Shown in pieces: positions 1-64,000 of a stretch of DNA of 64,000 bases; positions within the stretch are counted from its first letter, which is position 1; each line of letters begins with the position of its first letter. The stretch spans positions 1-64,000 of the forward strand of contig CAIVQG010000057.1 of assembly GCA_903907985.1 (NCBI GenBank). The letters are read 5' to 3'. The position numbers and the translations under genes were made by a program. Origin of the DNA: an uncultured delta proteobacterium. Its GTDB lineage: Bacteria > Desulfobacterota > Syntrophia > Syntrophales > Smithellaceae. Below the pieces are notes generated by a model, which was not told the DNA's origin, made no database searches, and worked only from the letters and a program-made list of their open reading frames with translations.

Positions 1-78
<78 letters not shown>

Positions 79-87
79 AATCCTAGA

Positions 88-105
88 AGGAAGATTTCTC
101 TTCCT
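88..105 (-). other. hairpin just upstream of 16S rRNA
   Basis: AGGAAGA (88-94) pairs with TCTTCCT (99-105) around a 4-nt loop, ten bases before the mature 16S 5' end. It may belong to the precursor-processing leader. The 3' partner of a full processing stalk lies outside the window, so the role is inferred. Confidence 0.35.
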
Positions 106-168
106 GTTTCTCGCTGACTACAAAAAAATAATATAGGACCCACAAATCAATTATTTCCCACTATTCAA

Positions 169-182
169 TTTCCAAAGAGCCA
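169..182 (-). promoter_or_regulatory. candidate rrn boxA antitermination site
   Basis: The minus strand reads TGGCTCTTTGGAAATTG here. It resembles rRNA leader boxA elements (core GCTCTTT followed by an A-rich stretch), which load NusB/S10 for antitermination. It lies between the candidate promoters and the 16S 5' end, the expected place. The match is to the core only. Confidence 0.5.
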
Positions 183-200
183 TCTTGAAACGAGCTGTTA

Positions 201-229
201 CAAATAAATCAAACCGATTTTTTTGTCAA
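201..229 (-). promoter_or_regulatory. candidate rrn promoter, proximal
   Basis: On the minus strand a perfect -35 TTGACA (229-224) is followed after 17 bases by TATTTG (206-201), a weak -10. It would drive the leftward 16S gene. The perfect -35 and position support it, but the -10 matches only three bases. Confidence 0.35.
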
Positions 230-379
230 GAACAATTTTCAAAATTCAAAGAATCTTTTATCTTTTATGTTCGGCAAGTAATCATGGTGAGCATCCGATA
301 ACTACGATTTACATCTATCGGCGAACTTGTTGAAAACTTCCACTTACCTTTAAAGAACTTCGTTGCGAACAGAAGAGAG

Positions 380-408
380 CTTCTACCCCCTCTTCGCTTT
401 TGTGTCAA
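380..408 (-). promoter_or_regulatory. candidate rrn promoter, distal
   Basis: On the minus strand TTGACA (408-403) is followed after exactly 17 bases by TAGAAG (385-380), a 4/6 match to TATAAT. With the proximal candidate it would give the tandem promoter layout common for rRNA operons. The rest of 409-783 is A+T-rich and shows no gene that I can support. Confidence 0.4.
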
Positions 409-783
409 GAAAAAATTATAACTAATTTTACTTTATTTACTAAATATGACTTTTCCTTTGTTTTTACAGGCATTTAATAAGCTAAATATTTATGCAAATC
501 AGTTTTAATTTATTAATTTCCAGCTCTCATCTAATAGCAGAAACACATTTATATATAAGGTCGGGACAACAAAGCCATTACCATAAAATATTCCATTAAT
601 TCAGCTACTTGTCTGTTGTTGGTGGCCATAAAAAGATTTTCATCCCGCATACTCCTGCAACCTTCCTTTAAGCGCAAGCTCGACAAATCTTATTCCCGAT
701 AGCAAACTTTTTTGACAGCTACTTACATATCTTCAATGATATCATGCCTTTTCATAAACACAAACACCGATATATCCATCTCA

Positions 784-1275
784 TCAGTCCTCCTCCGGAT
801 GAAGATTGTAAAAGTTCTCTTTGGTCATAACCATATCGGTAAACTCAATACTCTTCCCCTGTATGATATGATTGCTTTCACCAATTGTTGAAAATCCAAG
901 GTTTTTGTATAGTTTTGCAGTCCGATGATTTGTCCTTCTTACAATCAAATGAATTTGATCCAGATTAAACTGCCCTAATCCTGCTTTCAGCGCGGCAATA
1001 GTGACTCTTTTGCCTAAACCTTTGCCCGTCCAGTGCGGGTGGATGGCGATCCGAAATTCTGTTTTTCCCTCTGGCATACTGCCCAGCAGACTGAATCCGA
1101 CAATCTGTTGGTTGAATTTAGCAACGTAGATCCATGTATCAGGACGATGCCAAAATTCGTCAAGCCATCCCTGTTCCCTCATGGCATAATCCATTTGTGC
1201 AAATCCATCATCATAGACAGGCCAATTTTTTATTTCGGCAACATCTTCGGTTTTGATGGGCAACAGATCAATCAT
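784..1275 (-). CDS. GNAT-family N-acetyltransferase
   Basis: This 163-residue protein has the length and layout of a single GNAT domain, which moves an acetyl group from acetyl-CoA to an amine. The acetyl-CoA pyrophosphate loop is visible as HPHWTGKGLGKR (Q/RxxGxG/A type) near residues 75-90, followed by the usual helix. A C-terminal segment (LYKNLGF) matches the last conserved GNAT strand-helix. The start follows an AAGGAT-like ribosome site. It reads the same way as the signalling array to its right but is 315 bases away, so co-transcription is uncertain. The substrate cannot be told from sequence. Confidence 0.85.
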   Translation of the reverse strand: MIDLLPIKTEDVAEIKNWPVYDDGFAQMDYAMREQGWLDEFWHRPDTWIYVAKFNQQIVGFSLLGSMPEGKTEFRIAIHPHWTGKGLGKRVTIAALKAGLGQFNLDQIHLIVRRTNHRTAKLYKNLGFSTIGESNHIIQGKSIEFTDMVMTKENFYNLHPEED

Positions 1276-1590
1276 GTTTTATCCTTATAGACACCAAACG
1301 CGGAGGTTATTTCGCGGAAAAGTCATCCTTGTTTATTAAGAACAATGCGGCGACTGATACCACCGGTATTTTCTTTTTGCAGGTTTTTAATAATCGGAGT
1401 CGTCTCCAGGTTCCTCAACGAACGTATTATGAGTGTCAAACTGAATACGAAAACACGAAAAAAACGGCAGCATAACAGCATGCTGGGCAATAGAATATCT
1501 ATGCTTTTTCACATGACAGCGGAAGTAATTATTTGGGGCAACGGGCTCCGACACAAACATATCGGAAGCATCTCTCTATTTTCCCGTTAC
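1276..1590. other. intergenic, no gene seen
   Basis: This 315-base gap lies between the GNAT gene and the end of the leftward signalling array. Plus-strand frames extending from it run antisense into the downstream kinase and show no family features. I see no convincing terminator or RNA. Confidence 0.4.
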
Positions 1591-3150
1591 TTAAGTACGC
1601 GGCAGCGTAATGATAATGTCAGTCTCATTTTTGCTGTCGGACGTCGACATTTCGATTTTGCCCAGTTGCGCCTCGGTCAGCAACTTGGCGGAATAGGTTC
1701 CAATGCCAGTGCCCCCTTTCTTGCCACGAGTGGCATACTTGTCAAAGAAACTTCCGCGAATATCGGCCGGCACAGTTCCTTTGTTCCGAATACAAATTTT
1801 CAGCGGATTTTCATCAAAACACTTGATGCTAACGGCAGTATCTTCCGGAGAGGCTTCGCAGGCATTTTTGATCAGATTGCTGAAAATCGAATAGCAGAGC
1901 ATAGGATCACCCTGGGCCCGAACCGGCTCATCTGCTTCCTTGAAATTCGCTTCAACATCGATCTTGATGCGTTTCCCGGAAAAAGCGGCCTCGGAAATTT
2001 TAGCTATCCGCAACAAAATTTCTTTGATCACTACTGGCTGGGGATTAAACTGGAAGCTGCCCGTTTCGATCTTGAAGAGCTCTGACGACAGATTGATAAT
2101 ATTCACGGCCTGAAATGCTGTATCTTCCAGAACACGCAGCTGCTCGATCTGGTTCTTGCCCAGCGTACTGTCGGATGCCAAATTTTGCGCAATGCCGATC
2201 ATACCTGCCAGAGGTCCTTTAATGTCGTGACGGACAATATGTTCAACCTCTTCCTGCAATTTTGCCTTCTCAATCATTGAATCACAATCATCCTGCAATC
2301 GCCGGTATAGCTCGACATAGCTCATAAAATTGCGTACACGCAACTTGAGCACATCAGGATCGATAGGTTTTGTGACAAAATCAATGGCGCCCAATCCGAG
2401 TCCTTTGAGAAAGGCTTCTTCACTGGTCATGGCAGTCACGAAGATTACGGGGATATGTTCGGAATTGGGGTGTTCGCGCATGCGCTGAAACACTTCGAAT
2501 CCATCCATGCCGGGCATCATGATATCCAGCAAAACCAGATCCGGCTGCTTATCCGACTGTACTATATCCAGCGCTTTCTGGCCGTTATTGGCAACCAGCA
2601 CCGTATAGTCATCCTCGAACAGATCGGCGATCATATGCAGGTTATCCGGTGTATCATCAACCACCAAAATACTGGGGCGTGATAATTCCCTGGGCTGGGG
2701 TACAATCGGTTTAACTGCAGAATCAGAAGAGGCTTTTTCCCTGCTTCTTACTATTGCTCTATTCTTCGACTTTAGTGCCCTGCTTATCCTCTCCTCCAGT
2801 CTCTCCAGAGTATAGGGTTTGATAAGCATGTCACTGACACCGCCATAGGCGGCTTCCTCAATCTGTTCACGCTTGGCTTCGGCCGTAATCATGATAAATG
2901 GCAAATGCGACAGTTCATCGTCCGAGCGCACCGCTTTGAGCAATTCGATACCTGTCATCACCGGCATGTTCCAGTCCGACAAAACACAATGGACCTTATG
3001 CTGCTTAAGTATCCCCAAAGCTTCAGCCCCGTTGCCCGCTTTTAGAACATTGGAGACGCCAACTCCAAAAGAGCGAATATGTTTGGCAACAATATTACGC
3101 ATGGACTCAAAATCATCCACGACGAGAAAGATAGTTTCCTTGGGAATCAT
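1591..3150 (-). CDS. REC-REC-histidine kinase (hybrid response regulator/kinase)
   Basis: This soluble 519-residue protein starts with two receiver domains. The first (about 6-128) has the acidic pair D12/D13 and phospho-acceptor D59 in LSDWNMP. The second (about 158-280) carries VVDDTPDN and LLDIMMPGMDG. A HisKA-like helix follows, with its candidate phospho-histidine in RHDIKGPL (near 310), then an HATPase domain with an N-box (NLIKNACEAS) and a G2 box (GGTGIGTYSAKLL). The G1 box is degenerate. A strong AAGGAGG site precedes the ATG. It is the last gene of the seven-gene array, so it probably receives phosphate from the upstream kinases and may relay it. No membrane segment is present. Confidence 0.9.
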   Translation of the reverse strand: MIPKETIFLVVDDFESMRNIVAKHIRSFGVGVSNVLKAGNGAEALGILKQHKVHCVLSDWNMPVMTGIELLKAVRSDDELSHLPFIMITAEAKREQIEEAAYGGVSDMLIKPYTLERLEERISRALKSKNRAIVRSREKASSDSAVKPIVPQPRELSRPSILVVDDTPDNLHMIADLFEDDYTVLVANNGQKALDIVQSDKQPDLVLLDIMMPGMDGFEVFQRMREHPNSEHIPVIFVTAMTSEEAFLKGLGLGAIDFVTKPIDPDVLKLRVRNFMSYVELYRRLQDDCDSMIEKAKLQEEVEHIVRHDIKGPLAGMIGIAQNLASDSTLGKNQIEQLRVLEDTAFQAVNIINLSSELFKIETGSFQFNPQPVVIKEILLRIAKISEAAFSGKRIKIDVEANFKEADEPVRAQGDPMLCYSIFSNLIKNACEASPEDTAVSIKCFDENPLKICIRNKGTVPADIRGSFFDKYATRGKKGGTGIGTYSAKLLTEAQLGKIEMSTSDSKNETDIIITLPRT

Positions 3151-3223
3151 GCTTTTTCCTCCTTGAATACTTCCTGTATCAGTCAGTATGGTTTATACTT
3201 GAATTAGGCCGTGAGTTTCACCT

Positions 3224-4345
3224 TTACTTAAGATCATGTTCGGTGTCTTCATGTGATTTTACTATCTCTACAAAGGCATCGGCGATTTCCATAAATGCGT
3301 CAACCATGTCGGGGTCAAAATGAGTTCCTTTACTCTGGACGATAATCTCGACAGCTTTAGCATGCGGCATACCTTCTTTATAGACCCGGCGGCAGACGAG
3401 GGCGTCATATACATCCGCGATGGCCATCAGGCGTCCCGAAATGGGAATGTCATCGCCCGACAATCCTTGCGGATATCCACTGCCGTCCCACTTCTCCTGG
3501 TGCGTATAGGCAATTTCCTTGGCAAATAAAAGGAAAGGCAACTCCAATCCCAGCCGGCGTTCAGCAGCAATGATTGCATCACGGCCGAGTGCACAATGGG
3601 TTTTCATAATTTCAAATTCTTCCGGTGTGTAACGACCCGGTTTGAGAAGAATATTATCAGGAATGCCGACTTTGCCGATGTCGTGCAACGGCGCTGATTT
3701 GAATAGCAGATCAATGGTCTTGTCATTGTCGAGAAAATAACTGAAGCGGGGGTGGCGACGGAGCTTTTCGGCCAGCGCCTTCAAATAAAACTGGGTGCGA
3801 CGAATATGATTGCCGGTATCATTGTCGCGTGTTTCCGCGAGCGATGCCATGGCCAGGATGGTGGCTTCCTGCACCGCAACAACTTCCTGCGTGCGTTTCT
3901 GTACCTCGTCTTCGAGAAACTCGTTTTTATCCCGGAGATAATCTCGTACCTTCTTCAATTCCAGATGCGTTTTAACGCGGGCCAACACCACAGGCGGACT
4001 GATCGGCTTGGTGATATAATCCACTGCGCCCAGAGAAAACCCCTTCATCTCATCGGCAATTTCTGATTTGGCGGTGAGAAAGATTACCGGAATATCCCGG
4101 GTTGTTGAGTCAGCCTTTAAATGCCGGCAGGCCTCATAACCATCCATTACGGGCATCATAATGTCGAGCAGAATTATATCAGGTGGATTAGCGGAAAAGG
4201 CGATCTTGAGTGCCTTTTCACCGTTGTTGGCAATCTTTACCCGGTAATCTTCTTCCAGCAGATCGCTCATCAGAGAAAGATTATCCGGCGTATCGTCCAC
4301 CACCAGTACTGTTGGTTTCACTAATAATCCATCCGTATCGTCCAT
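3224..4345 (-). CDS. response regulator with HD-GYP phosphodiesterase output (RpfG-like)
   Basis: This 373-residue protein has an N-terminal receiver (about 10-130; VVDDTPDN, LLDIMMPVMDG, K in TKPISPP) joined by a helix to an HD-GYP domain (about 155-350). The HD motif is in LHDIGKVGIPD and the GYP motif in WDGSGYPQGL, with the following DVYDAL segment. HD-GYP domains hydrolyse cyclic di-GMP, so this is the one clear effector output of the array. It lies 10 bases after the 913-residue kinase gene, indicating co-transcription. Phosphorylation of the receiver presumably controls the activity, with motility or surface behaviour as a plausible target. Confidence 0.93.
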   Translation of the reverse strand: MDDTDGLLVKPTVLVVDDTPDNLSLMSDLLEEDYRVKIANNGEKALKIAFSANPPDIILLDIMMPVMDGYEACRHLKADSTTRDIPVIFLTAKSEIADEMKGFSLGAVDYITKPISPPVVLARVKTHLELKKVRDYLRDKNEFLEDEVQKRTQEVVAVQEATILAMASLAETRDNDTGNHIRRTQFYLKALAEKLRRHPRFSYFLDNDKTIDLLFKSAPLHDIGKVGIPDNILLKPGRYTPEEFEIMKTHCALGRDAIIAAERRLGLELPFLLFAKEIAYTHQEKWDGSGYPQGLSGDDIPISGRLMAIADVYDALVCRRVYKEGMPHAKAVEIIVQSKGTHFDPDMVDAFMEIADAFVEIVKSHEDTEHDLK

Positions 4346-4355
4346 TTTGGCCTCC

Positions 4356-7097
4356 TCATAATTGAATTTTCAGATCAGACGATCCCTGTTTTAATATCTC
4401 CAGTGCTTTTTCGAAATCAAACTGATTAACGGCATTCTCGAATGGCCGGAAATACTTTGCCCCCAGAAAGCCGCTCAATAAGCTTTGTTCTTCTTTGAGA
4501 ATTTTTACCGCCTTGCTGTCATCGTTTGCCAGCAGCTCTGCCAGTTTATGGCAGACTTCAGTAGCCTTGACAAGATCAACCTGACCTGTTTCCACAACAT
4601 CGGCTTTTGCCGGCAAAGCTTCCTGCAGAAGAGCGATTAGCTTTGTATGCGCCTCGGTAAAAGGGGCAAGCATCGCTTCAATATTGGCAGCGGATTGCTT
4701 TTCCTTGATCGCCTTTTCAATGTCCGCCGCCATCATTTGCAGCTCCGTGGCGCCGATGTTCCCACTAACCCCCTTGGCTGTATGGGCCAGTCGTTCCGCT
4801 GTTGCGTAATCTTCCGCATCCAGGCTCTGGCGGATTTGAACCGGGGCCTGCCCTTGGTTTTCGATGTACTTTCTGAGCATGTCGAGGTAAAAGGCTTTCT
4901 TACCCATCACCCGTTTTAATCCCAGGACTGTGTCCAGGCCCGGAATGTCCGGCATTCCGTCCAGCGCTGGTTTCAGCTTTTCTGATTCCACTGAAGGCGT
5001 TGCTGCTGATTCCGGAACCATCCCGTTCTGGCGAGGTTTAATCCACTTCAATAACTTGCCGAACAGATCATCGGGATCAATCGGTTTGCCGATATGATCC
5101 TGCATGCCTGCTTCCCGGCATTTTTCAATGTCCGCTTCCATGACGTTCGCCGTCATGGCGATGATGGGCAAATCAGCAAAACGCTTATTTTTCCGGATTG
5201 CACGGGTGGCCGTAACGCCGTCCATGACGGGCATCTGCATATCCATGAGCACAATGTCATAGGGCTGTTTCTCCAGCAGCTCTATTGCCCTTTGGCCATT
5301 TTCCGCCACATCCACTTTGACCCCGGCCTCGGTGAGCAGTTCGACGGCGAGTTGCTGATTGAATTCATTATCCTCTGCAAGTAAAACAGAAGACCCCTTG
5401 ATGGCATTGATATTTTCCATCAGAGGCGTCGCCTGATGATCCTTATCACTCTTTTCTTCACTGCGTCCACCCAGAACCTGGATCAGGGTGTCGAACATCG
5501 TCGAGGCGCTCACCGGCTTAATAAGGACATCTTCCAGTCCGGCCAGCGCTGCTTCTTTTAATACTTCTTCGCGGCCATAAGCCGTAACCATTACCATGTG
5601 TGGGAGAGTATTTACCGGCAGCTCCCTTATGGCTTTGGCCGTTTCAATGCCGTCCATAACCGGCATTTTCCAGTCAAGCAAGATGACATCATAGGGATTC
5701 TTGTTTTCAGCAGCGGCAAAAATCTCTTCTAACGCCGCCTTGCCAGAAGCAACATCTTTCACCGCGAAGGTCATGTCGGTCAGCATATCGGTAAGGACAA
5801 TGCGGCTCATCTCGTTGTCGTCCACCACCAAAATCCGCCGCCCCCGCAGGTCCGGCTCCGGCGTAAATACCTTTGCTTTGGCAATGCCCTTGCCCAGACG
5901 CGCCGTAAACCAGAAGGTACTGCCTTTGCCGTATTCGCTCTCCACTCCCACGTCGCCCCCCATGAGGTTGGCAAGCTTCTTGGAGATGGCCAGCCCCAGG
6001 CCTGTACCGCCGTACTTCCGGGACGTGGAGGTGTCGGCTTGCTGGAACGACTGGAACAACTTGCCGATCTGTTCTTCAGTCAGCCCGATGCCCGTGTCTT
6101 TTACAGCAAAACGGAGCAGGCAGTCATTGTCTGTCTCTTCAACTACTCTGGCGGATATGACAATCTCGCCTTGCTCGGTGAACTTAACGGCGTTATTGGC
6201 ATAATTGACCAGGATTTGTCCCAGCCTCAGCTGGTCGCCCACGAGACGATTGGGAGTTCCTTTCTCGATGTTGAATATCAGTTCCAACATTTTGGCGCTT
6301 GTTTTCTCTGAAATGAGGTTGGAAACATTCTCCATCACCTTTTCCAGCCCAAATTCCGTATGCTCCACCGACAGTTTGCCGGCCTCTATCTTTGAGAAAT
6401 CCAGGATATCGTTGATAATACCCAGGAGATGCTGACCCGACTGCTGGATTTTACTGAGGTAGTCGCGCTGCTTGCGGTTTAATTCTGTCTTCATCGCCAG
6501 GCTGGAAAACCCGATGATGGCGTTCATAGGGGTACGGATTTCATGGCTCATGTTGGCCAGAAAGTCTGCCTTGGTTTTGGCCGCAGAGTCAGCTTCCTGT
6601 CTGGCCACATCAAGATCCTCCAGGAGATTTAACATCGCCTTCCTGGCTTTGTCCATCTCTCCGATTTGATCCTGTAACTCATCCGTTGTTTTTTTTCGTT
6701 CCTGAAAGGAATTATGCAGCTGTTCGGTCATGCTGTTGAAGGCCTCGGAAAACTCACCCATAAAGCTGACTTGCTGACTGAAATCACCGGCGGCTACCTG
6801 TTTGGTGATCCAGGTCAGGTTTCTCAGGCTGGCATTTAGCGCTTTGAGCGACTGGAAGATGATCATGTTGTTTCCCCGCGGCGGCTCAACATTAATCTCC
6901 CCCCGTCCCAGATGATAGACAAACTCGGTCATCTCATTATATTGGGCAACGAAATTGTTGATGTAACCGACGGCCTGTCGGATTTCATTTTCGGGATAGT
7001 CAGCAGGCAGCTGGATCGGCAAAGGCTTTTTGCCTTTGCCGATTGCGTAGAAGACTTCCGTGATTTTGTCTATTTCGCTTTCATTGATCTGAATCAT
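4356..7097 (-). CDS. cytoplasmic hybrid histidine kinase (HAMP-like, HisKA, HATPase, REC, REC, Hpt)
   Basis: This 913-residue kinase has no signal peptide or membrane helix. An N-terminal helical region with a HAMP-like segment (about 90-140) leads to HisKA ([15 protein letters not shown], near 180-195), HATPase (N-box [22 protein letters not shown]), a receiver with [11 protein letters not shown], a second receiver with [11 protein letters not shown], and a C-terminal Hpt domain whose histidine is in LAHTAKG. The H-D-H series needed for a phosphorelay is thus in one chain. Its catalytic core is very close to that of the 1253-residue kinase in the same array. It lacks an obvious sensor and sits 12 bases after the V4R gene, so V4R is a likely partner. 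Confidence 0.93.
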
Positions 7098-7109
7098 TTA
7101 ATTGTATCC

Positions 7110-7637
7110 TTAAGCGTCCGGTTTGACGTCAAAACGGCACACCCTGTCACCAGAGCACCAGCAATCGACCTCTTTGACGGAGAATTTTTTCCCGGAAAAC
7201 CCAAACAACAGGCCGCTGATGAATCCTTCATCATAGGTGCAGATAGTTTCATCGGAGACCGGCAGACCCGAACAATCCAGATCCTCCGCCACGGTCAGCG
7301 TGAATTCCATTTTCTCCATATCAGATTTTTCGACTCTCAGGATGCCGATCTTCAGAGCAGATAGAACATCCTGCAATTCCTTCACAAAGGCGGCGAAATC
7401 GGTTTTCTGGGTAATGACATTCTTAAATAATTCCCGACCAGCCAGCTCTCCGGCCTTATAGTAAATCCGCTCGGCTGTTGCCGTGTCGAATTCCTGAATA
7501 ATCACATCCCGGAGCGTAAACTGCATGAGACGATAGACAGCCACATCCATGGTGTTGCCGAGATTGGGACGTCCCTGTTTAATATCTCCGATCATACTCC
7601 AATCAAACATCGAAGCGTCTCTTTCTTCTTTGAACAT
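7110..7637 (-). CDS. V4R (4-vinyl reductase-type) domain protein
   Basis: This 175-residue protein has the C-terminal signature of the V4R family: an EVDCWCSGDRVCRFDV segment resembling the usual acidic/aromatic/Cys run of these small-molecule-binding domains. V4R domains occur in bacteriochlorophyll-pathway proteins and as ligand-binding modules in regulators such as the XylR/DmpR N-terminus. Here it is free-standing, with no helix-turn-helix. A TAAGGAGG site just upstream supports the start at 7637. It lies 12 bases before the sensor-less 913-residue kinase, so a role as its ligand-sensing partner is inferred. The ligand is unknown. Confidence 0.82.
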   Translation of the reverse strand: MFKEERDASMFDWSMIGDIKQGRPNLGNTMDVAVYRLMQFTLRDVIIQEFDTATAERIYYKAGELAGRELFKNVITQKTDFAAFVKELQDVLSALKIGILRVEKSDMEKMEFTLTVAEDLDCSGLPVSDETICTYDEGFISGLLFGFSGKKFSVKEVDCWCSGDRVCRFDVKPDA

Positions 7638-7695
7638 AACATCCTCCTTAAGTTGAATGATTCTGTTATTGCCACGTTTATCCCATTTGTCCGGG

Positions 7696-10600
7696 CTATT
7701 CTACGATTTTATACTTTTTCTCCCGGCCCGTTTTCTCCAGCAGGCTGTTGATTTCCTCCTTGAGTTGAATCATTTTTCCCTCGCGGTTGATTGTCAGACG
7801 ACTGAACCGCTCCAGTTCCTCCATTCGTTCCTTAAGTTCTTTTTCCGCTTGTTTGCGTTCTGTAATATCTTCCAGTGTACAGACGATACCCTGCGAAATG
7901 TCCTGAGCATCCAAAGCGCGGACTCTGAAGAGGCACCAGAACAAGCTTCCGTCTTTGCGCGGCAACAGTTGTTCACGCTGATGAATCGGCTTTGTCTTCA
8001 GGTCCTCGTAAGTGTTCGCGCCAATTCCTGAATACTCTTCGTCACTGCTATACCAGATGCGTGTGGTCTGACCAACCATTTCATCCAAAGTTCGGCCGAA
8101 CAATTCTCCTAGTTTCGCATTGCCTCGAAGAATGATACGATCCTTAACGAAGGCAATGCCGAGAGTTAGCGATTCGAATATGGCCACCTGTTCCTGGCCC
8201 GCCAGCTTCAATGCCTCTGTACGCTCCTGGACAAGCAACTCCAGATTATCCTTGTATCGTTCCAGCTCTGTACGGGCATCGTTGGCATCCTCAGCCAGAC
8301 TCATGGCTGAGGTACGTTCACGTTTTATCATTTCTATTTGCTTGGCTATGGATGTTTCTGCCTGCTTGGCCCGGTTGCGTTCCATGGACATGGCAGCTAC
8401 TGTCTGCGCTACTCCCACGAGGAATCCCAATACAGGCTCGAGCTTATTTTCGGCGACAACCGGAACATCTCTGATAGCCGCAAGGTATTGGTCTACATCC
8501 AGACCGCATTCCTCGGCCTGAAGCCTGAAATAATCCATGTCCGGGGGACTGGTGAAAAACTGCCCCACAAAGGTATTAGCAATATGTTTCCCTTCAACGA
8601 TGATAGGCGAGGCGGCGTCAGTTAGACCATTTTTGCATCGGTAAACAGAAAAAAGTTTGCCTTCGTTCAGATTCAAGGCAAGTTCGGTGTCGCTTTCAAT
8701 ACAACGGGCGCATGTTTTTTCATTGACACGGTGGAAATCGGTGCAGGCACGTTGCCAGCGCGCCGACGCCAGCACCCTGCCTTGCAGGTCAATAATGGCG
8801 GAGGCAATACCCACCGAATCGCAAAAATCCTCCAGCAGACGCTGAAACTTATCCACGTTAAGCATTTCGGCAATAGCCTGGGCGGGGATTTCTGCCTGAT
8901 CGATTCCGTTCATGAATGACTGTGGCTGAATGAGATCATCGCTATCTTCCGTAATCTCTTGTTCCTGATAAATTGGCTTGCCGTCAGCCTTTACAGCTAT
9001 TTCATTAACCTGCTTCTTCAGCTCTATGATCCTACTTTCCCGGCCTAAGGACAGACGGTTGAATCTTTCAATTTCCAGCAGCTTGACCTTTAATTCTTCC
9101 TGGGCTCGCTCTGCCTCCTGCCTGGCCTGCTCGGCGCGAATTGCCGCCTCTTCTGCTCGCGCTGCAGCCTCTTCGGCAACTTCTTTTCCCACCTTCAGAG
9201 CGTCGGCCCGCTTGCGCTCGGTAATGTCGCGTACGGTGCCCACGGCAAACCAATCTTTGCCCAACTGAAAGGGCGACAGATTGACCTCCACCGGAAAAGT
9301 CTCACCCATCCGGTTGATGGCGGTGGTCTCAATTGCGGAACCAAAAAGGACACCTTGTCCACTTTGGGCAAACTGACTCATTCCTGACTGGGCCTTCTCT
9401 CTCATCTCGGGCGGCACAGCCATTTGGTGGAAATCTTTGCCCATAGCTTCGGCCGCAGTATAGCCGAACAGCATTTCCGCTGCCCGGTTCCAGAAAAGCA
9501 CCTTGCCCTGACCATCGATCATCACCAGGGCGTCATTTATCGCCTCGCTCATTGCCTTGATCTTGTGGACGTTGGATTCAGCTTCCCTTTTGGCTACTTC
9601 AATATCATCGAGGATGTTCAACATCGCCTTCCGGGATTGGCCCAACTCCGCAAGCTGGACCTGACTTTTTGCCAGAAGTTCCTGGGTCGTTGTATTCCGC
9701 CGGTTGATTTCAAGATTCAAAGCCACCATCGGCATGAGCTCTTCAAGAAGCGCTCGCTGTTCGGCTGTGAATGGCTGCAAAGCGCCAAGTTCGATCACAG
9801 CGAGAACATGATCCTGTTCTAAAACTGGTAGCAAGAGGATCTCCCGGGGAGAAAATTGCCCGCCGCCCCAGGTAATCCGGATGTTACTATCCTGGAAATT
9901 GTTGATACTGAGGGTTTTCTTTTCCTTGGCGCACTGCCCGACAAGTCCCTGGCCGATTACGAACTGGCGGCTTCCTGCTTCCGTATCCATCCATCCGTAC
10001 CCGCCCACGGCTCGCAGCAGCCCTTTTTGTTCATCCATATAATAGAAGACACCGTAGACTGCACCCATCATTGGCGCAGTCTGAGACATAAAAGTGCGGG
10101 TCAACTCTTCAAAATTTCTTGCCTGCTGCAAATCGACGGCTATCCGGGAGAGCTTCGCTTTGATTTCACTGCGAAGTTCCAGCATTCGTGAATTTTCTTG
10201 GAGCTGCTCCTGGATCATCTCACGCTGCCGGATGACTTTGCGTAAACTCCGGTTCCAGATAATCACCACGATAATTATTATGAACAACACCAAAGCAATG
10301 GGTCCGTAAATCTTCCAGTTAATACCCGGTTGGTATTCTACGGTGAGCCAACGGCCGGTAATTGCAGCTCTCTCCTGTTTTGACAAGCTTGCCAAAGCCT
10401 TATCAAGAGCCGATGCCAGGAGCGGCCAGTCTTTGCGGACGCCAAAGGCCATTTCATAGTTATAGGGGGTCTGGGCGGCGATTTTGAGGTTGTTCAAACC
10501 GAGCTTGTCGATGTTATAGGATACGATTGCCATGTGTTCAATGTACACATCAATATTGCCGGAGGAAAGCTCGACAAGGGCAGTGCGGACGTCAGGTAGC

Positions 10601-11148
10601 GATATGAGCGGCAAATTGGGAAAGTCACGCTTCATGCTGGCCTCGACTATCAATCCATTCAATACACCAACCTTAAGCCCGGTGAGATCATCGAGACCCT
10701 TCACGGAACGTACATTTTGGCGGGTGACAAGGACTGAGGCAAAAGTGGCATGAGACCTGGTAAAGATAACACTTTTCGCCCGTTCCGGGTCGGGCGCAAT
10801 CTTCGGTATGACATCAATTTCCCCCGCTTCCATTTTCTTCAAAGCAGCGGACACATTGAGGCCGGGAACCAGGACAAAGGGGACACCGAGACGTTGCAGG
10901 CAGACCTGGATAAAGCCGGCGCTGATGCCGGAGTAAACGCCTTTCTCGTCCAGGAACTCAAAAGGTGGGCGTGCCGAGTCCACTCCGAGACGCAATTGCT
11001 TACCTAAAAGAAAAGCACGTTCCTCTGCCGTCAAATCAATCCGGACTTCTCCGGATTTCTCTTGCGCCAGGGACGGCAATACAAAGGGAGCAGACAAAAG
11101 AAGCGTCAGAATAGCAAGGAGCAGTCGTTTAAAAATCATCGTGATCAC
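7696..11148 (-). CDS. membrane sensor protein: SBP_bac_3, GAF, PAS, PocR, PAS; no kinase domain
   Basis: This 1150-residue protein begins with a signal peptide (about 1-29) and a periplasmic solute-binding domain of the SBP_bac_3 type (about 35-265), then one membrane helix (about 277-300). Inside the cell come a GAF domain (about 350-480), a PAS domain (about 540-660), a long Ala/Glu-rich helix, a PocR ligand-binding domain (about 790-960, with several Cys residues including CARC), a second PAS (about 1000-1110) and a C-terminal coil. I see no HisKA, HATPase, GGDEF, EAL or methyl-accepting module, so it senses but has no visible output. The coil (RLTINRE...IQLKEEIN) recurs in the 532-residue sensor and may dock to a kinase. 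The start is a GTG with AAGGAG about 12 bases upstream. Confidence 0.88.
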   Translation of the reverse strand: MITMIFKRLLLAILTLLLSAPFVLPSLAQEKSGEVRIDLTAEERAFLLGKQLRLGVDSARPPFEFLDEKGVYSGISAGFIQVCLQRLGVPFVLVPGLNVSAALKKMEAGEIDVIPKIAPDPERAKSVIFTRSHATFASVLVTRQNVRSVKGLDDLTGLKVGVLNGLIVEASMKRDFPNLPLISLPDVRTALVELSSGNIDVYIEHMAIVSYNIDKLGLNNLKIAAQTPYNYEMAFGVRKDWPLLASALDKALASLSKQERAAITGRWLTVEYQPGINWKIYGPIALVLFIIIIVVIIWNRSLRKVIRQREMIQEQLQENSRMLELRSEIKAKLSRIAVDLQQARNFEELTRTFMSQTAPMMGAVYGVFYYMDEQKGLLRAVGGYGWMDTEAGSRQFVIGQGLVGQCAKEKKTLSINNFQDSNIRITWGGGQFSPREILLLPVLEQDHVLAVIELGALQPFTAEQRALLEELMPMVALNLEINRRNTTTQELLAKSQVQLAELGQSRKAMLNILDDIEVAKREAESNVHKIKAMSEAINDALVMIDGQGKVLFWNRAAEMLFGYTAAEAMGKDFHQMAVPPEMREKAQSGMSQFAQSGQGVLFGSAIETTAINRMGETFPVEVNLSPFQLGKDWFAVGTVRDITERKRADALKVGKEVAEEAAARAEEAAIRAEQARQEAERAQEELKVKLLEIERFNRLSLGRESRIIELKKQVNEIAVKADGKPIYQEQEITEDSDDLIQPQSFMNGIDQAEIPAQAIAEMLNVDKFQRLLEDFCDSVGIASAIIDLQGRVLASARWQRACTDFHRVNEKTCARCIESDTELALNLNEGKLFSVYRCKNGLTDAASPIIVEGKHIANTFVGQFFTSPPDMDYFRLQAEECGLDVDQYLAAIRDVPVVAENKLEPVLGFLVGVAQTVAAMSMERNRAKQAETSIAKQIEMIKRERTSAMSLAEDANDARTELERYKDNLELLVQERTEALKLAGQEQVAIFESLTLGIAFVKDRIILRGNAKLGELFGRTLDEMVGQTTRIWYSSDEEYSGIGANTYEDLKTKPIHQREQLLPRKDGSLFWCLFRVRALDAQDISQGIVCTLEDITERKQAEKELKERMEELERFSRLTINREGKMIQLKEEINSLLEKTGREKKYKIVE

Positions 11149-11196
11149 CGTTTAATGTTTCTCCTTTTCGCCAATCGCTACCTTGACCTTATCAAT

Positions 11197-14100
11197 CTAA
11201 CTTTGTTTCAACCACTTCAGCAATTTGGCAAATAGCTCATCAGGGTCAATCGGCTTACCGATATGATCCTGCATGCCCGCTTCCCGACACTTCTCAATAT
11301 CCGCTTCCATGACGTTGGCTGTCATGGCTAAAATGGGCAGATTCTGGAAACGCTCATCCTGACGTATTTCCCTGGTTGCCGTAATACCGTCCATGACGGG
11401 CATCTGCATATCCATGAGCACGATATCATAGGTGTGTTTATCCAGCATCTCAATGGATTTCTGGCCGTCTTCGGCAATATCTACCTGAAATCCCGCATCG
11501 GTCAGGAGTTCACTGGCAATCTGCTGGTTGAACTCGTTATCTTCCACCAAGAGGATCGAAGAACCTTTGATTGTATCAAGATTATCGAGGAGCGGCGTCT
11601 CTTGTTGCGCCTCATCTCTCGTTTCAAAGTATTGCCCCGCCATTGCCTGAACGATAGTATCGAACATTGTCGACGAACTTACCGGTTTGATGAGCACGTT
11701 TTCGAATCCCACCAAAGCCGCCTCTTTAAATACCTCCTCGCGGCCATAGGCCGTGACCATGATCAGATGGGGCAGTACAGCGAGGGATAGTTCGCGAATT
11801 GCTTTGGCCGTAGCAATGCCGTCCATTCCCGGCATTTGCCAGTCGAGCAAGACGACATCGTAGGGATTCTTGTTTTCGGCAGCGACAAAAATTTCTTCCA
11901 GCGCCGCCTTGCCGGAGGAGACATCCTTCACAATGAAGGTCATTGAGGTCAGCATATCAGAGAGCACGATGCGGCTCATCTCGTTGTCGTCCACTACCAG
12001 CACCCGTCGTCCCCGCAGGTCGGGCTCGGGCACGAACTTCCTGGCCTTGGCAATGCCCTTGCCCAAGCGGGCCGTAAACCAGAAGGTGCTGCCTTTGCCG
12101 TATTCGCTTTCCACTCCCACATCACCGCCCATGAGGTTGGCCAATTTTTTGGAGATAGCCAGTCCTAATCCCGTGCCGCCGTATTTTCGGGAGGTGGATG
12201 TATCGGCCTGCTGGAATGATTGGAACAGTTTGCCAATCTGTTCTTGGGTGAGTCCGATGCCCGTATCGCACACGGCAAAACGCATCAGCGCATCATCGTC
12301 CGTTTCTTCCTCGACCCGGATAGAGATGACAATCTCACCCTGTTCGGTAAACTTGACCGCATTGTTGGAATAATTGACCAGAATCTGTCCAAGGCGCAGC
12401 GGGTCGCCAACCAGGTAATTGGGCGTTCCCTTTCCGATATTGAAGACGAGTTCCAGCCCTTTGGTGGTCGCTTTTTCGGAAATGAGGTTGGAAACATTCT
12501 CCAGCATCTTCTCCAACTCAAACTCCGTATGCTCTACTGACAACTTCCCTGCCTCGATCTTCGAGAAATCCAGGATGTCGTTGATGATTCCCAAAAGATG
12601 CGTTCCCGATTGCTGGATTTTCCGGACATAGTCCCGTTGCTTCTTATTCAGCTCCGTTTTCATAGCCAGAGCCGAAAAACCGACAATCGCGTTCATGGGG
12701 GTCCGTATTTCATGGCTCATGTTGGCCAGGAAATCAGCTTTGGCATGGGAGGCCGCTTCGGCAATCTCCTTAGCCTCCTGCAATTCAGCCTGCATTTTCT
12801 TGAGCCAGCTGATGTCAACCAGCCATCCCAGGATGCTGGGCTGGTCTTCGAATGTCGTTGGCATAAAGTTCAACATGATATCGACGGGTAATCCGTCCGC
12901 GCCACGCATTCTAACTTCATAATTGCTGACAATACCGTCGCGTTGCATGGCCTCGACGATCGGCGCCCGATCTCCCGGGTCGAGATAGATAGTGGTTATG
13001 GGATCACCGACCTTGGCTTTCAGCGTCCTTAAAAATTGCGGATTGGCAAACTTCAGGATTCCGCCCGTCGTTATGCCGACACAGATGGGACTGCTTTCCA
13101 TCATGCCCTGCAGCCTTTCCCGCTCTTTGCGAATGGCGTTTTCCATTACCTTACGCTCGGTGATATCCCGGAAGGAAACTACCGTGCCCGTGATATCGCC
13201 GTTTCTGCGAATGGGCGTTGTTGAATATTCCACGGGGATGGCCTTGCCGTCCTTGCGCCAGAGCACTTCATCGTCCACAGTACGGGCCTGGCCGTCCTGA
13301 GAAGTCAGATACATGGGGCATTGCAAGCGAGGGAACTCCGAGCCGTCGGGATACGCAAAGTGAAATTGGGCGTGCATCAATGTGCCGATCATTTCTTCTT
13401 CCGCATAGCCAAGGAGGGCAGCGGCTTCACGATTGACGAATGTTACCCTGCCGTCTTGACCCATACCAAAAATCCCTTCGCTAATTGACCCGAGAATCAA
13501 ACGGCTGCGTTCCTCGGTCTGAGCCAGCAATTCCTTCTGCTCTTCCAGTTCGTCGCGGCGGGCTGTAAGCTGCCGCTCGGAGGCGGCCAGCGACAGAGCC
13601 TGGGCCTGCGTCTGCTCCAGTAAATCACGGGTAGCGACGTTGCCGGCGAGTATTTGCAGCTTGGTTGCCACAACGGGCAGCGTCGCTTCGAAGAATGCCG
13701 TGGCCCGGCTGTCAAAAGGCGCCAATGCACCAACTTCCAGCACGGCCAGTACCTTATCGCGTTCAATAATGGGCATAATCAATACGTTGCGGACAATCAG
13801 CGTGCCGAGCCCCAGAGTAACGCCGACAGATTCATCCTCCGGCAGCGAAAGAACAATCTTCCGCCGGTCCAAGGCCACCTGTCCCACGAGACCCTGACCC
13901 CAGGCAAAACAACTGGTGTTAATGGAATCATCGTAGCCGTAACCGCCGATCCGCTGCAGTTTGGAATCATTGCTGCCAGCAATATAGAGCGCACTATAGA
14001 CCAGCCCCAAGATCGACGCCAGCCGGGAGGACAGCGCGTTGCCGAATTCTTCAAATGATGCAGCAACTAGAACCGCCTGATCGATTTCTGCCAGTTCTTC

Positions 14101-14958
14101 CTTGATCCAGCGTTGAGCCTCTATGGCCTTTGCGCCGTCCTGCAGTAGTGTAACCGAATTCGCTATGACACCGATTTCGTTCTGATATCCGACATGGGGC
14201 ACGGTATTGTCGAGCCTGCCGGCGGCGATGTCCTGGATGCTGCCTACCAGATCATTCAAGGGGCGACGGATAGAGATGCTGATCAGCAAGGCGAAGATAC
14301 CACCGCCAATCAGGCCAATCACGAGAAGCACAAGCAACAGCAACCGGCTTTGTGCCGACACAGCTATTACTTGCATTGCGGCCTGCCGGGATGCCGCTTC
14401 CTTGGCGCGGGCAACTTCATCCAGCTTTTCGTCCGCTTTATTAACGACATCATTAAATTCCGCGCTGGTCAGAATCTTTTCTACCGACAGCCGCGAAGAG
14501 GAGTCACCGCCTTCAATCAGGGCGATTAACTGATCGACGTTGCGCAGGTATTGGGCATAAAGGGCGTCAAATTCCACTATCAATTTTCTATTTTTTTCGA
14601 TGTAAAATAGCCTGCGCCCTTCTTCCAGCTCTTTCTGCAGGGTCATCCGGGCAAGGTCAAGTCGCTTTTTCGCCTTCTCCCGGTCATCAACGTTAGTTAC
14701 CAAAGCCATCTGGCGCAGACTACGCCCGATATAAATTAGATTTATGTTAGCTTCATTGATGTGAGACAGAGCCACCATATCCTTTTCGTAGAGATCCCGG
14801 GTTGCCTTTTCCAGCCGGGTCATGTCATACAGGCTTTGAATACCGATTATTATGGTAACGAGCAGGACAAAGCCAAAGCCGAGGAGCAGCTTGGTATTGA
14901 GTTGCAGCCGCAGCATATAATTTTTCAGTCTGTTCATGTTTATAGTTCGCCCGAGCAC
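11197..14958 (-). CDS. membrane hybrid histidine kinase (4-helix sensor, HAMP, GAF, PAS, PAS, HisKA, HATPase, REC, REC)
   Basis: This 1253-residue protein has two membrane helices (about 25-47 and 206-230) flanking a helical periplasmic domain like those of chemoreceptors. HAMP, GAF (about 300-440), a coiled coil and two PAS domains follow. The core has HisKA ([15 protein letters not shown]), HATPase ([22 protein letters not shown]) and two receivers ([22 protein letters not shown]). It ends right after the second receiver, so it lacks the Hpt domain of the 913-residue kinase and may use that one in trans. The GTG start has a GAAGGAG site 8 bases upstream, better than the next in-frame ATG. 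It follows the 532-residue sensor gene by 30 bases. Confidence 0.93.
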
Positions 14959-14988
14959 GATGTTGTCTCCTTCAGATGGTGCACATTT

Positions 14989-16587
14989 TCACTCACCAAC
15001 GATTTTATATTTTTTCTCCTGCCCTTTCTGCTCGAGGAGGTTATTGATTTCCTCCTTGAGTTGAATCATTTTTTCTTCACGGTTAATGGTCAGGCGGCTG
15101 AACTGTTCGAGCTCCTCCATATGTTCCTGGAGCTCTTTTTCCGCTTGCTGGCGTTCGGTGATGTCGTGAAACGAAACTACGGTCGCCACTACCTGGCCGT
15201 CTTTAAACACTGGTGTTGTTGAGTACTCCACCGGAACTGCCGTGCCATCCTTGCGCCAGAAGACCTCATTGTTCACATTACGGGCTTTGCCGTCCTGGGA
15301 AGTCAGATACATGGGGCATTGCAGACGCGGGAATTCCGAACCGTCGGAATAGGTATGGTGAACTTCCGTATGCATCAATTTGCCGATCATCTCTTTTTCA
15401 CTATAACCGAGGATATTACTTGCCGCAGCATTGATAAACGTTACCCGTCCATCACTGCCCATACCAAAAATCCCTTCACTCATTGAGCCGAGGATCAAAC
15501 GAATGTGTTCCTCATTCTGAGCCAGCAATTCCTTTTGTTCCTTCATTTCGTCTCTCTGGGCCATGAGTTGCCGCTCGGAAGCTGCCAGGGCTAATGCCTG
15601 AGATTGACTCTCTGCGAGCAGATTCTTCATCCGGAAATTCGATTGGGCGAACACATAAATCGCTGCAAGAAAGCTTACTGTCAATAAAAGAGTGAGCAGA
15701 GTAAGGATAATGCCGAACGACTGGTACATGGTGATCTGCGCTGCCGGCCAGAGAAGGAATACAAAAACACCTTCATAGGGTGTGGCAGCTTGTGCTGTAA
15801 TATATTGATTCCCTCTAAACGTAACTTCCGCCCCGGCCTGGAACTGTTTGGGCAAAACGGGGTCGAATGGTCCCAAACCGTATTGTTTAGAAAGGATAAT
15901 TTTCTGCTGCTGTTCTTTACCCAGGGGCCAGAGGCTTTTCAGGCGTGCCTCCGGCTGCGACGATATAAAAATTATGCCGTTTTGGTCCACAAGGAACCAG
16001 ATATACTGTTTGAGCTTTGTCTCGATGTCCTCAAGTTCCTTCTTTATGGTCACGACCCCGACGATCTGACCGTCTTTATCCCTGACCGGAGCGCTGGCGA
16101 AAAATCCGCGCCTCCCCGTTCCTATACCGACAGCGAAATGGCGGCCAATAGCGCCTTTTATCGACTGCTGGAAATAAGGTCTAAAGGCATAATTTTTCCC
16201 TGCAAAACTGTCCTTTTCATTCCGATTGGAGGATGCCAGCGTTAATCCCTCATGATTTATGAGATAACAGGCTGCCGCGTCCAACGATTTGTGATAGCGA
16301 TCCAATATGTTGTTTATCTTTTCCATATTCGCCGTCGTATTGGCCTGCAAAACGGGAAGAGTTAAGGGGGAACCGGCAACGGCAGCGGCTGCACTTTCAA
16401 TTCTCTTTAATTCATTGGTCAGGTTAAGTGATATGATGAGGTTGGCATCTTCCACATTGTGTTTCACCGTGCGCGTTGCCATTTCTACAAGGTAACCGGT
16501 AAAGAGCCAGCCTGCCGCTGAAACCAACAAGACTGCACACAAAATCGAAATAACAAACAATTTTTTAGTGAAATGAAATTTCGGCAT
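14989..16587 (-). CDS. membrane Cache/PAS sensor protein without kinase domain
   Basis: This is a 532-residue protein. An upstream in-frame ATG at 16620 would add 11 residues, but the ATG at 16587 has AGGAGG at 10 bases and is preferred. An N-terminal membrane helix and a second at about 290-315 bracket a large periplasmic region with Cache/PDC features (YxxRPYFQQ, VGVVTIK, LVDQNGIIF). A coiled coil, one PAS domain (about 365-480) and a C-terminal coil complete it. The PAS is very like the first PAS of the 1253-residue kinase (shared [19 protein letters not shown]). No HisKA or HATPase is present. It is the first gene of the array and may modulate the downstream kinases. Confidence 0.86.
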   Translation of the reverse strand: MPKFHFTKKLFVISILCAVLLVSAAGWLFTGYLVEMATRTVKHNVEDANLIISLNLTNELKRIESAAAAVAGSPLTLPVLQANTTANMEKINNILDRYHKSLDAAACYLINHEGLTLASSNRNEKDSFAGKNYAFRPYFQQSIKGAIGRHFAVGIGTGRRGFFASAPVRDKDGQIVGVVTIKKELEDIETKLKQYIWFLVDQNGIIFISSQPEARLKSLWPLGKEQQQKIILSKQYGLGPFDPVLPKQFQAGAEVTFRGNQYITAQAATPYEGVFVFLLWPAAQITMYQSFGIILTLLTLLLTVSFLAAIYVFAQSNFRMKNLLAESQSQALALAASERQLMAQRDEMKEQKELLAQNEEHIRLILGSMSEGIFGMGSDGRVTFINAAASNILGYSEKEMIGKLMHTEVHHTYSDGSEFPRLQCPMYLTSQDGKARNVNNEVFWRKDGTAVPVEYSTTPVFKDGQVVATVVSFHDITERQQAEKELQEHMEELEQFSRLTINREEKMIQLKEEINNLLEQKGQEKKYKIVGE

Positions 16588-16952
16588 GATCAAGATGCCT
16601 CCTCTAGACATGTCCAGCATGGTTGTGGTTTGGAAAAGGCGGCAGATATCAGATATAATTTGCTTAGGTTAGTCATTGCCACTCCGAAAGGCTCGAAATG
16701 AAAGAAAAAGTGCAATCAGGTAACATATATGTCGTAAATATATCAAAATTATCAGGCAACAACAATCTTTATGTTTTTTAACTGCTTTATGCCGAAAGAA
16801 GAATTTTCTGTGATCGTTATAGAGAAAAAATTGCAATTCAATTTAAAGATGGATCCAACATCGGGATGAAGTTGGAGTTATAGACCCTTGTATTCTGAAT
16901 ACCGGCCTTCGCCATTATGAAGGAAGAAAGCAACCTTTGAATATTTCGAGGA
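16588..16952. other. intergenic, likely promoter region of the signalling array
   Basis: This 365-base gap separates tyrS from the first sensor gene and, as both read leftward, must hold the array's promoter. On the minus strand an A+T-rich stretch with TATATC near 16655 could be a -10, but no good -35 is at the right distance. No RNA gene or repeat is seen. Confidence 0.3.
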
Positions 16953-18239
16953 TTAATCTTTTATTTCGATAATCAGGTATTTCTTTTTGCCCTTGCGAAT
17001 GCGTATTTCATCGCCGCCTGCAAAATCGGCCGCCGTGAGTTTTTCGTCGATGGATTTTACCTGACGGTCATTTACGTAGATACCGCCTTGTTCGATGAGA
17101 CGCCGGGCTTCAGACGATGATTGCGTTAAGCCTGATTTAGCACAGCTGGCCATTATGGAAATGCCTGCATCCAAGTCTTTGCGGGAAACTGCATAGCGCG
17201 GGATGCCGGAAGTATCGGTTGCCGGCGCCGTGCGCGGAATGGTGCTGGAGGGAAACATGTCTGCATCCACTGGGCGCGAATGGAAAGCCTCCATGGAAGC
17301 CCGCCAGGCGCCCTGGGCCGCATCACAGCCATGTGTGATCTTTGTTGCTTCGAAAGCCAGTACTGCTTTGGCCATATTCAATTGCGCATCTGCCAGATTT
17401 TTCGCCGCACTGATTTCATCGAGCGGCAGAAAGGTGAAGAGCTTAAGAAATCTCTCCAGATCGGCATCGTCGGTGTTTATCCAGTACTGATAATACTCGT
17501 AAGGCGTAGTTAAGTTTCTGTCCAGCCAGATGGTTCCCTTTTCCGTTTTCCCCATCTTCTGCCCCAACGAAGTCGTAATTAAGGGGAAGGTTACAGCATG
17601 AGCATCTTTGCCCGCGACCTTGCGAATCAGCTCGGTTCCCGCCAGCATATTGCCCCATTGGTCATTGCCGCCCATTTGCAGGGCGCAGCCCTGATTCTGG
17701 AACAAATAAAGAAAATCGTAAGCCTGGAGGAGCATATAATTGAATTCGATGAAGTTAAGGCCTTTCTCCAGACGTATCTTATAGCTTTCCGCCGCCAGCA
17801 TCCGATTAACACTGAAATGCCGGCCGATATCACGCAAGAATTCTATATAATTAATAGTCGTCAGCCAATCGGCATTGTTGAGCAGTAATGCTTTATTATC
17901 GGAAAAGTCGAGATACTGGGAAAGTTGTTTTCCGAGGCATTGTGCATTGTAATCAATTTGTTCACGGGTCAGCACCTGGCGCATTTCAGTTTTACCGCTG
18001 GGGTCACCGATTAAACCGGTTCCGCCGCCCACCAGGGCAATTGGTTTGTTACCGTTTTGTTGCATATGGGCTAGCGCCATAATGGGCACCAGGCTGCCAA
18101 TATGCAGGCTGGTTGCCGTGGGATCAAAGCCGATGTAACAGGTAACCGGACCTGCCTCAAAAAGCCCTCGAATTAAAGCTTCCTCCGTCACCTGCTCGAG
18201 AAAGCCTCTTTCCCCTAAAACATCATAAGCGCTTTTCAT
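16953..18239 (-). CDS. tyrS: tyrosine--tRNA ligase
   Basis: This class I synthetase charges tRNA-Tyr. The HIGH signature is HIGS near residue 46 and the KMSKS loop is KMGKTE near 230. Tyrosine-pocket segments (GFDPTATSLH, QGCALQMGGNDQWGN) are clear. The C-terminus (about 360-428) is an S4-like RNA-binding domain. At 428 residues it has the usual TyrS length. A GTG six bases earlier is possible, but the ATG at 18239 has GGAGG at 9 bases. It overlaps the end of the phosphodiesterase gene upstream, suggesting translational coupling. Confidence 0.97.
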   Translation of the reverse strand: MKSAYDVLGERGFLEQVTEEALIRGLFEAGPVTCYIGFDPTATSLHIGSLVPIMALAHMQQNGNKPIALVGGGTGLIGDPSGKTEMRQVLTREQIDYNAQCLGKQLSQYLDFSDNKALLLNNADWLTTINYIEFLRDIGRHFSVNRMLAAESYKIRLEKGLNFIEFNYMLLQAYDFLYLFQNQGCALQMGGNDQWGNMLAGTELIRKVAGKDAHAVTFPLITTSLGQKMGKTEKGTIWLDRNLTTPYEYYQYWINTDDADLERFLKLFTFLPLDEISAAKNLADAQLNMAKAVLAFEATKITHGCDAAQGAWRASMEAFHSRPVDADMFPSSTIPRTAPATDTSGIPRYAVSRKDLDAGISIMASCAKSGLTQSSSEARRLIEQGGIYVNDRQVKSIDEKLTAADFAGGDEIRIRKGKKKYLIIEIKD

Positions 18240-19041
18240 CCTCACCTGCCTCCGCCTTTTCTTTTAGCTTGACGCTGATCCTCTCCAGAGAATTTGCTTT
18301 CCCGGTCGCCGAATCAATATCCAGTAGAACGGCCTGCAGGCGAACGTCGCCTTTGGCCGTATCAAACCTATTAGGAACGCCCGTCAAAAACCGTTCAATG
18401 ATAACTTCCTTCTTTACACCGATGACGGAATCAAAAGGCCCGGTCATACCAACATCACTCAAATATGCCGTCCCCCCGGGCAGGATTTCGTCATCGGCTG
18501 TCTGCACATGAGTATGGGTTCCTAATACTGCACTCACTTCACCATCGAGGTACCAGCCCAGCGCCTTTTTTTCCGAAGTCGCCTCGGCGTGAATATCCAC
18601 GATAATAACTTTTGTTTTTTTCCGCATTTCGGCAATCTCGCTTTTTGCCTTCACGAACGGACAATCAATCGGCTGCATGAATATACGGCCAGCCAGATTA
18701 AGTACCCCCACATATTCACCTGCCGCCGTCGGCATGATCACTGCACCTGCTCCCGGAACTTTTGCCGGATAATTGGCCGGACGTAAAAGAGTCTCGTAAT
18801 CCCCGATAAATTCCAATATTTCCTTCTTATCCCAGATATGGTTTCCAGACGTAAGAATATCAATATGGCTGTCATAAAGCTCTTCTACAATATCGCGAGT
18901 TACACCAAATCCGGCAGCAGCGTTTTCGCAATTGGCGATGACCAGATCAATCTGGCGGTCGCCAATCAATTTGGGCAAGAGTTCTTTTATGGCTCTGCGC
19001 CCGGGTTTCCCCACGATATCGCCGATAAATAATATTTTCAT
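18223..19041 (-). CDS. YmdB-family metallophosphoesterase
   Basis: This 272-residue protein belongs to the TIGR00282/YmdB calcineurin-like phosphoesterase family. Metal ligands are visible in FIGDIVGKPGR, NCENAAAGFG, TSGNHIWDKKE, DIHAEATSEK and LGTHTHVQTAD. YmdB of Bacillus hydrolyses 2',3'-cyclic nucleotides and genetically interacts with RNase Y. The same pairing occurs here, with rny directly upstream and 42 bases between them, so a role in RNA turnover or signalling is likely. The 3' end overlaps tyrS by 17 bases. Confidence 0.93.
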   Translation of the reverse strand: MKILFIGDIVGKPGRRAIKELLPKLIGDRQIDLVIANCENAAAGFGVTRDIVEELYDSHIDILTSGNHIWDKKEILEFIGDYETLLRPANYPAKVPGAGAVIMPTAAGEYVGVLNLAGRIFMQPIDCPFVKAKSEIAEMRKKTKVIIVDIHAEATSEKKALGWYLDGEVSAVLGTHTHVQTADDEILPGGTAYLSDVGMTGPFDSVIGVKKEVIIERFLTGVPNRFDTAKGDVRLQAVLLDIDSATGKANSLERISVKLKEKAEAGEDEKRL

Positions 19042-19083
19042 TTACTTCCTTTACTTCTTTTGCCCGCACTATCATCACAACAT

Positions 19084-20649
19084 TTATTTGGCAAAATTAG
19101 AAACACGGGTCTCCCGAATTACCGTAACCTTTATCTGGCCCGGATAGCTCAGTTCGCTTTCAATTTTCTTAATAATATCATTACACAACATTACGGTATC
19201 GTTGTCGGAGATTTTTTCATTTTCCACCAGGATACGTATCTCCCTGCCGGCCTGAATAGCATAACATTTATCAACGCCATTAAATGAAAGGGCGATCTTT
19301 TCTAGTTCTTCCAGGCGCTTGACATATGTTTCCAGCATTTCACGCCGTGCTCCCGGTCTCGCGGACGATAGCGCATCTGCCGCCTGTACCAGAACTCCCA
19401 GCAGCGTATTGTTACGGCCATCATCATGATGGGTAGCTATAGCCTGGATAATTCGCGGATTTTCCCCGAAGCGCTTGGCGAAATCCGCACCGATAGCGGC
19501 ATGCGGACCTTCTATTTTATGGTCAATCGCTTTGCCGATATCGTGCAACAATCCGGCCCGCTTGGCTTCCTTAACATTCATTTTTAATTCCGAGGCCATT
19601 ATGCCGGTAAGATAAGCTACATCGATGGAGTGCTGCAGTACATTCTGAGAGTAACTCGTCCGATATTTCAAACTACCGAGCAAATTGATTATTTCGGGAT
19701 GGACATCATGGACACCGACATCAAAAGATGCTTTTTCTCCGGTTTCCCTGATAATTTGCTCAACTTCCGTGCGAACTTTTTTGACGATTTCTTCAATACG
19801 TCCCGGATGAATCCGGCCATCCTGGATTAATCTTTCCAGTGATATTCTGGCAACTTCTCTCCTTACCGGATCAAAGCTGGAGAGAACTACCGCTTCCGGA
19901 GTATCATCAACAATTAAATCTATCCCTGTGGCCGCTTCAATGGCGCGGATATTTCTGCCTTCCCGGCCGATTATGCGGCCTTTCATTTCCTCGCTGGGCA
20001 GATTTACAACCGAAACTGTATGTTCGGCCACATAGTCGCCTGCGTAACGTTGAATGGAATAGGCAATTATTTCGCGTGCCTTTCGATCGCCGGTAAGCTT
20101 AGCTTCTTCTTCGATTTTACGGACTGTTGCCGCCGCATCACGTTTGGCATCAACCTCCATCTCCTGGATCAATATTTTCTTGGCTTCCTCCGAAGACATT
20201 CCGGCAATCTTTTCCAGTTTTTCTTTTTGTTCATCCAATGCTACATCTAACTTACGGTGTTTCTCCTCAACTGCCGCCTCTTTAACTGATATTGTTTTCT
20301 CACGGCTTTCAAAAGTTACTTCCTTTTGCGCCAGCAGATCAATCCGCTTATCCAGGTTTTCTTCTTTGGCGCGAATCCGTTTTTCTAATCCATCCAGCTC
20401 ATTTTTTCGCTCCTTGCTTTCCCTGTCGAAATCACCCTTCATTTTCAGAAGGTTTTCCTTGGCCTGCAGGATCGACTCTTTTTTGATTGTTTCCGATTCT
20501 TTCTTTGCTTCTTCAACAATCCGTGCGGACAAACTCTCTGATGATCTGATTTTCTTGGCCGCAGACAGCTGCTTTAAAAGATAACCACAAATAAGGCCAA
20601 CTACAATTGAACCGAATATTACCAGGACAAATAAACTTCCATTTAACAT
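19084..20649 (-). CDS. rny: ribonuclease Y
   Basis: This 521-residue membrane-anchored endoribonuclease starts mRNA decay. It has an N-terminal membrane helix (about 5-25), a long charged coiled coil (about 30-200), a KH domain ([21 protein letters not shown], about 210-275) and an HD domain ([17 protein letters not shown], about 335-430). Length and order match the family. GGAGG stands 8 bases before the ATG. It is the first gene of the rny-ymdB-tyrS group. Confidence 0.97.
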
Positions 20650-20871
20650 TTAACTTACCTCCCCGTGCCCCGTTAAGGAAAATCACCATCTGAAAATCTT
20701 TTTGTTTTATTTACTTATAATCTCTAAATTTCTTTAAGTAAACTTTCCCCAACAGCGCTATATTTAAACCTCTCGACTAAAGCAAAAAACACTTCTACCG
20801 AAGGATTCATTGTTTGTTTGATTTTTTTCTAAAGACAGGATCAAGGTGGTTACTGCTCAGGGCATAAATAA

Positions 20872-21060
20872 CCCCGCTTATGCCATGTTAATCACTTTTT
20901 TGAACCTTTTTATAAAGTGGGTGCCTAGTGTTGTATTGCTTCAGGCTTTCTGCCTCCCGAACGCCGGAAACGAGGCTGACCTGCACACCGCAAACAAGGA
21001 AAGACCCCAGGTTCAAAGTGTTGGCTCAAAAACAGATGTCAATCACGCACATCGCAGGGG
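20872..21060 (-). ncRNA. ssrS: 6S RNA
   Basis: A minus-strand RNA of about 189 nt is inferred directly downstream of zapA, the standard proteobacterial place for ssrS. The ends can pair: CCCCTGCGATGT at the 5' side faces ACATGGCATAAGCGGGG at the 3' side, as in the 6S closing stem. The 3' half carries an AAGGTTCAA segment like E. coli 6S. 6S RNA mimics an open promoter and sequesters the vegetative RNA polymerase in stationary phase. The ends are set by the closing stem. A covariance-model search would settle the call. Confidence 0.82.
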
Positions 21061-21074
21061 TGAAAAAACTATAA

Positions 21075-21353
21075 CTAACTTGCGTTTTCAATCAGTTGAA
21101 TCAATTTTTCGGATCTGCTTTCTAATTGATCGCAGAGTTCCTTATTAACTCCCCTTAATTTCAATAAATCTTCTGCAACATTTAAAGCTGCCAGGATAGC
21201 AACATCTAAGGCCTTAAGGTTATTTGCAGATTTCAATACATCTGCCGTTTTTTCATTTACCAATTGGACGACCTTGGCCACACGTTCATCATCTGCATCA
21301 CTTAAAACCGAAAGCTCCTGCCCTAAGATATTAATGTTATAATTTTTTTTCAA
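21075..21353 (-). CDS. zapA: cell division protein ZapA
   Basis: This 92-residue protein has the ZapA pattern: a short N-terminal strand region (NINILGQELSVLSDADDERV) followed by a long helix (KALDVAILAALNVAEDLLKL) and a coil. ZapA bundles FtsZ filaments at midcell. It lies 18 bases after the ZapB-like coiled-coil gene and immediately before 6S RNA, the canonical zapA-ssrS order, which supports both calls. Confidence 0.92.
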   Translation of the reverse strand: MKKNYNINILGQELSVLSDADDERVAKVVQLVNEKTADVLKSANNLKALDVAILAALNVAEDLLKLRGVNKELCDQLESRSEKLIQLIENAS

Positions 21354-21371
21354 AACACACGCCCTGGAAGC

Positions 21372-21602
21372 TTATTTTGCCAACTCTATATCCGCAAGTA
21401 AATCAAGCAATGAATCTACCCTCGCGCGTACGCTGTCCCTTTCCCCATCTAATGCCTTTAGTTTACTACTTAAAACTTCTATCTCCGATTCTTTATTTTT
21501 TAGTGTTTCCTCTAATACTGAAATCTGCTTTTTCAAAAATACCTGTTCGCTAACTATTCCTTTTATCTTGTCTTCCAGCTCTTTAAAATTGCCCAATTCC
21601 AC
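21372..21602 (-). CDS. ZapB-like coiled-coil protein
   Basis: This short, almost wholly helical protein has heptad-like Leu/Ile spacing (residues about 5-70). The open frame reaches 21656, but GTG at 21602 follows an AAGGAAGG site and gives 76 residues, close to ZapB/DUF904 size, so it is preferred. The longer form would add a hydrophobic N-terminus unlike the family. Its position directly before zapA suggests a divisome role. The call rests on context and coiled-coil character, not on a catalytic motif. Confidence 0.7.
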   Translation of the reverse strand: MELGNFKELEDKIKGIVSEQVFLKKQISVLEETLKNKESEIEVLSSKLKALDGERDSVRARVDSLLDLLADIELAK

Positions 21603-21710
21603 TTTAATACTTGTCCTTCCTTTAATGCTGTAATAAATACAAAAACTAAGAAACAATTCTTGTAAACGTATATAATCTATTTTTATTTATGCCAACTCAT
21701 CCTTTTAAAG

Positions 21711-22700
21711 TCAAGGTATTATTTCAGGAGGGGTAACTGCCAAAGAAAGGAAATATTTGTCTAGTTCATTGAGCATGCTTTCCCGGTCCGGCAGGGTGGA
21801 AACGAGGTTACGAAACCGGCTTGATCCTTCCAGTCCTTTTGTATACCAAAGCAGGTGTTTACGAAAATTTCTGGTCGCAGACCGGGAACCACAAATCTCA
21901 GCTTCCAATGACCAGTGTTTTTTAATTATTTCATATCTTTGCTCTAAACCGGGTTTGCAATCCTCCCGCCGACCAGCCAGCAATTGATTAATACCTGTAA
22001 ATATCCATGGATTACCCAGCACACCCCTGCCCACCATTACCGCATCGCAAGATGTTTGCGCAATCATTCTAACAGCATCCTGCGGATGCCAGATATCGCC
22101 GTTACCAAACACCGGAATATGCACGGCTTCCTTGACTGCCGCAATAACCTTCCAGTCCGCCATCCCGCTGTACCCCTGGTCGGCAGTCCGGCCATGAACC
22201 GTGACAGCATCTGCTCCCGAATCTTCAGCAATACGGGCAATCTCCACGGCATTTATGGAGCTGCGATTCCAACCGGAACGGATTTTTACGGTAACAGGAA
22301 CGGCAACTGCTTTTTTAACACTGGCAACGATACGGGCAATAAGGCCTGGATCTTTCATCAGAATCGCCCCTGCTCCGGACTTGATGACTTTTTTCACCGG
22401 GCAACCCATATTGATATCGATCAAGTCGGCACCCCGTTCGGCAGCGATAAGAGCTGCTTTGGCCAATAATTGCGGCTCGGCACCGAAAATCTGCATCCCC
22501 AGAGGTTTATCTTCGGCACAAGTTTGCAGGTATTCGTATGTTTTATCTGCCTTCCGGATGAGGCCATTGCTACTTACCATTTCCGTATAGGCCAGTGCAC
22601 AGCCAAAAGATCGCGCCATTAACCGGAAAGGCAAATTGGAAATACCCGCAAGCGGGGCTAAAAACGCTTTGCCCCGCAATGAATTAATTATATCAACCAC
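21711..22700 (-). CDS. dusB: tRNA-dihydrouridine synthase
   Basis: This 329-residue FMN enzyme reduces uridines in the tRNA D-loop. The TIM-barrel motifs are clear: APLAGISNLPFRLMAR at the N-terminus, the catalytic Cys in NMGCPVKKVIKSGAG, VTVKIRSGW, VHGRTADQGYSG, and FMN-phosphate motifs GNGDI and MVGRGVLGNPW. Length and order fit DusB/Nif3-type bacterial Dus proteins. The start is GTG. The GlmU-like gene lies 18 bases upstream on the same strand. Confidence 0.94.
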   Translation of the reverse strand: MVDIINSLRGKAFLAPLAGISNLPFRLMARSFGCALAYTEMVSSNGLIRKADKTYEYLQTCAEDKPLGMQIFGAEPQLLAKAALIAAERGADLIDINMGCPVKKVIKSGAGAILMKDPGLIARIVASVKKAVAVPVTVKIRSGWNRSSINAVEIARIAEDSGADAVTVHGRTADQGYSGMADWKVIAAVKEAVHIPVFGNGDIWHPQDAVRMIAQTSCDAVMVGRGVLGNPWIFTGINQLLAGRREDCKPGLEQRYEIIKKHWSLEAEICGSRSATRNFRKHLLWYTKGLEGSSRFRNLVSTLPDRESMLNELDKYFLSLAVTPPEIIP

Positions 22701-22718
22701 AAATTAAACCAGGTTCTT

Positions 22719-23459
22719 TCAATTATTTTGCAGATGCATACTTGCCCTGCCCAATTCTTCCGGCGTATTAATTCCCATTACTTCGATATAGTCCGGGGCA
22801 ATATGGGAGCGCACGATAAATCCTTCGCGGCAGGCAACTTCGACAATATCCGTCAGATAGTATTCCTGCTGTTTGTTATTATTAGTTATTTTCCCCAACG
22901 CGGCAAAAAGGAATGGTGTATCTACACAATAAATTCCACTGTTAATTTCTCCGATGCTCTTTTCTGCAGTTGAGGCATCGCGCTCCTCAACGATTTTTAA
23001 AATATTACCAGCGGCATCTTTTACAACCCGCCCATAACCCTGAGGATCAGCTGGATATGTTGTCAGGACAGTTATCGGCGCCCCGGAGGCGAGATGATTT
23101 TTAATCAGTCCATCAATTGTGGACACTTTAAGCAAGGGCACATCGCCGCAAAGGATAACCGTCAGGCCGGAATAATCCGCCAGAACGTCTTTGGCCTGTA
23201 AAACAGCATGGCCGGTACCCAATTGCGGGTTTTGTTCAACAAAGATAACCCCGGAGGAGGCAAACTCTTCCCGCACTACCTGAGCTTGGTGACCGACAAT
23301 CACAACAATTTTCTCTGCGCGAGCAGCTCGCGCGGCAGCCAAAGAATAATGCAGCAGGGGTTTTCCTTCCAAAACATGCAGAACTTTGGCCAAATCCGAT
23401 TTCATGCGTGTGCCTTTGCCTGCTGCCAAAATTAATGCACAAAATTTATTTTCTTCCAC
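22719..23459 (-). CDS. GlmU-like N-acetylglucosamine-1-phosphate uridylyltransferase domain (single domain)
   Basis: The sequence is a complete nucleotidyltransferase fold of 246 residues: LILAAGKGTRMKSDLAKVLHVLEGKPL at the N-terminus, QLGTGHAV, LCGDVPLL with the metal-binding Asp, and GEINSGIYC. This matches the GlmU N-terminal half, which makes UDP-GlcNAc from GlcNAc-1-P and UTP. The left-handed beta-helix acetyltransferase half of bifunctional GlmU (about 200 residues) is absent, and the following gene does not supply it. The acetylation step must be done by another protein. A different sugar-1-phosphate substrate is possible. Confidence 0.85.
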   Translation of the reverse strand: MEENKFCALILAAGKGTRMKSDLAKVLHVLEGKPLLHYSLAAARAARAEKIVVIVGHQAQVVREEFASSGVIFVEQNPQLGTGHAVLQAKDVLADYSGLTVILCGDVPLLKVSTIDGLIKNHLASGAPITVLTTYPADPQGYGRVVKDAAGNILKIVEERDASTAEKSIGEINSGIYCVDTPFLFAALGKITNNNKQQEYYLTDIVEVACREGFIVRSHIAPDYIEVMGINTPEELGRASMHLQNN

Positions 23460-23595
23460 TTTTTATCCCGACCTACCTTTCCTGTTTTTTCGTCAATTCC
23501 GGATCTAAGCCGTTGTGAAAAATTACCTGATCAATAAATGCTGGGAACGGCATAAGGACCCGTAACGAAATGGTCTCGCCACCCTTTAGCGGTGG

Positions 23596-24885
23596 TTATT
23601 TCTTAACGGCCTCTAACTGATCCGGGAAAATCACCAGAACCTCTTTTATCGATTTTTGATCAGCATTCTCAATAATAAAATTAATTCCTTCGTAATCAAT
23701 CTTTTCTTTTCTTTGGGGAACTTTTCCTAACCTGTTCATCAGGAAGCCGCCTAAAGTTTCATAATTGCCTGCCGGTAATTTCCTCGGTAAAATTTGATCC
23801 AAGTCATCGACACCCATACGTCCATTGACCAGATATTTACCGGGGGCGATTTTCTTGTATAATTTTTCTCCGGCAGTGTATTCATCATCAATATTGCCGA
23901 TAATTTCCTCTCCAATATCTTCACTGGTTACAATGCCGACGGCCCCTCCATATTCATCAACAACAACAGCCATGTGCTCGCGCTTTTTTTGCATATCCAC
24001 CAGGAGTTCTTTGGCTTTCTTTGTTTCCGGTACAAAGAACACTTTCGTCTGTAAAATGGATTCGATGGTTTCATCTGCCGCAGGCATTGCCAATTCATCC
24101 TTCTTCTTATACAGCGCTTCCAGTAAATCAAAATAATGCAGAATCCCAACTATATTAAATATCTGGCCGGAATAAACAGGTATCCGCAAATATTTTTTAC
24201 TGGCCACAAGCCTGGCGGCATCCGCAATTTTAGTCGTAATCGGCAACGCCGTCATCGCGGATAGGGGAATCATTATTTTATCCGCCGTAATTTCCGAAAA
24301 ATCAAATACCCGGCTGACCATTTCCCTTTCTGTTTTTAAGATATCGCTGCCGAGAGTCTTTTCTCCCAGAATAAACTTCAATCCCTCCTTTGTAATGTAC
24401 GAAGGATTATTTGTTTTTTGACCAGTCGAAAATCTTACCGTCCCTTTGGATACGGCGGCAATAACATAGGCGGCAGGATAAAAGATCACTGAGGATATGC
24501 GGATAAATAAGGCCAATTTCATGGCCATTGTTTCTGCATAGTGTTGAAAAATGCTGCGGGCAATAATCATGACCAACAGGGTCGGTATGATGATGAGAAG
24601 GGAGATTTGTTCGCCATACAGAGGTCCGAAGAAAGACAGGAAAAGGCCGGTGGCCAGAGTAGTGCTGGTAACAATGGCCAGATTGGTGCCGATGATCGTT
24701 GTAGAGATAAACCACTCCGGCTTTTCCATCAGCTTCAGGGTATGTCTGGCGGAGGTGGAGCCGCGACGGGCAAAGAATCGAATCTTGTTGATATCAGAAG
24801 AAATCAAAGCTATTTCGCCTCCGGAATAAAGAGCTTCCAAAATGAGGCAAATAAAAATGATGGTTATAATTAAATAGATACTCAT
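23596..24885 (-). CDS. CNNM/CorC-family membrane protein with CBS domains (second copy)
   Basis: This 429-residue protein has an N-terminal DUF21 (CNNM) membrane domain with about four helices, a CBS pair (about 205-330, including VVDEYGGAVGIVTSEDIGEEIIG) and a C-terminal CorC/HlyC domain. The family is linked to magnesium/cobalt efflux or homeostasis. The start overlaps the stop of the preceding paralogue by 4 bases (ATGA), so the two are translationally coupled and may form a heteromer. Which ion it serves is unknown. Confidence 0.92.
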   Translation of the reverse strand: MSIYLIITIIFICLILEALYSGGEIALISSDINKIRFFARRGSTSARHTLKLMEKPEWFISTTIIGTNLAIVTSTTLATGLFLSFFGPLYGEQISLLIIIPTLLVMIIARSIFQHYAETMAMKLALFIRISSVIFYPAAYVIAAVSKGTVRFSTGQKTNNPSYITKEGLKFILGEKTLGSDILKTEREMVSRVFDFSEITADKIMIPLSAMTALPITTKIADAARLVASKKYLRIPVYSGQIFNIVGILHYFDLLEALYKKKDELAMPAADETIESILQTKVFFVPETKKAKELLVDMQKKREHMAVVVDEYGGAVGIVTSEDIGEEIIGNIDDEYTAGEKLYKKIAPGKYLVNGRMGVDDLDQILPRKLPAGNYETLGGFLMNRLGKVPQRKEKIDYEGINFIIENADQKSIKEVLVIFPDQLEAVKK

Positions 24886-26147
24886 ACGTCTTTAATTTGC
24901 TCCAAAGTCCGCTCTACCCTTATTTTCAATATCCTTGCCCTGCCCACATTCTCTATCCGAAACGTAAAACCGTTATTGCTGTATTCTTCACCTTTAGCCG
25001 GCAGATTGCCAAACAAATGCAAAACAAACCCGCCAATGGTATCGAATTCATCTTCCGGTAATTGCGCCTGCATTATAGTATTGAACTGCTCCAGCGGCAA
25101 TTTACCGGGCACAATGATGGTATTTTCACCTATTCTTTCGCAACCGTTTTGAAGATTATGGAAATCAGTCAGTTCCTCTTCAAACAAATGTTCCAGAATA
25201 TCTTCCAGTGTAACCAAACCGGACACACCGCCATATTCATCGACAATAACGGCAATTTGCATGCGGTTTTCCCGGAAATCATGTAGAAGCCCGTTGATGG
25301 TTTTCCCTTCTGGAATGAAATACGGTTTCTTCAGTAGCTTTTCTAAGTTATCGGGCTTCTTCTCTTGTAAGGTGGCATTGAGCAAGTCGCGGGCATAAAG
25401 AATTCCGGTTATGTCATCACGATCACCGGCATAAAAAGGCACCCGTTCGTGCCGGGCCTGGACTATTTCGGCGGCGACTTCTTCCATCGTCATGGTCACG
25501 GGAAGGCAAAACATATCCACCCGGGGCACCATAATATCGGTTACGGGCTTATCTCCCAGTTCAAAAATTCTGTTGATCAGCTCTTTTTGCGATTCTTCCA
25601 CAACACCTTCGCGGCTTCCTGCATCTATGAGTGTTTTAAACTCATCTTCCATTACCGGATCAGCCTTTCGGGATTCACCATTACTGTAACGGTTGAGGGC
25701 AAAGTCAGATATTTTTTCCAGACCCACGACGAAGGGATATTCCAGACGGGAGAAAACAGTCAGCAGAGGAGAAACAGCGGAAGATATTTGCAGGGGATAG
25801 GTCACGCCAAACGTTTTGGGCACAGATTCGCCGGCAATAAGGAGTACTATACTGGTAAAAATAATGGCCAGCCATTGACCATTGACTCCAAAAAGGCTGA
25901 TAAAAAAAGATGCCGCCAAAACAGATATACTAATATTAACAGCTTCATTACCGACGACAATGGTAATCAAAAGACGGCGCCGGTTTTCCAATAATTCACC
26001 GACAAAACGCAAAAAAGGGTAACGGTCCAACTTCATCTTGTGGAGATGCAAATCGGTCAGGGAAAACAAAGCAGCTTCCGCAGAAGCGAAAAAACCGGAG
26101 AGTAAAAAGAGTATGGAAATTACGGTTAGTTGTAGTGATATATCCAA
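24882..26147 (-). CDS. CNNM/CorC-family membrane protein with CBS domains (first copy)
   Basis: This 421-residue protein has the same order as its neighbour: DUF21 membrane domain (residues 1-185), CBS pair (VVDEYGGVSGLVTLEDILEHL near 300-320) and C-terminal CorC/HlyC domain ending in a basic helix. It is the promoter-proximal gene of the pair. Divergently, the IS element and purD lie to the right. Tandem CorC pairs like this are common in deltaproteobacteria. The transported ion cannot be assigned from sequence. Confidence 0.92.
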   Translation of the reverse strand: MDISLQLTVISILFLLSGFFASAEAALFSLTDLHLHKMKLDRYPFLRFVGELLENRRRLLITIVVGNEAVNISISVLAASFFISLFGVNGQWLAIIFTSIVLLIAGESVPKTFGVTYPLQISSAVSPLLTVFSRLEYPFVVGLEKISDFALNRYSNGESRKADPVMEDEFKTLIDAGSREGVVEESQKELINRIFELGDKPVTDIMVPRVDMFCLPVTMTMEEVAAEIVQARHERVPFYAGDRDDITGILYARDLLNATLQEKKPDNLEKLLKKPYFIPEGKTINGLLHDFRENRMQIAVIVDEYGGVSGLVTLEDILEHLFEEELTDFHNLQNGCERIGENTIIVPGKLPLEQFNTIMQAQLPEDEFDTIGGFVLHLFGNLPAKGEEYSNNGFTFRIENVGRARILKIRVERTLEQIKDV

Positions 26148-26280
26148 AGCACCAACAATCCTAGTTTATTTATTAATCGTAATCTAACAGATTGCTGCGA
26201 AAAAAGACAAATACTTTATATGCTGCTATTAATTGACTTGGAATGACTTTTCCGTTATTTACGATAAAGCTCGGATAAAG

Positions 26281-26301
26281 CCCACGATCTTAAGTCGTGG
26301 G
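26281..26301 (+). repeat. left-end subterminal hairpin of the IS element
   Basis: CCCACGA pairs with TCGTGGG around a short loop. It is immediately preceded by AAAG, the left guide tetranucleotide of IS608-type elements. TnpA would bind this hairpin in single-stranded form. Confidence 0.9.
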
Positions 26302-26324
26302 ATGAATCCGTGATAAATAAGTAG

Positions 26325-26353
26325 TTGACAACAAGCTATTATTATGCTATAAT
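26325..26353 (+). promoter_or_regulatory. consensus sigma-70 promoter for tnpA
   Basis: TTGACA (26325-26330) and TATAAT (26348-26353) are both perfect and 17 bases apart. The expected start point falls at or within a base or two of the tnpA ATG at 26360, and no ribosome site lies before it, so the transcript would be leaderless or nearly so. Confidence 0.85.
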
Positions 26354-26359
26354 CAAATC

Positions 26360-26761
26360 ATGGGACCAAACAGATGGCGGACAAGCAGAACTGCGGTTTT
26401 TAATATTGGGTATCACCTAATTTGGTGTCCAAAGTACCGGAGAAAGGTATTAACCGGCGAAGTGGAATCCAGACTTAGGACTCTGATCAAAGAGAAGGCC
26501 GCAGATATGAACATCGCCGTAGAAAACATGGAAATCCTGCCAGATCATGTGCATCTGTTTGTAAAATCAGATCCATCTTTTGCTCCGCAGGAGATCGTGC
26601 AGCAGATCAAGGGTTATTCGGCAAGGATACTCCGTAACGAATTCCCCTTTCTTGTGTCTAAGCTGCCGTCGCTATGGACAAGGTCATATTATTGCGAGTC
26701 TGTGGGGCATATTTCTGAAAAAACGATTAAACGGTACATAGAGGACCAGAAGAACAAATGA
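26360..26761 (+). CDS. tnpA: IS200/IS605 transposase TnpA (Y1 HUH family)
   Basis: This 133-residue single-strand DNA transposase has the HUH metal-binding motif in PDHVHLFV (near residue 66) and the catalytic tyrosine in IKRYIEDQ near the C-terminus, spaced as in IS608 TnpA. The N-terminal strand YHLIWCPKYRRKVL is typical. All key residues are present, so it is probably active. It overlaps tnpB by 4 bases (ATGA). No ribosome site precedes the ATG. IS608 itself has divergent genes, while here they are co-directional. Confidence 0.95.
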   Translation: MGPNRWRTSRTAVFNIGYHLIWCPKYRRKVLTGEVESRLRTLIKEKAADMNIAVENMEILPDHVHLFVKSDPSFAPQEIVQQIKGYSARILRNEFPFLVSKLPSLWTRSYYCESVGHISEKTIKRYIEDQKNK

Positions 26762-27945
26762 AACTGATCCACAAAGCATACAGGTTCAGGCTGAAAGTGA
26801 CGCCCGAGCAGGAGGCGTTGATGGCACAATATGTCGGCGTTTGCCGGTTAATCTGGAACCTGTGCCTTGAGCAGCGGATGTTGATCTATAACTCCAGCAA
26901 AAAATCAACATGGGGAGACCAGCAGGATGTTGAGATCACCCAGCTCAGGAAGGAGTACGATTTTATCCGCCAGGCTCCGTCGCAAGTACTACAGTCGGTG
27001 ACAGACAACCTCGACAAGGCGTACAAAGGCTTTTTTAAGGGCAATACGGACTTCCCGATCTACAAGAAAAAGAACAAGTCGCGGAAATCGTTCCGCTACC
27101 CGCAGGGTTTCAAGATCGATAACCGAAGAATATTTTTGCCCAAACTTGGTTGGATGGGATTCTTTAAAAGCCAACCGATAGTCGGCAAAATGTGCCATGT
27201 AACTGTGTCAAAGCACGGCAATTATTGGTACGCTTCGATTTGTTGCGAGGTTTTGATAGAAGACCAGCCATGCGCCGATACTTCTATCGGTGGCGATATG
27301 GGTGTCGAGAAACTGTGCGCCCTTTCAGACGGCACGATCATCGAGAACCCCTGTAGCCTAAAACGCAGCATGAAGAGGCTTGCCAATATGCAACGCCAGC
27401 TTTCCCGAAAGATGAAGGGCGGCATGAATTATATCAAACTCAAGATCAAAATTGCCATTTTGCATGCGCGAATCGCCGATATCCGAGGGGATAACATCAA
27501 CAAGTCGACGACCATCATAGCCAATAGCCACGTCATGGTCGTACTTGAGGATCTAAAGATCAAGGCAATGTCAAAGTCTGCAAAAGGCACGGTTGACCAG
27601 CCCGGCAAGAAGGTAAAGCAAAAATCCGGGCTGAACCGAGGTATCCTTGACGCGGGGTGGGGCGAATTTCGCCGGCAGACAGGATATAAACTGGATTGGC
27701 GGAACGGTATCCTTGTCCTCGTCGACCCGAAGAACACTTCACGGAAGTGTTCCGCCTGCGGCCACACTGCAAAAGAGAACCGACTAACTCAGGCGAGCTT
27801 CGTCTGTGTAAAGTGCGGGTACAAGAGCGACGCCGACGTGAACGCGGCGGTAAATATCCAAAGGGCAGGGCATGCCCGGCTGGCCTGTGAATCGAGTGGT
27901 GCAGTAATACCGCCGGAAGCAGGAACCCTGGAGTTAGCAGCCTAG
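26758..27945 (+). CDS. tnpB: TnpB RNA-guided endonuclease (IS605 OrfB)
   Basis: This 395-residue protein has an N-terminal helix-turn-helix region (YRFRLKVTPEQEALMAQYVG), the split RuvC nuclease residues (Asp in GGDMGVEKLCAL, Glu in VVLEDLKIKAM, Asp in the DADVNAA motif) and a CxxC...CxxC zinc finger (CSACGH...CVKCGY). All three catalytic acids are intact. TnpB proteins cut DNA next to the element's target motif, guided by an RNA from the right end, and help keep the element in place. Here the target-adjacent motif would be TTAC. Confidence 0.95.
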   Translation: MKLIHKAYRFRLKVTPEQEALMAQYVGVCRLIWNLCLEQRMLIYNSSKKSTWGDQQDVEITQLRKEYDFIRQAPSQVLQSVTDNLDKAYKGFFKGNTDFPIYKKKNKSRKSFRYPQGFKIDNRRIFLPKLGWMGFFKSQPIVGKMCHVTVSKHGNYWYASICCEVLIEDQPCADTSIGGDMGVEKLCALSDGTIIENPCSLKRSMKRLANMQRQLSRKMKGGMNYIKLKIKIAILHARIADIRGDNINKSTTIIANSHVMVVLEDLKIKAMSKSAKGTVDQPGKKVKQKSGLNRGILDAGWGEFRRQTGYKLDWRNGILVLVDPKNTSRKCSACGHTAKENRLTQASFVCVKCGYKSDADVNAAVNIQRAGHARLACESSGAVIPPEAGTLELAA

Positions 27946-27992
27946 CTGCTGGTTTTGGAATCCCACGATCTTTAGTCGTGGGAGGATGTCAA
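27850..27992 (+). ncRNA. candidate omega (right-end) RNA of tnpB
   Basis: In IS200/IS605 elements the guide RNA scaffold overlaps the 3' end of tnpB and the right end, and its guide is the flanking DNA just past the element. The interval spans the tnpB 3' end to the terminal TCAA, so the guide would start at 27993 in the purD leader. The 5' boundary is a guess. Existence is inferred from the family, not read from the sequence. Confidence 0.45.
27962..27982 (+). repeat. right-end subterminal hairpin of the IS element
   Basis: CCCACGA/TCGTGGG stem matching the left hairpin with one loop difference. It is preceded by GAAT, the right guide tetranucleotide, and followed six bases later by TCAA, the right cleavage site. 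Confidence 0.9.
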
Positions 27993-28020
27993 TCCCGCAG
28001 AATAATTTTGGAGATTGAAA

Positions 28021-29349
28021 ATGCCTAATATACTTTTAGTTGGAAACGGTGCCCGCGAGCACGCTATGGCGGAAGCAGTCCTGCGATCAACAGAAAAGCC
28101 GCTTTTATTCTCTTACATGAAAGCAAACAACCCCGGAATTGCATCGTTATCAGTAAAAACAAAGATTGGCAGTTATTCCGATCTGGCGGCAATTACTAAC
28201 TTTGCCACAGAAAATAAAATTGAATTTGCCGTTATTGGCCCAGAAGATCCGCTCAACAACGGCGTTGTTGATGCTCTCGCCATCACCGGCATTCCCGCTG
28301 TCGGCCCGACAAAGAGCCTGGCGCGGCTGGAGACTTCCAAAGCGTTTACCAGGAATCTGGTCAGCAAATACAAAATTCCCGGCAATCCGCAGTATAAAGT
28401 CTTCAAGGCGATAGGTGGCGTGGAAGAATTTTTGAATACGCTCGACGGCATCGTCCTGAAACCCGATGGATTAACCGGCGGAAAAGGCGTACTGGTGCAG
28501 GGCGATCATTTTGCCACCCCGCAGGAAGCATTAACCTTGTGCACACAGATATTAACCGAAAGCAGTTCCCTGATTGTCGAGGAAAAATTTGACGGCGAGG
28601 AATTTTCGCTGCAATGCCTGTGCGACGGACAAACCGTTGTCGGTACGCCGCTGGTACAGGATCATAAAAGACGGTTCGATGACGATAAAGGTCCCAACAC
28701 CGGCGGCATGGGCTCCTATTCTATGCCGGATCATTCCATGCCGTTCTTAAAGCCTTCGGACATCGAAGAAGGCCTGGAGATCACGCGCCAGGTCGCATCG
28801 GCGTTGTTGAAAGAAACCGGCAGTCCTTACAAGGGCATAATGTACGGTGGATTCATCGCCACAAAAAACGGCGCGAAGCTGCTGGAATACAACGCCCGCT
28901 TCGGCGACCCGGAAGCCATGAACATTCTACCGCTGTTGAAGACGGATTTCGTGGATGTATGCCGCCACATCATTGAAGGCACACTCGACAAACTGAAAAT
29001 TGAATTTGAACAAAAAGCAACGGTCTGCAAATACGTAGTGCCTAAAGGCTACGGCCTCCCCGCTGATCATCCCGACGCGGCATCGTCGCGCGCCAAGATT
29101 GAAATAGGCAATGTCGGAAAAGCCAGACTTTACTATTCTTCCGTGGACAAGAAAGAAGACGGCCTTTATCTGAGTTCATCACGGGCCATCGGCATTGTGG
29201 GCATTGCCGACACGCTGGATGCCGCCCGCAAGATTGCGGAAGAAGGCGTCAAGGCGGTGAGCGGCCCCGTCGCCTACCGCGAGGACATCGGCACGAATGC
29301 ACTCATCCAGAAGCGAATTGATCACATGAAGAAGATACGGAAAGACTAA
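28021..29349 (+). CDS. purD: phosphoribosylamine--glycine ligase
   Basis: This 442-residue ATP-grasp enzyme joins glycine to phosphoribosylamine, the second step of purine synthesis. The N-terminal LLVGNGAREHAMA, the ATP-grasp loop KPDGLTGGKGVLV, the GPNTGGMGSYS motif and EYNARFGDPEAMN are all present. Start ATG 28021 has GGAG 7 bases upstream; the TTG six bases earlier is less likely. The IS element ends only 28 bases before the start, so the native promoter has probably been separated from the gene. Confidence 0.97.
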   Translation: MPNILLVGNGAREHAMAEAVLRSTEKPLLFSYMKANNPGIASLSVKTKIGSYSDLAAITNFATENKIEFAVIGPEDPLNNGVVDALAITGIPAVGPTKSLARLETSKAFTRNLVSKYKIPGNPQYKVFKAIGGVEEFLNTLDGIVLKPDGLTGGKGVLVQGDHFATPQEALTLCTQILTESSSLIVEEKFDGEEFSLQCLCDGQTVVGTPLVQDHKRRFDDDKGPNTGGMGSYSMPDHSMPFLKPSDIEEGLEITRQVASALLKETGSPYKGIMYGGFIATKNGAKLLEYNARFGDPEAMNILPLLKTDFVDVCRHIIEGTLDKLKIEFEQKATVCKYVVPKGYGLPADHPDAASSRAKIEIGNVGKARLYYSSVDKKEDGLYLSSSRAIGIVGIADTLDAARKIAEEGVKAVSGPVAYREDIGTNALIQKRIDHMKKIRKD

Positions 29350-29374
29350 ACTGAGCATTGCCCAAGCATCCTTT

Positions 29375-29392
29375 CCGCTTGCCTGAAAGCGG
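29375..29392 (+). terminator. weak hairpin after purD
   Basis: CCGCTT/AAGCGG stem with a 6-base loop, followed by TTTAAAT, 25 bases after the purD stop. It is a short stem with a poor T-run, so termination here is tentative. Confidence 0.3.
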
Positions 29393-29468
29393 TTTAAATA
29401 GGGCGTTGCTGTCCATAATTATCCAAGTTTATATCTGAATCCGGCCAGGACAAAGGTGTTTTTGTTTT

Positions 29469-29503
29469 ACAGTGGAGACGGGTCTGAAACCCATCTCCAC
29501 TGT
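29469..29503. terminator. long hairpin between convergent purD and cytochrome c' genes
   Basis: A 15-base stem (ACAGTGGAGACGGGT with ACCCATCTCCACTGT, one G-U or A-C position depending on strand) and 5-base loop lie 25 bases beyond the cytochrome stop. Neither strand has a T-run after the stem, so it may be a stability element rather than an intrinsic terminator. Confidence 0.5.
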
Positions 29504-29527
29504 TCAAGCATTCTGGATTTCTACCGG

Positions 29528-29917
29528 CTATTTTTTGTCCCGGATTTTAACGTGGCATTCGCCACACTTACCCTTAATTTCTCCCAGCTTGGCTTTTACG
29601 GTTGCGGCATCGCTCTTGGCTGCGGCAGCGGAAGCTTCTTTGGCATACATTGAAATGGCCAGTGTAATCTCTTTGGCCAAAGGGTTAGAAAGCTTATTAC
29701 CAGTCTTCATGGTTTCGGCAGCCAGATCATCAGCATCCTTAGCAATAGCTTCTAATTTGCCGGCTCCAAGATTTTTGTTCATGGCCGTAAGCCCTGCAGC
29801 CCGGACCTGCATGATCTTCTGAGCAGGGCGCAGTTCCGTCTTTTTGTCTTCGGCGGCAAAAGCCAGAACCGTAATGGCCAAAATGGCAACCGAAAGAATC
29901 AAAATTATCCTTTTCAT
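29528..29917 (-). CDS. periplasmic cytochrome c'-like protein
   Basis: This 129-residue protein has a signal peptide (about 1-21, ending AFA) and a mostly helical body with the haem-binding motif CGECH (CxxCH) close to the C-terminus, the layout of cytochrome c'. That family binds NO or CO or protects from nitrosative stress; the function here is not shown. ATG 29917 has AGGAGG 6 bases upstream; the ATG at 29923 directly abuts that site and is unlikely. It is monocistronic, with a perfect inverted repeat about 130 bases upstream. Confidence 0.85.
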   Translation of the reverse strand: MKRIILILSVAILAITVLAFAAEDKKTELRPAQKIMQVRAAGLTAMNKNLGAGKLEAIAKDADDLAAETMKTGNKLSNPLAKEITLAISMYAKEASAAAAKSDAATVKAKLGEIKGKCGECHVKIRDKK

Positions 29918-30046
29918 AAGCATCCTCCTTTTTTCTTTTCCAATAACATAATGCCGGAAACGCAGTCTATCTTTATTTTATTAACTAAATGGAAATATTT
30001 CCGGCTATTTAAAGTTTCCCAATCGGCCTTCGACCGCATACCATCT

Positions 30047-30078
30047 GTTTGGTCGACTCTTTTTTAATTCGACCAAAC
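30047..30078. promoter_or_regulatory. perfect 10-bp inverted repeat, candidate operator
   Basis: GTTTGGTCGA (30047-30056) and TCGACCAAAC (30069-30078) are perfect inverted arms around 12 A+T-rich bases. It lies upstream of the cytochrome c' gene and outside the purine terminator. Arms this exact with an A+T-rich spacer suit a dimeric regulator. A transcript hairpin is also possible, but no T-run follows. Apart from this and the terminator, 29918-30298 shows nothing else. Confidence 0.45.
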
Positions 30079-30202
30079 AACAACCTTTTAAAAAGGATCA
30101 CATCGAAAAGACTTAATTCAACGATGGAATTACCTCAATACCGGAGAGCCCCTACCCTAATAAACTTAAGGTCGCTCCAGGTCATGCGTCTTTAGGACAA
30201 AA

Positions 30203-30231
30203 AAATCCGGCGCAGTCACTGTGCCGGATTT
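30203..30231 (-). terminator. rho-independent terminator of the purO-AICAR transformylase operon
   Basis: AAATCCGGC (30203-30211) and GCCGGATTT (30223-30231) form a perfect 9-base stem. On the minus strand the stem is followed by a run of seven T, 68 bases after the transformylase stop. Confidence 0.88.
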
Positions 30232-30298
30232 CTGTATTTCTTTTTTACCTTGAATTAGTTAGTTGTTCCTTACAGCCTTCAGCCAAAAGCGCTTCAGC

Positions 30299-31477
30299 CT
30301 AGTGATGAAACAACCGCAAGCCGCAAAAGGCCATTACAATGCCGTATTTGTTGCAGGTGTCAATCACCTGCTGGTCGCGGATGGAACCACCGGCCTCGAC
30401 AATGGCGGTCACACCGCTGCGGTGCGCGCGCTCAATGTTGTCGCCGAAGGGAAAGAACGCGTCGCTACCCAGGGCGACGCCGGTAACCTTGCTAAGCCAT
30501 GCTTTCTTCTCGGCCATAGTCAAGGGCTCGGGTTTTCTGGTAAAGGTCTCAGCCCACACGTCATCGCCGATGACATCCTCCGGCGTATCGCCCAGGCAAA
30601 CGTCGGTGGCATTGTCGCGGTTGGGCTTGGCAACATCGTCGCGGAAAGGCAGATCCAGCACTTTGGGCATATGGCGCAGCTGCCAGTTGTCGGCCTTCTG
30701 GCCGGCCAAGCGGGTGCAGTGGATGCGGCTTTGCTGGCCGGCGCCCACTCCGATGACCTGACCGTCCTGTACATAGCACACACTGTTGGACTGCGTATAC
30801 TTGAGAGTAATCAGGCTCACCACCAGATCGCGTTTCTGCGCCTCGGTCAGGATCTTATTCTCGGTGACAATATTTTCCATTATGCTGTTGTCGATTTTCA
30901 GGCTATTGCGGCCCTGCTCGAAGGTGATGCCATACACCTGCTTGTGCTCCAGAGAAACAGGCATGTAATCGGGATCGATGGCAACGACATTATAGTTGCC
31001 CCCCTTCTTGGATTTTAAAATATCCAGAGCTTCCGGCTCATAACCCGGGGCAATGATACCATCGGTAACCTCAGACTTGATAATCTTCGCCGTGGGCACG
31101 TCACATATATCGGAGAGTGCAATCCAGTCGCCGAAACTGCTCATGCGATCGGCACCGCGCGCACGGGCGTAGGCACAGGCCAGTGGGGATAGCTGCATGC
31201 CGGCGTCGATATGATACATTTTGCGCAGAACGTCGTCCAGGGGATAGCCCAGGGCGGCGCCGGCGGGGGAGACATGTTTAAAGGAGGTAGCGGCAACCAT
31301 GCCGGTATTCTCTTTGAGTTCGGCCACCAGCTGCCAGCTGTTGAGCGCGTCCAAGAAGTTAATGTAGCCGGGCTTGCCATTCAATACGACGACAGGCAGA
31401 TTGCTGCCGTTTGCCATGAAGATCCGGGCAGGCTTCTGATTGGGATTGCAGCCGTATTTAAGAGCTATTTCGTTCAT
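30299..31477 (-). CDS. stand-alone AICAR transformylase (PurH C-terminal domain type)
   Basis: The 392-residue protein matches only the AICAR formyltransferase half of bifunctional PurH, which uses 10-formyl-THF to make FAICAR. The Lys-His pair of the active site is in SFKHVSPAG (near 66), and SDAFFPFGDNIERAHRSGVTAI and the C-terminal GSIRDQQVI segments are typical. The N-terminal IMP cyclohydrolase domain is missing; a separate PurO-type enzyme is encoded 3 bases upstream. Both genes are visibly G+C-richer than their neighbours. GGAGG precedes the ATG. Confidence 0.9.
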   Translation of the reverse strand: MNEIALKYGCNPNQKPARIFMANGSNLPVVVLNGKPGYINFLDALNSWQLVAELKENTGMVAATSFKHVSPAGAALGYPLDDVLRKMYHIDAGMQLSPLACAYARARGADRMSSFGDWIALSDICDVPTAKIIKSEVTDGIIAPGYEPEALDILKSKKGGNYNVVAIDPDYMPVSLEHKQVYGITFEQGRNSLKIDNSIMENIVTENKILTEAQKRDLVVSLITLKYTQSNSVCYVQDGQVIGVGAGQQSRIHCTRLAGQKADNWQLRHMPKVLDLPFRDDVAKPNRDNATDVCLGDTPEDVIGDDVWAETFTRKPEPLTMAEKKAWLSKVTGVALGSDAFFPFGDNIERAHRSGVTAIVEAGGSIRDQQVIDTCNKYGIVMAFCGLRLFHH

Positions 31478-31480
31478 TGA

Positions 31481-32212
31481 CTATTCCTCCACCGTTTTGT
31501 ATTTGTTCATAATGACATCCTCGTACGCTTGGGTCGTAAGATCAATGGCGCGCACAAACAGGCTCACCTTGTTGTCCTCGTTCAGGGCTTCCCACAATTT
31601 GCCGGCGTATTCATTGGGGTCCTCCTCGTCTATAGTGACGCGTAGCGGCTCGCCTGCAAAACTGGGAATCGGCGTGCCGTTGCACTTGTAGGTGCTGATA
31701 AAGTGCCCCTCGCCGGCCATAGGCTGCGAATAATCGAAGGTAAAGCGCTGCACGCTGTTGGCGTCGCCATCCTCGCTCTTCAAAATACTCAGTTTGTAGC
31801 CGCCCATGCGCATATCCACCACGCCGGAAATGCGGGGCGTCCAGTTGGGACCATCGTCCTCAAAGGTACGGGTCAAAAGCGCGGCTTCAAAACCGTACCC
31901 GGGGAAATCACTGTGGGTGAGATATTCGCGGATGGTGTCGGTCTGGTCACCGTTGGTCACAATCGTCGTATTATCCATGGTTAGTACTGGGTTGTAAATA
32001 ATCAGGTGCGGGTCCGTCATTTTGGAAGGGTCGCAAGCCACAGTGCGGATGCCGCCGTCAATGGGATCGAACAAACGGTTACGGCTGTTGACGCTGCGGC
32101 CCATGATAAAGTAGGCAATCATGACTTTGCTGCCACTGGGCGTTTTCCCGATGCAAATGCCGCGTCCCGGATACTCGTTGCCGGCCAAATATTCGTATAA
32201 ATTTTCTTTCAT
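31481..32212 (-). CDS. purO: IMP cyclohydrolase, PurO type
   Basis: This 243-residue protein resembles the PurO/IMP_cyclohyd family, first known from archaea and also found in clostridia, and not the PurH cyclohydrolase. Typical segments are YPGRGICIGK, AYFIMGRSVNSRNR and the C-terminal YKCNGTPIPSFAGEP. It would close FAICAR to IMP, the last purine step, beside the transformylase that makes FAICAR, which strongly supports the call. The pair may have come by transfer, given the higher G+C. The family match is from memory, not from a search. Confidence 0.8.
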   Translation of the reverse strand: MKENLYEYLAGNEYPGRGICIGKTPSGSKVMIAYFIMGRSVNSRNRLFDPIDGGIRTVACDPSKMTDPHLIIYNPVLTMDNTTIVTNGDQTDTIREYLTHSDFPGYGFEAALLTRTFEDDGPNWTPRISGVVDMRMGGYKLSILKSEDGDANSVQRFTFDYSQPMAGEGHFISTYKCNGTPIPSFAGEPLRVTIDEEDPNEYAGKLWEALNEDNKVSLFVRAIDLTTQAYEDVIMNKYKTVEE

Positions 32213-32339
32213 TTTTTACTTCTCTCCTTGTTATAGTTAAGGCCATTTTTTTGCTGCGGGAGTATATGAAGAGAAAATTCGTCTGTCAACCGGATTTGGT
32301 GAAATATTAATTTTCACAACAAAAGCGGGGTGTTGATGA

Positions 32340-33383
32340 TTAGTACCTGGTAATGTGATGTTCCGCCAGGCCAAAGAAGTCCTTAATAGAGTGGGTAACG
32401 CCCTGGTCGTCGATAAAGCGGCCATTGTAAAGGCCAAAGGGTTGATGAAAATCGGAACGGATGATACCGGCGGCATTGATTTTCTGAGCCCTCTCACCTG
32501 CCGGAACAAAAGATAAATCCAGTTTTCCATCTGTCGTTTTCATCTTCCAGGGCTTCATTACGTCGCCGAACTCAAACCGCGCAGCCTTCAAACAGGACAT
32601 TTTCCCATCTATCCAGAAGCAGTTTTCATTAAAAAACTCATCGTCGGCAATCATATTCTGGCAGAGGTTAAAGGCCATAAGCTTCCCGTCATCATTGTAA
32701 CCGGCCGCCATAGCCCATTTCCAGAAACTGCGATAGGGATAATACGTTTTTTGTTCATCGATCAGCGCGATGCAGGTGTTGCGTTTCAGAACAATCTCCT
32801 GCGAACCCAACCAAATGCTTCCCGAAGCGGCCATAGCCGCTTTGTGCGTATAAAAAGGCCGTAAGCCCGTTATGGGTGATACCTGAACCAACGGCTCAAT
32901 GACACTCAAAGCTTCATGAATCGTTATTTCACCTTTTACAGCCAGACCGTCCCGAGAACCATCAATGTCGACTAAAACCCGGTGGAAACCCTGATCCAGC
33001 TTGTTTTCAAAGCGCAAGCGGTAACCAGTTGTCTCAAAACAGGAAACGTCATTATAAACCTGGGCAGCCACTTTTATTTTCTGTTTACTATCCTGCCGGG
33101 TGTGTTCAAAACGAGTATTACTTAAACGGTCGTAGGCATAGAAAAAAGAAACGTCTGTAAATTTAGCATCAAAAATGACCATGCCCAGATAGTGAGTCGG
33201 AGTAATAAGGCCGAAATGCTGCCATTCTTTCAAACGGAAATTCTTCCAGAAGCCAGGCACAGGGAAAGAATACAGCGGTGCGTCCAGAATATTGGCATTC
33301 CGAAACGGCGTGCGGTACGTGCCGAAATGGATGGTCCCGTCTTCCTCCACCATCCTTGCCGGGGTTCCTTGCACCTTTCTCAC
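32340..33383 (-). CDS. DUF2804 protein
   Basis: This 347-residue protein matches the DUF2804 family in length and in segments such as GLRPFYTHKAAMAASGSI, RSFWKWAMAAGYNDDG and FHQPFGLYNGRF. No catalytic function is established for the family; its fold is probably beta-rich, which suggests a lipid or carbohydrate role, but that is inference. No signal peptide or membrane helix is visible. The start is GTG with GGAG about 10 bases before. It lies upstream of the purine pair on the same strand but 127 bases away and with lower G+C, so it is probably a separate unit. Confidence 0.75.
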   Translation of the reverse strand: MRKVQGTPARMVEEDGTIHFGTYRTPFRNANILDAPLYSFPVPGFWKNFRLKEWQHFGLITPTHYLGMVIFDAKFTDVSFFYAYDRLSNTRFEHTRQDSKQKIKVAAQVYNDVSCFETTGYRLRFENKLDQGFHRVLVDIDGSRDGLAVKGEITIHEALSVIEPLVQVSPITGLRPFYTHKAAMAASGSIWLGSQEIVLKRNTCIALIDEQKTYYPYRSFWKWAMAAGYNDDGKLMAFNLCQNMIADDEFFNENCFWIDGKMSCLKAARFEFGDVMKPWKMKTTDGKLDLSFVPAGERAQKINAAGIIRSDFHQPFGLYNGRFIDDQGVTHSIKDFFGLAEHHITRY

Positions 33384-33407
33384 AATAATTTATCTCCGGT
33401 GTTACTC

Positions 33408-33552
33408 ATACCAAGTTGCATTCAAAGCATAACGCGACGGCAAGGATGAGGCCCCGCAGGCGTATTGTACATACGTTGAGGAAGCCGACGACCCCGGCCT
33501 GCGCCGGGGCAGGCTGTGCCAACAAAGTTAGGCGAAGAATACGACTTGGCAT
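33408..33552. repeat. palindromic intergenic repeat, copy 1
   Basis: Outer arms ATACCAAGTTGCATTC and GAATACGACTTGGCAT pair with three differences. Inside are a core GGCGTATTGTACATACG, GAGGAAGCC and CCAACAAAG that recur in copy 2, and a CCCCGGC...GCCGGGG hairpin at 33492-33509. It sits between the DUF2804 and cyclophilin genes. Confidence 0.8.
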
Positions 33553-33558
33553 CAATCA

Positions 33559-34098
33559 TCATACCGGCACTTTCGGTAATTGCGGGAATCTCTCGTCAAT
33601 AATCTTATTCCATTTGTCGATGGAAGTGCTGATGCTGTTCACTAGTTCGGAAATATCGCCTTCAATCAGAACAGAACGGATTTTATCGCCCTGAACAATT
33701 TGGTTTACAACTTCCTGATCAACATCGCTTGCCACTTCGCCAAACACTGTATGTTTGCCGTCCAACCATGGTGTATCAATATGTGTGATAAAAAATTGGC
33801 TGCCGTTTGTTTGCGGGCCGGAATTAGCCATGGAAAGGATACCGGGCTTGCTGTGGCGGAGTTCCGGCACGAATTCATCGGTGAATTTATACCCTGGCCC
33901 TCCGCGGCCATCGCCGTCGGGGCAACCGCCTTGAATCATAAAATCGGGAATAACCCGGTGAAATTTTAAATTATTATAATAACCGCGCCTGGCCAGATTG
34001 ACAAAGTTTCCCACGGTAAGCGGTGCCTGATCGGCAAAGAGCCGCAGACGGATTGTTCCCTTATCTGTTTCAATAACAGCAACAAGTTTATTTTTCAT
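33559..34098 (-). CDS. peptidyl-prolyl cis-trans isomerase, cyclophilin type
   Basis: The 179-residue protein has the cyclophilin core: [15 protein letters not shown] with the catalytic Arg, [28 protein letters not shown] and [11 protein letters not shown]. It speeds proline isomerisation during folding. It lacks a signal peptide, so it is cytoplasmic, and has about 20 extra residues at the C-terminus. The open frame reaches 34275, but that extension is read out of a repeat. ATG 34098 with GGGAGAAG just upstream is the true start. Confidence 0.93.
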
Positions 34099-34125
34099 TA
34101 GCTTCTCCCTTTTTCTTGGCTTGTG

Positions 34126-34251
34126 ATTCCATTTCCAAATCATAGATGATACCGCGGCGGCTAGGAGGAGGCCACGAGGCGTATTGTGTACATACGTCGA
34201 GGAAGCCAACGACGACGCCAACAAAGGTAGCGCTTGATTTGAAAATGGAAT
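34126..34251. repeat. palindromic intergenic repeat, copy 2
   Basis: Outer arms ATTCCATTTCCAAATCA (34126-34142) and TGATTTGAAAATGGAAT (34235-34251) pair with one mismatch. The core (GAGGCGTATTGTGTACATACG, GAGGAAGCC, GCCAACAAAG) is shared with copy 1. It lies upstream of the cyclophilin gene and is wrongly read as its N-terminus in the longest frame. Confidence 0.85.
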
Positions 34252-34316
34252 GAGACTGTAGATATTTCGAGTCATTATGTCAAGGCAAAAACCATAACCG
34301 TGATTAATTCTGCCGC

Positions 34317-34345
34317 TTGCATTTACATTTCCAATGAGATATTAG
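34317..34345 (+). promoter_or_regulatory. weak candidate promoter for purE
   Basis: TTGCAT (34317-34322), a 17-base spacer and TATTAG (34340-34345) lie about 125 bases before purE. The match is moderate. Nothing else, including any purine riboswitch, is visible in 34252-34471. Confidence 0.25.
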
Positions 34346-34471
34346 GCGCACATATTTAATTCATGAATAACCAGGCAAAAATGGCATCATAAATTCAATC
34401 AAACGAGTGTTCGTCAGCGTCACTGATTAAAAAAGAAATTGGAGAATTTGCGAAAAAACTCAAGGAGAATT

Positions 34472-34984
34472 ATGGATAAGAAAAAAGATGTGTTAGTCAG
34501 CGTGGTCATGGGCAGTGACTCCGATTTACCCATCATGACCGAAGCGACAAAAATTCTGAAAGAGTTCGGTATTCCCCATGAACTATTTTTAACTTCCGCC
34601 CACCGGTCTCCCGAAAGAACGGCAAAATTCGCTGAGGAAGCAGCCAAACGCGGCGTCAAAATAATCATTGTCGGCGCCGGCGCCGCCGCTCATCTGGCCG
34701 GTGTCATCGCCTCGCAAACACAGTTGCCGGTTATCGGTGTACCAATTGACGCCACTGCCCTGCAGGGCCTGGATGCGTTGCTTTCCACAGTGCAAATGCC
34801 CGGCGGCATACCGGTGGCCACAATGGCTATCGGCAAGGCCGGAGCGAAAAACGCTGCTCTTTATTCTGTACGCATTCTGGCGCTGGAAGATAAAAAGATC
34901 AGCGCGAGACTATCCGCCTATGTTAAAAAAATGGCGCAGGAAGTGGAGAAAAAAGCTGAGAGTATTTCATGCCCAAAATCCTGA
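34472..34984 (+). CDS. purE: 5-(carboxyamino)imidazole ribonucleotide mutase
   Basis: This 170-residue PurE moves the carboxyl group to make CAIR in purine synthesis. The signature VVMGSDSDLPIM, SAHRSPERTAKFAEEA, IVGAGAAAHLAGVIAS and the GGIPVATMAIGKAGAKNAALY segment are clear. ATG 34472 has AAGGAG 6 bases upstream; the TTG at 34439 is not needed. No purK is nearby, and the PurE class (I or II) cannot be fixed without it. It overlaps tsaC by 16 bases. Confidence 0.96.
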   Translation: MDKKKDVLVSVVMGSDSDLPIMTEATKILKEFGIPHELFLTSAHRSPERTAKFAEEAAKRGVKIIIVGAGAAAHLAGVIASQTQLPVIGVPIDATALQGLDALLSTVQMPGGIPVATMAIGKAGAKNAALYSVRILALEDKKISARLSAYVKKMAQEVEKKAESISCPKS

Positions 34985-35604
34985 AAGCCGATAAAAATAT
35001 TTCTGAAGAAGCCGTTGTATCCAGGGCGACAGAAATTTTAGCCGCAGGTGGTGTCATCGCCTATCCCACAGAAACCTTTTATGGCCTGGGCGTAGATGCA
35101 ACGAACGAAAATGCCATCCGGAAAATATTCGACCTGAAAGGCCGAAATTTTAACAATCCGATTTCCATAATTATCGATCGCCAAGAAAATCTCGGCCCGC
35201 TTGTCAGCGAAGTGCCCGATTGTGCTCTAAAGCTGATGCAATTATTCTGGCCCGGCCCACTGACCATCGTCTTTAAGGCTTCCGCTGAAATATCGCCCCT
35301 CCTGACTGCGCAAACCAGCAAAATCGGCATGCGTGTTTCCAGCCACCCCGGCGCACTGGCTATTGCGAAAAAACTTGGCCATCCGCTGACGGCCACCAGC
35401 GCCAATTTATCCGGCTTGGCGGAATGCTCCACCGCCTTAGAAGTCGCTGCCCAAATCGGCAATAAAATTGATGCCCTTGTTGATCTGGGGAAAACCGCCG
35501 GAGGCCTTGGCTCCACGATAATCGATGTTACCGTAAATCCCCCGCAAATCCTGCGCGAAGGCGTAATCAGCCGCATCTCTATTGGGCAATGCTTAGAATT
35601 TTAA
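34969..35604 (+). CDS. tsaC: L-threonylcarbamoyladenylate synthase (TsaC/YrdC/Sua5 family)
   Basis: This 211-residue protein makes threonylcarbamoyl-AMP from Thr, bicarbonate and ATP for the t6A37 modification of tRNA. The YrdC signatures AYPTETFYGLGVDA, KGRNFNNPISIII, FWPGPLTIVF, RVSSHPGALAIAKK and TATSANLSG are all present. It has only the YrdC domain, without the Sua5 C-terminal extension. It starts within the last 16 bases of purE, so the two are co-translated. Confidence 0.95.
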   Translation: MPKILKADKNISEEAVVSRATEILAAGGVIAYPTETFYGLGVDATNENAIRKIFDLKGRNFNNPISIIIDRQENLGPLVSEVPDCALKLMQLFWPGPLTIVFKASAEISPLLTAQTSKIGMRVSSHPGALAIAKKLGHPLTATSANLSGLAECSTALEVAAQIGNKIDALVDLGKTAGGLGSTIIDVTVNPPQILREGVISRISIGQCLEF

Positions 35605-35766
35605 TTATTTCTTTAAAACAATTCACGCTCGCCGGCTGACTTTGTTATGAAGCGTCGTCATCCTCCGAGAGCAAATTGGTCTTAATTATCTCCTGCCGGA
35701 TTTCAACCCCTTCTTTTTATTATCCAAACACCGTCTTTCCGAACAACATTTTTTCAGTATTTTCTA

Positions 35767-35795
35767 TTGACTTTCAAAAAAAACATGTTTAAAAA
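35767..35795 (+). promoter_or_regulatory. candidate promoter of the two-partner secretion locus
   Basis: TTGACT (35767-35772), a 17-base A-rich spacer and TAAAAA (35790-35795) lie about 100 bases before the tpsB start, in an otherwise empty 297-base gap after tsaC. The spacing is ideal; the -10 matches four of six. Confidence 0.45.
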
Positions 35796-35901
35796 CAATA
35801 ATGCAACAGCCTTAAGGTTAGAATTTGTATCAGACCAAAACCGTTTGTTTCACTTCACCGCAATTTGTATTGAATTTTTTTCATAAAGTGAGCCCTAATA
35901 C

Positions 35902-37503
35902 ATGAGAATTCGGTTATTACAACCCCTCTTATGCGCTTTATTCATGCTTGTGGCGATAACCGCTTACGCTGCCGCTGAAAAGCCGGATGAAGTGCTTCGT
36001 TTTGATATTAGTCGGTTCCAAATTGAGGGAAATACCCTCATCGACAATGCCGAAATCGAAAAGAAGCTTGAACCCTTTACCGGCAAGGCGAAAGATTTTG
36101 GTACTGTGCAGGAAGCTCTGGATGCGCTGGAACAAACCTACCGCGATCGGGGCTTTTCCATGGTCGTGGTTACACTGCCGGAACAGGAACTGGAAAGGGG
36201 TGTTGTCATCCTGAAAGTCATGGAGGTCCGCATCGGGAAAATCACCATAGAAGGAAACCGTTTTTTTGAGCAAAATAATATTCTTCGCAGCCTGCCGGGA
36301 CTGCGTCCGGGAGAGACTCCCGATATCAATACCGTATCCCGCAGCCTTAAACTGGCGAACGACAACCCCGCAAAAAAGACAAATCTGCAATTAAAAGATA
36401 GCGGTGAGGAAAACAAAACAGATGCGATCCTAACGGTACAGGACGAGAAACCCTGGAAATTAGGTATAAACGGAGATAACACTGGCACCAGAGAAACAGG
36501 TACAGCTCGCATGGGCTTCCTTCTGCAGCACGCCAATGTATTTAACCGGGATCATCTCCTGACGTTACAGTATATTACCTCTCCGGAGAAAATTGATCAT
36601 GTCAGTATTTACAGCCTCGGCTACCGGGTGCCTTTCTATTCACTGGGGTCATCCCTGGAATTGATCGGCGCTTATTCCAATGTTGATTCCGGCACGATCA
36701 GCGTGGCTGCGAATAATATGAACGTCAGTGGTAAAGGTTCAATTTTAGGAATACATTACAACCAGAACCTGACCAGAATAAGCAGCTACGAGCATAAAGT
36801 GACCCTCGGCCTGGATTACCGGGCTTATGAAAACAACGTGGATTTTCTGGGGAACCAACTGGGCAAGAATGTAACGGTACATCCCCTCAGCCTGACTTAC
36901 ACCGGGATATTGAGTTTTGATAAAATAAATGGCGGCTTTTATCTGATGGACATGCAGAATATCGCCGGCAGTTGGGATGGCCGGGACAACGCCAGCGATT
37001 TCGAGGGGGCCCGTGCAGGCGCATCACGTGGTTATAACATTCTCCGCTACGGGGCCAATCTGTCTTATGTTCTTGGCGCTGACTGGCAGGCGCGTATGCT
37101 GGTTAACGGGCAATATACCAATGATCGGCTGGTGCCGGGCGAACAGTATGGAATTGGCGGAGCGACCTCTGTCCGTGGTTTTGCGGAAAGAGCGTTCTCT
37201 AACGATCAGGGATATTCCGGTAGTGTCGAGGCCTACACTCCGGATCTGTGCAAGTTGTTCAATGTCAGTGCTTTTCAGTTCCGCCTGCTGGGGTTTTATG
37301 ACCGAGGGTATGTATCCCGAAATAATGCTTTGCCGGGTGATACGGTCAGTACGCAAGTTGCCGGCATTGGCCCAGGCTTACGTATTACTGACGGCAAAAG
37401 ATTCTCCCTCTCGGTTGATTGCGGCTTTGTGGTTGATCCCCCTGATGAAAGCACAACTCGCTGGAGCAGTGCCTGGCATTTGTCGGCAAGTTTATTGTTT
37501 TAG
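35902..37503 (+). CDS. two-partner secretion outer-membrane transporter (TpsB, ShlB/FhaC family)
   Basis: This 533-residue protein has a signal peptide (about 1-25), two POTRA domains (about 30-185, first one starting FQIEGNTLIDNAEIE) and an Omp85-type 16-strand barrel ending in SASLLF with a terminal Phe. The VRGF motif in GGATSVRGFAE (near 425) is the hallmark of loop L6. TpsB proteins carry their partner exoprotein across the outer membrane. The partner is the next gene, 273 bases downstream. Confidence 0.95.
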   Translation: MRIRLLQPLLCALFMLVAITAYAAAEKPDEVLRFDISRFQIEGNTLIDNAEIEKKLEPFTGKAKDFGTVQEALDALEQTYRDRGFSMVVVTLPEQELERGVVILKVMEVRIGKITIEGNRFFEQNNILRSLPGLRPGETPDINTVSRSLKLANDNPAKKTNLQLKDSGEENKTDAILTVQDEKPWKLGINGDNTGTRETGTARMGFLLQHANVFNRDHLLTLQYITSPEKIDHVSIYSLGYRVPFYSLGSSLELIGAYSNVDSGTISVAANNMNVSGKGSILGIHYNQNLTRISSYEHKVTLGLDYRAYENNVDFLGNQLGKNVTVHPLSLTYTGILSFDKINGGFYLMDMQNIAGSWDGRDNASDFEGARAGASRGYNILRYGANLSYVLGADWQARMLVNGQYTNDRLVPGEQYGIGGATSVRGFAERAFSNDQGYSGSVEAYTPDLCKLFNVSAFQFRLLGFYDRGYVSRNNALPGDTVSTQVAGIGPGLRITDGKRFSLSVDCGFVVDPPDESTTRWSSAWHLSASLLF

Positions 37504-37603
37504 AATAGACTGAAGGAGTTTCGGCTGAAGGCTGAAAGATAATAATAGCGGCGGGGGGTATTTAGGCCGCCAATTTGTGATGAAGTAGTAATAATCCTCA
37601 TAT

Positions 37604-37692
37604 CGTCATACCGGCAAACACCGGTATCCAGGACAGCGAATATGAACTGGATTCCGGATCATAACCTGAAGGTCTCGCGAGTCCGGAATGAC
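37604..37692. repeat. dispersed palindromic repeat upstream of tpsA
   Basis: GTCATACCGG...CCGGTATCCAG is followed by CTGGATTCCGG...TCCGGAATGAC, the paired form of a widespread bacterial repeat. It lies between tpsB and tpsA, and the longest tpsA frame wrongly begins inside it. Confidence 0.8.
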
Positions 37693-37776
37693 AAAACAGG
37701 GGTTCCCCGACTTTTTACGGTTTCATCAGGAGATTTAAATAGCAGCGGGGAACATACATTTATGAAGGAGCTTGAT

Positions 37777-40700
37777 ATGAAAACAAATCCGTGCAGAAAA
37801 AAGAAGCTTTTCCAGATAGCCGGTAAGCTTGTTTCTGTAATCACACTGTTTTTCTTCAGCGCAGGATATGTTTTTGCCCTCCCTGCCGGGCAGCAAATGG
37901 TGAACGGACAGGCAAGCTTTAATACTCAGGGCAACAACCTCACGATCACCAACAGCCCCAATGCGATCATCAACTGGCAGGGCTTTTCAATTAGCAACAA
38001 TGAGGCTGTCCGCTTTATCCAGCAGTCCGGATCCAGCGCCGTCCTGAACCGAGTCATCGGCCAGGACCCCTCCCGGATTCTCGGCTTGTTGCAATCCAAC
38101 GGCAGGGTTTTTCTTATTAACCCCAACGGCATCCTCTTCGGCCAGGGCGCCCGGATCGATGTGAACGGCCTTGTTGCCTCCACATTGAACATCAGCAATC
38201 AGGATTTTCTGGCGGGAAAATACAACTTCACAGCGGGAAGCTCAGCCGGAGCCATTGAGAACCAGGGCACCATCACGACACCCACGGGCGGGAAGGTATA
38301 TCTCATCGCGCCGGATATTACGAACAGCGGAATTATCAATTCTCCGCAAGGCGATATAACCCTGGCGGCGGGCCATAGCGTGTACCTTGTCGATTCGCTT
38401 GATCCCGACATCTCCGTAGTCGTCAGCGCGCCGGCAGACAGGGCCGTGAACTTAGGTCAGATCGTCGCCCAGAGCGGCAAAGTGGGGATTTACGGCGGCC
38501 TGATCCAGCAAAAAGGTGTTATCAACGCGGATAGCGCCGTGGCGGAAGGCGGACGGATCTTCCTGAAGGCCACGAAGGCGATTGAACTGGCGGACAGCAG
38601 TGTTATCAGCGCCGACGGCATCAAGGGTGGGCAGATCGTCGCCATAACGGCTGAAGATGGCCAAATCAGCGGCACGCTCACCGGCAGGGGGCTGATTTCC
38701 GCTCAAGGTGATGGAACCAGCGGCAGCGGCGGATTTATCGAAACATCGGCGGCAAAGGTTGATCTTAACGGCATTCGTGTCCGGACAAATGGCGGCAACT
38801 GGCTGATTGATCCTCCGCTGACTGATTTTACAATTGCACCAACAGGCGGAGATATTACTGGAGCAGATGTCAGCAATGCCCTATCGAGCGGCAATATGAC
38901 TTATCTTTCATCTGGTGGCGGCAGTGGCAGCAATGGCGACATTTTTGTCAACGACATCATAAACTGGAGTATCTACAAACTGACCCTCAACGCCCAGAAC
39001 AATATCACCATCAATTCAGCACTCAACGGCACTGGTTCTGCCCAATTGGCGCTTTATTATGGCCAGAGTTCAGCCGGTGGAGGCACTGCAAAGTATTCAG
39101 TTAATGCCCCTGTCAACCTGCCCACAGGAGAGAACTTCTTCACTAAACTGGGTTCTGACAGCTCACTGAAAACCTACTACGTAATCAACAGCCTAGGGGC
39201 GGCAGGCGATGCGACTGGCGGCACCAACCAAACATTACAGGGCATTGCCCGCGCTGGCAACCTGTCCGGAAAATATGTACTGGGTTCAAACATTGACGCA
39301 AGCGCAACTTCAACCTGGAACTCCAATGGCTCCGGAGGTTATTACGGCTTCGAGCCTATAGCTACCTTCACCGGTATTTTCGACGGCCTCGGCCATACGA
39401 TTACCGGCCTTTATATCAAAAGAACAAGTGGAAGCTACGTCGGCCTGTTTGGACAGACTGACAGTGCGGCGATCATTCGGAATGTCGGACTGGCAAATGT
39501 AAACATAACCGGCACACATAATACCGGCGGGCTGGTCGGGTTAAATTACGGAAGCATCACCAATTCCTATACCACCGGTTCGGTAACGGGAACCGAAGAT
39601 AGCGGCGGACTGGTGGGTGACAATGATTCTTATGGCAGCATCACCAATTCCTACAGCACGGCCAAGGTAACGGGAACCGTTGATGTTGGCGGGCTGGTGG
39701 GAGAATATGGTGATACAAGCAACAACACGACAATTAGCAATTCCTACAGCACCGGTTATGTAACTGGAACCAATTATTTTGGCGGGCTGATAGGGAATAA
39801 TGGCAACGACATCGCTACCATAACCGGCAGTTTCTGGGATAAATCGACAAGCGGGCAGTCCGCAGGCGTAGGTTCCGGAATTGCGACCGGTGTTACCGGA
39901 AAAACCACCGCCGAAATGATGACAACGGGAACGTTCACCGGCTGGGATTTTACGAGTACCTGGGGTATCGTGGAAGGCAAATCCTATCCCTACCTCAAAT
40001 GGCAGTTCAGCAGCACACCGCAAATCATCTCCGGTATGGTCAATGTGACCGGAGCAGGAAAGACCATACAGACAGCAGTTAACGGGTCACTTTTGGCAAC
40101 AACTTCCACGGGAGCAAACGGTTTTTATTATTTTGCCCTCCCGGGCGGTTCTGTTTCCAGCGGCAGCGCTCTTCTTGCCTATATTTCCGGAAATGCCGTG
40201 AAGGGCGCTGCGGCATATCTCTCCGGCGGAACACATATAACAAATCTCTCCCTTAATTCCGGCACCTTAATTGCCGGCGGCGGGACAATGTCCAACACCA
40301 CATTCGGAGATGCAAAGGGAGTTCTTTCTTCCAGTGATATCCCGTACACTTTTTCCGGCAACAACATGACGCTGAGCAGCGGCTTCAATTTCCTGACTGC
40401 GGCGGGAGCGACCTTTGCCCTGAACGGCAACATAACAACGGCAAACGGATCACAAACTTACAACGGACCGGTAACGCTCGCGTCGAACGCTGTGCTGACA
40501 AACACCGGCACGGGCGGTAATATCAGCTTCAGTGGTGCGGTGACGGGAGCAACCCGCAACCTTACCCTGAACACCACAGGCACAGTCAGCCAGACAGCAT
40601 CGATTACAGCAGCAGGCCTTGAATTACTGGGCACAGGCGCAACATATAATCTGACTGACACGGGTAATACAATAACAACATTGGCAGGAAATACGGGAAC

Positions 40701-41547
40701 GGTTAATTTCAAAGACAGCACCGGACTTGCTATTGGAACGGTAAATACGGCAGGCCTTGCGACAACCGGCGATCTTACCCTGAACGCTACGGGTGATATA
40801 ACTTTGAACGCGCTTATCAATGCCGGTACGGGCAATGTAACCCTCTCCTCCGGCGGCAAAATTATCAACGGCATGGGCAGCTCGCGAAGCATATCCGCGG
40901 GCTATCTTACCGCCGAAGCGGTAAGCGGTATCGGCAGCGGCGATCCGATTATGACCGGCGTAAGCAATCTCAATGCCATTAATACCACCTCAAACAATAT
41001 CCAAATTGACAACACCGGCGTTCTCACCGTAAGCCGTCTCAGCAACGGCGGTTCAGGAAATGTCGATCTCAAGAATATCGGGGCAATCACTACCTCCGGT
41101 GTATCCTCTAATTTTCAATCAGGAGGCACTTTTTCCATAACCGCCCACAGCCCGCTGACGATCGGCTCCGGCGGCGTTTCCGCCTCCGGCAACATAGCTT
41201 TGGAAGCCGCGGTGAGCGGTGACCTTACGATCAACGGAAACATCACGTCATCAACCGGGAACATTACTTTGACGGCGGGTGGAAGCATTATCGGAGCAAG
41301 CGGCAAGTTGAGCGCCCCGTATGGCACGATAACGATGACCGACGGAAATTCGTCTTCTTCGGGCACAGGGTCTACAGGCAATTCGACGGCTACCAGCAAT
41401 ACATTAGTCGCACTTAAAACAACAGTGGAATCAAAAGACGATTCCGATAAAAAAGAGGATGAAGACAAGAAGAAGAAAAAGGAAGGTGGGGAACAAACAA
41501 GCGATGATAAGAAAAAAGAACCTAAAGCTAAAAATTACTGCAACTAG
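37777..41547 (+). CDS. two-partner secretion exoprotein (TpsA, filamentous haemagglutinin type)
   Basis: This 1256-residue protein begins with a signal peptide (about 1-35) followed by the TPS secretion domain (about 36-285), with the NPNGILFGQGARIDVNGLVAST signature that TpsB recognises. A serine/glycine/threonine-rich beta-helix region follows, with three or four GLUG-type repeats (GGLVG...GSITNSYTTG) at about 580-690. The tail (about 1210-1256) is highly charged (Asp/Glu/Lys), ends with Cys-Asn and overlaps the next gene by 44 bases. ATG 37777 has AAGGAG 6 bases upstream; the frame open from 37642 is repeat-derived. It is a likely adhesin or matrix fibre. Confidence 0.92.
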   Translation: MKTNPCRKKKLFQIAGKLVSVITLFFFSAGYVFALPAGQQMVNGQASFNTQGNNLTITNSPNAIINWQGFSISNNEAVRFIQQSGSSAVLNRVIGQDPSRILGLLQSNGRVFLINPNGILFGQGARIDVNGLVASTLNISNQDFLAGKYNFTAGSSAGAIENQGTITTPTGGKVYLIAPDITNSGIINSPQGDITLAAGHSVYLVDSLDPDISVVVSAPADRAVNLGQIVAQSGKVGIYGGLIQQKGVINADSAVAEGGRIFLKATKAIELADSSVISADGIKGGQIVAITAEDGQISGTLTGRGLISAQGDGTSGSGGFIETSAAKVDLNGIRVRTNGGNWLIDPPLTDFTIAPTGGDITGADVSNALSSGNMTYLSSGGGSGSNGDIFVNDIINWSIYKLTLNAQNNITINSALNGTGSAQLALYYGQSSAGGGTAKYSVNAPVNLPTGENFFTKLGSDSSLKTYYVINSLGAAGDATGGTNQTLQGIARAGNLSGKYVLGSNIDASATSTWNSNGSGGYYGFEPIATFTGIFDGLGHTITGLYIKRTSGSYVGLFGQTDSAAIIRNVGLANVNITGTHNTGGLVGLNYGSITNSYTTGSVTGTEDSGGLVGDNDSYGSITNSYSTAKVTGTVDVGGLVGEYGDTSNNTTISNSYSTGYVTGTNYFGGLIGNNGNDIATITGSFWDKSTSGQSAGVGSGIATGVTGKTTAEMMTTGTFTGWDFTSTWGIVEGKSYPYLKWQFSSTPQIISGMVNVTGAGKTIQTAVNGSLLATTSTGANGFYYFALPGGSVSSGSALLAYISGNAVKGAAAYLSGGTHITNLSLNSGTLIAGGGTMSNTTFGDAKGVLSSSDIPYTFSGNNMTLSSGFNFLTAAGATFALNGNITTANGSQTYNGPVTLASNAVLTNTGTGGNISFSGAVTGATRNLTLNTTGTVSQTASITAAGLELLGTGATYNLTDTGNTITTLAGNTGTVNFKDSTGLAIGTVNTAGLATTGDLTLNATGDITLNALINAGTGNVTLSSGGKIINGMGSSRSISAGYLTAEAVSGIGSGDPIMTGVSNLNAINTTSNNIQIDNTGVLTVSRLSNGGSGNVDLKNIGAITTSGVSSNFQSGGTFSITAHSPLTIGSGGVSASGNIALEAAVSGDLTINGNITSSTGNITLTAGGSIIGASGKLSAPYGTITMTDGNSSSSGTGSTGNSTATSNTLVALKTTVESKDDSDKKEDEDKKKKKEGGEQTSDDKKKEPKAKNYCN

Positions 41548-42223
41548 CTTAGTATTACTATCGCTATTGCTGATTTTTTGCCCGGCATCCTTTGCCGCCA
41601 CAACAATAGGGAAAGTCACTCATTTGAGCGGACCAATGCTGGCAAAAAATGCCGACAACAAGACAAGGATATTGTCTATAGATTCTGGCGTTGAACAGGG
41701 AGACACACTGGTAACCGAAAAAAGGACCTATGCCCGGATCAAGTTTACGGATAATGGCGAAGTAACCCTGCGTCCGAACACGCAGTTCAAGGTGTCACAG
41801 TATGCTTTTGATCAAGCCAAACCAAAAGAAGACAGTGTTGTTTTCAATTTGGTCAAGGGAGGAATGCGCTCTGTCACCGGATTGATCGGCAAGCGGGGTG
41901 ATCAGGATAGCTATAGATTGGCGACGGAGAACGCGATAGCAGGCGTCCGGGGTACCACCTACGAATGTAAAATTTGCGCGGGCAACTGCGGATCGCTCCC
42001 GAACGGATTGTATTTTTTTGTAGCGGCAGGCAGCATTATCGTCAGCAACAGCGGCGGCTCACAGACTTACAGCACCGGCCAGTATGCCTACGTGGCATCC
42101 CCGACATCAATACCGAAAATTTTACCGGGAAATCCGGGTATTGATTTCACCCTGCCCAAATCTGTCGGAGATTCACCCAAGGACAGCGGGGGACCAAAGG
42201 ATAGTGGCTGTGTTGTACGCTAA
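41504..42223 (+). CDS. secreted FecR-domain protein
   Basis: This 239-residue protein has a signal peptide (about 1-32, ending SFA) and a FecR domain (about 35-190: IGKVTHLSGP, SGVEQGDTLVTE, RIKFTDNGEVTLRPNTQFKV, AIAGVRGTTYEC). FecR is best known as an anti-sigma regulator, but this protein has no membrane anchor or cytoplasmic part and no sigma gene is nearby, so a structural periplasmic or surface role is likely. A C-x2-C-x3-C cluster lies in the middle. ATG 41504 is chosen over 41459, whose ribosome site would touch the start. It is translationally overlapped with tpsA. Confidence 0.88.
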   Translation: MIRKKNLKLKITATSLVLLSLLLIFCPASFAATTIGKVTHLSGPMLAKNADNKTRILSIDSGVEQGDTLVTEKRTYARIKFTDNGEVTLRPNTQFKVSQYAFDQAKPKEDSVVFNLVKGGMRSVTGLIGKRGDQDSYRLATENAIAGVRGTTYECKICAGNCGSLPNGLYFFVAAGSIIVSNSGGSQTYSTGQYAYVASPTSIPKILPGNPGIDFTLPKSVGDSPKDSGGPKDSGCVVR

Positions 42224-42252
42224 ATAAACACGGAAGTTAAAAACGTAAGGCA

Positions 42253-42280
42253 AGAAGGCGCGTTGAAAAACGCGCCTTCT
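42253..42280 (+). terminator. hairpin after the FecR gene (tps unit end)
   Basis: AGAAGGCGCGTT and AACGCGCCTTCT form a perfect 12-base stem with a GAAA loop, 30 bases after the stop, then CTAATTT. The same arm sequence recurs in the hairpin after the second FecR gene. Confidence 0.8.
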
Positions 42281-42442
42281 CTAATTTGTCAATTTTACTC
42301 TTGTCAGGCTTGACACTTTTGCACCGGAGATTGCCAGTTCCATCGTCCTTCGATTGAATCATCTGTTTAATTACATCTCCTGCCAACTGCCAAGCCTTTC
42401 ATTTTGCTTGCTAAATGCTGACTTTACCGGACAATATTTTTA

Positions 42443-42471
42443 TTGACATTCACTGTAATTTGGCGCAATAA
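42443..42471 (+). promoter_or_regulatory. candidate promoter for the TPR/FecR pair
   Basis: A perfect TTGACA (42443-42448) lies about 120 bases before the TPR gene; the -10 at 17 bases (CAATAA) is poor, though A+T-rich TAAAAACTAATATT follows. It sits after the terminator, so it would start a second transcription unit. Nothing else is seen in 42281-42564. Confidence 0.35.
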
Positions 42472-42564
42472 AAACTAATATTAATTAATTTTTTTATCGG
42501 TAATTTGTTGTTACTCTCACAATGGACGTATTTGTGACTATTTCCTTTCCCGGCGGAGGCTGCG

Positions 42565-44163
42565 ATGAAAAAAGTGGTTTTAATAATTAGTATTTTTCTT
42601 TTATCGTTTATCTTGAATTCTGCAGCTTTTTGCCAAACCCAAAATACCCTCCTGGAAGATGGCATAAAACAATACCAGTCGGAAAATTATGAAGAAGCCA
42701 TCGATATCCTGGAAAAGGTGAGAGAGCAGGAGCCCAAATCTTCACTGGCGGCTTTTTTTCTGGGTATGGCCTACAAACAAACGATGACTTACGACAAAGC
42801 TGCCACCAATCTGGAAGATGCTTTAAAGCTGAAGCCGGCCGTAAAAGAAGCCCTGGTGGAATGCGTCAATGTCCTTTTTCAATTAAACAAATTAGATGAA
42901 GCAAAAAAATGGATCAAAGTAGCGCAGGAGCAAAACATTGACCCCGCCAATATTGCTTTTTTAGAGGGAATGGTTCTCTCGCGTGAAAGGAAATATACGG
43001 AGGCTGTTGCATCCTTTGAAAAAGCTAAATCACTGGATCAGAGTTTAGCCCAAACGTCGGACTACCAAATTGGTTTGTGTTACATGAACAGCAGGAAATA
43101 TAAATATGCCCAGGAACGTTTTAAGGCGACAGCGTCCTTTGATCCCAAATCCGATCTGGCCGCCTACGCCCGCCAGTATCTGGAAGCAGTGGAAAACACC
43201 ATTTTTTACACCCGGCCGGTGCGTATTACTATTGGTCTTTCCGGTGCCTATGATGACAATCTGACCTCCAAGCCCCGCCTGCAAAGCTTAGCCGGTTCTA
43301 CCGATAGTCCCGGCAGCAATGTTTTTTCGCCCTCTTTAAGAATTGAATATGCTCCTCTTTTTGACGGCCCCTGGCTGTTTAACGCCCAGTACGCGGCAAT
43401 GGGTAGTTTCAACGAACGTTACGTTCACACCCGTGATTCCATTGTAAATACTTTTTCCGTCATCCCCGGCTATAATTTCGGGCGGTTTTCCATAAGCATG
43501 CTGGGCAGTTATACTAATTACTCCCTGCGGACGGATTCCGATGTTACGCCTGACGGCAACGCCGGCTATAAACATTATCAGGATTATTACACCTTCGGCC
43601 CGATTGTAAAAATAATGTTGACGGAAAAGCAGATTCTGGAAACATTTGTCGGCTATGATAAGAAAAATTATTACAATCAAGTAATTACATCTGCGGCACC
43701 ATTCGCGGACAATCTGCGCGACGCCGAGGGATTCCGGGCTTACTTAAGCTGGGCCTGGTTTTTCCAGAACAACGGTTTTATTAATTTACGTTATGAGGTG
43801 GCCAAAGAAAGCACCAACGGAAGTTACTGGGACAACAGCTTAAATCGTCTATCCGCCAGCCTGGTTTTACCTGTTCTGCCTGATGATTGGTCTCAGAAAA
43901 TTGGCCCCATGTACGTGCAGCTTGCGGGCAGTTTCACAGCGCAGGATTACACTTACCCGCAACCATATTCCGCCGCAGATGGATCGGCAAGATCGGACCG
44001 CAGAGAAGATCGGATTTATACCGCCTCTGCAGGCCTTAACTGGGATATATCGAAAAACTGGACTTGCCTGCTGCAGTATACCCGCACGCAATCGGACTGT
44101 AATATTCCCGTTTATGAAAACACCAAAAATCTTTACACAATGGGAGTGGAGTTTAAGTTTTAG
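42565..44163 (+). CDS. TPR-domain outer-membrane beta-barrel protein
   Basis: This 532-residue protein has a signal peptide (about 1-24, ending AFC-Q), about five TPR helices (about 30-205, with alternating YEEAIDILEKV, YDKAATNLEDAL, YTEAVASFEKA units) and a C-terminal beta-rich part (about 210-532) ending in the aromatic LYTMGVEFKF typical of outer-membrane barrels. The periplasmic TPR would bind a partner and the barrel would pass it across or hold it at the membrane. The closest idea is a Slam-like or alginate-type exporter, which I infer from architecture only. GGAGG precedes the ATG. The giant FecR protein gene follows after 51 bases. Confidence 0.82.
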   Translation: MKKVVLIISIFLLSFILNSAAFCQTQNTLLEDGIKQYQSENYEEAIDILEKVREQEPKSSLAAFFLGMAYKQTMTYDKAATNLEDALKLKPAVKEALVECVNVLFQLNKLDEAKKWIKVAQEQNIDPANIAFLEGMVLSRERKYTEAVASFEKAKSLDQSLAQTSDYQIGLCYMNSRKYKYAQERFKATASFDPKSDLAAYARQYLEAVENTIFYTRPVRITIGLSGAYDDNLTSKPRLQSLAGSTDSPGSNVFSPSLRIEYAPLFDGPWLFNAQYAAMGSFNERYVHTRDSIVNTFSVIPGYNFGRFSISMLGSYTNYSLRTDSDVTPDGNAGYKHYQDYYTFGPIVKIMLTEKQILETFVGYDKKNYYNQVITSAAPFADNLRDAEGFRAYLSWAWFFQNNGFINLRYEVAKESTNGSYWDNSLNRLSASLVLPVLPDDWSQKIGPMYVQLAGSFTAQDYTYPQPYSAADGSARSDRREDRIYTASAGLNWDISKNWTCLLQYTRTQSDCNIPVYENTKNLYTMGVEFKF

Positions 44164-44214
44164 ATAATAGGGACGAAAATAAATTAAGATACATTTTTTC
44201 TGGGGAGAAAAAGT

Positions 44215-47200
44215 ATGAAGAAGCAACCCTTGATAAAAGCAAAACATTGCATCGCAGCATTATTAGCCGTATTGCTGCTTATTCCCTGGGCGGCACTGGC
44301 TGCGCCGGTGGGTAAAATTACCAATCTTGCCGGCAATGTGGATATCACGATCAAGGGGAAAGCCGCCCGGAGCGCTAATATGGGTGATGATATTAATGTC
44401 GGCGACTTTATCCGCACCAAGAGCAAATCCAAAGTGGAAATTACTTTTAAGGAAGACAATATATTGCGGCTGGCCGAAAATAGCCGCGTGGGGATTACGG
44501 AATATATGTCCGGCGAAAAACAAAATTCCAGCATCTTCAATCTTTTTCGGGGAAAAATTCAAAACATAGTTAAATCTGTCGGTATTCCCGGCGGCCGCTA
44601 TGAAGTGCACACGCCGACATCCGTCTGCGGCGTCCGTGGCACCCATTTCTTTAACTTTTATCTGGCCGGTGCGTCCGGATCAATATTCTCGGAAGGTTCC
44701 GGTTACGGTTACAGCAAGAATAACCCCGGTGATGTAAAAACAATAACCTCCGGTCAGGGCATGTTTGTGCCCAGTGCTACGTTAGGCGCGCAATTAAGAG
44801 CTGTTTCTAATAAACAACTCGATGAAATGAAAAACGCTACGGAAATATCGGGAGGCTCTGGTGGGTCCGGAGGGTCCGGTGGTGCCGGTGGTTCAGGTTC
44901 TTCAGGCGGTTCGGGCAGCTCGGGTGGTTCTGGTGGTTCTGGCTCTTCTGGCGGTACTGGTGATCTCGCTGGTGCGGGTGGTGATCCACCTCCACCTCCA
45001 CCTCCGCCGCCACCTTCAAATCCGCCGGTGACGCCGCCGGTAATACCGCCGGTTGTTAATACTCCTTCTTTGAGTCTGGACATTACAGCAGCCAGCAATT
45101 TTACCCATAAAATTGATGAAGGTGGCACAATCACCGGGACAATCACCGGAACAACGTCTGATGGCAGCACAATATTTACCTTAACCGCTGCTGGAGGAAT
45201 GACTGGCACTGCCGACAACCCCGGAGCAGGCTTAGTCAATGGCAATATTACAAACACTTCCGGTGTATCCGGTTACTTTATAGGTCTGCCCAATGAATCT
45301 CGTACCGGCGCCTCGGCGCTTCTCTACACAATTTACGTCAACAATGACGGTCAGGCGGGATTTCTTCTAGGTACAGCATACGCCACATTTTCAGCTGATG
45401 CATTTTCCGGCGCCGGAGTAGCTGTCAAATATCCGGCAATTGCCTCGACTTCCCTGACGCCTGCCACACTATCCCCGGGCATCCTGAACGGCAGCAAACC
45501 GGCGGTAATAGGTAACGTTACTTTATCTAATAATTCCGTATTCCTCGGTTGCGCCAGCCCCGCTGTTTGCGAAAGTGAGTCCAGATACATTAACGTCACC
45601 TTTCTCAATGGCCAAAGCGGGATAATCGGTGTTTGGGGTGGCTCCAGCACGGGTGGTTATTATGTCAACATCGACAGCATTACCAGTTTTAGCAATAGAC
45701 GGGTAATAAGTTACAAATACGGCAATAACAGCAATGTCGCTCTTTACAGCGAAAACCTGTCCGGAGCTGTGTCAGGGCAGGACGTAAGTATCAGCGGCGA
45801 TTTCCTGTACATGAGCACTCTTTACAAAGGCGCTACAACGATGAATCATTTCGGATGGTATTACAGCATGTATTATTATACATCCATCAGCAGCGGCACT
45901 TTCCAGTTTATACCGATGGCGTTTGCCAATATACTCGAATCCTCAATTGGCGTTTACGGCGTCATGGGATCAACAACCGGCCTCTGGACCGGCACCTCTA
46001 TTCCGGTAACGATGATCGGCACAATTTTCGATCCCTCTGCTTATATGGCCATTTCCGCCCTCGGTGCTTATAACATTCTTTCCGGACCTTGGCAGAGCCA
46101 GAATTACCGCACCGGTTCAGGGTATTTAACCAATGATTCCGGAGGCGCTTACAAAGGATATCTCAATACCCTGCTTATGCTTGTCTCCCCCAATCTTATT
46201 GGTACGGATGCACAGGCTCTCTATGCGGACGCATCCGGCAATATCGGTTTTTTGCTGGGCAATATTCCCGGCACATTTTATTCAGCGGCAGGTGGTTTTA
46301 AAGCCGAAGGTAATTTAAAGCGGATTGAGATGGCAACAGGAACAGGCATAGCGGCCAGCACTTTTGTTGCGTCAGGAACTAACAGCGGCGCTTTTGAGTT
46401 AAACACCTCCGGAGGAACGTATGCTAATTTGCTCAGTGGTGGACCGACATTAGCAATCAAGAATCATGTAACGGGGTTGGATTCACAATGGCTCAGCTTT
46501 AAAGATTATGGTTCCGTTGGAGTAGGCAGAAACATTTTATCCGGCACTTACGCCGGGGACCCGCAAGGAAACGCTGTCTTTAGTTATTATCGCCAATTGG
46601 TAGGAGTCGGCACTCCCGTAGGAACGGAAAGCATCGTCTACACACAGAACGCTTCTGCCTATACTTCAGGTTCAGGCGGTTATTTCGTGGGCGGCATCAC
46701 TGGAGCCTCTGCGGACTGGCAATCAGCAACAACCTTCGTTTTCGGCGGATCAGTCATGGGGACTTTCAGCCCGGCAGTTTCAAGTGCTGGCACATGGAAT
46801 GCCTATGCCCTCAGTTCGGTAATCGAAACGGCCAAATTTATCGATATGGCATCTACAGACGCTGGCAGAACAAAACTGGCCGCTTTAAATATTCCGGCAG
46901 CGCAAGTGGGTTCGGTGGATTTGACCGGTACACGCTTCACACAGACAGGTGACTCCATGACCGTGAATATGGGGGTTAACTTCTATGCCTATTCCACCGG
47001 ACAGACGCCTAAAATATTTGCGGGTAACGTATTGAATAGTAGCACCTATGATAGAATATGCCCCATTGGTGCTTTACCCGCAGCAGTAAACTTGACGGGC
47101 AGCAATGGAAACAATGTATCGTTTGGGACCAACTCTGTGACTTTCACGCCTAAGGTTTGGAATACAACCACCGGGAAATGGGCGGCTACGGTATCAGGCT

Positions 47201-47334
47201 CAGGGACACTATCTCCCTCAACCGGTATTCTTATCAATGGCGGCGCTGCGGGATTGCTTAATGGCGGCAGTGGAGGCTCTTCCGGTAATTTTAACGGTAC
47301 TGCTTCCGGAACAGTACGTCCGGGAGCAATTTAG
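44215..47334 (+). CDS. large secreted FecR-domain protein with Gly/Ser and Pro hinge
   Basis: This 1039-residue protein has a signal peptide (about 1-29) and a FecR domain (about 30-200: VGKITNLAGNVDI, MGDDINVGDFIRT, NILRLAENSRVGI, TSVCGVRGTHFF). A Gly/Ser-rich stretch (about 215-255) and a run of Pro (about 260-280) form a flexible hinge to a C-terminal region of about 750 residues rich in Gly, Ser, Thr and Ala. That region has recurring segments (GFLLG...ATFSA and GFLLG...GTFYSA) and no family that I recognise; it is probably beta-solenoid. There is no membrane anchor. It follows the TPR/barrel gene and may be its cargo. GGGGAG precedes the ATG. Confidence 0.85.
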   Translation: MKKQPLIKAKHCIAALLAVLLLIPWAALAAPVGKITNLAGNVDITIKGKAARSANMGDDINVGDFIRTKSKSKVEITFKEDNILRLAENSRVGITEYMSGEKQNSSIFNLFRGKIQNIVKSVGIPGGRYEVHTPTSVCGVRGTHFFNFYLAGASGSIFSEGSGYGYSKNNPGDVKTITSGQGMFVPSATLGAQLRAVSNKQLDEMKNATEISGGSGGSGGSGGAGGSGSSGGSGSSGGSGGSGSSGGTGDLAGAGGDPPPPPPPPPPSNPPVTPPVIPPVVNTPSLSLDITAASNFTHKIDEGGTITGTITGTTSDGSTIFTLTAAGGMTGTADNPGAGLVNGNITNTSGVSGYFIGLPNESRTGASALLYTIYVNNDGQAGFLLGTAYATFSADAFSGAGVAVKYPAIASTSLTPATLSPGILNGSKPAVIGNVTLSNNSVFLGCASPAVCESESRYINVTFLNGQSGIIGVWGGSSTGGYYVNIDSITSFSNRRVISYKYGNNSNVALYSENLSGAVSGQDVSISGDFLYMSTLYKGATTMNHFGWYYSMYYYTSISSGTFQFIPMAFANILESSIGVYGVMGSTTGLWTGTSIPVTMIGTIFDPSAYMAISALGAYNILSGPWQSQNYRTGSGYLTNDSGGAYKGYLNTLLMLVSPNLIGTDAQALYADASGNIGFLLGNIPGTFYSAAGGFKAEGNLKRIEMATGTGIAASTFVASGTNSGAFELNTSGGTYANLLSGGPTLAIKNHVTGLDSQWLSFKDYGSVGVGRNILSGTYAGDPQGNAVFSYYRQLVGVGTPVGTESIVYTQNASAYTSGSGGYFVGGITGASADWQSATTFVFGGSVMGTFSPAVSSAGTWNAYALSSVIETAKFIDMASTDAGRTKLAALNIPAAQVGSVDLTGTRFTQTGDSMTVNMGVNFYAYSTGQTPKIFAGNVLNSSTYDRICPIGALPAAVNLTGSNGNNVSFGTNSVTFTPKVWNTTTGKWAATVSGSGTLSPSTGILINGGAAGLLNGGSGGSSGNFNGTASGTVRPGAI

Positions 47335-47350
47335 AACTTCTATCTAACAC

Positions 47351-47394
47351 TCAATGCAAGAAGGCGCGTTACCAGACGCGCCTTCTTGCATTGA
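47351..47394 (+). terminator. strong hairpin after the large FecR gene
   Basis: A perfect 19-base stem (TCAATGCAAGAAGGCGCGT with its complement) and 6-base loop begin 17 bases after the stop. The centre GAAGGCGCGT equals the arm of the hairpin at 42253. No T-run follows. Confidence 0.8.
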
Positions 47395-47450
47395 ACTAAT
47401 TTAAACAAACACCAAGAGATTCTTCGGCTGCCGCTTCAGAAGGACATATG

Positions 47451-47499
47451 TCTTCAGTCTTCAGTCTTCAGTCTTCAGTCTTCAGTCTTCAGTCTTCAG
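47451..47499. repeat. (TCTTCAG)7 tandem microsatellite
   Basis: Seven exact 7-base copies fill 49 bases in the gap between the convergent large FecR and DUF3426 genes, 17 bases outside the DUF3426 stop. Scattered CTGAAG-type relatives occur near 30270, 37515, 57706 and 57825. Confidence 0.95.
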
Positions 47500-47515
47500 C
47501 CTATCTACCTTACCC

Positions 47516-48445
47516 CTACAAAAGGCGCTCCGCCCCTACCGTCTTCACTGTCGTCTTAATTACACCTGCCGGTTCGCGGGCAAAAACGATCATGAAAGGT
47601 ATCATGGAGTTGGGCATGATCTTGTCGTTGGCATTGTTGCTACCTTCCGGACGGGCCAGTTTGGTGAGAATTGCCTCTTCCGGCAACGACGTTAATTCTT
47701 CATCGGTCAATACATTCCCGGCATAGGTTGCCCGTTCGCCCAGCACTACAGCATAGGCGTCAACAATTTCGCCTTTAATGGCTATCCGGGAGATGGGATA
47801 ATCGGCTTGATTCACCGCCGTACCTTCAACAATGCGGATTGCTCCCAAAACATAGTTATTCACAATCCGCTGCCTTATATCCTGCAACTTGACTTGATTT
47901 ACAACAATTTCGGGGCGGACAGGCTCTTTGATGCCAATATCGACATATTGATTGACAACTTTCAGCAAACGGTCCCCCATTTGCGGAAAAACGAAAATAT
48001 AAATAATGGACGGAATGACAACAACTGCCGCAACGATCCAAGCGGCAATCGCCAGCACCCTCCAGAAACCTTTGCGGGAGGACTTGCCTGCATTCTCTTT
48101 ATCATCTTCCACCGCTAGCTCGAAGGCCAGAGCACCTTCATCTTCCCTGTTTTCTTCAGCGAACTGTTTTTCTATCTCCGGCATTAATTCCCTGTCCGAG
48201 CCATTCTTCGCCTTCATGACATTATCCAGGAAAAGGGCCACATCTTCATCACCGCCGGAAACAGGCGATCCTGCCTTCATAGTTTCTTCCGCCGAGAATT
48301 GCTCCGGGCCCCGCCTGACAGTTTGCGGATTGTCCTGAAAGAAAACGTGCTGGCAATGGCTGCACCGCATCCAAACACCATCCCCTTCCATCAGATCATC
48401 ATCAAAACGAAATTTAGTCCGGCATTGCCTGCATTGAATGATCAT
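47516..48445 (-). CDS. zinc-ribbon and DUF3426 membrane protein
   Basis: The 309-residue protein starts with an MJ0042-type zinc ribbon (CRQC...CSHC, residues 4-30). An acidic linker is followed by one membrane helix (about 128-152) and a C-terminal DUF3426-like domain (about 170-300), outside the cytoplasm, with the usual NxxDYPISRIAIKGEIVDA-type strand pattern. The function of the family is unknown. The start overlaps the hpt stop by 4 bases (ATGA), so the two are coupled. Confidence 0.88.
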   Translation of the reverse strand: MIIQCRQCRTKFRFDDDLMEGDGVWMRCSHCQHVFFQDNPQTVRRGPEQFSAEETMKAGSPVSGGDEDVALFLDNVMKAKNGSDRELMPEIEKQFAEENREDEGALAFELAVEDDKENAGKSSRKGFWRVLAIAAWIVAAVVVIPSIIYIFVFPQMGDRLLKVVNQYVDIGIKEPVRPEIVVNQVKLQDIRQRIVNNYVLGAIRIVEGTAVNQADYPISRIAIKGEIVDAYAVVLGERATYAGNVLTDEELTSLPEEAILTKLARPEGSNNANDKIMPNSMIPFMIVFAREPAGVIKTTVKTVGAERLL

Positions 48446-48987
48446 TCCTTTACCTCAACATCTTCCTGTTTGAGAATATAAACTTCCGGTAAAAAACGAG
48501 CCTGTTCATTAAAATCAAGTCCATAGCCAACCACAAACCCATCCTCTATGGTAAAACCGACATAATCGGCCTCAAAGGAAACTTTTCTTCTTTTGCGTTT
48601 ATCTAAAAAAGCGCAGACGCGAAGCGAGTTAGGATTTCTTTCTTTCAACCAATTAACTAGATAGGTTAAAGTTAGACCCGTATCAACAATGTCTTCCACA
48701 AGCAGGATATCCCGGCCTTTAATTGATGTTTCGATGTCTTTGGTCAGGACTACCTTGCCGGAGCTTTCCGATCCTGCGCCATAACTGGCTATCCGGACAA
48801 AATCAACCTTACAGGGAATAGCGAGCGCCCGAATTAAATCAGCCATGAAAATGAAAGCACCCTTAAGAACACCAATAACTATCAATTCACGGCCCTGGTA
48901 ATCATCGGAAATTTGACCGGCCATTTCCTGCACCCGCCGCCCGATTGCGTCCCGGGAAAAAAGAATTTCTTTGTCCATTTTGTCCAT
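48442..48987 (-). CDS. hpt: hypoxanthine phosphoribosyltransferase
   Basis: This 181-residue salvage enzyme makes IMP or GMP from hypoxanthine or guanine and PRPP. The PRPP loop is VEDIVDTGLTLTYL (near 108-121), preceded by GVLKGAFIFMADLIRAL, with DYVGFTIEDGFVVGYGLDF near the C-terminus for base binding. Its length is usual. AAGGGAA lies 8 bases before the first ATG; a second ATG three codons on is possible. Confidence 0.96.
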   Translation of the reverse strand: MDKMDKEILFSRDAIGRRVQEMAGQISDDYQGRELIVIGVLKGAFIFMADLIRALAIPCKVDFVRIASYGAGSESSGKVVLTKDIETSIKGRDILLVEDIVDTGLTLTYLVNWLKERNPNSLRVCAFLDKRKRRKVSFEADYVGFTIEDGFVVGYGLDFNEQARFLPEVYILKQEDVEVKE

Positions 48988-49056
48988 TAAAGCAATTCCC
49001 TTAGATTATTTAGGAACCTACATTAGACAAAATACTAGTTACCTGTCAACAGGAAA

Positions 49057-49869
49057 TCAATAATACTTCCGATAGGTGGCGACAAATTTCCGCACATTGC
49101 CCATAATCAACTCTTCGGCCACTGCCATTTCCTGCGCATTGGCAAAAGTGGAAGAAAGGCTCATGAAGATTTTATCCAGAGGAGAAATCTCCCGGCCGAA
49201 TTTCTCGTAGTCAATATAACTGATCATATACTGCGAGCCGTCAAAATAATACTTGCCCAACCGGTTGGTTTCTTCCGACCGGAAAGGCCAGTTTATTTTC
49301 CAGTCAAAATACTCCCGGGCAATATTTCTTAAAACTTCATTTTTAAAAACTTCCGGTTTAAGTTCTTCACCTATTCTATCGGCAATCATTCGAAAATAAT
49401 CGACTACCAGATCAATATCCGTCAGACATAGACCGTAAAGATACCAGTCTTCAATTATTTTGAGCAAAATTTGCGCCTGATTGGCGGGAATATAATGATG
49501 GCTCGGGCAGAGATGACCGGCACATGTCTCCTGCCCGTAAAAAGAACCGGCGCGCAAATCCCAACCGGAATTCTGCATAGGGTGCAACAAACATCCGACT
49601 TTCTTTTCCCCCGCATCGAGAAAACCGAGATACTCGCAGCAGTAAATCACTTCGTATCTTTTCGTACAATCTTCACCCGCAAGTGTGGCTTCGGCATAGC
49701 ATTTGATATCTTCCGGATTTTTCACCATATTGCGAAAACGCCTGGTGCGCGCACGAAGCCGCAGCGTAAGCGACTCGCGGGAGCTGTCCACATAATTGTA
49801 AAGGCCGCAACAGGCGCCGCATGATTTCTGTTCATCAGGCTGGCATAAAACCATTATATTTTCTGACAT
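49057..49869 (-). CDS. Cys-rich protein of unknown function
   Basis: I do not recognise this 270-residue protein. It has an N-terminal C-x7-C-x2-C-C cluster (residues 9-21, including SCGACCG), further Cys at about 57, 68, 76-77 and 92, and a CAGHLCPSHH stretch near 115, in the first half. The second half is helical and charged. The CxxCC start is like that of YkgJ/UPF0153 metal-binding proteins, so an iron or zinc site is plausible. No signal peptide or membrane helix is present. It stands alone between hpt and a repeat. Confidence 0.75.
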   Translation of the reverse strand: MSENIMVLCQPDEQKSCGACCGLYNYVDSSRESLTLRLRARTRRFRNMVKNPEDIKCYAEATLAGEDCTKRYEVIYCCEYLGFLDAGEKKVGCLLHPMQNSGWDLRAGSFYGQETCAGHLCPSHHYIPANQAQILLKIIEDWYLYGLCLTDIDLVVDYFRMIADRIGEELKPEVFKNEVLRNIAREYFDWKINWPFRSEETNRLGKYYFDGSQYMISYIDYEKFGREISPLDKIFMSLSSTFANAQEMAVAEELIMGNVRKFVATYRKYY

Positions 49870-49901
49870 TATTAATTAATCACTCCAAATTACAATTTAA
49901 A

Positions 49902-50039
49902 GGCTTTGTAAAAAGTCTCAGAGGCAAGGCACGCGAGTTCAGAGAAGTGAGGCGTATTTTTGTATACGCCGCAACGCCGAAGGACGAAGCGTAACGCAGC
50001 ATATGAGTTCGCGTGCCCTTTAGGGTATTTTACAGAGCC
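49902..50039. repeat. palindromic intergenic repeat, copy 3
   Basis: Outer arms GGCTTTGTAAAAAGTC and GGTATTTTACAGAGCC pair with a few differences; inside are GAGGCGTATTTTTGTATACG and GCACGCGAG / TTCGCGTGCC. The GAGGCGTATT...GTAYAYACG core is shared with copies 1 and 2. It ends next to the purU stop codon. Confidence 0.8.
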
Positions 50040-50040
50040 G

Positions 50041-50898
50041 TTATTCAAAAACAACTGTCTTCGCCCCATATACCAGTATTTTATTTTCCAGGTGCAGGCG
50101 CAAAGCGCGCGCGAGCACTATTCTTTCCAGATCTCTGCTTTTCGTCTGAATGTCGGCTATTGTATCGCGATGGCTGATTTTGATTACGTCCTGTGCAACA
50201 ATCGGCCCTTCATCAAGATTTTCCGTCACATAATGACCGGTAGCCCCGATAATCTTCACGCCCCGGTCATAGGCCTGCTGATATGGATTACCCCCCGCAA
50301 AAGCCGGCAAAAAAGAATGATGAATATTGATGATCTTATGGGTATAACCCTTAAGAAATTTTCCGGTCAGGATTTGCATGTAACGCGCCAGCACAATCAG
50401 GTCTATCTTCATCTCCTGTAAGAGCTGAATCTCGAGCTTTTCCTGTCGGGTCTTGTTTTCCGCTGTAACAGGAAAGTGAAAAAAATTCAGGCCTAATTGT
50501 TCCACGGACTCACGGGCATCAAGATGATTGCTGATTATCAGTGGTATTTCCGCTCTAAATTCACCCAGCCGATGGCGCAAAATCAAATCATGGAGGCAAT
50601 GGAGATGTTTGGATACGAAAACAGCCATCCGGGGCACATAATCGGTAAAGTGCAACTCCCATTTCATGGCAAACTGGGCGGCAAGCTCCGCAAATGCCAC
50701 CGGAATTTCCTCACGGCCGAGCGAAAAACCTTGCAGTTCCCACTCAATCCGCATAAAAAATATTTTCCCTCTCTTGGAGGTGTGCTGGTCGGCATGAACA
50801 ATATTGCCGTTATTCTGAAAGATGAAATTGGATAATCTGGCCACAAGACCCTTACGATCCGGACAGGACAAAAGCAAAATCGCATGAACGTCACTCAT
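50041..50898 (-). CDS. purU: formyltetrahydrofolate deformylase
   Basis: The 285-residue enzyme splits 10-formyl-THF to formate and THF. It has an N-terminal ACT domain (about 6-80, LLSCPDRKGLVARLSNFI) and a C-terminal formyltransferase fold with catalytic Asn-His-Asp features (ISNHLDA, NIHHSFLPAFAGGNPYQQA, GATGHYVTENLDEGPIV). PurU balances the one-carbon pool; with the formyl-THF-using AICAR transformylase in the window it bears on purine supply and formate metabolism. Confidence 0.96.
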   Translation of the reverse strand: MSDVHAILLLSCPDRKGLVARLSNFIFQNNGNIVHADQHTSKRGKIFFMRIEWELQGFSLGREEIPVAFAELAAQFAMKWELHFTDYVPRMAVFVSKHLHCLHDLILRHRLGEFRAEIPLIISNHLDARESVEQLGLNFFHFPVTAENKTRQEKLEIQLLQEMKIDLIVLARYMQILTGKFLKGYTHKIINIHHSFLPAFAGGNPYQQAYDRGVKIIGATGHYVTENLDEGPIVAQDVIKISHRDTIADIQTKSRDLERIVLARALRLHLENKILVYGAKTVVFE

Positions 50899-51025
50899 AT
50901 GATGGCCTTATTTTCACTGGTTAATATCCTTTTCTTGATTTATAGAAGGATTAAGATTGCAGGTCAAGCTGAAAAATGCTAAGGGACGACGCCCTCGGGC
51001 GAACACGCATGGAGACTGGAAACAA

Positions 51026-51412
51026 ATGAAATCAATTGAAGAAATAGTTCTTCCCAATGGTCTGAAGTTAAATATTTTCGATTTGTCGCGGGAGATTGCC
51101 GCCCCTACGGTTAAAGTCGAAATAGCTTTTAAAATCGACATCAGCTTAAAGGAATCATTTTTCCCCAATGAAGCCGATTATCAGCAGGTAAAAAACATCT
51201 TTGGCGAAAAGCTTACTTATGAACATACACTGGAAAGAGCTTATATTAAGAAAGAAAAAGGCGAGGAAATCCGCGAGGAATTAATTAATACCTTCAAAAA
51301 TAATTCACTCCCTTACGTCGGGGTGAAAAATTTTGCCGAAAAGTTTGCTCTATCACTGCTCAAAGACATCAAAAATAATCCTTACAAGTATCAATGCAAA
51401 GCAGATAACTAA
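51026..51412 (+). CDS. conserved-looking hypothetical protein
   Basis: I do not recognise this 128-residue protein. It is Lys/Glu-rich with an N-terminal IVLPNGLKLNIFDLSREIA segment resembling a beta hairpin and helices after it, and it has no signal peptide or membrane helix. ATG 51026 is chosen because GGAG and GGAA lie 5-11 bases before it; the frame is open from 50957. Its stop is 2 bases before the radical SAM gene, so the two are surely co-transcribed and probably work together. Confidence 0.7.
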   Translation: MKSIEEIVLPNGLKLNIFDLSREIAAPTVKVEIAFKIDISLKESFFPNEADYQQVKNIFGEKLTYEHTLERAYIKKEKGEEIREELINTFKNNSLPYVGVKNFAEKFALSLLKDIKNNPYKYQCKADN

Positions 51413-51414
51413 AC

Positions 51415-53895
51415 ATGAACAAATATAAATTTGACGAACTGTTACTTGCCGCCGACAAGCCCAGCCGCTACATCGGCGCCGAAGTAAATTCCGTTTATAA
51501 AGAGAATGCTGAAGTAAATTTTCTTCTTGCCTTTCCGGACACTTATGAAGTCGGCATGTCGCACCTGGGGATCAAGATTCTCTATGAAATATTAAACGCA
51601 ATTCCCTATGTGGCAGCGCAAAGGTGTTTTGCTCCCTGGCCGGACAGAGAGAAACAACTGCGGCAAGGCAACCTGCCCTTAACATCGCTCGAAGCACAAA
51701 TGCCTATTGCGGATTTTGATATTGTCGGATTCTCCCTCCAATATGAATTGTCTTACACTAATGTATTAAACATGCTGGAGTTGGGCGGTGTACCACTCCG
51801 ACGCAGCGATCGCCTGGAGAGTGATCCCCTGATAATTGCCGGAGGGCCCTGTTGCTTTAATCCGGCACCATTGGCTGATTTTATTGACGCCTTTGTTATC
51901 GGTGAAGGCGAAGAAGTTGTCGCGGAAATTACCGCCCTCATCCGTACCGGCAAGCAAAATAAGGTCTCGCGTCAGGAATCGATTTTGCAGCTGGCGCATA
52001 TTCCCGGCATTTATGTTCCCGCGGTGCATCATAACAACATCATTATAAAAAAACGAACGGGAATTGACCTCAATTCATGGCTCTATCCAGCTTCGCCGGT
52101 TGTCCCATTAATGCAAACCGTCCATGACCGCATTATCCTGGAAATTGCCCGCGGATGTACCCGCGGCTGCCGCTTTTGCCAGGCGGGAATGATCTGGCGG
52201 CCTTACCGGGAAAGAAACTCGTCTGCCCTCAAAGAAATGGCCGAAAAATTACTGGCCTCCACAGGTCACGATGAAATATCGCTTTTAGCCTTGAGCTCCG
52301 GTGATTACAGCTGCCTCGAACCATTATTAAAAGACTTGATGAACAAGTACTCCGCCCAGCGTGTAGCGCTGGCGCTGCCGTCTTTGCGGGTGGAATCACT
52401 GACGGGAACATTAATCGAGGAAATCAAACGCACCCGCAAAACCAGTTTTACACTGGCTCCCGAGGCCGGCACGGACAAAATGCGCATGGTCATTAATAAG
52501 GGAAATACCGCTGAAGACCTGCTCGCTACGGTGGACAAGGTTTTTGCCGCCGGCTGGAAATCAATCAAACTCTATTTCATGATCGGACTGCCGCAAGAAT
52601 CACCGGAAGATCTGGAAGGAATTATCGAACTGGCCTATCAGGCGCTGCGGGCAGCGAAAAACCGCGGCATGGTAACAGTCAGCCTTTCCACATTTGTTCC
52701 CAAACCGCACACACCGTTCCAATGGCACCGCCAGATTTCACTTGCCGAAACATATGCCAAACAGGAACATATCCGCCAGCGCATCCATAACCGCAACCTC
52801 AGCGTGAAATGGCATGATGCCCGAATGAGTATGCTCGAAGGATTATTTTCCCGTGGCGACGAAAAAATCGGAGGGCTGTTAGAGAAGGCATTTCAGAAGG
52901 GGTGCCGTTTTGACGGCTGGACCGAACTGTTCAATTTTAACCTCTGGCAGGAAGCGCTGCAGGAAACGGGAATTAATCCCGAAGACTACACCCGCGAGAG
53001 GGATATCAACGAAATATTGCCCTGGGATAATATTGACTGCGGTGTATGCCGCGAATTTCTGCTGGCTGAATGGCAGAAGGCCGCCGATTGTTCCGCCACT
53101 GCCGATTGCCGCACATCCTCCTGCCAGCAATGCGGTGTTTGTGATTTTACCACGATAAAAAATGTTTTTTCCGCACCGGAAGACAAAACTGATCAGGCGG
53201 CAGTTGTATCTGCCCGCCCATTTTCTAATCTGACTGCTATTGAGAAACATTATCGTTTCACTTTTACCAAAGCCGGCCGGGCGCGCTTCCTTTCCCATCT
53301 GGAATTATCTTCTTCCTTAATTCGCGCCCTGCGCCGCAGCAGCCTGTCTTTATGCTACTCCGCAGGCTACCATCCTCATCCGAAAATATCGTTTGCGACG
53401 GCAACCTCTGTCGGCATGGAAAGCCTTCAGGAGTTCGCTGATGTAACCGCTCAAAAATATTCGGCTGATTTAGACTTCCTGAAACAGGAAATCAACAGTG
53501 CACTGCCCCATGGCGTTGAAGTTCTGGAAATTCGCGAACTGGATTTTGCCGAAAAAGATCTGGCCCAGGCACTGCGGGGATTTTCCTACGAGCTGCACCT
53601 TACTCACGATATCGAGTCTGCACAATTAGACGCATTAGATGATAATATTAAAAAATTCCTGGCTGCACCGGTATTTATAATTGAACGCAAATCGAAGGGG
53701 AAAAATATTTCAAAAGATATTCGTCCCTTTGTGGACAAAATGACACTTGATTTTATAGAAAAGAAAGTGTCAGTAATTATTCGGCATTCCCAGCAGGGAG
53801 CGGCAAGACCGCAAGATATTCTCGGGCATGTTCTGGGCTTTAACGATGAAGAAGTGAAACAAATTCGAGTTGTTAAAACAATGACCCTGCTTTAG
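51415..53895 (+). CDS. TIGR03960/TIGR03936-type radical SAM fusion protein
   Basis: This 826-residue protein has an N-terminal B12-binding-like region (about 30-170), a radical SAM domain with CTRGCRFCQ (CxxxCxxC near 246-253), a Cys-rich linker (CGVC, CQQCGVCDF near 545-580) and a C-terminal DUF2344 domain (about 615-820, FTKAGRARFLSHLELS). The fusion is often found upstream of rplU, as here. A role in RNA or ribosome modification has been suggested from context; the substrate is unknown. The extra Cys cluster might hold a second iron-sulphur centre. Confidence 0.93.
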   Translation: MNKYKFDELLLAADKPSRYIGAEVNSVYKENAEVNFLLAFPDTYEVGMSHLGIKILYEILNAIPYVAAQRCFAPWPDREKQLRQGNLPLTSLEAQMPIADFDIVGFSLQYELSYTNVLNMLELGGVPLRRSDRLESDPLIIAGGPCCFNPAPLADFIDAFVIGEGEEVVAEITALIRTGKQNKVSRQESILQLAHIPGIYVPAVHHNNIIIKKRTGIDLNSWLYPASPVVPLMQTVHDRIILEIARGCTRGCRFCQAGMIWRPYRERNSSALKEMAEKLLASTGHDEISLLALSSGDYSCLEPLLKDLMNKYSAQRVALALPSLRVESLTGTLIEEIKRTRKTSFTLAPEAGTDKMRMVINKGNTAEDLLATVDKVFAAGWKSIKLYFMIGLPQESPEDLEGIIELAYQALRAAKNRGMVTVSLSTFVPKPHTPFQWHRQISLAETYAKQEHIRQRIHNRNLSVKWHDARMSMLEGLFSRGDEKIGGLLEKAFQKGCRFDGWTELFNFNLWQEALQETGINPEDYTRERDINEILPWDNIDCGVCREFLLAEWQKAADCSATADCRTSSCQQCGVCDFTTIKNVFSAPEDKTDQAAVVSARPFSNLTAIEKHYRFTFTKAGRARFLSHLELSSSLIRALRRSSLSLCYSAGYHPHPKISFATATSVGMESLQEFADVTAQKYSADLDFLKQEINSALPHGVEVLEIRELDFAEKDLAQALRGFSYELHLTHDIESAQLDALDDNIKKFLAAPVFIIERKSKGKNISKDIRPFVDKMTLDFIEKKVSVIIRHSQQGAARPQDILGHVLGFNDEEVKQIRVVKTMTLL

Positions 53896-53976
53896 CAACA
53901 TTATCTCCGTTATTTCAGTAACTTGACAATTAGGCGGCGAATAATTAAAAAATTTTGACATAAAAGCTAAATCTTA

Positions 53977-54005
53977 TTGACAAACAAGCACAAATTAACT
54001 ATAAG
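53977..54005 (+). promoter_or_regulatory. sigma-70 promoter for rplU-rpmA
   Basis: A perfect TTGACA (53977-53982), a 17-base spacer and TATAAG (54000-54005) give a start near 54012, 27 bases before rplU. It shows that the ribosomal genes are transcribed independently of the radical SAM gene. Confidence 0.85.
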
Positions 54006-54038
54006 CTTCGATCTTAATTACAATATAAGGATAAGCAT

Positions 54039-54350
54039 ATGTATGCAGTAATAAAAACAGGCGGAAAACAACACAAAGTAAGCGAAGGTGATGTTTTATC
54101 CATAGAAAAGCTGGTCGGTGAAAAGGGCGCGGAAGTCGTTTTTAACGAAGTCCTGATGGTTGCTGACGACAAAAACGTCAAAGTCGGCAAACCTTTTGTG
54201 GAAGGCGCCTCGGTGACCTGTGAAATCGTCACTCAGAAGAAGGGCCCGAAAATCCATGTTTACCACATGACGCGACGCAAGGGCTTTCACAAAAAAACCG
54301 GACATCGCCAAAAATTAACCAGCATGAAAATAAAAAAGATTACGATATAA
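54039..54350 (+). CDS. rplU: 50S ribosomal protein L21
   Basis: The 103-residue protein is L21 from its first residues ([18 protein letters not shown]) to the basic end ([18 protein letters not shown]). It binds 23S rRNA. AAGGAT precedes the ATG. rpmA follows after 12 bases, the universal order. Confidence 0.99.
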
Positions 54351-54362
54351 GCGGAGGAAGTC

Positions 54363-54617
54363 ATGGCACATAAAAAAGGCCAAGGGAGTTCTCGCAACGG
54401 TAGAGATAGTAATTCCCAGCGGCGTGGCGTTAAAGTATTCGGCGGTCAGAAGATTAATGCCGGATCAATCATAGTGAGGCAGGTAGGAACAAAAATTCAT
54501 CCAGGCAACAATGTCGGATTAGGAAAAGATTTTACTCTTTTTTCGTTGATTAACGGAGTAGTAAAATTTGAAAGACTCGATAAGACCAGAAAAAAAGTGA
54601 GTGTTTACGCAGCTTAA
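54363..54617 (+). CDS. rpmA: 50S ribosomal protein L27
   Basis: The 84-residue protein is L27 ([24 protein letters not shown]...). It starts directly with the Ala-His-Lys-Lys form, so it lacks the N-terminal extension that is cleaved in Firmicutes. Its N-terminus reaches the peptidyl-transferase centre. Confidence 0.99.
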
Positions 54618-54642
54618 AACTTCACAACAATATTACGATTAC

Positions 54643-54671
54643 AAAAGGCGCTTAACAAAAGGCGCCTTTTT
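54643..54671 (+). terminator. rho-independent terminator after rpmA
   Basis: AAAAGGCGC (54643-54651) and GCGCCTTTT (54662-54670) form a perfect 9-base stem followed by TTCATTTT. It ends the rplU-rpmA unit before obgE. Confidence 0.88.
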
Positions 54672-54691
54672 CATTTTGAGGTAAACTTGCT

Positions 54692-54744
54692 CTCCTTCGT
54701 ATAACTTTGTTGGCAAAACCGGCGCAAGCCTGGATCGGCTCATT
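54692..54744. repeat. degenerate fragment of the palindromic repeat family
   Basis: TAACTTTGTTGGC and a CCGGCGCAAGCC segment match, on the opposite strand, the right part of copy 1 (33492-33530). It lies between the rpmA terminator and obgE. Confidence 0.5.
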
Positions 54745-54873
54745 AAATGTATAAATTATGCACCTGCGGAAGTTCCCCGTTGCCGCCGGATTTTACTCTC
54801 AATACTAAATTGGCAAAAAATCCTAAATTTAAAAGATATCATTCCAGAAAAATGATATACATAGGAAATAATT

Positions 54874-55875
54874 ATGAAATTCGTTGATGAAGCAAAAATT
54901 TTTATCAAGGCGGGACACGGCGGACCCGGTAGTGTAAGTTTCCGCAGAGAGAAATTTATTCCGCGCGGCGGTCCTGACGGCGGCGAAGGCGGCAAGGGCG
55001 GCGACGTATTGTTTCGCGCCGCAGAAAGCCATCGCACTTTATTAGACTTAAAATATCAGCAGCAATATCTGGCAAAAAACGGCAGCCATGGTTCGGGGAA
55101 CAACCGCAGCGGTAAAAGTGCTGAAGACCTGGAAATTGTAGTGCCTGTGGGTACAATCGTTAAAGATTTTGAAACTCAGGAGATACTGGTCGATTTATCG
55201 GTGAACGGACAAACTTATATAATCGGCCATGGCGGCATCGGCGGCAAAGGCAATTCTCATTTTGCCTCATCCACTCACCAAACACCGCGTTTTGCCCAGG
55301 ACGGTATGCCCGGTGATGAACGCTGGCTCAAGCTCGAGCTCAAACTGCTGGCCGATGTCGGCATTGTGGGCTTTCCTAATTCCGGAAAATCAACTTTCAT
55401 CTCGCGCGTTTCCGCTGCTCGCCCCAAAATTGCCGATTATCCTTTTACTACGCTTACTCCCCATTTGGGTGTGGTTAAACATCGCGACAGTAATAGTTTC
55501 GTTATGGCTGATATTCCCGGACTGATCCCCGGTGCTCATGAAGGCCACGGCATGGGTATCCAGTTCTTAAAGCATGTGGAAAGAACATCGCTCCTGCTTC
55601 ACATTATTGACATTTCGCTGGAACCGGACAACAATGCTCTGGCCAATTATAAAGCGATTAACAAAGAACTGGGGTTTTATAATCCCCAACTGCTGGAAAA
55701 ACCGCAAATCGTCGCTATTAACAAGATTGACCTTCCCCATGTAAAAGATCAGATCAAAAAAGATGTTGCACGATTCAAGAAAAAAGGCATAATACTCCAT
55801 CCTTTTTCTGCCGTAACCGGCGAAGGTGTAACGGAAATTTTAAATAAAATAATTGAGAGATTAAGCCAGGCTTAA
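54874..55875 (+). CDS. obgE: GTPase Obg/CgtA
   Basis: The 333-residue protein has the Gly-rich Obg fold (about 1-158, RGGPDGGEGGKGGDV) and a G domain (about 160-333) with G1 GFPNSGKST, switch II DIPG, G4 NKID and G5 SAVTGEG. It works in 50S ribosome assembly. The C-terminal OCT extension found in Bacillus is absent, as in many proteobacteria. A short AGGAAATAATT ribosome region precedes the ATG. Confidence 0.98.
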   Translation: MKFVDEAKIFIKAGHGGPGSVSFRREKFIPRGGPDGGEGGKGGDVLFRAAESHRTLLDLKYQQQYLAKNGSHGSGNNRSGKSAEDLEIVVPVGTIVKDFETQEILVDLSVNGQTYIIGHGGIGGKGNSHFASSTHQTPRFAQDGMPGDERWLKLELKLLADVGIVGFPNSGKSTFISRVSAARPKIADYPFTTLTPHLGVVKHRDSNSFVMADIPGLIPGAHEGHGMGIQFLKHVERTSLLLHIIDISLEPDNNALANYKAINKELGFYNPQLLEKPQIVAINKIDLPHVKDQIKKDVARFKKKGIILHPFSAVTGEGVTEILNKIIERLSQA

Positions 55876-55942
55876 TGAACTCGCAAAATACCGGAAATTA
55901 GCAATCTTCGATGACCTTGTCGAACTTAGAAATGTTTACGCA

Positions 55943-57094
55943 ATGAAAAACATCCGTCTGGAAACTCTGACCTACACAAAAAAAATCCTTATCAAAATCG
56001 GTTCAGCAGTTCTCACCGGCACGAACGGTCTTGATCTCAAGATTGTCGATGCTTTAGTCACTGAAATGTGCGAACTGGTGCGTCGGGGTTATTCGGTAGT
56101 ACTGGTAACTTCCGGCGCGATTGCTTCGGGAAAACACCGCCTGAACATCACCGGCAAACTGAAAAGCATCCCGGAAAAGCAGGCTGCTGCCGCCGTCGGA
56201 CAAGGCCGCCTGATGCGTGTTTATTCCAAGTCGTTTGAAAAAAACGGCCTTTACGTTGCCCAAATTTTATTGACTCTTTCCGATCTCACCGACCGGCAAA
56301 GGTTTTTAAATATCCGGAATACTCTTTCCACGCTGATGGAGTGGAAAGTGATACCTGTTATCAATGAAAATGACAGTGTTGCCGTTGATGAAATCAAATT
56401 CGGCGACAACGACAACCTCGCCGCCATGATTGCCAATATCGTGGAGGCCGATCTTTTTATTAACCTGACCAATATTGCAGGATTATACGACTGTAACCCT
56501 GCGGAATCCAAAAAAGCAAAGTTCATTCCTCTGGTATCTGAATTCACAGATGAAATCGAAGCCATTGCCACGGCAGAAACATCATCGGTCGGCACAGGCG
56601 GCATGAAAAGCAAAGTCCTGGCCGCTAAAAAAGTTACGGCTATCGGTATTCCCTGTATCATTGCTCCCGGTAAAAAGAAAAATGTCTTAACGGATATTCT
56701 TGCCGGAAAAGAAATCGGTACGCTTTTCCTGCCGATGGCCGACCGCTTAAACAGCAAGAAATACTGGATTGCTTTTACGCTGCGTTCCCAGGGCAAACTG
56801 GTTGTTGATGACGGCGCCCGTAAAGCACTGCTGGAAAAGGGTAAAAGTCTGCTTCCTTCCGGCATTACCGCTGTCGAAGGAGATTTCGCCGTAGGCGATC
56901 CGGTCAGTTGCGTGGATGGCAATGGAACGCCAATAGCCAAGGGCCTCGTCAATTTCAGTTCTGCTGAGATACGTAAAATAATGGGATTGAAAACAGCAAA
57001 GATTGAGCAGATCCTGGGTCACAAGGACTACGCGGAAGTCATCCACCGCGACAACCTGGCCATCACAAAGCAAAATACCCGACGCAAAATCTAA
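55943..57094 (+). CDS. proB: glutamate 5-kinase
   Basis: This 383-residue enzyme phosphorylates glutamate, the first step of proline synthesis. The amino-acid kinase domain (about 10-265) shows KIGSAVLTG, VTSGAIASG, NENDSVAVDEIKFGDND and GTGGMKSKVLAAK; a C-terminal PUA domain (about 290-375) completes it. Obg-proB neighbours are common in this group. No proA is in the window. The ribosome site is weak. Confidence 0.96.
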   Translation: MKNIRLETLTYTKKILIKIGSAVLTGTNGLDLKIVDALVTEMCELVRRGYSVVLVTSGAIASGKHRLNITGKLKSIPEKQAAAAVGQGRLMRVYSKSFEKNGLYVAQILLTLSDLTDRQRFLNIRNTLSTLMEWKVIPVINENDSVAVDEIKFGDNDNLAAMIANIVEADLFINLTNIAGLYDCNPAESKKAKFIPLVSEFTDEIEAIATAETSSVGTGGMKSKVLAAKKVTAIGIPCIIAPGKKKNVLTDILAGKEIGTLFLPMADRLNSKKYWIAFTLRSQGKLVVDDGARKALLEKGKSLLPSGITAVEGDFAVGDPVSCVDGNGTPIAKGLVNFSSAEIRKIMGLKTAKIEQILGHKDYAEVIHRDNLAITKQNTRRKI

Positions 57095-57136
57095 GCGCTT
57101 TTTTACCAGCCAAACATTTTTAGTATTGAACACAAA

Positions 57137-57679
57137 CTAAAACCATTTTGCCGCAACTCTGTTTTTTTTATCGAGCATCACACCTTCTTTGTTGAGTAGC
57201 TCTTTCTTCATCAGAATTCCGCCGCCGAAACCGCCTAAGGAACCATCCGATCTCACAACTCGATGGCAGGGAATAGCTATGGGGAAAGGATTATTGGCCA
57301 GAACAGTTCCCACGGCACGTGCGGCTCCGGGAGAACCGATTTTCGCGGCCAGTCCTGAATATGTATCCACTTTACCTTGTGGTATCTTGCCCGTTTGCTT
57401 CAATACAAGTGCGGAAAATTTGGTGAGCTTTGCGAAATTCAAAAGAGAATGATCGAAGTTAATTTTCGATCCGGAATATAATTGCGCAATCTGCTGGGCA
57501 ATATCGCCCGGTATTCGTCGTGCTTCTTTTTTGACTTCCGGAAAGTCTTTGATAATTTTATCTTTTAAGGGCTCAATCGGACAGGGCAAATAAATATATT
57601 CCACTTGCGGTCTGGCGCAAACAAATTGCCACACCAACCCGATTTCTTCTTTGTTCGCTTTGATAATTTGATAATACAT
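57137..57679 (-). CDS. methylated-DNA--protein-cysteine methyltransferase
   Basis: The 180-residue protein has the MGMT active-site motif IPCHRVV with the methyl-accepting Cys and the helix-turn-helix PGAARAVGTVLANNP. It removes O6-alkyl groups from guanine by suicidal transfer. The N-terminal part is divergent, as in shorter MGMT proteins. It is convergent with proB, 42 bases apart. A variant of the Ogt type is equally consistent. Confidence 0.92.
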   Translation of the reverse strand: MYYQIIKANKEEIGLVWQFVCARPQVEYIYLPCPIEPLKDKIIKDFPEVKKEARRIPGDIAQQIAQLYSGSKINFDHSLLNFAKLTKFSALVLKQTGKIPQGKVDTYSGLAAKIGSPGAARAVGTVLANNPFPIAIPCHRVVRSDGSLGGFGGGILMKKELLNKEGVMLDKKNRVAAKWF

Positions 57680-57840
57680 GGCACACCCCTTTAAGACTTT
57701 TAGACTGAAGGCTGAAGACTAACGGTCTATTTGTTGGCCTACTTTTTATTTCTGTATTAATGACTTCTGATCATTGTAGAACACGGGTAAAAGGACAAAG
57801 GCGTATCTTCACCTTTAGCCTTCGGTCTTCAGCCATTAGC

Positions 57841-58395
57841 CTATATGTGCTCAATCAAAATCTTCACGCCGATAGCAATCAACACCAGCCCACCGAATAT
57901 TTCTACTTTTTTGCCAAATAATTTCGCCAGCCCTTTACCGAAAACCATACCGACCGCTGTCATGCAAAAGCAGATCAAACCGATAATAACTGACGGAAAT
58001 AAGATAGGGGTTTTTAAAAGAGAAAAACTAAAACCGACAGCCAGGGCGTCGATGCTTGTGGCTATGGAGAGCAGAAGCAGCGGCCAGCCTCGTGTCTGAT
58101 CGGCCTTTTCCTCATTACTTTCCTTCGCGAATCCCTCCCAGATCATCTTGCTGCCGATAAAAGCCAGCAACACGAAGGCGATCCAGTGATCATAACCAGC
58201 GATCATTTTAACTACTGTCGAACCGGCCAGCCACCCTGCAAGCGGCATGGCAAACTGAAAAAGACCAAAAGCCAGGGAAAGACGCCAGACCGGTGCCCAC
58301 AACCTCTTATGATTAGCCGCGCCGATGCCGATTGCCACGGAAAATGCATCTACACCTAACGCCACAGCCAGCAGAAAAATAGTTACCAGACTCAT
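57841..58395 (-). CDS. mntP: manganese efflux pump MntP
   Basis: The 184-residue protein has six membrane helices and the two-fold DUF204 repeat, with conserved acidic residues in ALGVDAFSVAIG and ATSIDALAVGFSFSL. MntP exports Mn2+. It overlaps nothing; uvrC lies 15 bases upstream on the same strand. A regulatory riboswitch (yybP-ykoY) is not visible in front of it. Confidence 0.95.
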   Translation of the reverse strand: MSLVTIFLLAVALGVDAFSVAIGIGAANHKRLWAPVWRLSLAFGLFQFAMPLAGWLAGSTVVKMIAGYDHWIAFVLLAFIGSKMIWEGFAKESNEEKADQTRGWPLLLLSIATSIDALAVGFSFSLLKTPILFPSVIIGLICFCMTAVGMVFGKGLAKLFGKKVEIFGGLVLIAIGVKILIEHI

Positions 58396-58410
58396 ATCAG
58401 ATAATCATAC

Positions 58411-60252
58411 TCACTTTTCGTTTCTCCAATGAGAATAAATTTTTTCCGCCAGCTCCTTACCAATTCCCGGAACATTTTGCAAATCATCAAGAGATGCGTT
58501 TTGCACCTGCTGAGCCGAACCAAAATACTTAACCAGCATCCTTTGGCGCCGGTTGCCGATATCGGGAATGGCCTCCAGCACCGAACGCAGATCATTTTTC
58601 TGTTTAAGTTTATGATGGTAACTGACGGCAAAACGATGTGCTTCATCACGCAGGCGCTGCAAAAGCGCAAGTGCCTGCGGCCAGGATGAAAGGAAAATGG
58701 CGTCCTTGCGCCCCGGAACATAAACACGATCTTCAGACTTTGCCACTTTCCTCCTGATGATTCCTTTGCCGGAAATAAAAGTGCGCTCCTCTTTGGCCAG
58801 ACCAATCACATCCATTTTAATCTTTAAATCTTTAAACACGGAAAGTGCAACATTGAGCTGACCCTTGCCGCCATCCACCACAACCAGATCCGGCATTGCG
58901 TCGGCACCGGTGAAACGCCTGGTGAGAACTTCGCGCATCATGCCGTAATCATCCGGTTCGTCCAGAGATTTAATGCGGAAACGCCTGTAGGACGATTTAT
59001 CAGGCTCGCCATCCTGAAAAACCACCAGTGAGCCCACGGCGTTTTTGCCGCTGATGTTGGAAATATCGTAGCACTCCATTCTGCGTGGCAGATGGACAAG
59101 AGCCAGTTTTTCCTGAAGAAGGGAAAGCGCCACCGCTTTTTGTTCTTCTTTCTTCCTGGCGGAAGCAAGCAACTCGAACGCGTTGGTACAGGCCATATCG
59201 AGCAAGGCTTTTTTTGCACCACGCCGGGGGACGGTTATCAGTATCTTCTTTTCTTTTTTGTCGGAGAGCCATTCGGCAATGACATTTTCATCGGGAAGAG
59301 TACAGGGGAGGATAATCTCTTCCGGCAAATTGGAACCGGAGTAATATTGCTGCAAAGCTGATGACATAATTTCAGCAACGTCTGCTTTCGTTTTTACCGG
59401 TGCAAAGGATTTGCTGCCAATAAGCTTACCGCCGCGCACAAATAAAACACAGATCTGATAAGTATCACCATCGGCATAAACGCCCATGACATCCTGATCC
59501 TGATCGCCTTCCCAGTCCACATTTTGCTTCTCGAGCGCATGATTCAGCGCACCGACGCGGTCGCGCAAACGCGCCGCTTCCTCATAATTCAACTCCCCAG
59601 CCGCCTCTTCCATCTGCTTTTTCAAATCGGCAATTAACTCGCGGCGGCGCCCCTGAAGGAAAGACACGGCGCTGTCCGCCAGTTTTCTGTAGGCCTCTTC
59701 CTCAATCAAGCCCTTGCAGGGAGCAAGACAGCGTCCGATCTGAAATTCCAGGCAGGGCCTTGTGCGTAATTGAAAATCCCTGTTGCGGCAGGTACGCAAA
59801 GGAAATACCTGCAAAACAAACCGCAGCGTTTCTTTGGCTGCCAATCCCGATGGATATGGTCCGAAATAGAGAGCGGAGTTATTGAGTCTCTTGCGCACCA
59901 GTTGCAGGCGGGGGAATTTTTCCGTAGGATCAAGCGACAGATGATAATAGGTTTTATCGTCGCGGAAAATGACGTTGTAGCGAGGGCGATGCTTCTTGAT
60001 GAGGTTGTTTTCCAGAATCAGCGCTTCTTTGGAAGTGGTAGTAGTAATGAACTCAATATCACTTACCCGCGCCATCAAAAAAGGCGCCATCGGCCGCGTA
60101 TCCTTGCCAGTAAAATAAGAACTGATACGGCTTTTCAGATCATTGGCTTTGCCGATATAAATCACCTTCCCCTGTTCATCGTGCATAATATAAACACCGG
60201 AACTGCGCGGCGCGGAAGACATTTTTTCTTTTAAGGCCATATTTTCTGCCAT
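58411..60252 (-). CDS. uvrC: UvrABC system protein C
   Basis: This 613-residue excision nuclease has the GIY-YIG domain (PRSSGVYIMHDEQGKVIYIGKA, residues about 12-95), a UVR motif (about 205-240), the RNase H-like C-terminal nuclease (about 385-540, VVDGGKGQLN) and a helix-hairpin-helix pair at the end. It cuts both sides of a lesion. ATG 60252 is chosen over an earlier TTG at 60261 because it is the better codon, but no clear ribosome site helps. Confidence 0.97.
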   Translation of the reverse strand: MAENMALKEKMSSAPRSSGVYIMHDEQGKVIYIGKANDLKSRISSYFTGKDTRPMAPFLMARVSDIEFITTTTSKEALILENNLIKKHRPRYNVIFRDDKTYYHLSLDPTEKFPRLQLVRKRLNNSALYFGPYPSGLAAKETLRFVLQVFPLRTCRNRDFQLRTRPCLEFQIGRCLAPCKGLIEEEAYRKLADSAVSFLQGRRRELIADLKKQMEEAAGELNYEEAARLRDRVGALNHALEKQNVDWEGDQDQDVMGVYADGDTYQICVLFVRGGKLIGSKSFAPVKTKADVAEIMSSALQQYYSGSNLPEEIILPCTLPDENVIAEWLSDKKEKKILITVPRRGAKKALLDMACTNAFELLASARKKEEQKAVALSLLQEKLALVHLPRRMECYDISNISGKNAVGSLVVFQDGEPDKSSYRRFRIKSLDEPDDYGMMREVLTRRFTGADAMPDLVVVDGGKGQLNVALSVFKDLKIKMDVIGLAKEERTFISGKGIIRRKVAKSEDRVYVPGRKDAIFLSSWPQALALLQRLRDEAHRFAVSYHHKLKQKNDLRSVLEAIPDIGNRRQRMLVKYFGSAQQVQNASLDDLQNVPGIGKELAEKIYSHWRNEK

Positions 60253-60339
60253 AAAAATCAACTTATGTAAAAAAAGGATAATGCCCGCAGTATTTATCTT
60301 GGGCTGTGTTCATTAATTACTAAAATCTACGTAAAACCT

Positions 60340-60855
60340 TCATTCATCCGGCGTCGTACCACTCAGATGTTCTAACAATTGCCCACTAGTACGTCTGAGG
60401 CGCTGGCTCATCTGACGCGATATTCTCCAGAGCAGTGCAAAGGCCAGTGGGGCCTTTTCCTTGCCCAGCCGCATGAACTGCTCCAAGCTTATGAATAGAA
60501 ATGTAACGTCGCTCACAGCCACGGCAGTAGCGGAACGGGGTTCGTCATCAATTAACGACATTTCGCCGAATGTCTGCCCTGCCCGGAGCCGCGCCAATAC
60601 AGTTTCTTTCTGCTGAAAATCATACTTTACAATGTCGATTTCGCCGCTGATGATAATGCCAAGGCTATGCTCCCTCTGGCCTTCGTGAAAGAGTTCGGCG
60701 CCCTTGACCGCCCGGTAGGCCTTAAAGTATCCACTCAGATTGACTATCTGGTTCCAGGAAAAGTCCTTGGACCATTGGGTTTCTTCCAGCAATTCGGCAA
60801 TGCGTCTTTCCGTCATGTCCAACCGTTTAAGTCCGGTCTGAGTGGTTGTGAACAT
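60340..60855 (-). CDS. cyclic-nucleotide-binding domain protein without DNA-binding domain
   Basis: This 171-residue protein contains one cNMP-binding domain (about 40-150) with the phosphate-binding cassette FGEMSLIDDEPRSATA. It has no C-terminal helix-turn-helix, so it is not a Crp-type regulator and more likely a free-standing cyclic-nucleotide sensor or partner protein. GGAGG lies 5 bases before the ATG. It sits between uvrC and uvrB on the same strand. Confidence 0.88.
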   Translation of the reverse strand: MFTTTQTGLKRLDMTERRIAELLEETQWSKDFSWNQIVNLSGYFKAYRAVKGAELFHEGQREHSLGIIISGEIDIVKYDFQQKETVLARLRAGQTFGEMSLIDDEPRSATAVAVSDVTFLFISLEQFMRLGKEKAPLAFALLWRISRQMSQRLRRTSGQLLEHLSGTTPDE

Positions 60856-60955
60856 TGTTCCTCCAGAGTGCTGCCATTACGGCTGGTTGATAGTTCCCTT
60901 CTTTACGGCAAAATTATATGAGGAATGGTCTTTGGTGTCAATGCGATAACTGGAC

Positions 60956-62950
60956 CTACCCCATCTGCAGCAAAATACTATTGAGCTCTTTTATTTCATC
61001 GCGCAGGTTGGCGGCTTTTTCGAACTCGAGATTCTTGGCCGCCTGCTTCATTTCCGCTGTGAGATTTTTAATAAGCACCGGCAAATCTTCTTCATGAGCG
61101 GGAATGGCTCTGCCATGGGCATCCACCGGAATTGTAACGTAATCAGCCTCATAGATGGAGCCCAGTACATTGCTGATCGATTTTTTTATTGTTTCCGGTG
61201 TAATATTGTTATCTTCGTTAAACTTCGCCTGAATGATACGGCGACGCTTTGTTTCATCAAGACAGGCTTGAATTGATTTGGTGATTTTGTCCGCATACAT
61301 GATAACCTTGCCACTGACGTTACGCGCGGCACGACCGCTCGTCTGAATCAGTGAACGCTCGGAGCGCAGGAATCCTTCTTTGTCGGCATCGAGTATCGCC
61401 ACGAGCGATACTTCGGGGATGTCCAAACCTTCGCGTAAGAGATTGACGCCAACCAGCACATCGAACTCACCCAGACGCAAATCGCGGATAATGCTGACAC
61501 GCTCGAGTGTGTGAATATCGGAATGCAGATAGCGTACACGGATCCCCAGACCGCTGTAATAGTCGGTTAAATTTTCCGCCATCCGCTTCGTGAGAGTGGT
61601 CACCAACACCCGTTCCTCTTTTTTAATCCGCTGCCGGATTTCTTCGAGTAAATCATCCACCTGATGCAAAGCTGGTTTGATCTCAATTACCGGGTCCATT
61701 AGTCCTGTCGGACGGATGATTTGTTCCACTCTTATACCTTGCGCTTTTTCCACTTCATAAACAGATGGTGTTGCCGAAATATAAATTCGCTGATTGGGCA
61801 GAGATTCGTATTCTTCAAAGCGCAGCGGACGGTTGTCCATAGCGGAAGGCAGGCGGAAGCCGTATTTTACCAGCGTTTCCTTGCGTGATCTGTCGCCACG
61901 AGACATACCTCCCAGTTGCGGCAGTGTGGCGTGACTCTCGTCGATAATAATCATGGCATCTTGCGGCAGATATTCTATCAGGGTCGGCGGCGGCTCGCCC
62001 GGCTTGCGGCCGGTCAGATGGCGGGAATAATTTTCAATACCCTGGCAGTAGCCCATCTCTTCCATCATCTCCAGATCAAAGTTGGTCCGCTGTTCCAGGC
62101 GTTGTACTTCCAGTAATTTATTCTGTTCCTTATATTCAGTCAGCGTCAGCGCCAGTTCCGCGCGGATATCGGCTGTCGCTCTCTTAAGATTATCGCGAGT
62201 GGTCACATAGTGACTGCCGGGATAAATGGCTGTTTTATTCACTGTTCCTATTTTCTTGCCGCGTAGCGGATCAATAAGCGTCATGGATTCGATGGTGTCG
62301 CCGAAGAATTCCACACGGAGCGCCCGTTCATCTTCATAAGGCGGAAATATTTCCACCACGTCGCCGCGCACGCGAAACGTGCCGCGGTGAAAATCAATAT
62401 CGTTTCGTTCATACTGTATTTCCACCAGGCGCTTTAAAATCTCCTCGCGGGGGATATCCATACCCACTTCCAGTTGTACGATCATGCCCTGATAAGCCTC
62501 CGGTGAACCCAGGCCGTAAATACAGGAGACACTGGCGACAATAATGACGTCACGCCTCGTCAGCAAAGCGTGGGTAGCCGCATGGCGCAGCTTATCTATT
62601 TCTTCGTTAATTGCGGAATCCTTTTCAATAAAGGTATCGGTAGAGGGCAGATAAGCCTCCGGCTGGTAGTAATCATAATAGCTGACAAAGTATTCGACGG
62701 AGTTGTCGGGAAAGAGTCCTTTGAATTCTTCATACAGTTGCGCCGCCAGAGTTTTATTATGCGCAATAATCAGCGCCGGGCGTTGCGCCCGCTCAATGAC
62801 ATTGGCAATCGTAAACGTTTTCCCCGACCCGGTAACACCGAGAAGCACCTGATGTTCCTTCCCCTCGGAAAGACCACGCGACAATTCATCTATCGCCTGC
62901 GGTTGATCGCCTGCCGGCACAAAACCGGTTATCATTTTGAATTTTTCCAT
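60956..62950 (-). CDS. uvrB: UvrABC system protein B
   Basis: This 664-residue helicase-like repair protein has Walker [14 protein letters not shown] (near 38-50), the beta-hairpin [21 protein letters not shown] (about 90-115), DESHATLPQ (DEAD-like), motif [11 protein letters not shown] and a C-terminal UVR domain that meets UvrC. Size and order are standard. uvrC and a cNMP protein follow on the same strand. Confidence 0.98.
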
Positions 62951-62966
62951 AATGCCTTAACTCTTT

Positions 62967-63005
62967 GTCTTTGCGAGCCGCCTCTCAGGCGGCGTGGCAA
63001 TCTCA
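62967..63005. repeat. dispersed GC-rich repeat, copy A
   Basis: GTCTTTGCGAGCCGCCTCTC and AGGCGGCGTGGCAATCTCA form part of a common bacterial dispersed repeat. The same unit recurs at 63877. Confidence 0.8.
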
Positions 63006-63179
63006 CAACTCATCAATAATATGTCCCGAACTATATTTAACTTTACATACAACGTACAAGGAATTTTTGCCTTGATTATCGCTGAACCTGCGAGTCTATA
63101 GGCTTAAACTTAAGATAACCAATTGAAAGATAATAATGAAAAAATCAGCCGGAGTATAGCAATTGGTTAAATTGCGCGG

Positions 63180-63722
63180 TTAATCGTTGTATTTTCTATT
63201 TTCTAGTCTTTGGCCAATTGTGACTATGGATGCATATAATTGATCAAGATCATAATCTTCGCCGTGAAACTTGTATATATGGCCGTCGAGAGCTCGAAGG
63301 TAAGCTTTTTTCGGGAAACCTTTTGTGCCAGTCACCAAGTTCATGTCAAAAAAAGGATAGCCGTCATATTCAGAAATCCACCTATCAAGCCTTTCGTCAA
63401 AATGCTCCAAATGATTTCGGAGTTTTCGGAAAGGCTTTAAGTTTAACCCGGAGAGATCGACGTGTCCTGCCAACAATTGGTAACGCTCGCTGTCTTTTAC
63501 TGGATCGAGTATCCTATCCACAATAGCCGTATGTGTTAGAAAGTGCTGTAAATGAATAAAGATATCAAAAACTAAATTTCCTTGTTTTTCTGATTTCAGG
63601 AATGCAGCCCAAGAGTATTTAGCAAACTCGACCTGGGTTTTGGCTTCCTGAATGTATACTTGCCATTTATCCATATAGTTTATCCATCGGTTAACAGTGT
63701 TTGTATGGATCGGGAACCACAT
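63180..63722 (-). CDS. unknown protein with a HEPN-like RNxxxH motif
   Basis: I do not recognise this 180-residue mostly helical protein. Residues RNHLEHF (near 103) fit the R-x4-6-H motif of HEPN-domain RNases, in which Asn, Asp or His often follows the Arg, as here. HEPN proteins include toxins and antiviral effectors. The motif is short and could be chance. No antitoxin-like partner is visible beside it. The start at 63722 has AGGA 8 bases upstream; an ATG at codon 17 is also possible. Its lower G+C and lone position suggest acquisition. Confidence 0.65.
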   Translation of the reverse strand: MWFPIHTNTVNRWINYMDKWQVYIQEAKTQVEFAKYSWAAFLKSEKQGNLVFDIFIHLQHFLTHTAIVDRILDPVKDSERYQLLAGHVDLSGLNLKPFRKLRNHLEHFDERLDRWISEYDGYPFFDMNLVTGTKGFPKKAYLRALDGHIYKFHGEDYDLDQLYASIVTIGQRLENRKYND

Positions 63723-63876
63723 CTCATCGATCCTATGAGTTGCGGGATAAGTTCAACTACCCTATGCCAATGCGTTAACTAATACTTTAATTTTATGGCG
63801 TTATCAACCTGTTTTCCTGTTTCTCAGTCTGTTACAGTGTCATTGCCCGGCACGCCTACATTGTTTATTACTTCTT
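63723..63876. other. intergenic, upstream of the HEPN-like gene
   Basis: The minus strand here holds the ribosome site and presumably the promoter of the HEPN-like gene. I see no other gene or structure. Confidence 0.3.
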
Positions 63877-63952
63877 CGTCTTTGCGAGCCGCCGCTCAGG
63901 CGGCGTGGCAATCTCAAAATCAATAGATTGCTTCGCTTTGCTCGCAACGACG
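63877..63952. repeat. dispersed GC-rich repeat, copy B
   Basis: CGTCTTTGCGAG (left) and CTCGCAACGACG (right) are inverted ends with one mismatch around an AATCTC...GATTGCTTCG centre. The left half equals copy A (62967-63005). The last 48 bases of the window after it show nothing. Confidence 0.8.
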
Positions 63953-64000
63953 ATGTTGGCTAATAACCTCACCATTCGTTATCCAAATCATGCCAGCCGC

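Follow-up and report, generated by a model that had tools for sequence, protein, structure and literature searches.

Five consecutive genes in the 64,000-nucleotide stretch of bacterial DNA analysed here (the window) are two independently conserved modules, neighbours here by chance, and not one system. Module A encodes a TpsB transporter, a TpsA exoprotein and a small FecR protein (FecR1). Module B encodes a TPR/barrel protein (TPRb) and a large FecR protein (FecR2). In the reading that we hold with somewhat better than even confidence, module B is an exporter resembling the type XI secretion system (T11SS) with a FecR-headed cargo, and module A is a two-partner secretion system in which TpsA is disulfide-locked to a FecR anchor. 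In both modules, the FecR domain probably serves as an anchor within the cell wall. Domains of this type are common in the periplasm and are usually taken as parts of anti-sigma regulators. An anchor role for them is not described in the literature searched, where no paper was found with both FecR and DUF560 or with both "FecR domain" and two-partner secretion. Studies of the T11SS describe cargo with a C-terminal barrel and leave FecR unmentioned.

Gene Content of the Locus

The open-reading-frame and Pfam check found the five ORFs where the original prediction had placed them, contiguous and all on the + strand, as are all features below. Together with the structural model, it agrees with the predicted order of TpsB, TpsA, FecR, TPR/barrel and FecR. 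Upstream lie purE and yrdC/Sua5, in a genome of 3.4 Mb. The FecR proteins had also been described as not anti-sigma-like, with no sigma gene present, and this description holds. Pfam finds no FecR_N or anti-sigma part in either protein, and a profile search of the window's contig found no encoded sigma-70 region 2. An anti-sigma role for FecR1 and FecR2 was rejected on the absence of an anti-sigma N-terminal part and of a sigma gene on the contig. Elsewhere in the window, an IS605-type TnpB gene with a Cas12f1-like nuclease domain lies at 26758-27945.

Two Separable Modules

The five genes had been proposed to form one system with two export branches, and their consecutive arrangement on the same strand in this genome speaks for it. 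As a conserved unit, the system was refuted by a gene-neighbourhood search, in which the five-gene set was not conserved elsewhere and the two modules occurred apart in relatives. Module A is present without a barrel gene in the relative genomes G001 and G003, and the modules lie on different contigs in G037 (C11 versus C6), G053 (C104 versus C161) and G056 (C77 versus C9). In G002, G034 and G044, the TPRb gene comes immediately after yrdC, without intervening TPS genes. Judged against relatives, module A looks as if it had been inserted between yrdC and TPRb. Among 59 relatives, TPRb was found in 20, and modules A and B occur together in 4 genomes versus about 2 expected (P 0.09). A terminator-like hairpin of 12 pairs, 7 of them G-C (42253-42280), also separates the modules in the window. 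It lies in a gap of 341 nt between FecR1 and the TPR/barrel gene, and because of this hairpin and gap the five genes are probably not a single transcription unit. Against this evidence, a single five-gene system is very improbable.

The two pairings drawn within that proposal were borne out. The large FecR protein was said to belong with the TPR/barrel protein, and in 57 of 72 distinct TPRb loci a FecR gene lies on the same strand no more than 3 kb away, less than 400 nt downstream in 46 and at 400-3000 nt in 11; the loci without one mostly reflect a contig edge or ORF-calling overlap. The small FecR protein was said to belong with TpsA, and it does so in all 13 Desulfobacterota loci and in Variovorax.

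Module A: TpsB, TpsA and FecR1

Module A has the domain content of a two-partner secretion pair. TpsB (35902-37503; 533 aa) matches the Pfam families ShlB (6.8e-27) and POTRA_2 (1.4e-17), and its orthologs beside TpsA and FecR1 share 58-68% identity. TpsA (37642-41547; 1301 aa) has a Pfam TPS domain (2.8e-34) at residues 80-313, GLUG repeats and a charged tail ending in KNYCN. The penultimate Cys (codon 41539-41541) is the sole Cys after the signal-peptide region. FecR1 (41459-42223; 254 aa; Pfam FecR 9.5e-9) likely starts at 41504, which gives an overlap with the 3' end of tpsA of 44 nt, or 89 nt if the start is 41459. FecR1 ends in GCVVR, and its Cys fourth from the C-terminus (codon 42209-42211) is invariant in all orthologs.

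A FecR1 profile built from six orthologs was searched against 155 genomes of the class and then against another family of the phylum. Orthologs were found in 11 of the 155 class genomes and in two genomes of the other family, giving 13 Desulfobacterota. FecR1 orthologs form a group clearly apart from all other FecR proteins, with E values no weaker than 5e-77 for the former and no stronger than 1e-14 for the latter, and they adjoin TpsA in relatives. Three features recur in 13 of 13 Desulfobacterota loci: TpsA ends in [YF]CN with Cys exactly penultimate, the FecR1 frame overlaps the tpsA 3' end, and the FecR1 C-terminus reads CxVR, placing Cys exactly fourth from the end. The TpsA of one genome (G154) has no Cys in 3,379 residues besides the penultimate one. 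The remaining TPS-domain loci in these relatives served as a control. One of them is partial and is the 5' part of a module-A TpsA; no complete TpsA among them ends in CN or has a FecR gene next to it.

The same gene order, ShlB-type, filamentous-hemagglutinin-type and FecR-type, is found again on plasmids of Variovorax (Betaproteobacteria), where TpsA ends in MYCN. FecR1 is divided there between two separately secreted proteins. One, of 156 aa, contains the FecR domain and lacks Cys; the other, of 108 aa, has a signal peptide of its own and a single Cys, in the fourth position from its C-terminus (DCEVR). On plasmid NZ_LR594673.1 (locus L257:6908-7728), the Cys-bearing tail of this split FecR1 has gained the signal peptide.

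The pair TpsB/TpsA resembles two-partner (type Vb) systems with C-terminal retention, such as the disulfide anchor of HMW1 and HxuA or the CdrA-LapG system. In HxuA and HMW1, the C-termini are held in TpsB by an intramolecular disulfide loop (PMC5422565). As in those proteins, a periplasmic C-terminal Cys element would be expected to hold the module-A TpsA in TpsB. No HMW1/HxuA-type loop was found near the C-terminus of the window TpsA. Unlike HMW1 and HxuA, the module-A TpsA has a single terminal Cys and the matching Cys is on FecR1, so that the lock would work in trans. That two co-encoded secreted proteins each carry a conserved, unpaired terminal Cys is best explained, judging from the sequences, by an intermolecular disulfide between TpsA and FecR1. 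The two Cys could have another role, for instance in homodimers or modification. The one C-terminal Cys of each protein could pair with its own kind, which would suit dimerisation of TpsA or of FecR1 in place of a link between them. Against this, every locus has both Cys, and that of FecR1 has been kept on the separately secreted fragment in Variovorax. Dimerisation is considered rather unlikely, and the TpsA-FecR1 disulfide is the favoured account.

Module B: TPRb and its Family

TPRb (42565-44163; 532 aa) has Pfam TPR repeats, and its AlphaFold2 model (28 homologs; pLDDT 88.8) bears out the predicted TPR/barrel architecture. A periplasmic TPR domain (residues 28-215; 42646-43209; Pfam and model) is followed by a barrel of exactly 14 strands (residues 219-532; 43219-44160; model and fold search). 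Among solved barrels, CymA (Z 22.1) and OmpG (Z 20.0) come closest, and no Slam chain is among the fold matches listed for the barrel. In Foldseek, the top matches of TPRb are BcsC. By profile search, the family is present in 45 of 395 genomes of the phylum. Its named relatives are in metagenome-assembled genomes of Smithella, Syntrophus, Syntrophaceae, Desulfobacteraceae and other "Deltaproteobacteria", and no homologs were found in a search of plasmids.

The T11SS exporters Slam and NilB belong to SlipAM (PF04575, formerly DUF560), a Pfam family that the window TPRb does not match; it has weak matches to EpsL and BBP2_2. A SlipAM search of 198 phylum genomes returned five TPRb-family proteins (family profile E 1e-140 to 1e-153). 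Four of these five full-length proteins exceed the Pfam SlipAM cut-off of 22 bits, at 42.3, 35.8, 32.3 and 29.0 bits, and 8 of 10 FecR-like neighbours tested beside SlipAM-type barrels exceed the Pfam FecR cut-off. Kinship of the TPRb family with Slam is likely. It is not the sole reading, because the window barrel has no SlipAM match and because the BBP2_2 and DUF2860 models match TPRb-family proteins about as well as SlipAM does.

An FecR2-type gene follows TPRb in nearly all loci inspected. At about 11 distinct loci, an OmpH/Skp gene (PF03938, 64-100 bits) adjoins the TPRb-FecR2 pair or a cargo with the conserved C-terminal domain; the pair in the window lacks a Skp gene next to it. Skp has been shown to be essential for the Slam-mediated translocation and display of TbpB (PMC9090332).

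Other genes were also seen near the pair. In several Desulfobacteraceae/Desulfobacterales loci, a LuxR-type regulator lies between TPRb and FecR2 (L091:11519-12208, L098:5726-6373 and L101:11555-12208), one of them confirmed by Pfam, which suggests that the cargo has a regulator of its own. Large ORFs (about 650 aa) recur near the barrel-FecR pair (L180, L181, L184, L185, L186 and L193; also L130:3227-3712), and the one fragment tested is an adenylate/guanylate cyclase. In one locus, TPRb and FecR2 are separated by a duplicated piece of the barrel gene's 3' end (L181:2992-3357).

Module B: Anatomy of FecR2

FecR2-type proteins range from about 265 to 2,885 aa. Members start with a signal peptide, followed by the FecR head and a low-complexity linker rich in Gly/Ser, Pro or acidic residues. 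The window FecR2 (44215-47334; 1039 aa; Pfam FecR 4.9e-11) was modelled with a pLDDT of 73.8. Its head (residues 33-209; 44311-44841) is a confidently predicted FecR fold, and its linker (residues 214-293; 44854-45093), Gly/Ser-rich and then Pro-rich, is disordered (pLDDT < 50). The remaining approximately 740 residues are predicted to form beta strands. They comprise an all-beta passenger (residues 294-857; 45094-46785) and a conserved C-terminal domain (CTD; 46786-47331, from profile and alignment) of the last ~170 residues, with about 8 strands in the model. Modelling of this large C-terminal region had been named as a check on the original prediction; the region is beta-rich, and its fold matches are individually insignificant. 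Those of the passenger have Z scores of 3.4-4.3, and about half of the 50 listed are the Slam cargos TbpB, LbpB, fHbp, HphA and hemophilin, a likeness that is suggestive at the level of predicted structure.

Every complete long FecR2 terminates in the CTD (E 1e-18 to 1e-64). The CTD was found in 16 of 297 phylum genomes, all 16 of which also have TPRb (hypergeometric 5e-17); because proteins encoded beside the barrel were used to build it, the CTD model reaches only close relatives. One genome (G372) encodes a second FecR protein with the CTD on another contig, with no adjoining barrel gene. By sequence, the CTD has no match in Pfam or PDB, and its sequence-based assignment to TbpB_B_D/Lipoprotein_C was rejected on that ground. 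Beside some barrels, the FecR protein is short (265-460 aa) and has no CTD, which makes FecR, and not the CTD cargo, the constant partner of the barrel.

In many members, the sequence of the last CTD strand is GTAAG, which coincides in its letters with the LapG cleavage consensus. This likeness is probably due to chance, since the motif sits in a predicted strand. No TAAG-like site was seen by eye in the FecR2 linker. About 72 kb downstream of FecR2, the same contig (C57) also encodes a C93 (LapG-like) peptidase domain (119838-120215), and such a peptidase could in principle clip retained surface proteins.

Proposed Mechanism and Alternatives

From these observations we infer export, its direction, the anchoring and the disulfide. 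FecR2 would enter the periplasm by its signal peptide and be kept unfolded there by Skp. Its CTD, and probably also the beta-rich passenger, would engage TPRb, and the protein would then cross the outer membrane. The N-terminal head would act as a stopper on the periplasmic side, the disordered linker would lie within or close to the pore, and the passenger would stay tethered at the cell surface. Module A would be a two-partner system with FecR1 as a third partner in trans. TpsA would exit through TpsB while its C-terminal tail stays in the periplasm, where a disulfide between its single terminal Cys and the C-terminal Cys of FecR1 would lock TpsA in TpsB.

Export of FecR2 by TPRb is plausible, and two other accounts of module B were weighed against it. 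TPRb might export a polysaccharide, like BcsC, PgaA, PelB and EpsL, with the FecR protein as a periplasmic regulator or adaptor and not a cargo. The Foldseek matches to BcsC, the weak matches to EpsL and BBP2_2 and the short FecR proteins without a passenger beside some barrels would agree with that role. Barrels of the BcsC/PgaA type have 16 strands, however, against 14 in TPRb, and the loci inspected showed no recognisable glycosyltransferase or synthase genes next to the pair. The presence of TPRb in all 16 genomes with the CTD is a further point against a polysaccharide substrate, and the Skp neighbours fit a protein client. This account is judged unlikely. Still less probable is that FecR2 stays in the periplasm, where it binds the cell wall or acts as a sensor and controls an OmpG-like pore, with its passenger not surface exposed. 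In favour of this, FecR domains typically serve in periplasmic signalling, PupR is the top fold match of the head, and a cyclase gene lies near at least one pair. Passengers of up to ~2,900 aa with a signal-like conserved CTD are nevertheless poorly explained as periplasmic sensors, and there is no sigma partner on the contig.

The preferred reading, export of FecR2 by TPRb, draws on several likenesses to type XI secretion. Like Slam and NilB, TPRb combines a TPR domain with a 14-strand barrel. The adjoining cargo gene has a conserved C-terminal domain, as in cargo of the TbpB/fHbp/hemophilin type, Skp is a recurrent neighbour among relatives of the window pair, and one barrel possibly serves unlinked cargo. 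There are also differences. FecR2 starts with a FecR head and disordered linker in place of a lipobox, the CTD has no Pfam match and the window barrel is below SlipAM detection, and the host is a Syntrophales-like anaerobe and not an animal-associated bacterium. BcsC, PgaA and PelB likewise have periplasmic TPRs fused to an outer-membrane barrel; TPRb differs from these porins in its 14 strands, its protein-like partner gene and the lack of recognised synthase genes.

The FecR Domain as a Probable Anchor

The best fold matches of the FecR2 head are the FecR domains of PupR (Z 17.4) and of a putative anti-sigma factor (Z 16.0). The N-terminal part of the head also superposes on PDB entry 5ix9, the "Cell surface anchoring domain" of an antifreeze protein, which we take to be the Marinomonas ice-binding RTX adhesin (MpIBP). 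This superposition has a TM score of 0.83 of the target and an rmsd of 1.9, with a Z of 7.8 over 75 of 76 residues; the anti-sigma FecR domains fit the head better (Z 17.4 versus 7.8). In the model, the anchoring-domain fold of the LapA-type retention module is present in the FecR2 head. For FecR1, the sole match of the profile in PDB is 5ix9 (E 0.022), and all six orthologs match the NCBIfam LapA retention module NF033682 below its cut-off (best 8.5e-8). In the window proteins, this model scores 21-26 bits, with significant E-values, and does not reach the cut-off of 50 bits. LapA-type retention modules are periplasmic and hold the adhesin in the outer-membrane pore, in sulfate reducers among others (PMC13090378).

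The architecture of FecR2 is comparable to that of RTX adhesins such as LapA and MpIBP. In both, an N-terminal plug, similar in structure and weakly similar in sequence, is found together with a flexible linker, a large surface part and a C-terminal signal. Unlike those type I secretion substrates, the locus has no RTX repeats or ABC transporter, and the exit would be the TPR/barrel protein instead of TolC. FecR2 and FecR1 share the periplasmic FecR fold with the FecR/PupR anti-sigma regulators and differ from them in lacking a cytoplasmic anti-sigma part, with no sigma gene or TonB-dependent receptor in the locus. Two unrelated export routes appear to have each recruited a FecR domain, and the conserved architecture points to anchoring. 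A tentative generalisation is that non-regulatory FecR domains serve, like LapA's retention module, as periplasmic stoppers for surface proteins, in cis on T11SS-like cargo and in trans, via a terminal disulfide, on TpsA. If this is true, T11SS-like export would extend to many anaerobic Desulfobacterota with FecR-headed cargo and two-partner secretion would gain a third, disulfide-linked partner. Many "FecR domain-containing protein" annotations would also acquire a testable function.

A third FecR protein of ~256 aa, unlike FecR1 and FecR2, is encoded in two genomes: that of the window, on contig C51 (L077:6649-7419), and G042 (L074:965-1735). It is a conserved core-locus FecR protein that lies beside pgsA- and thrS-like genes, named by eye.
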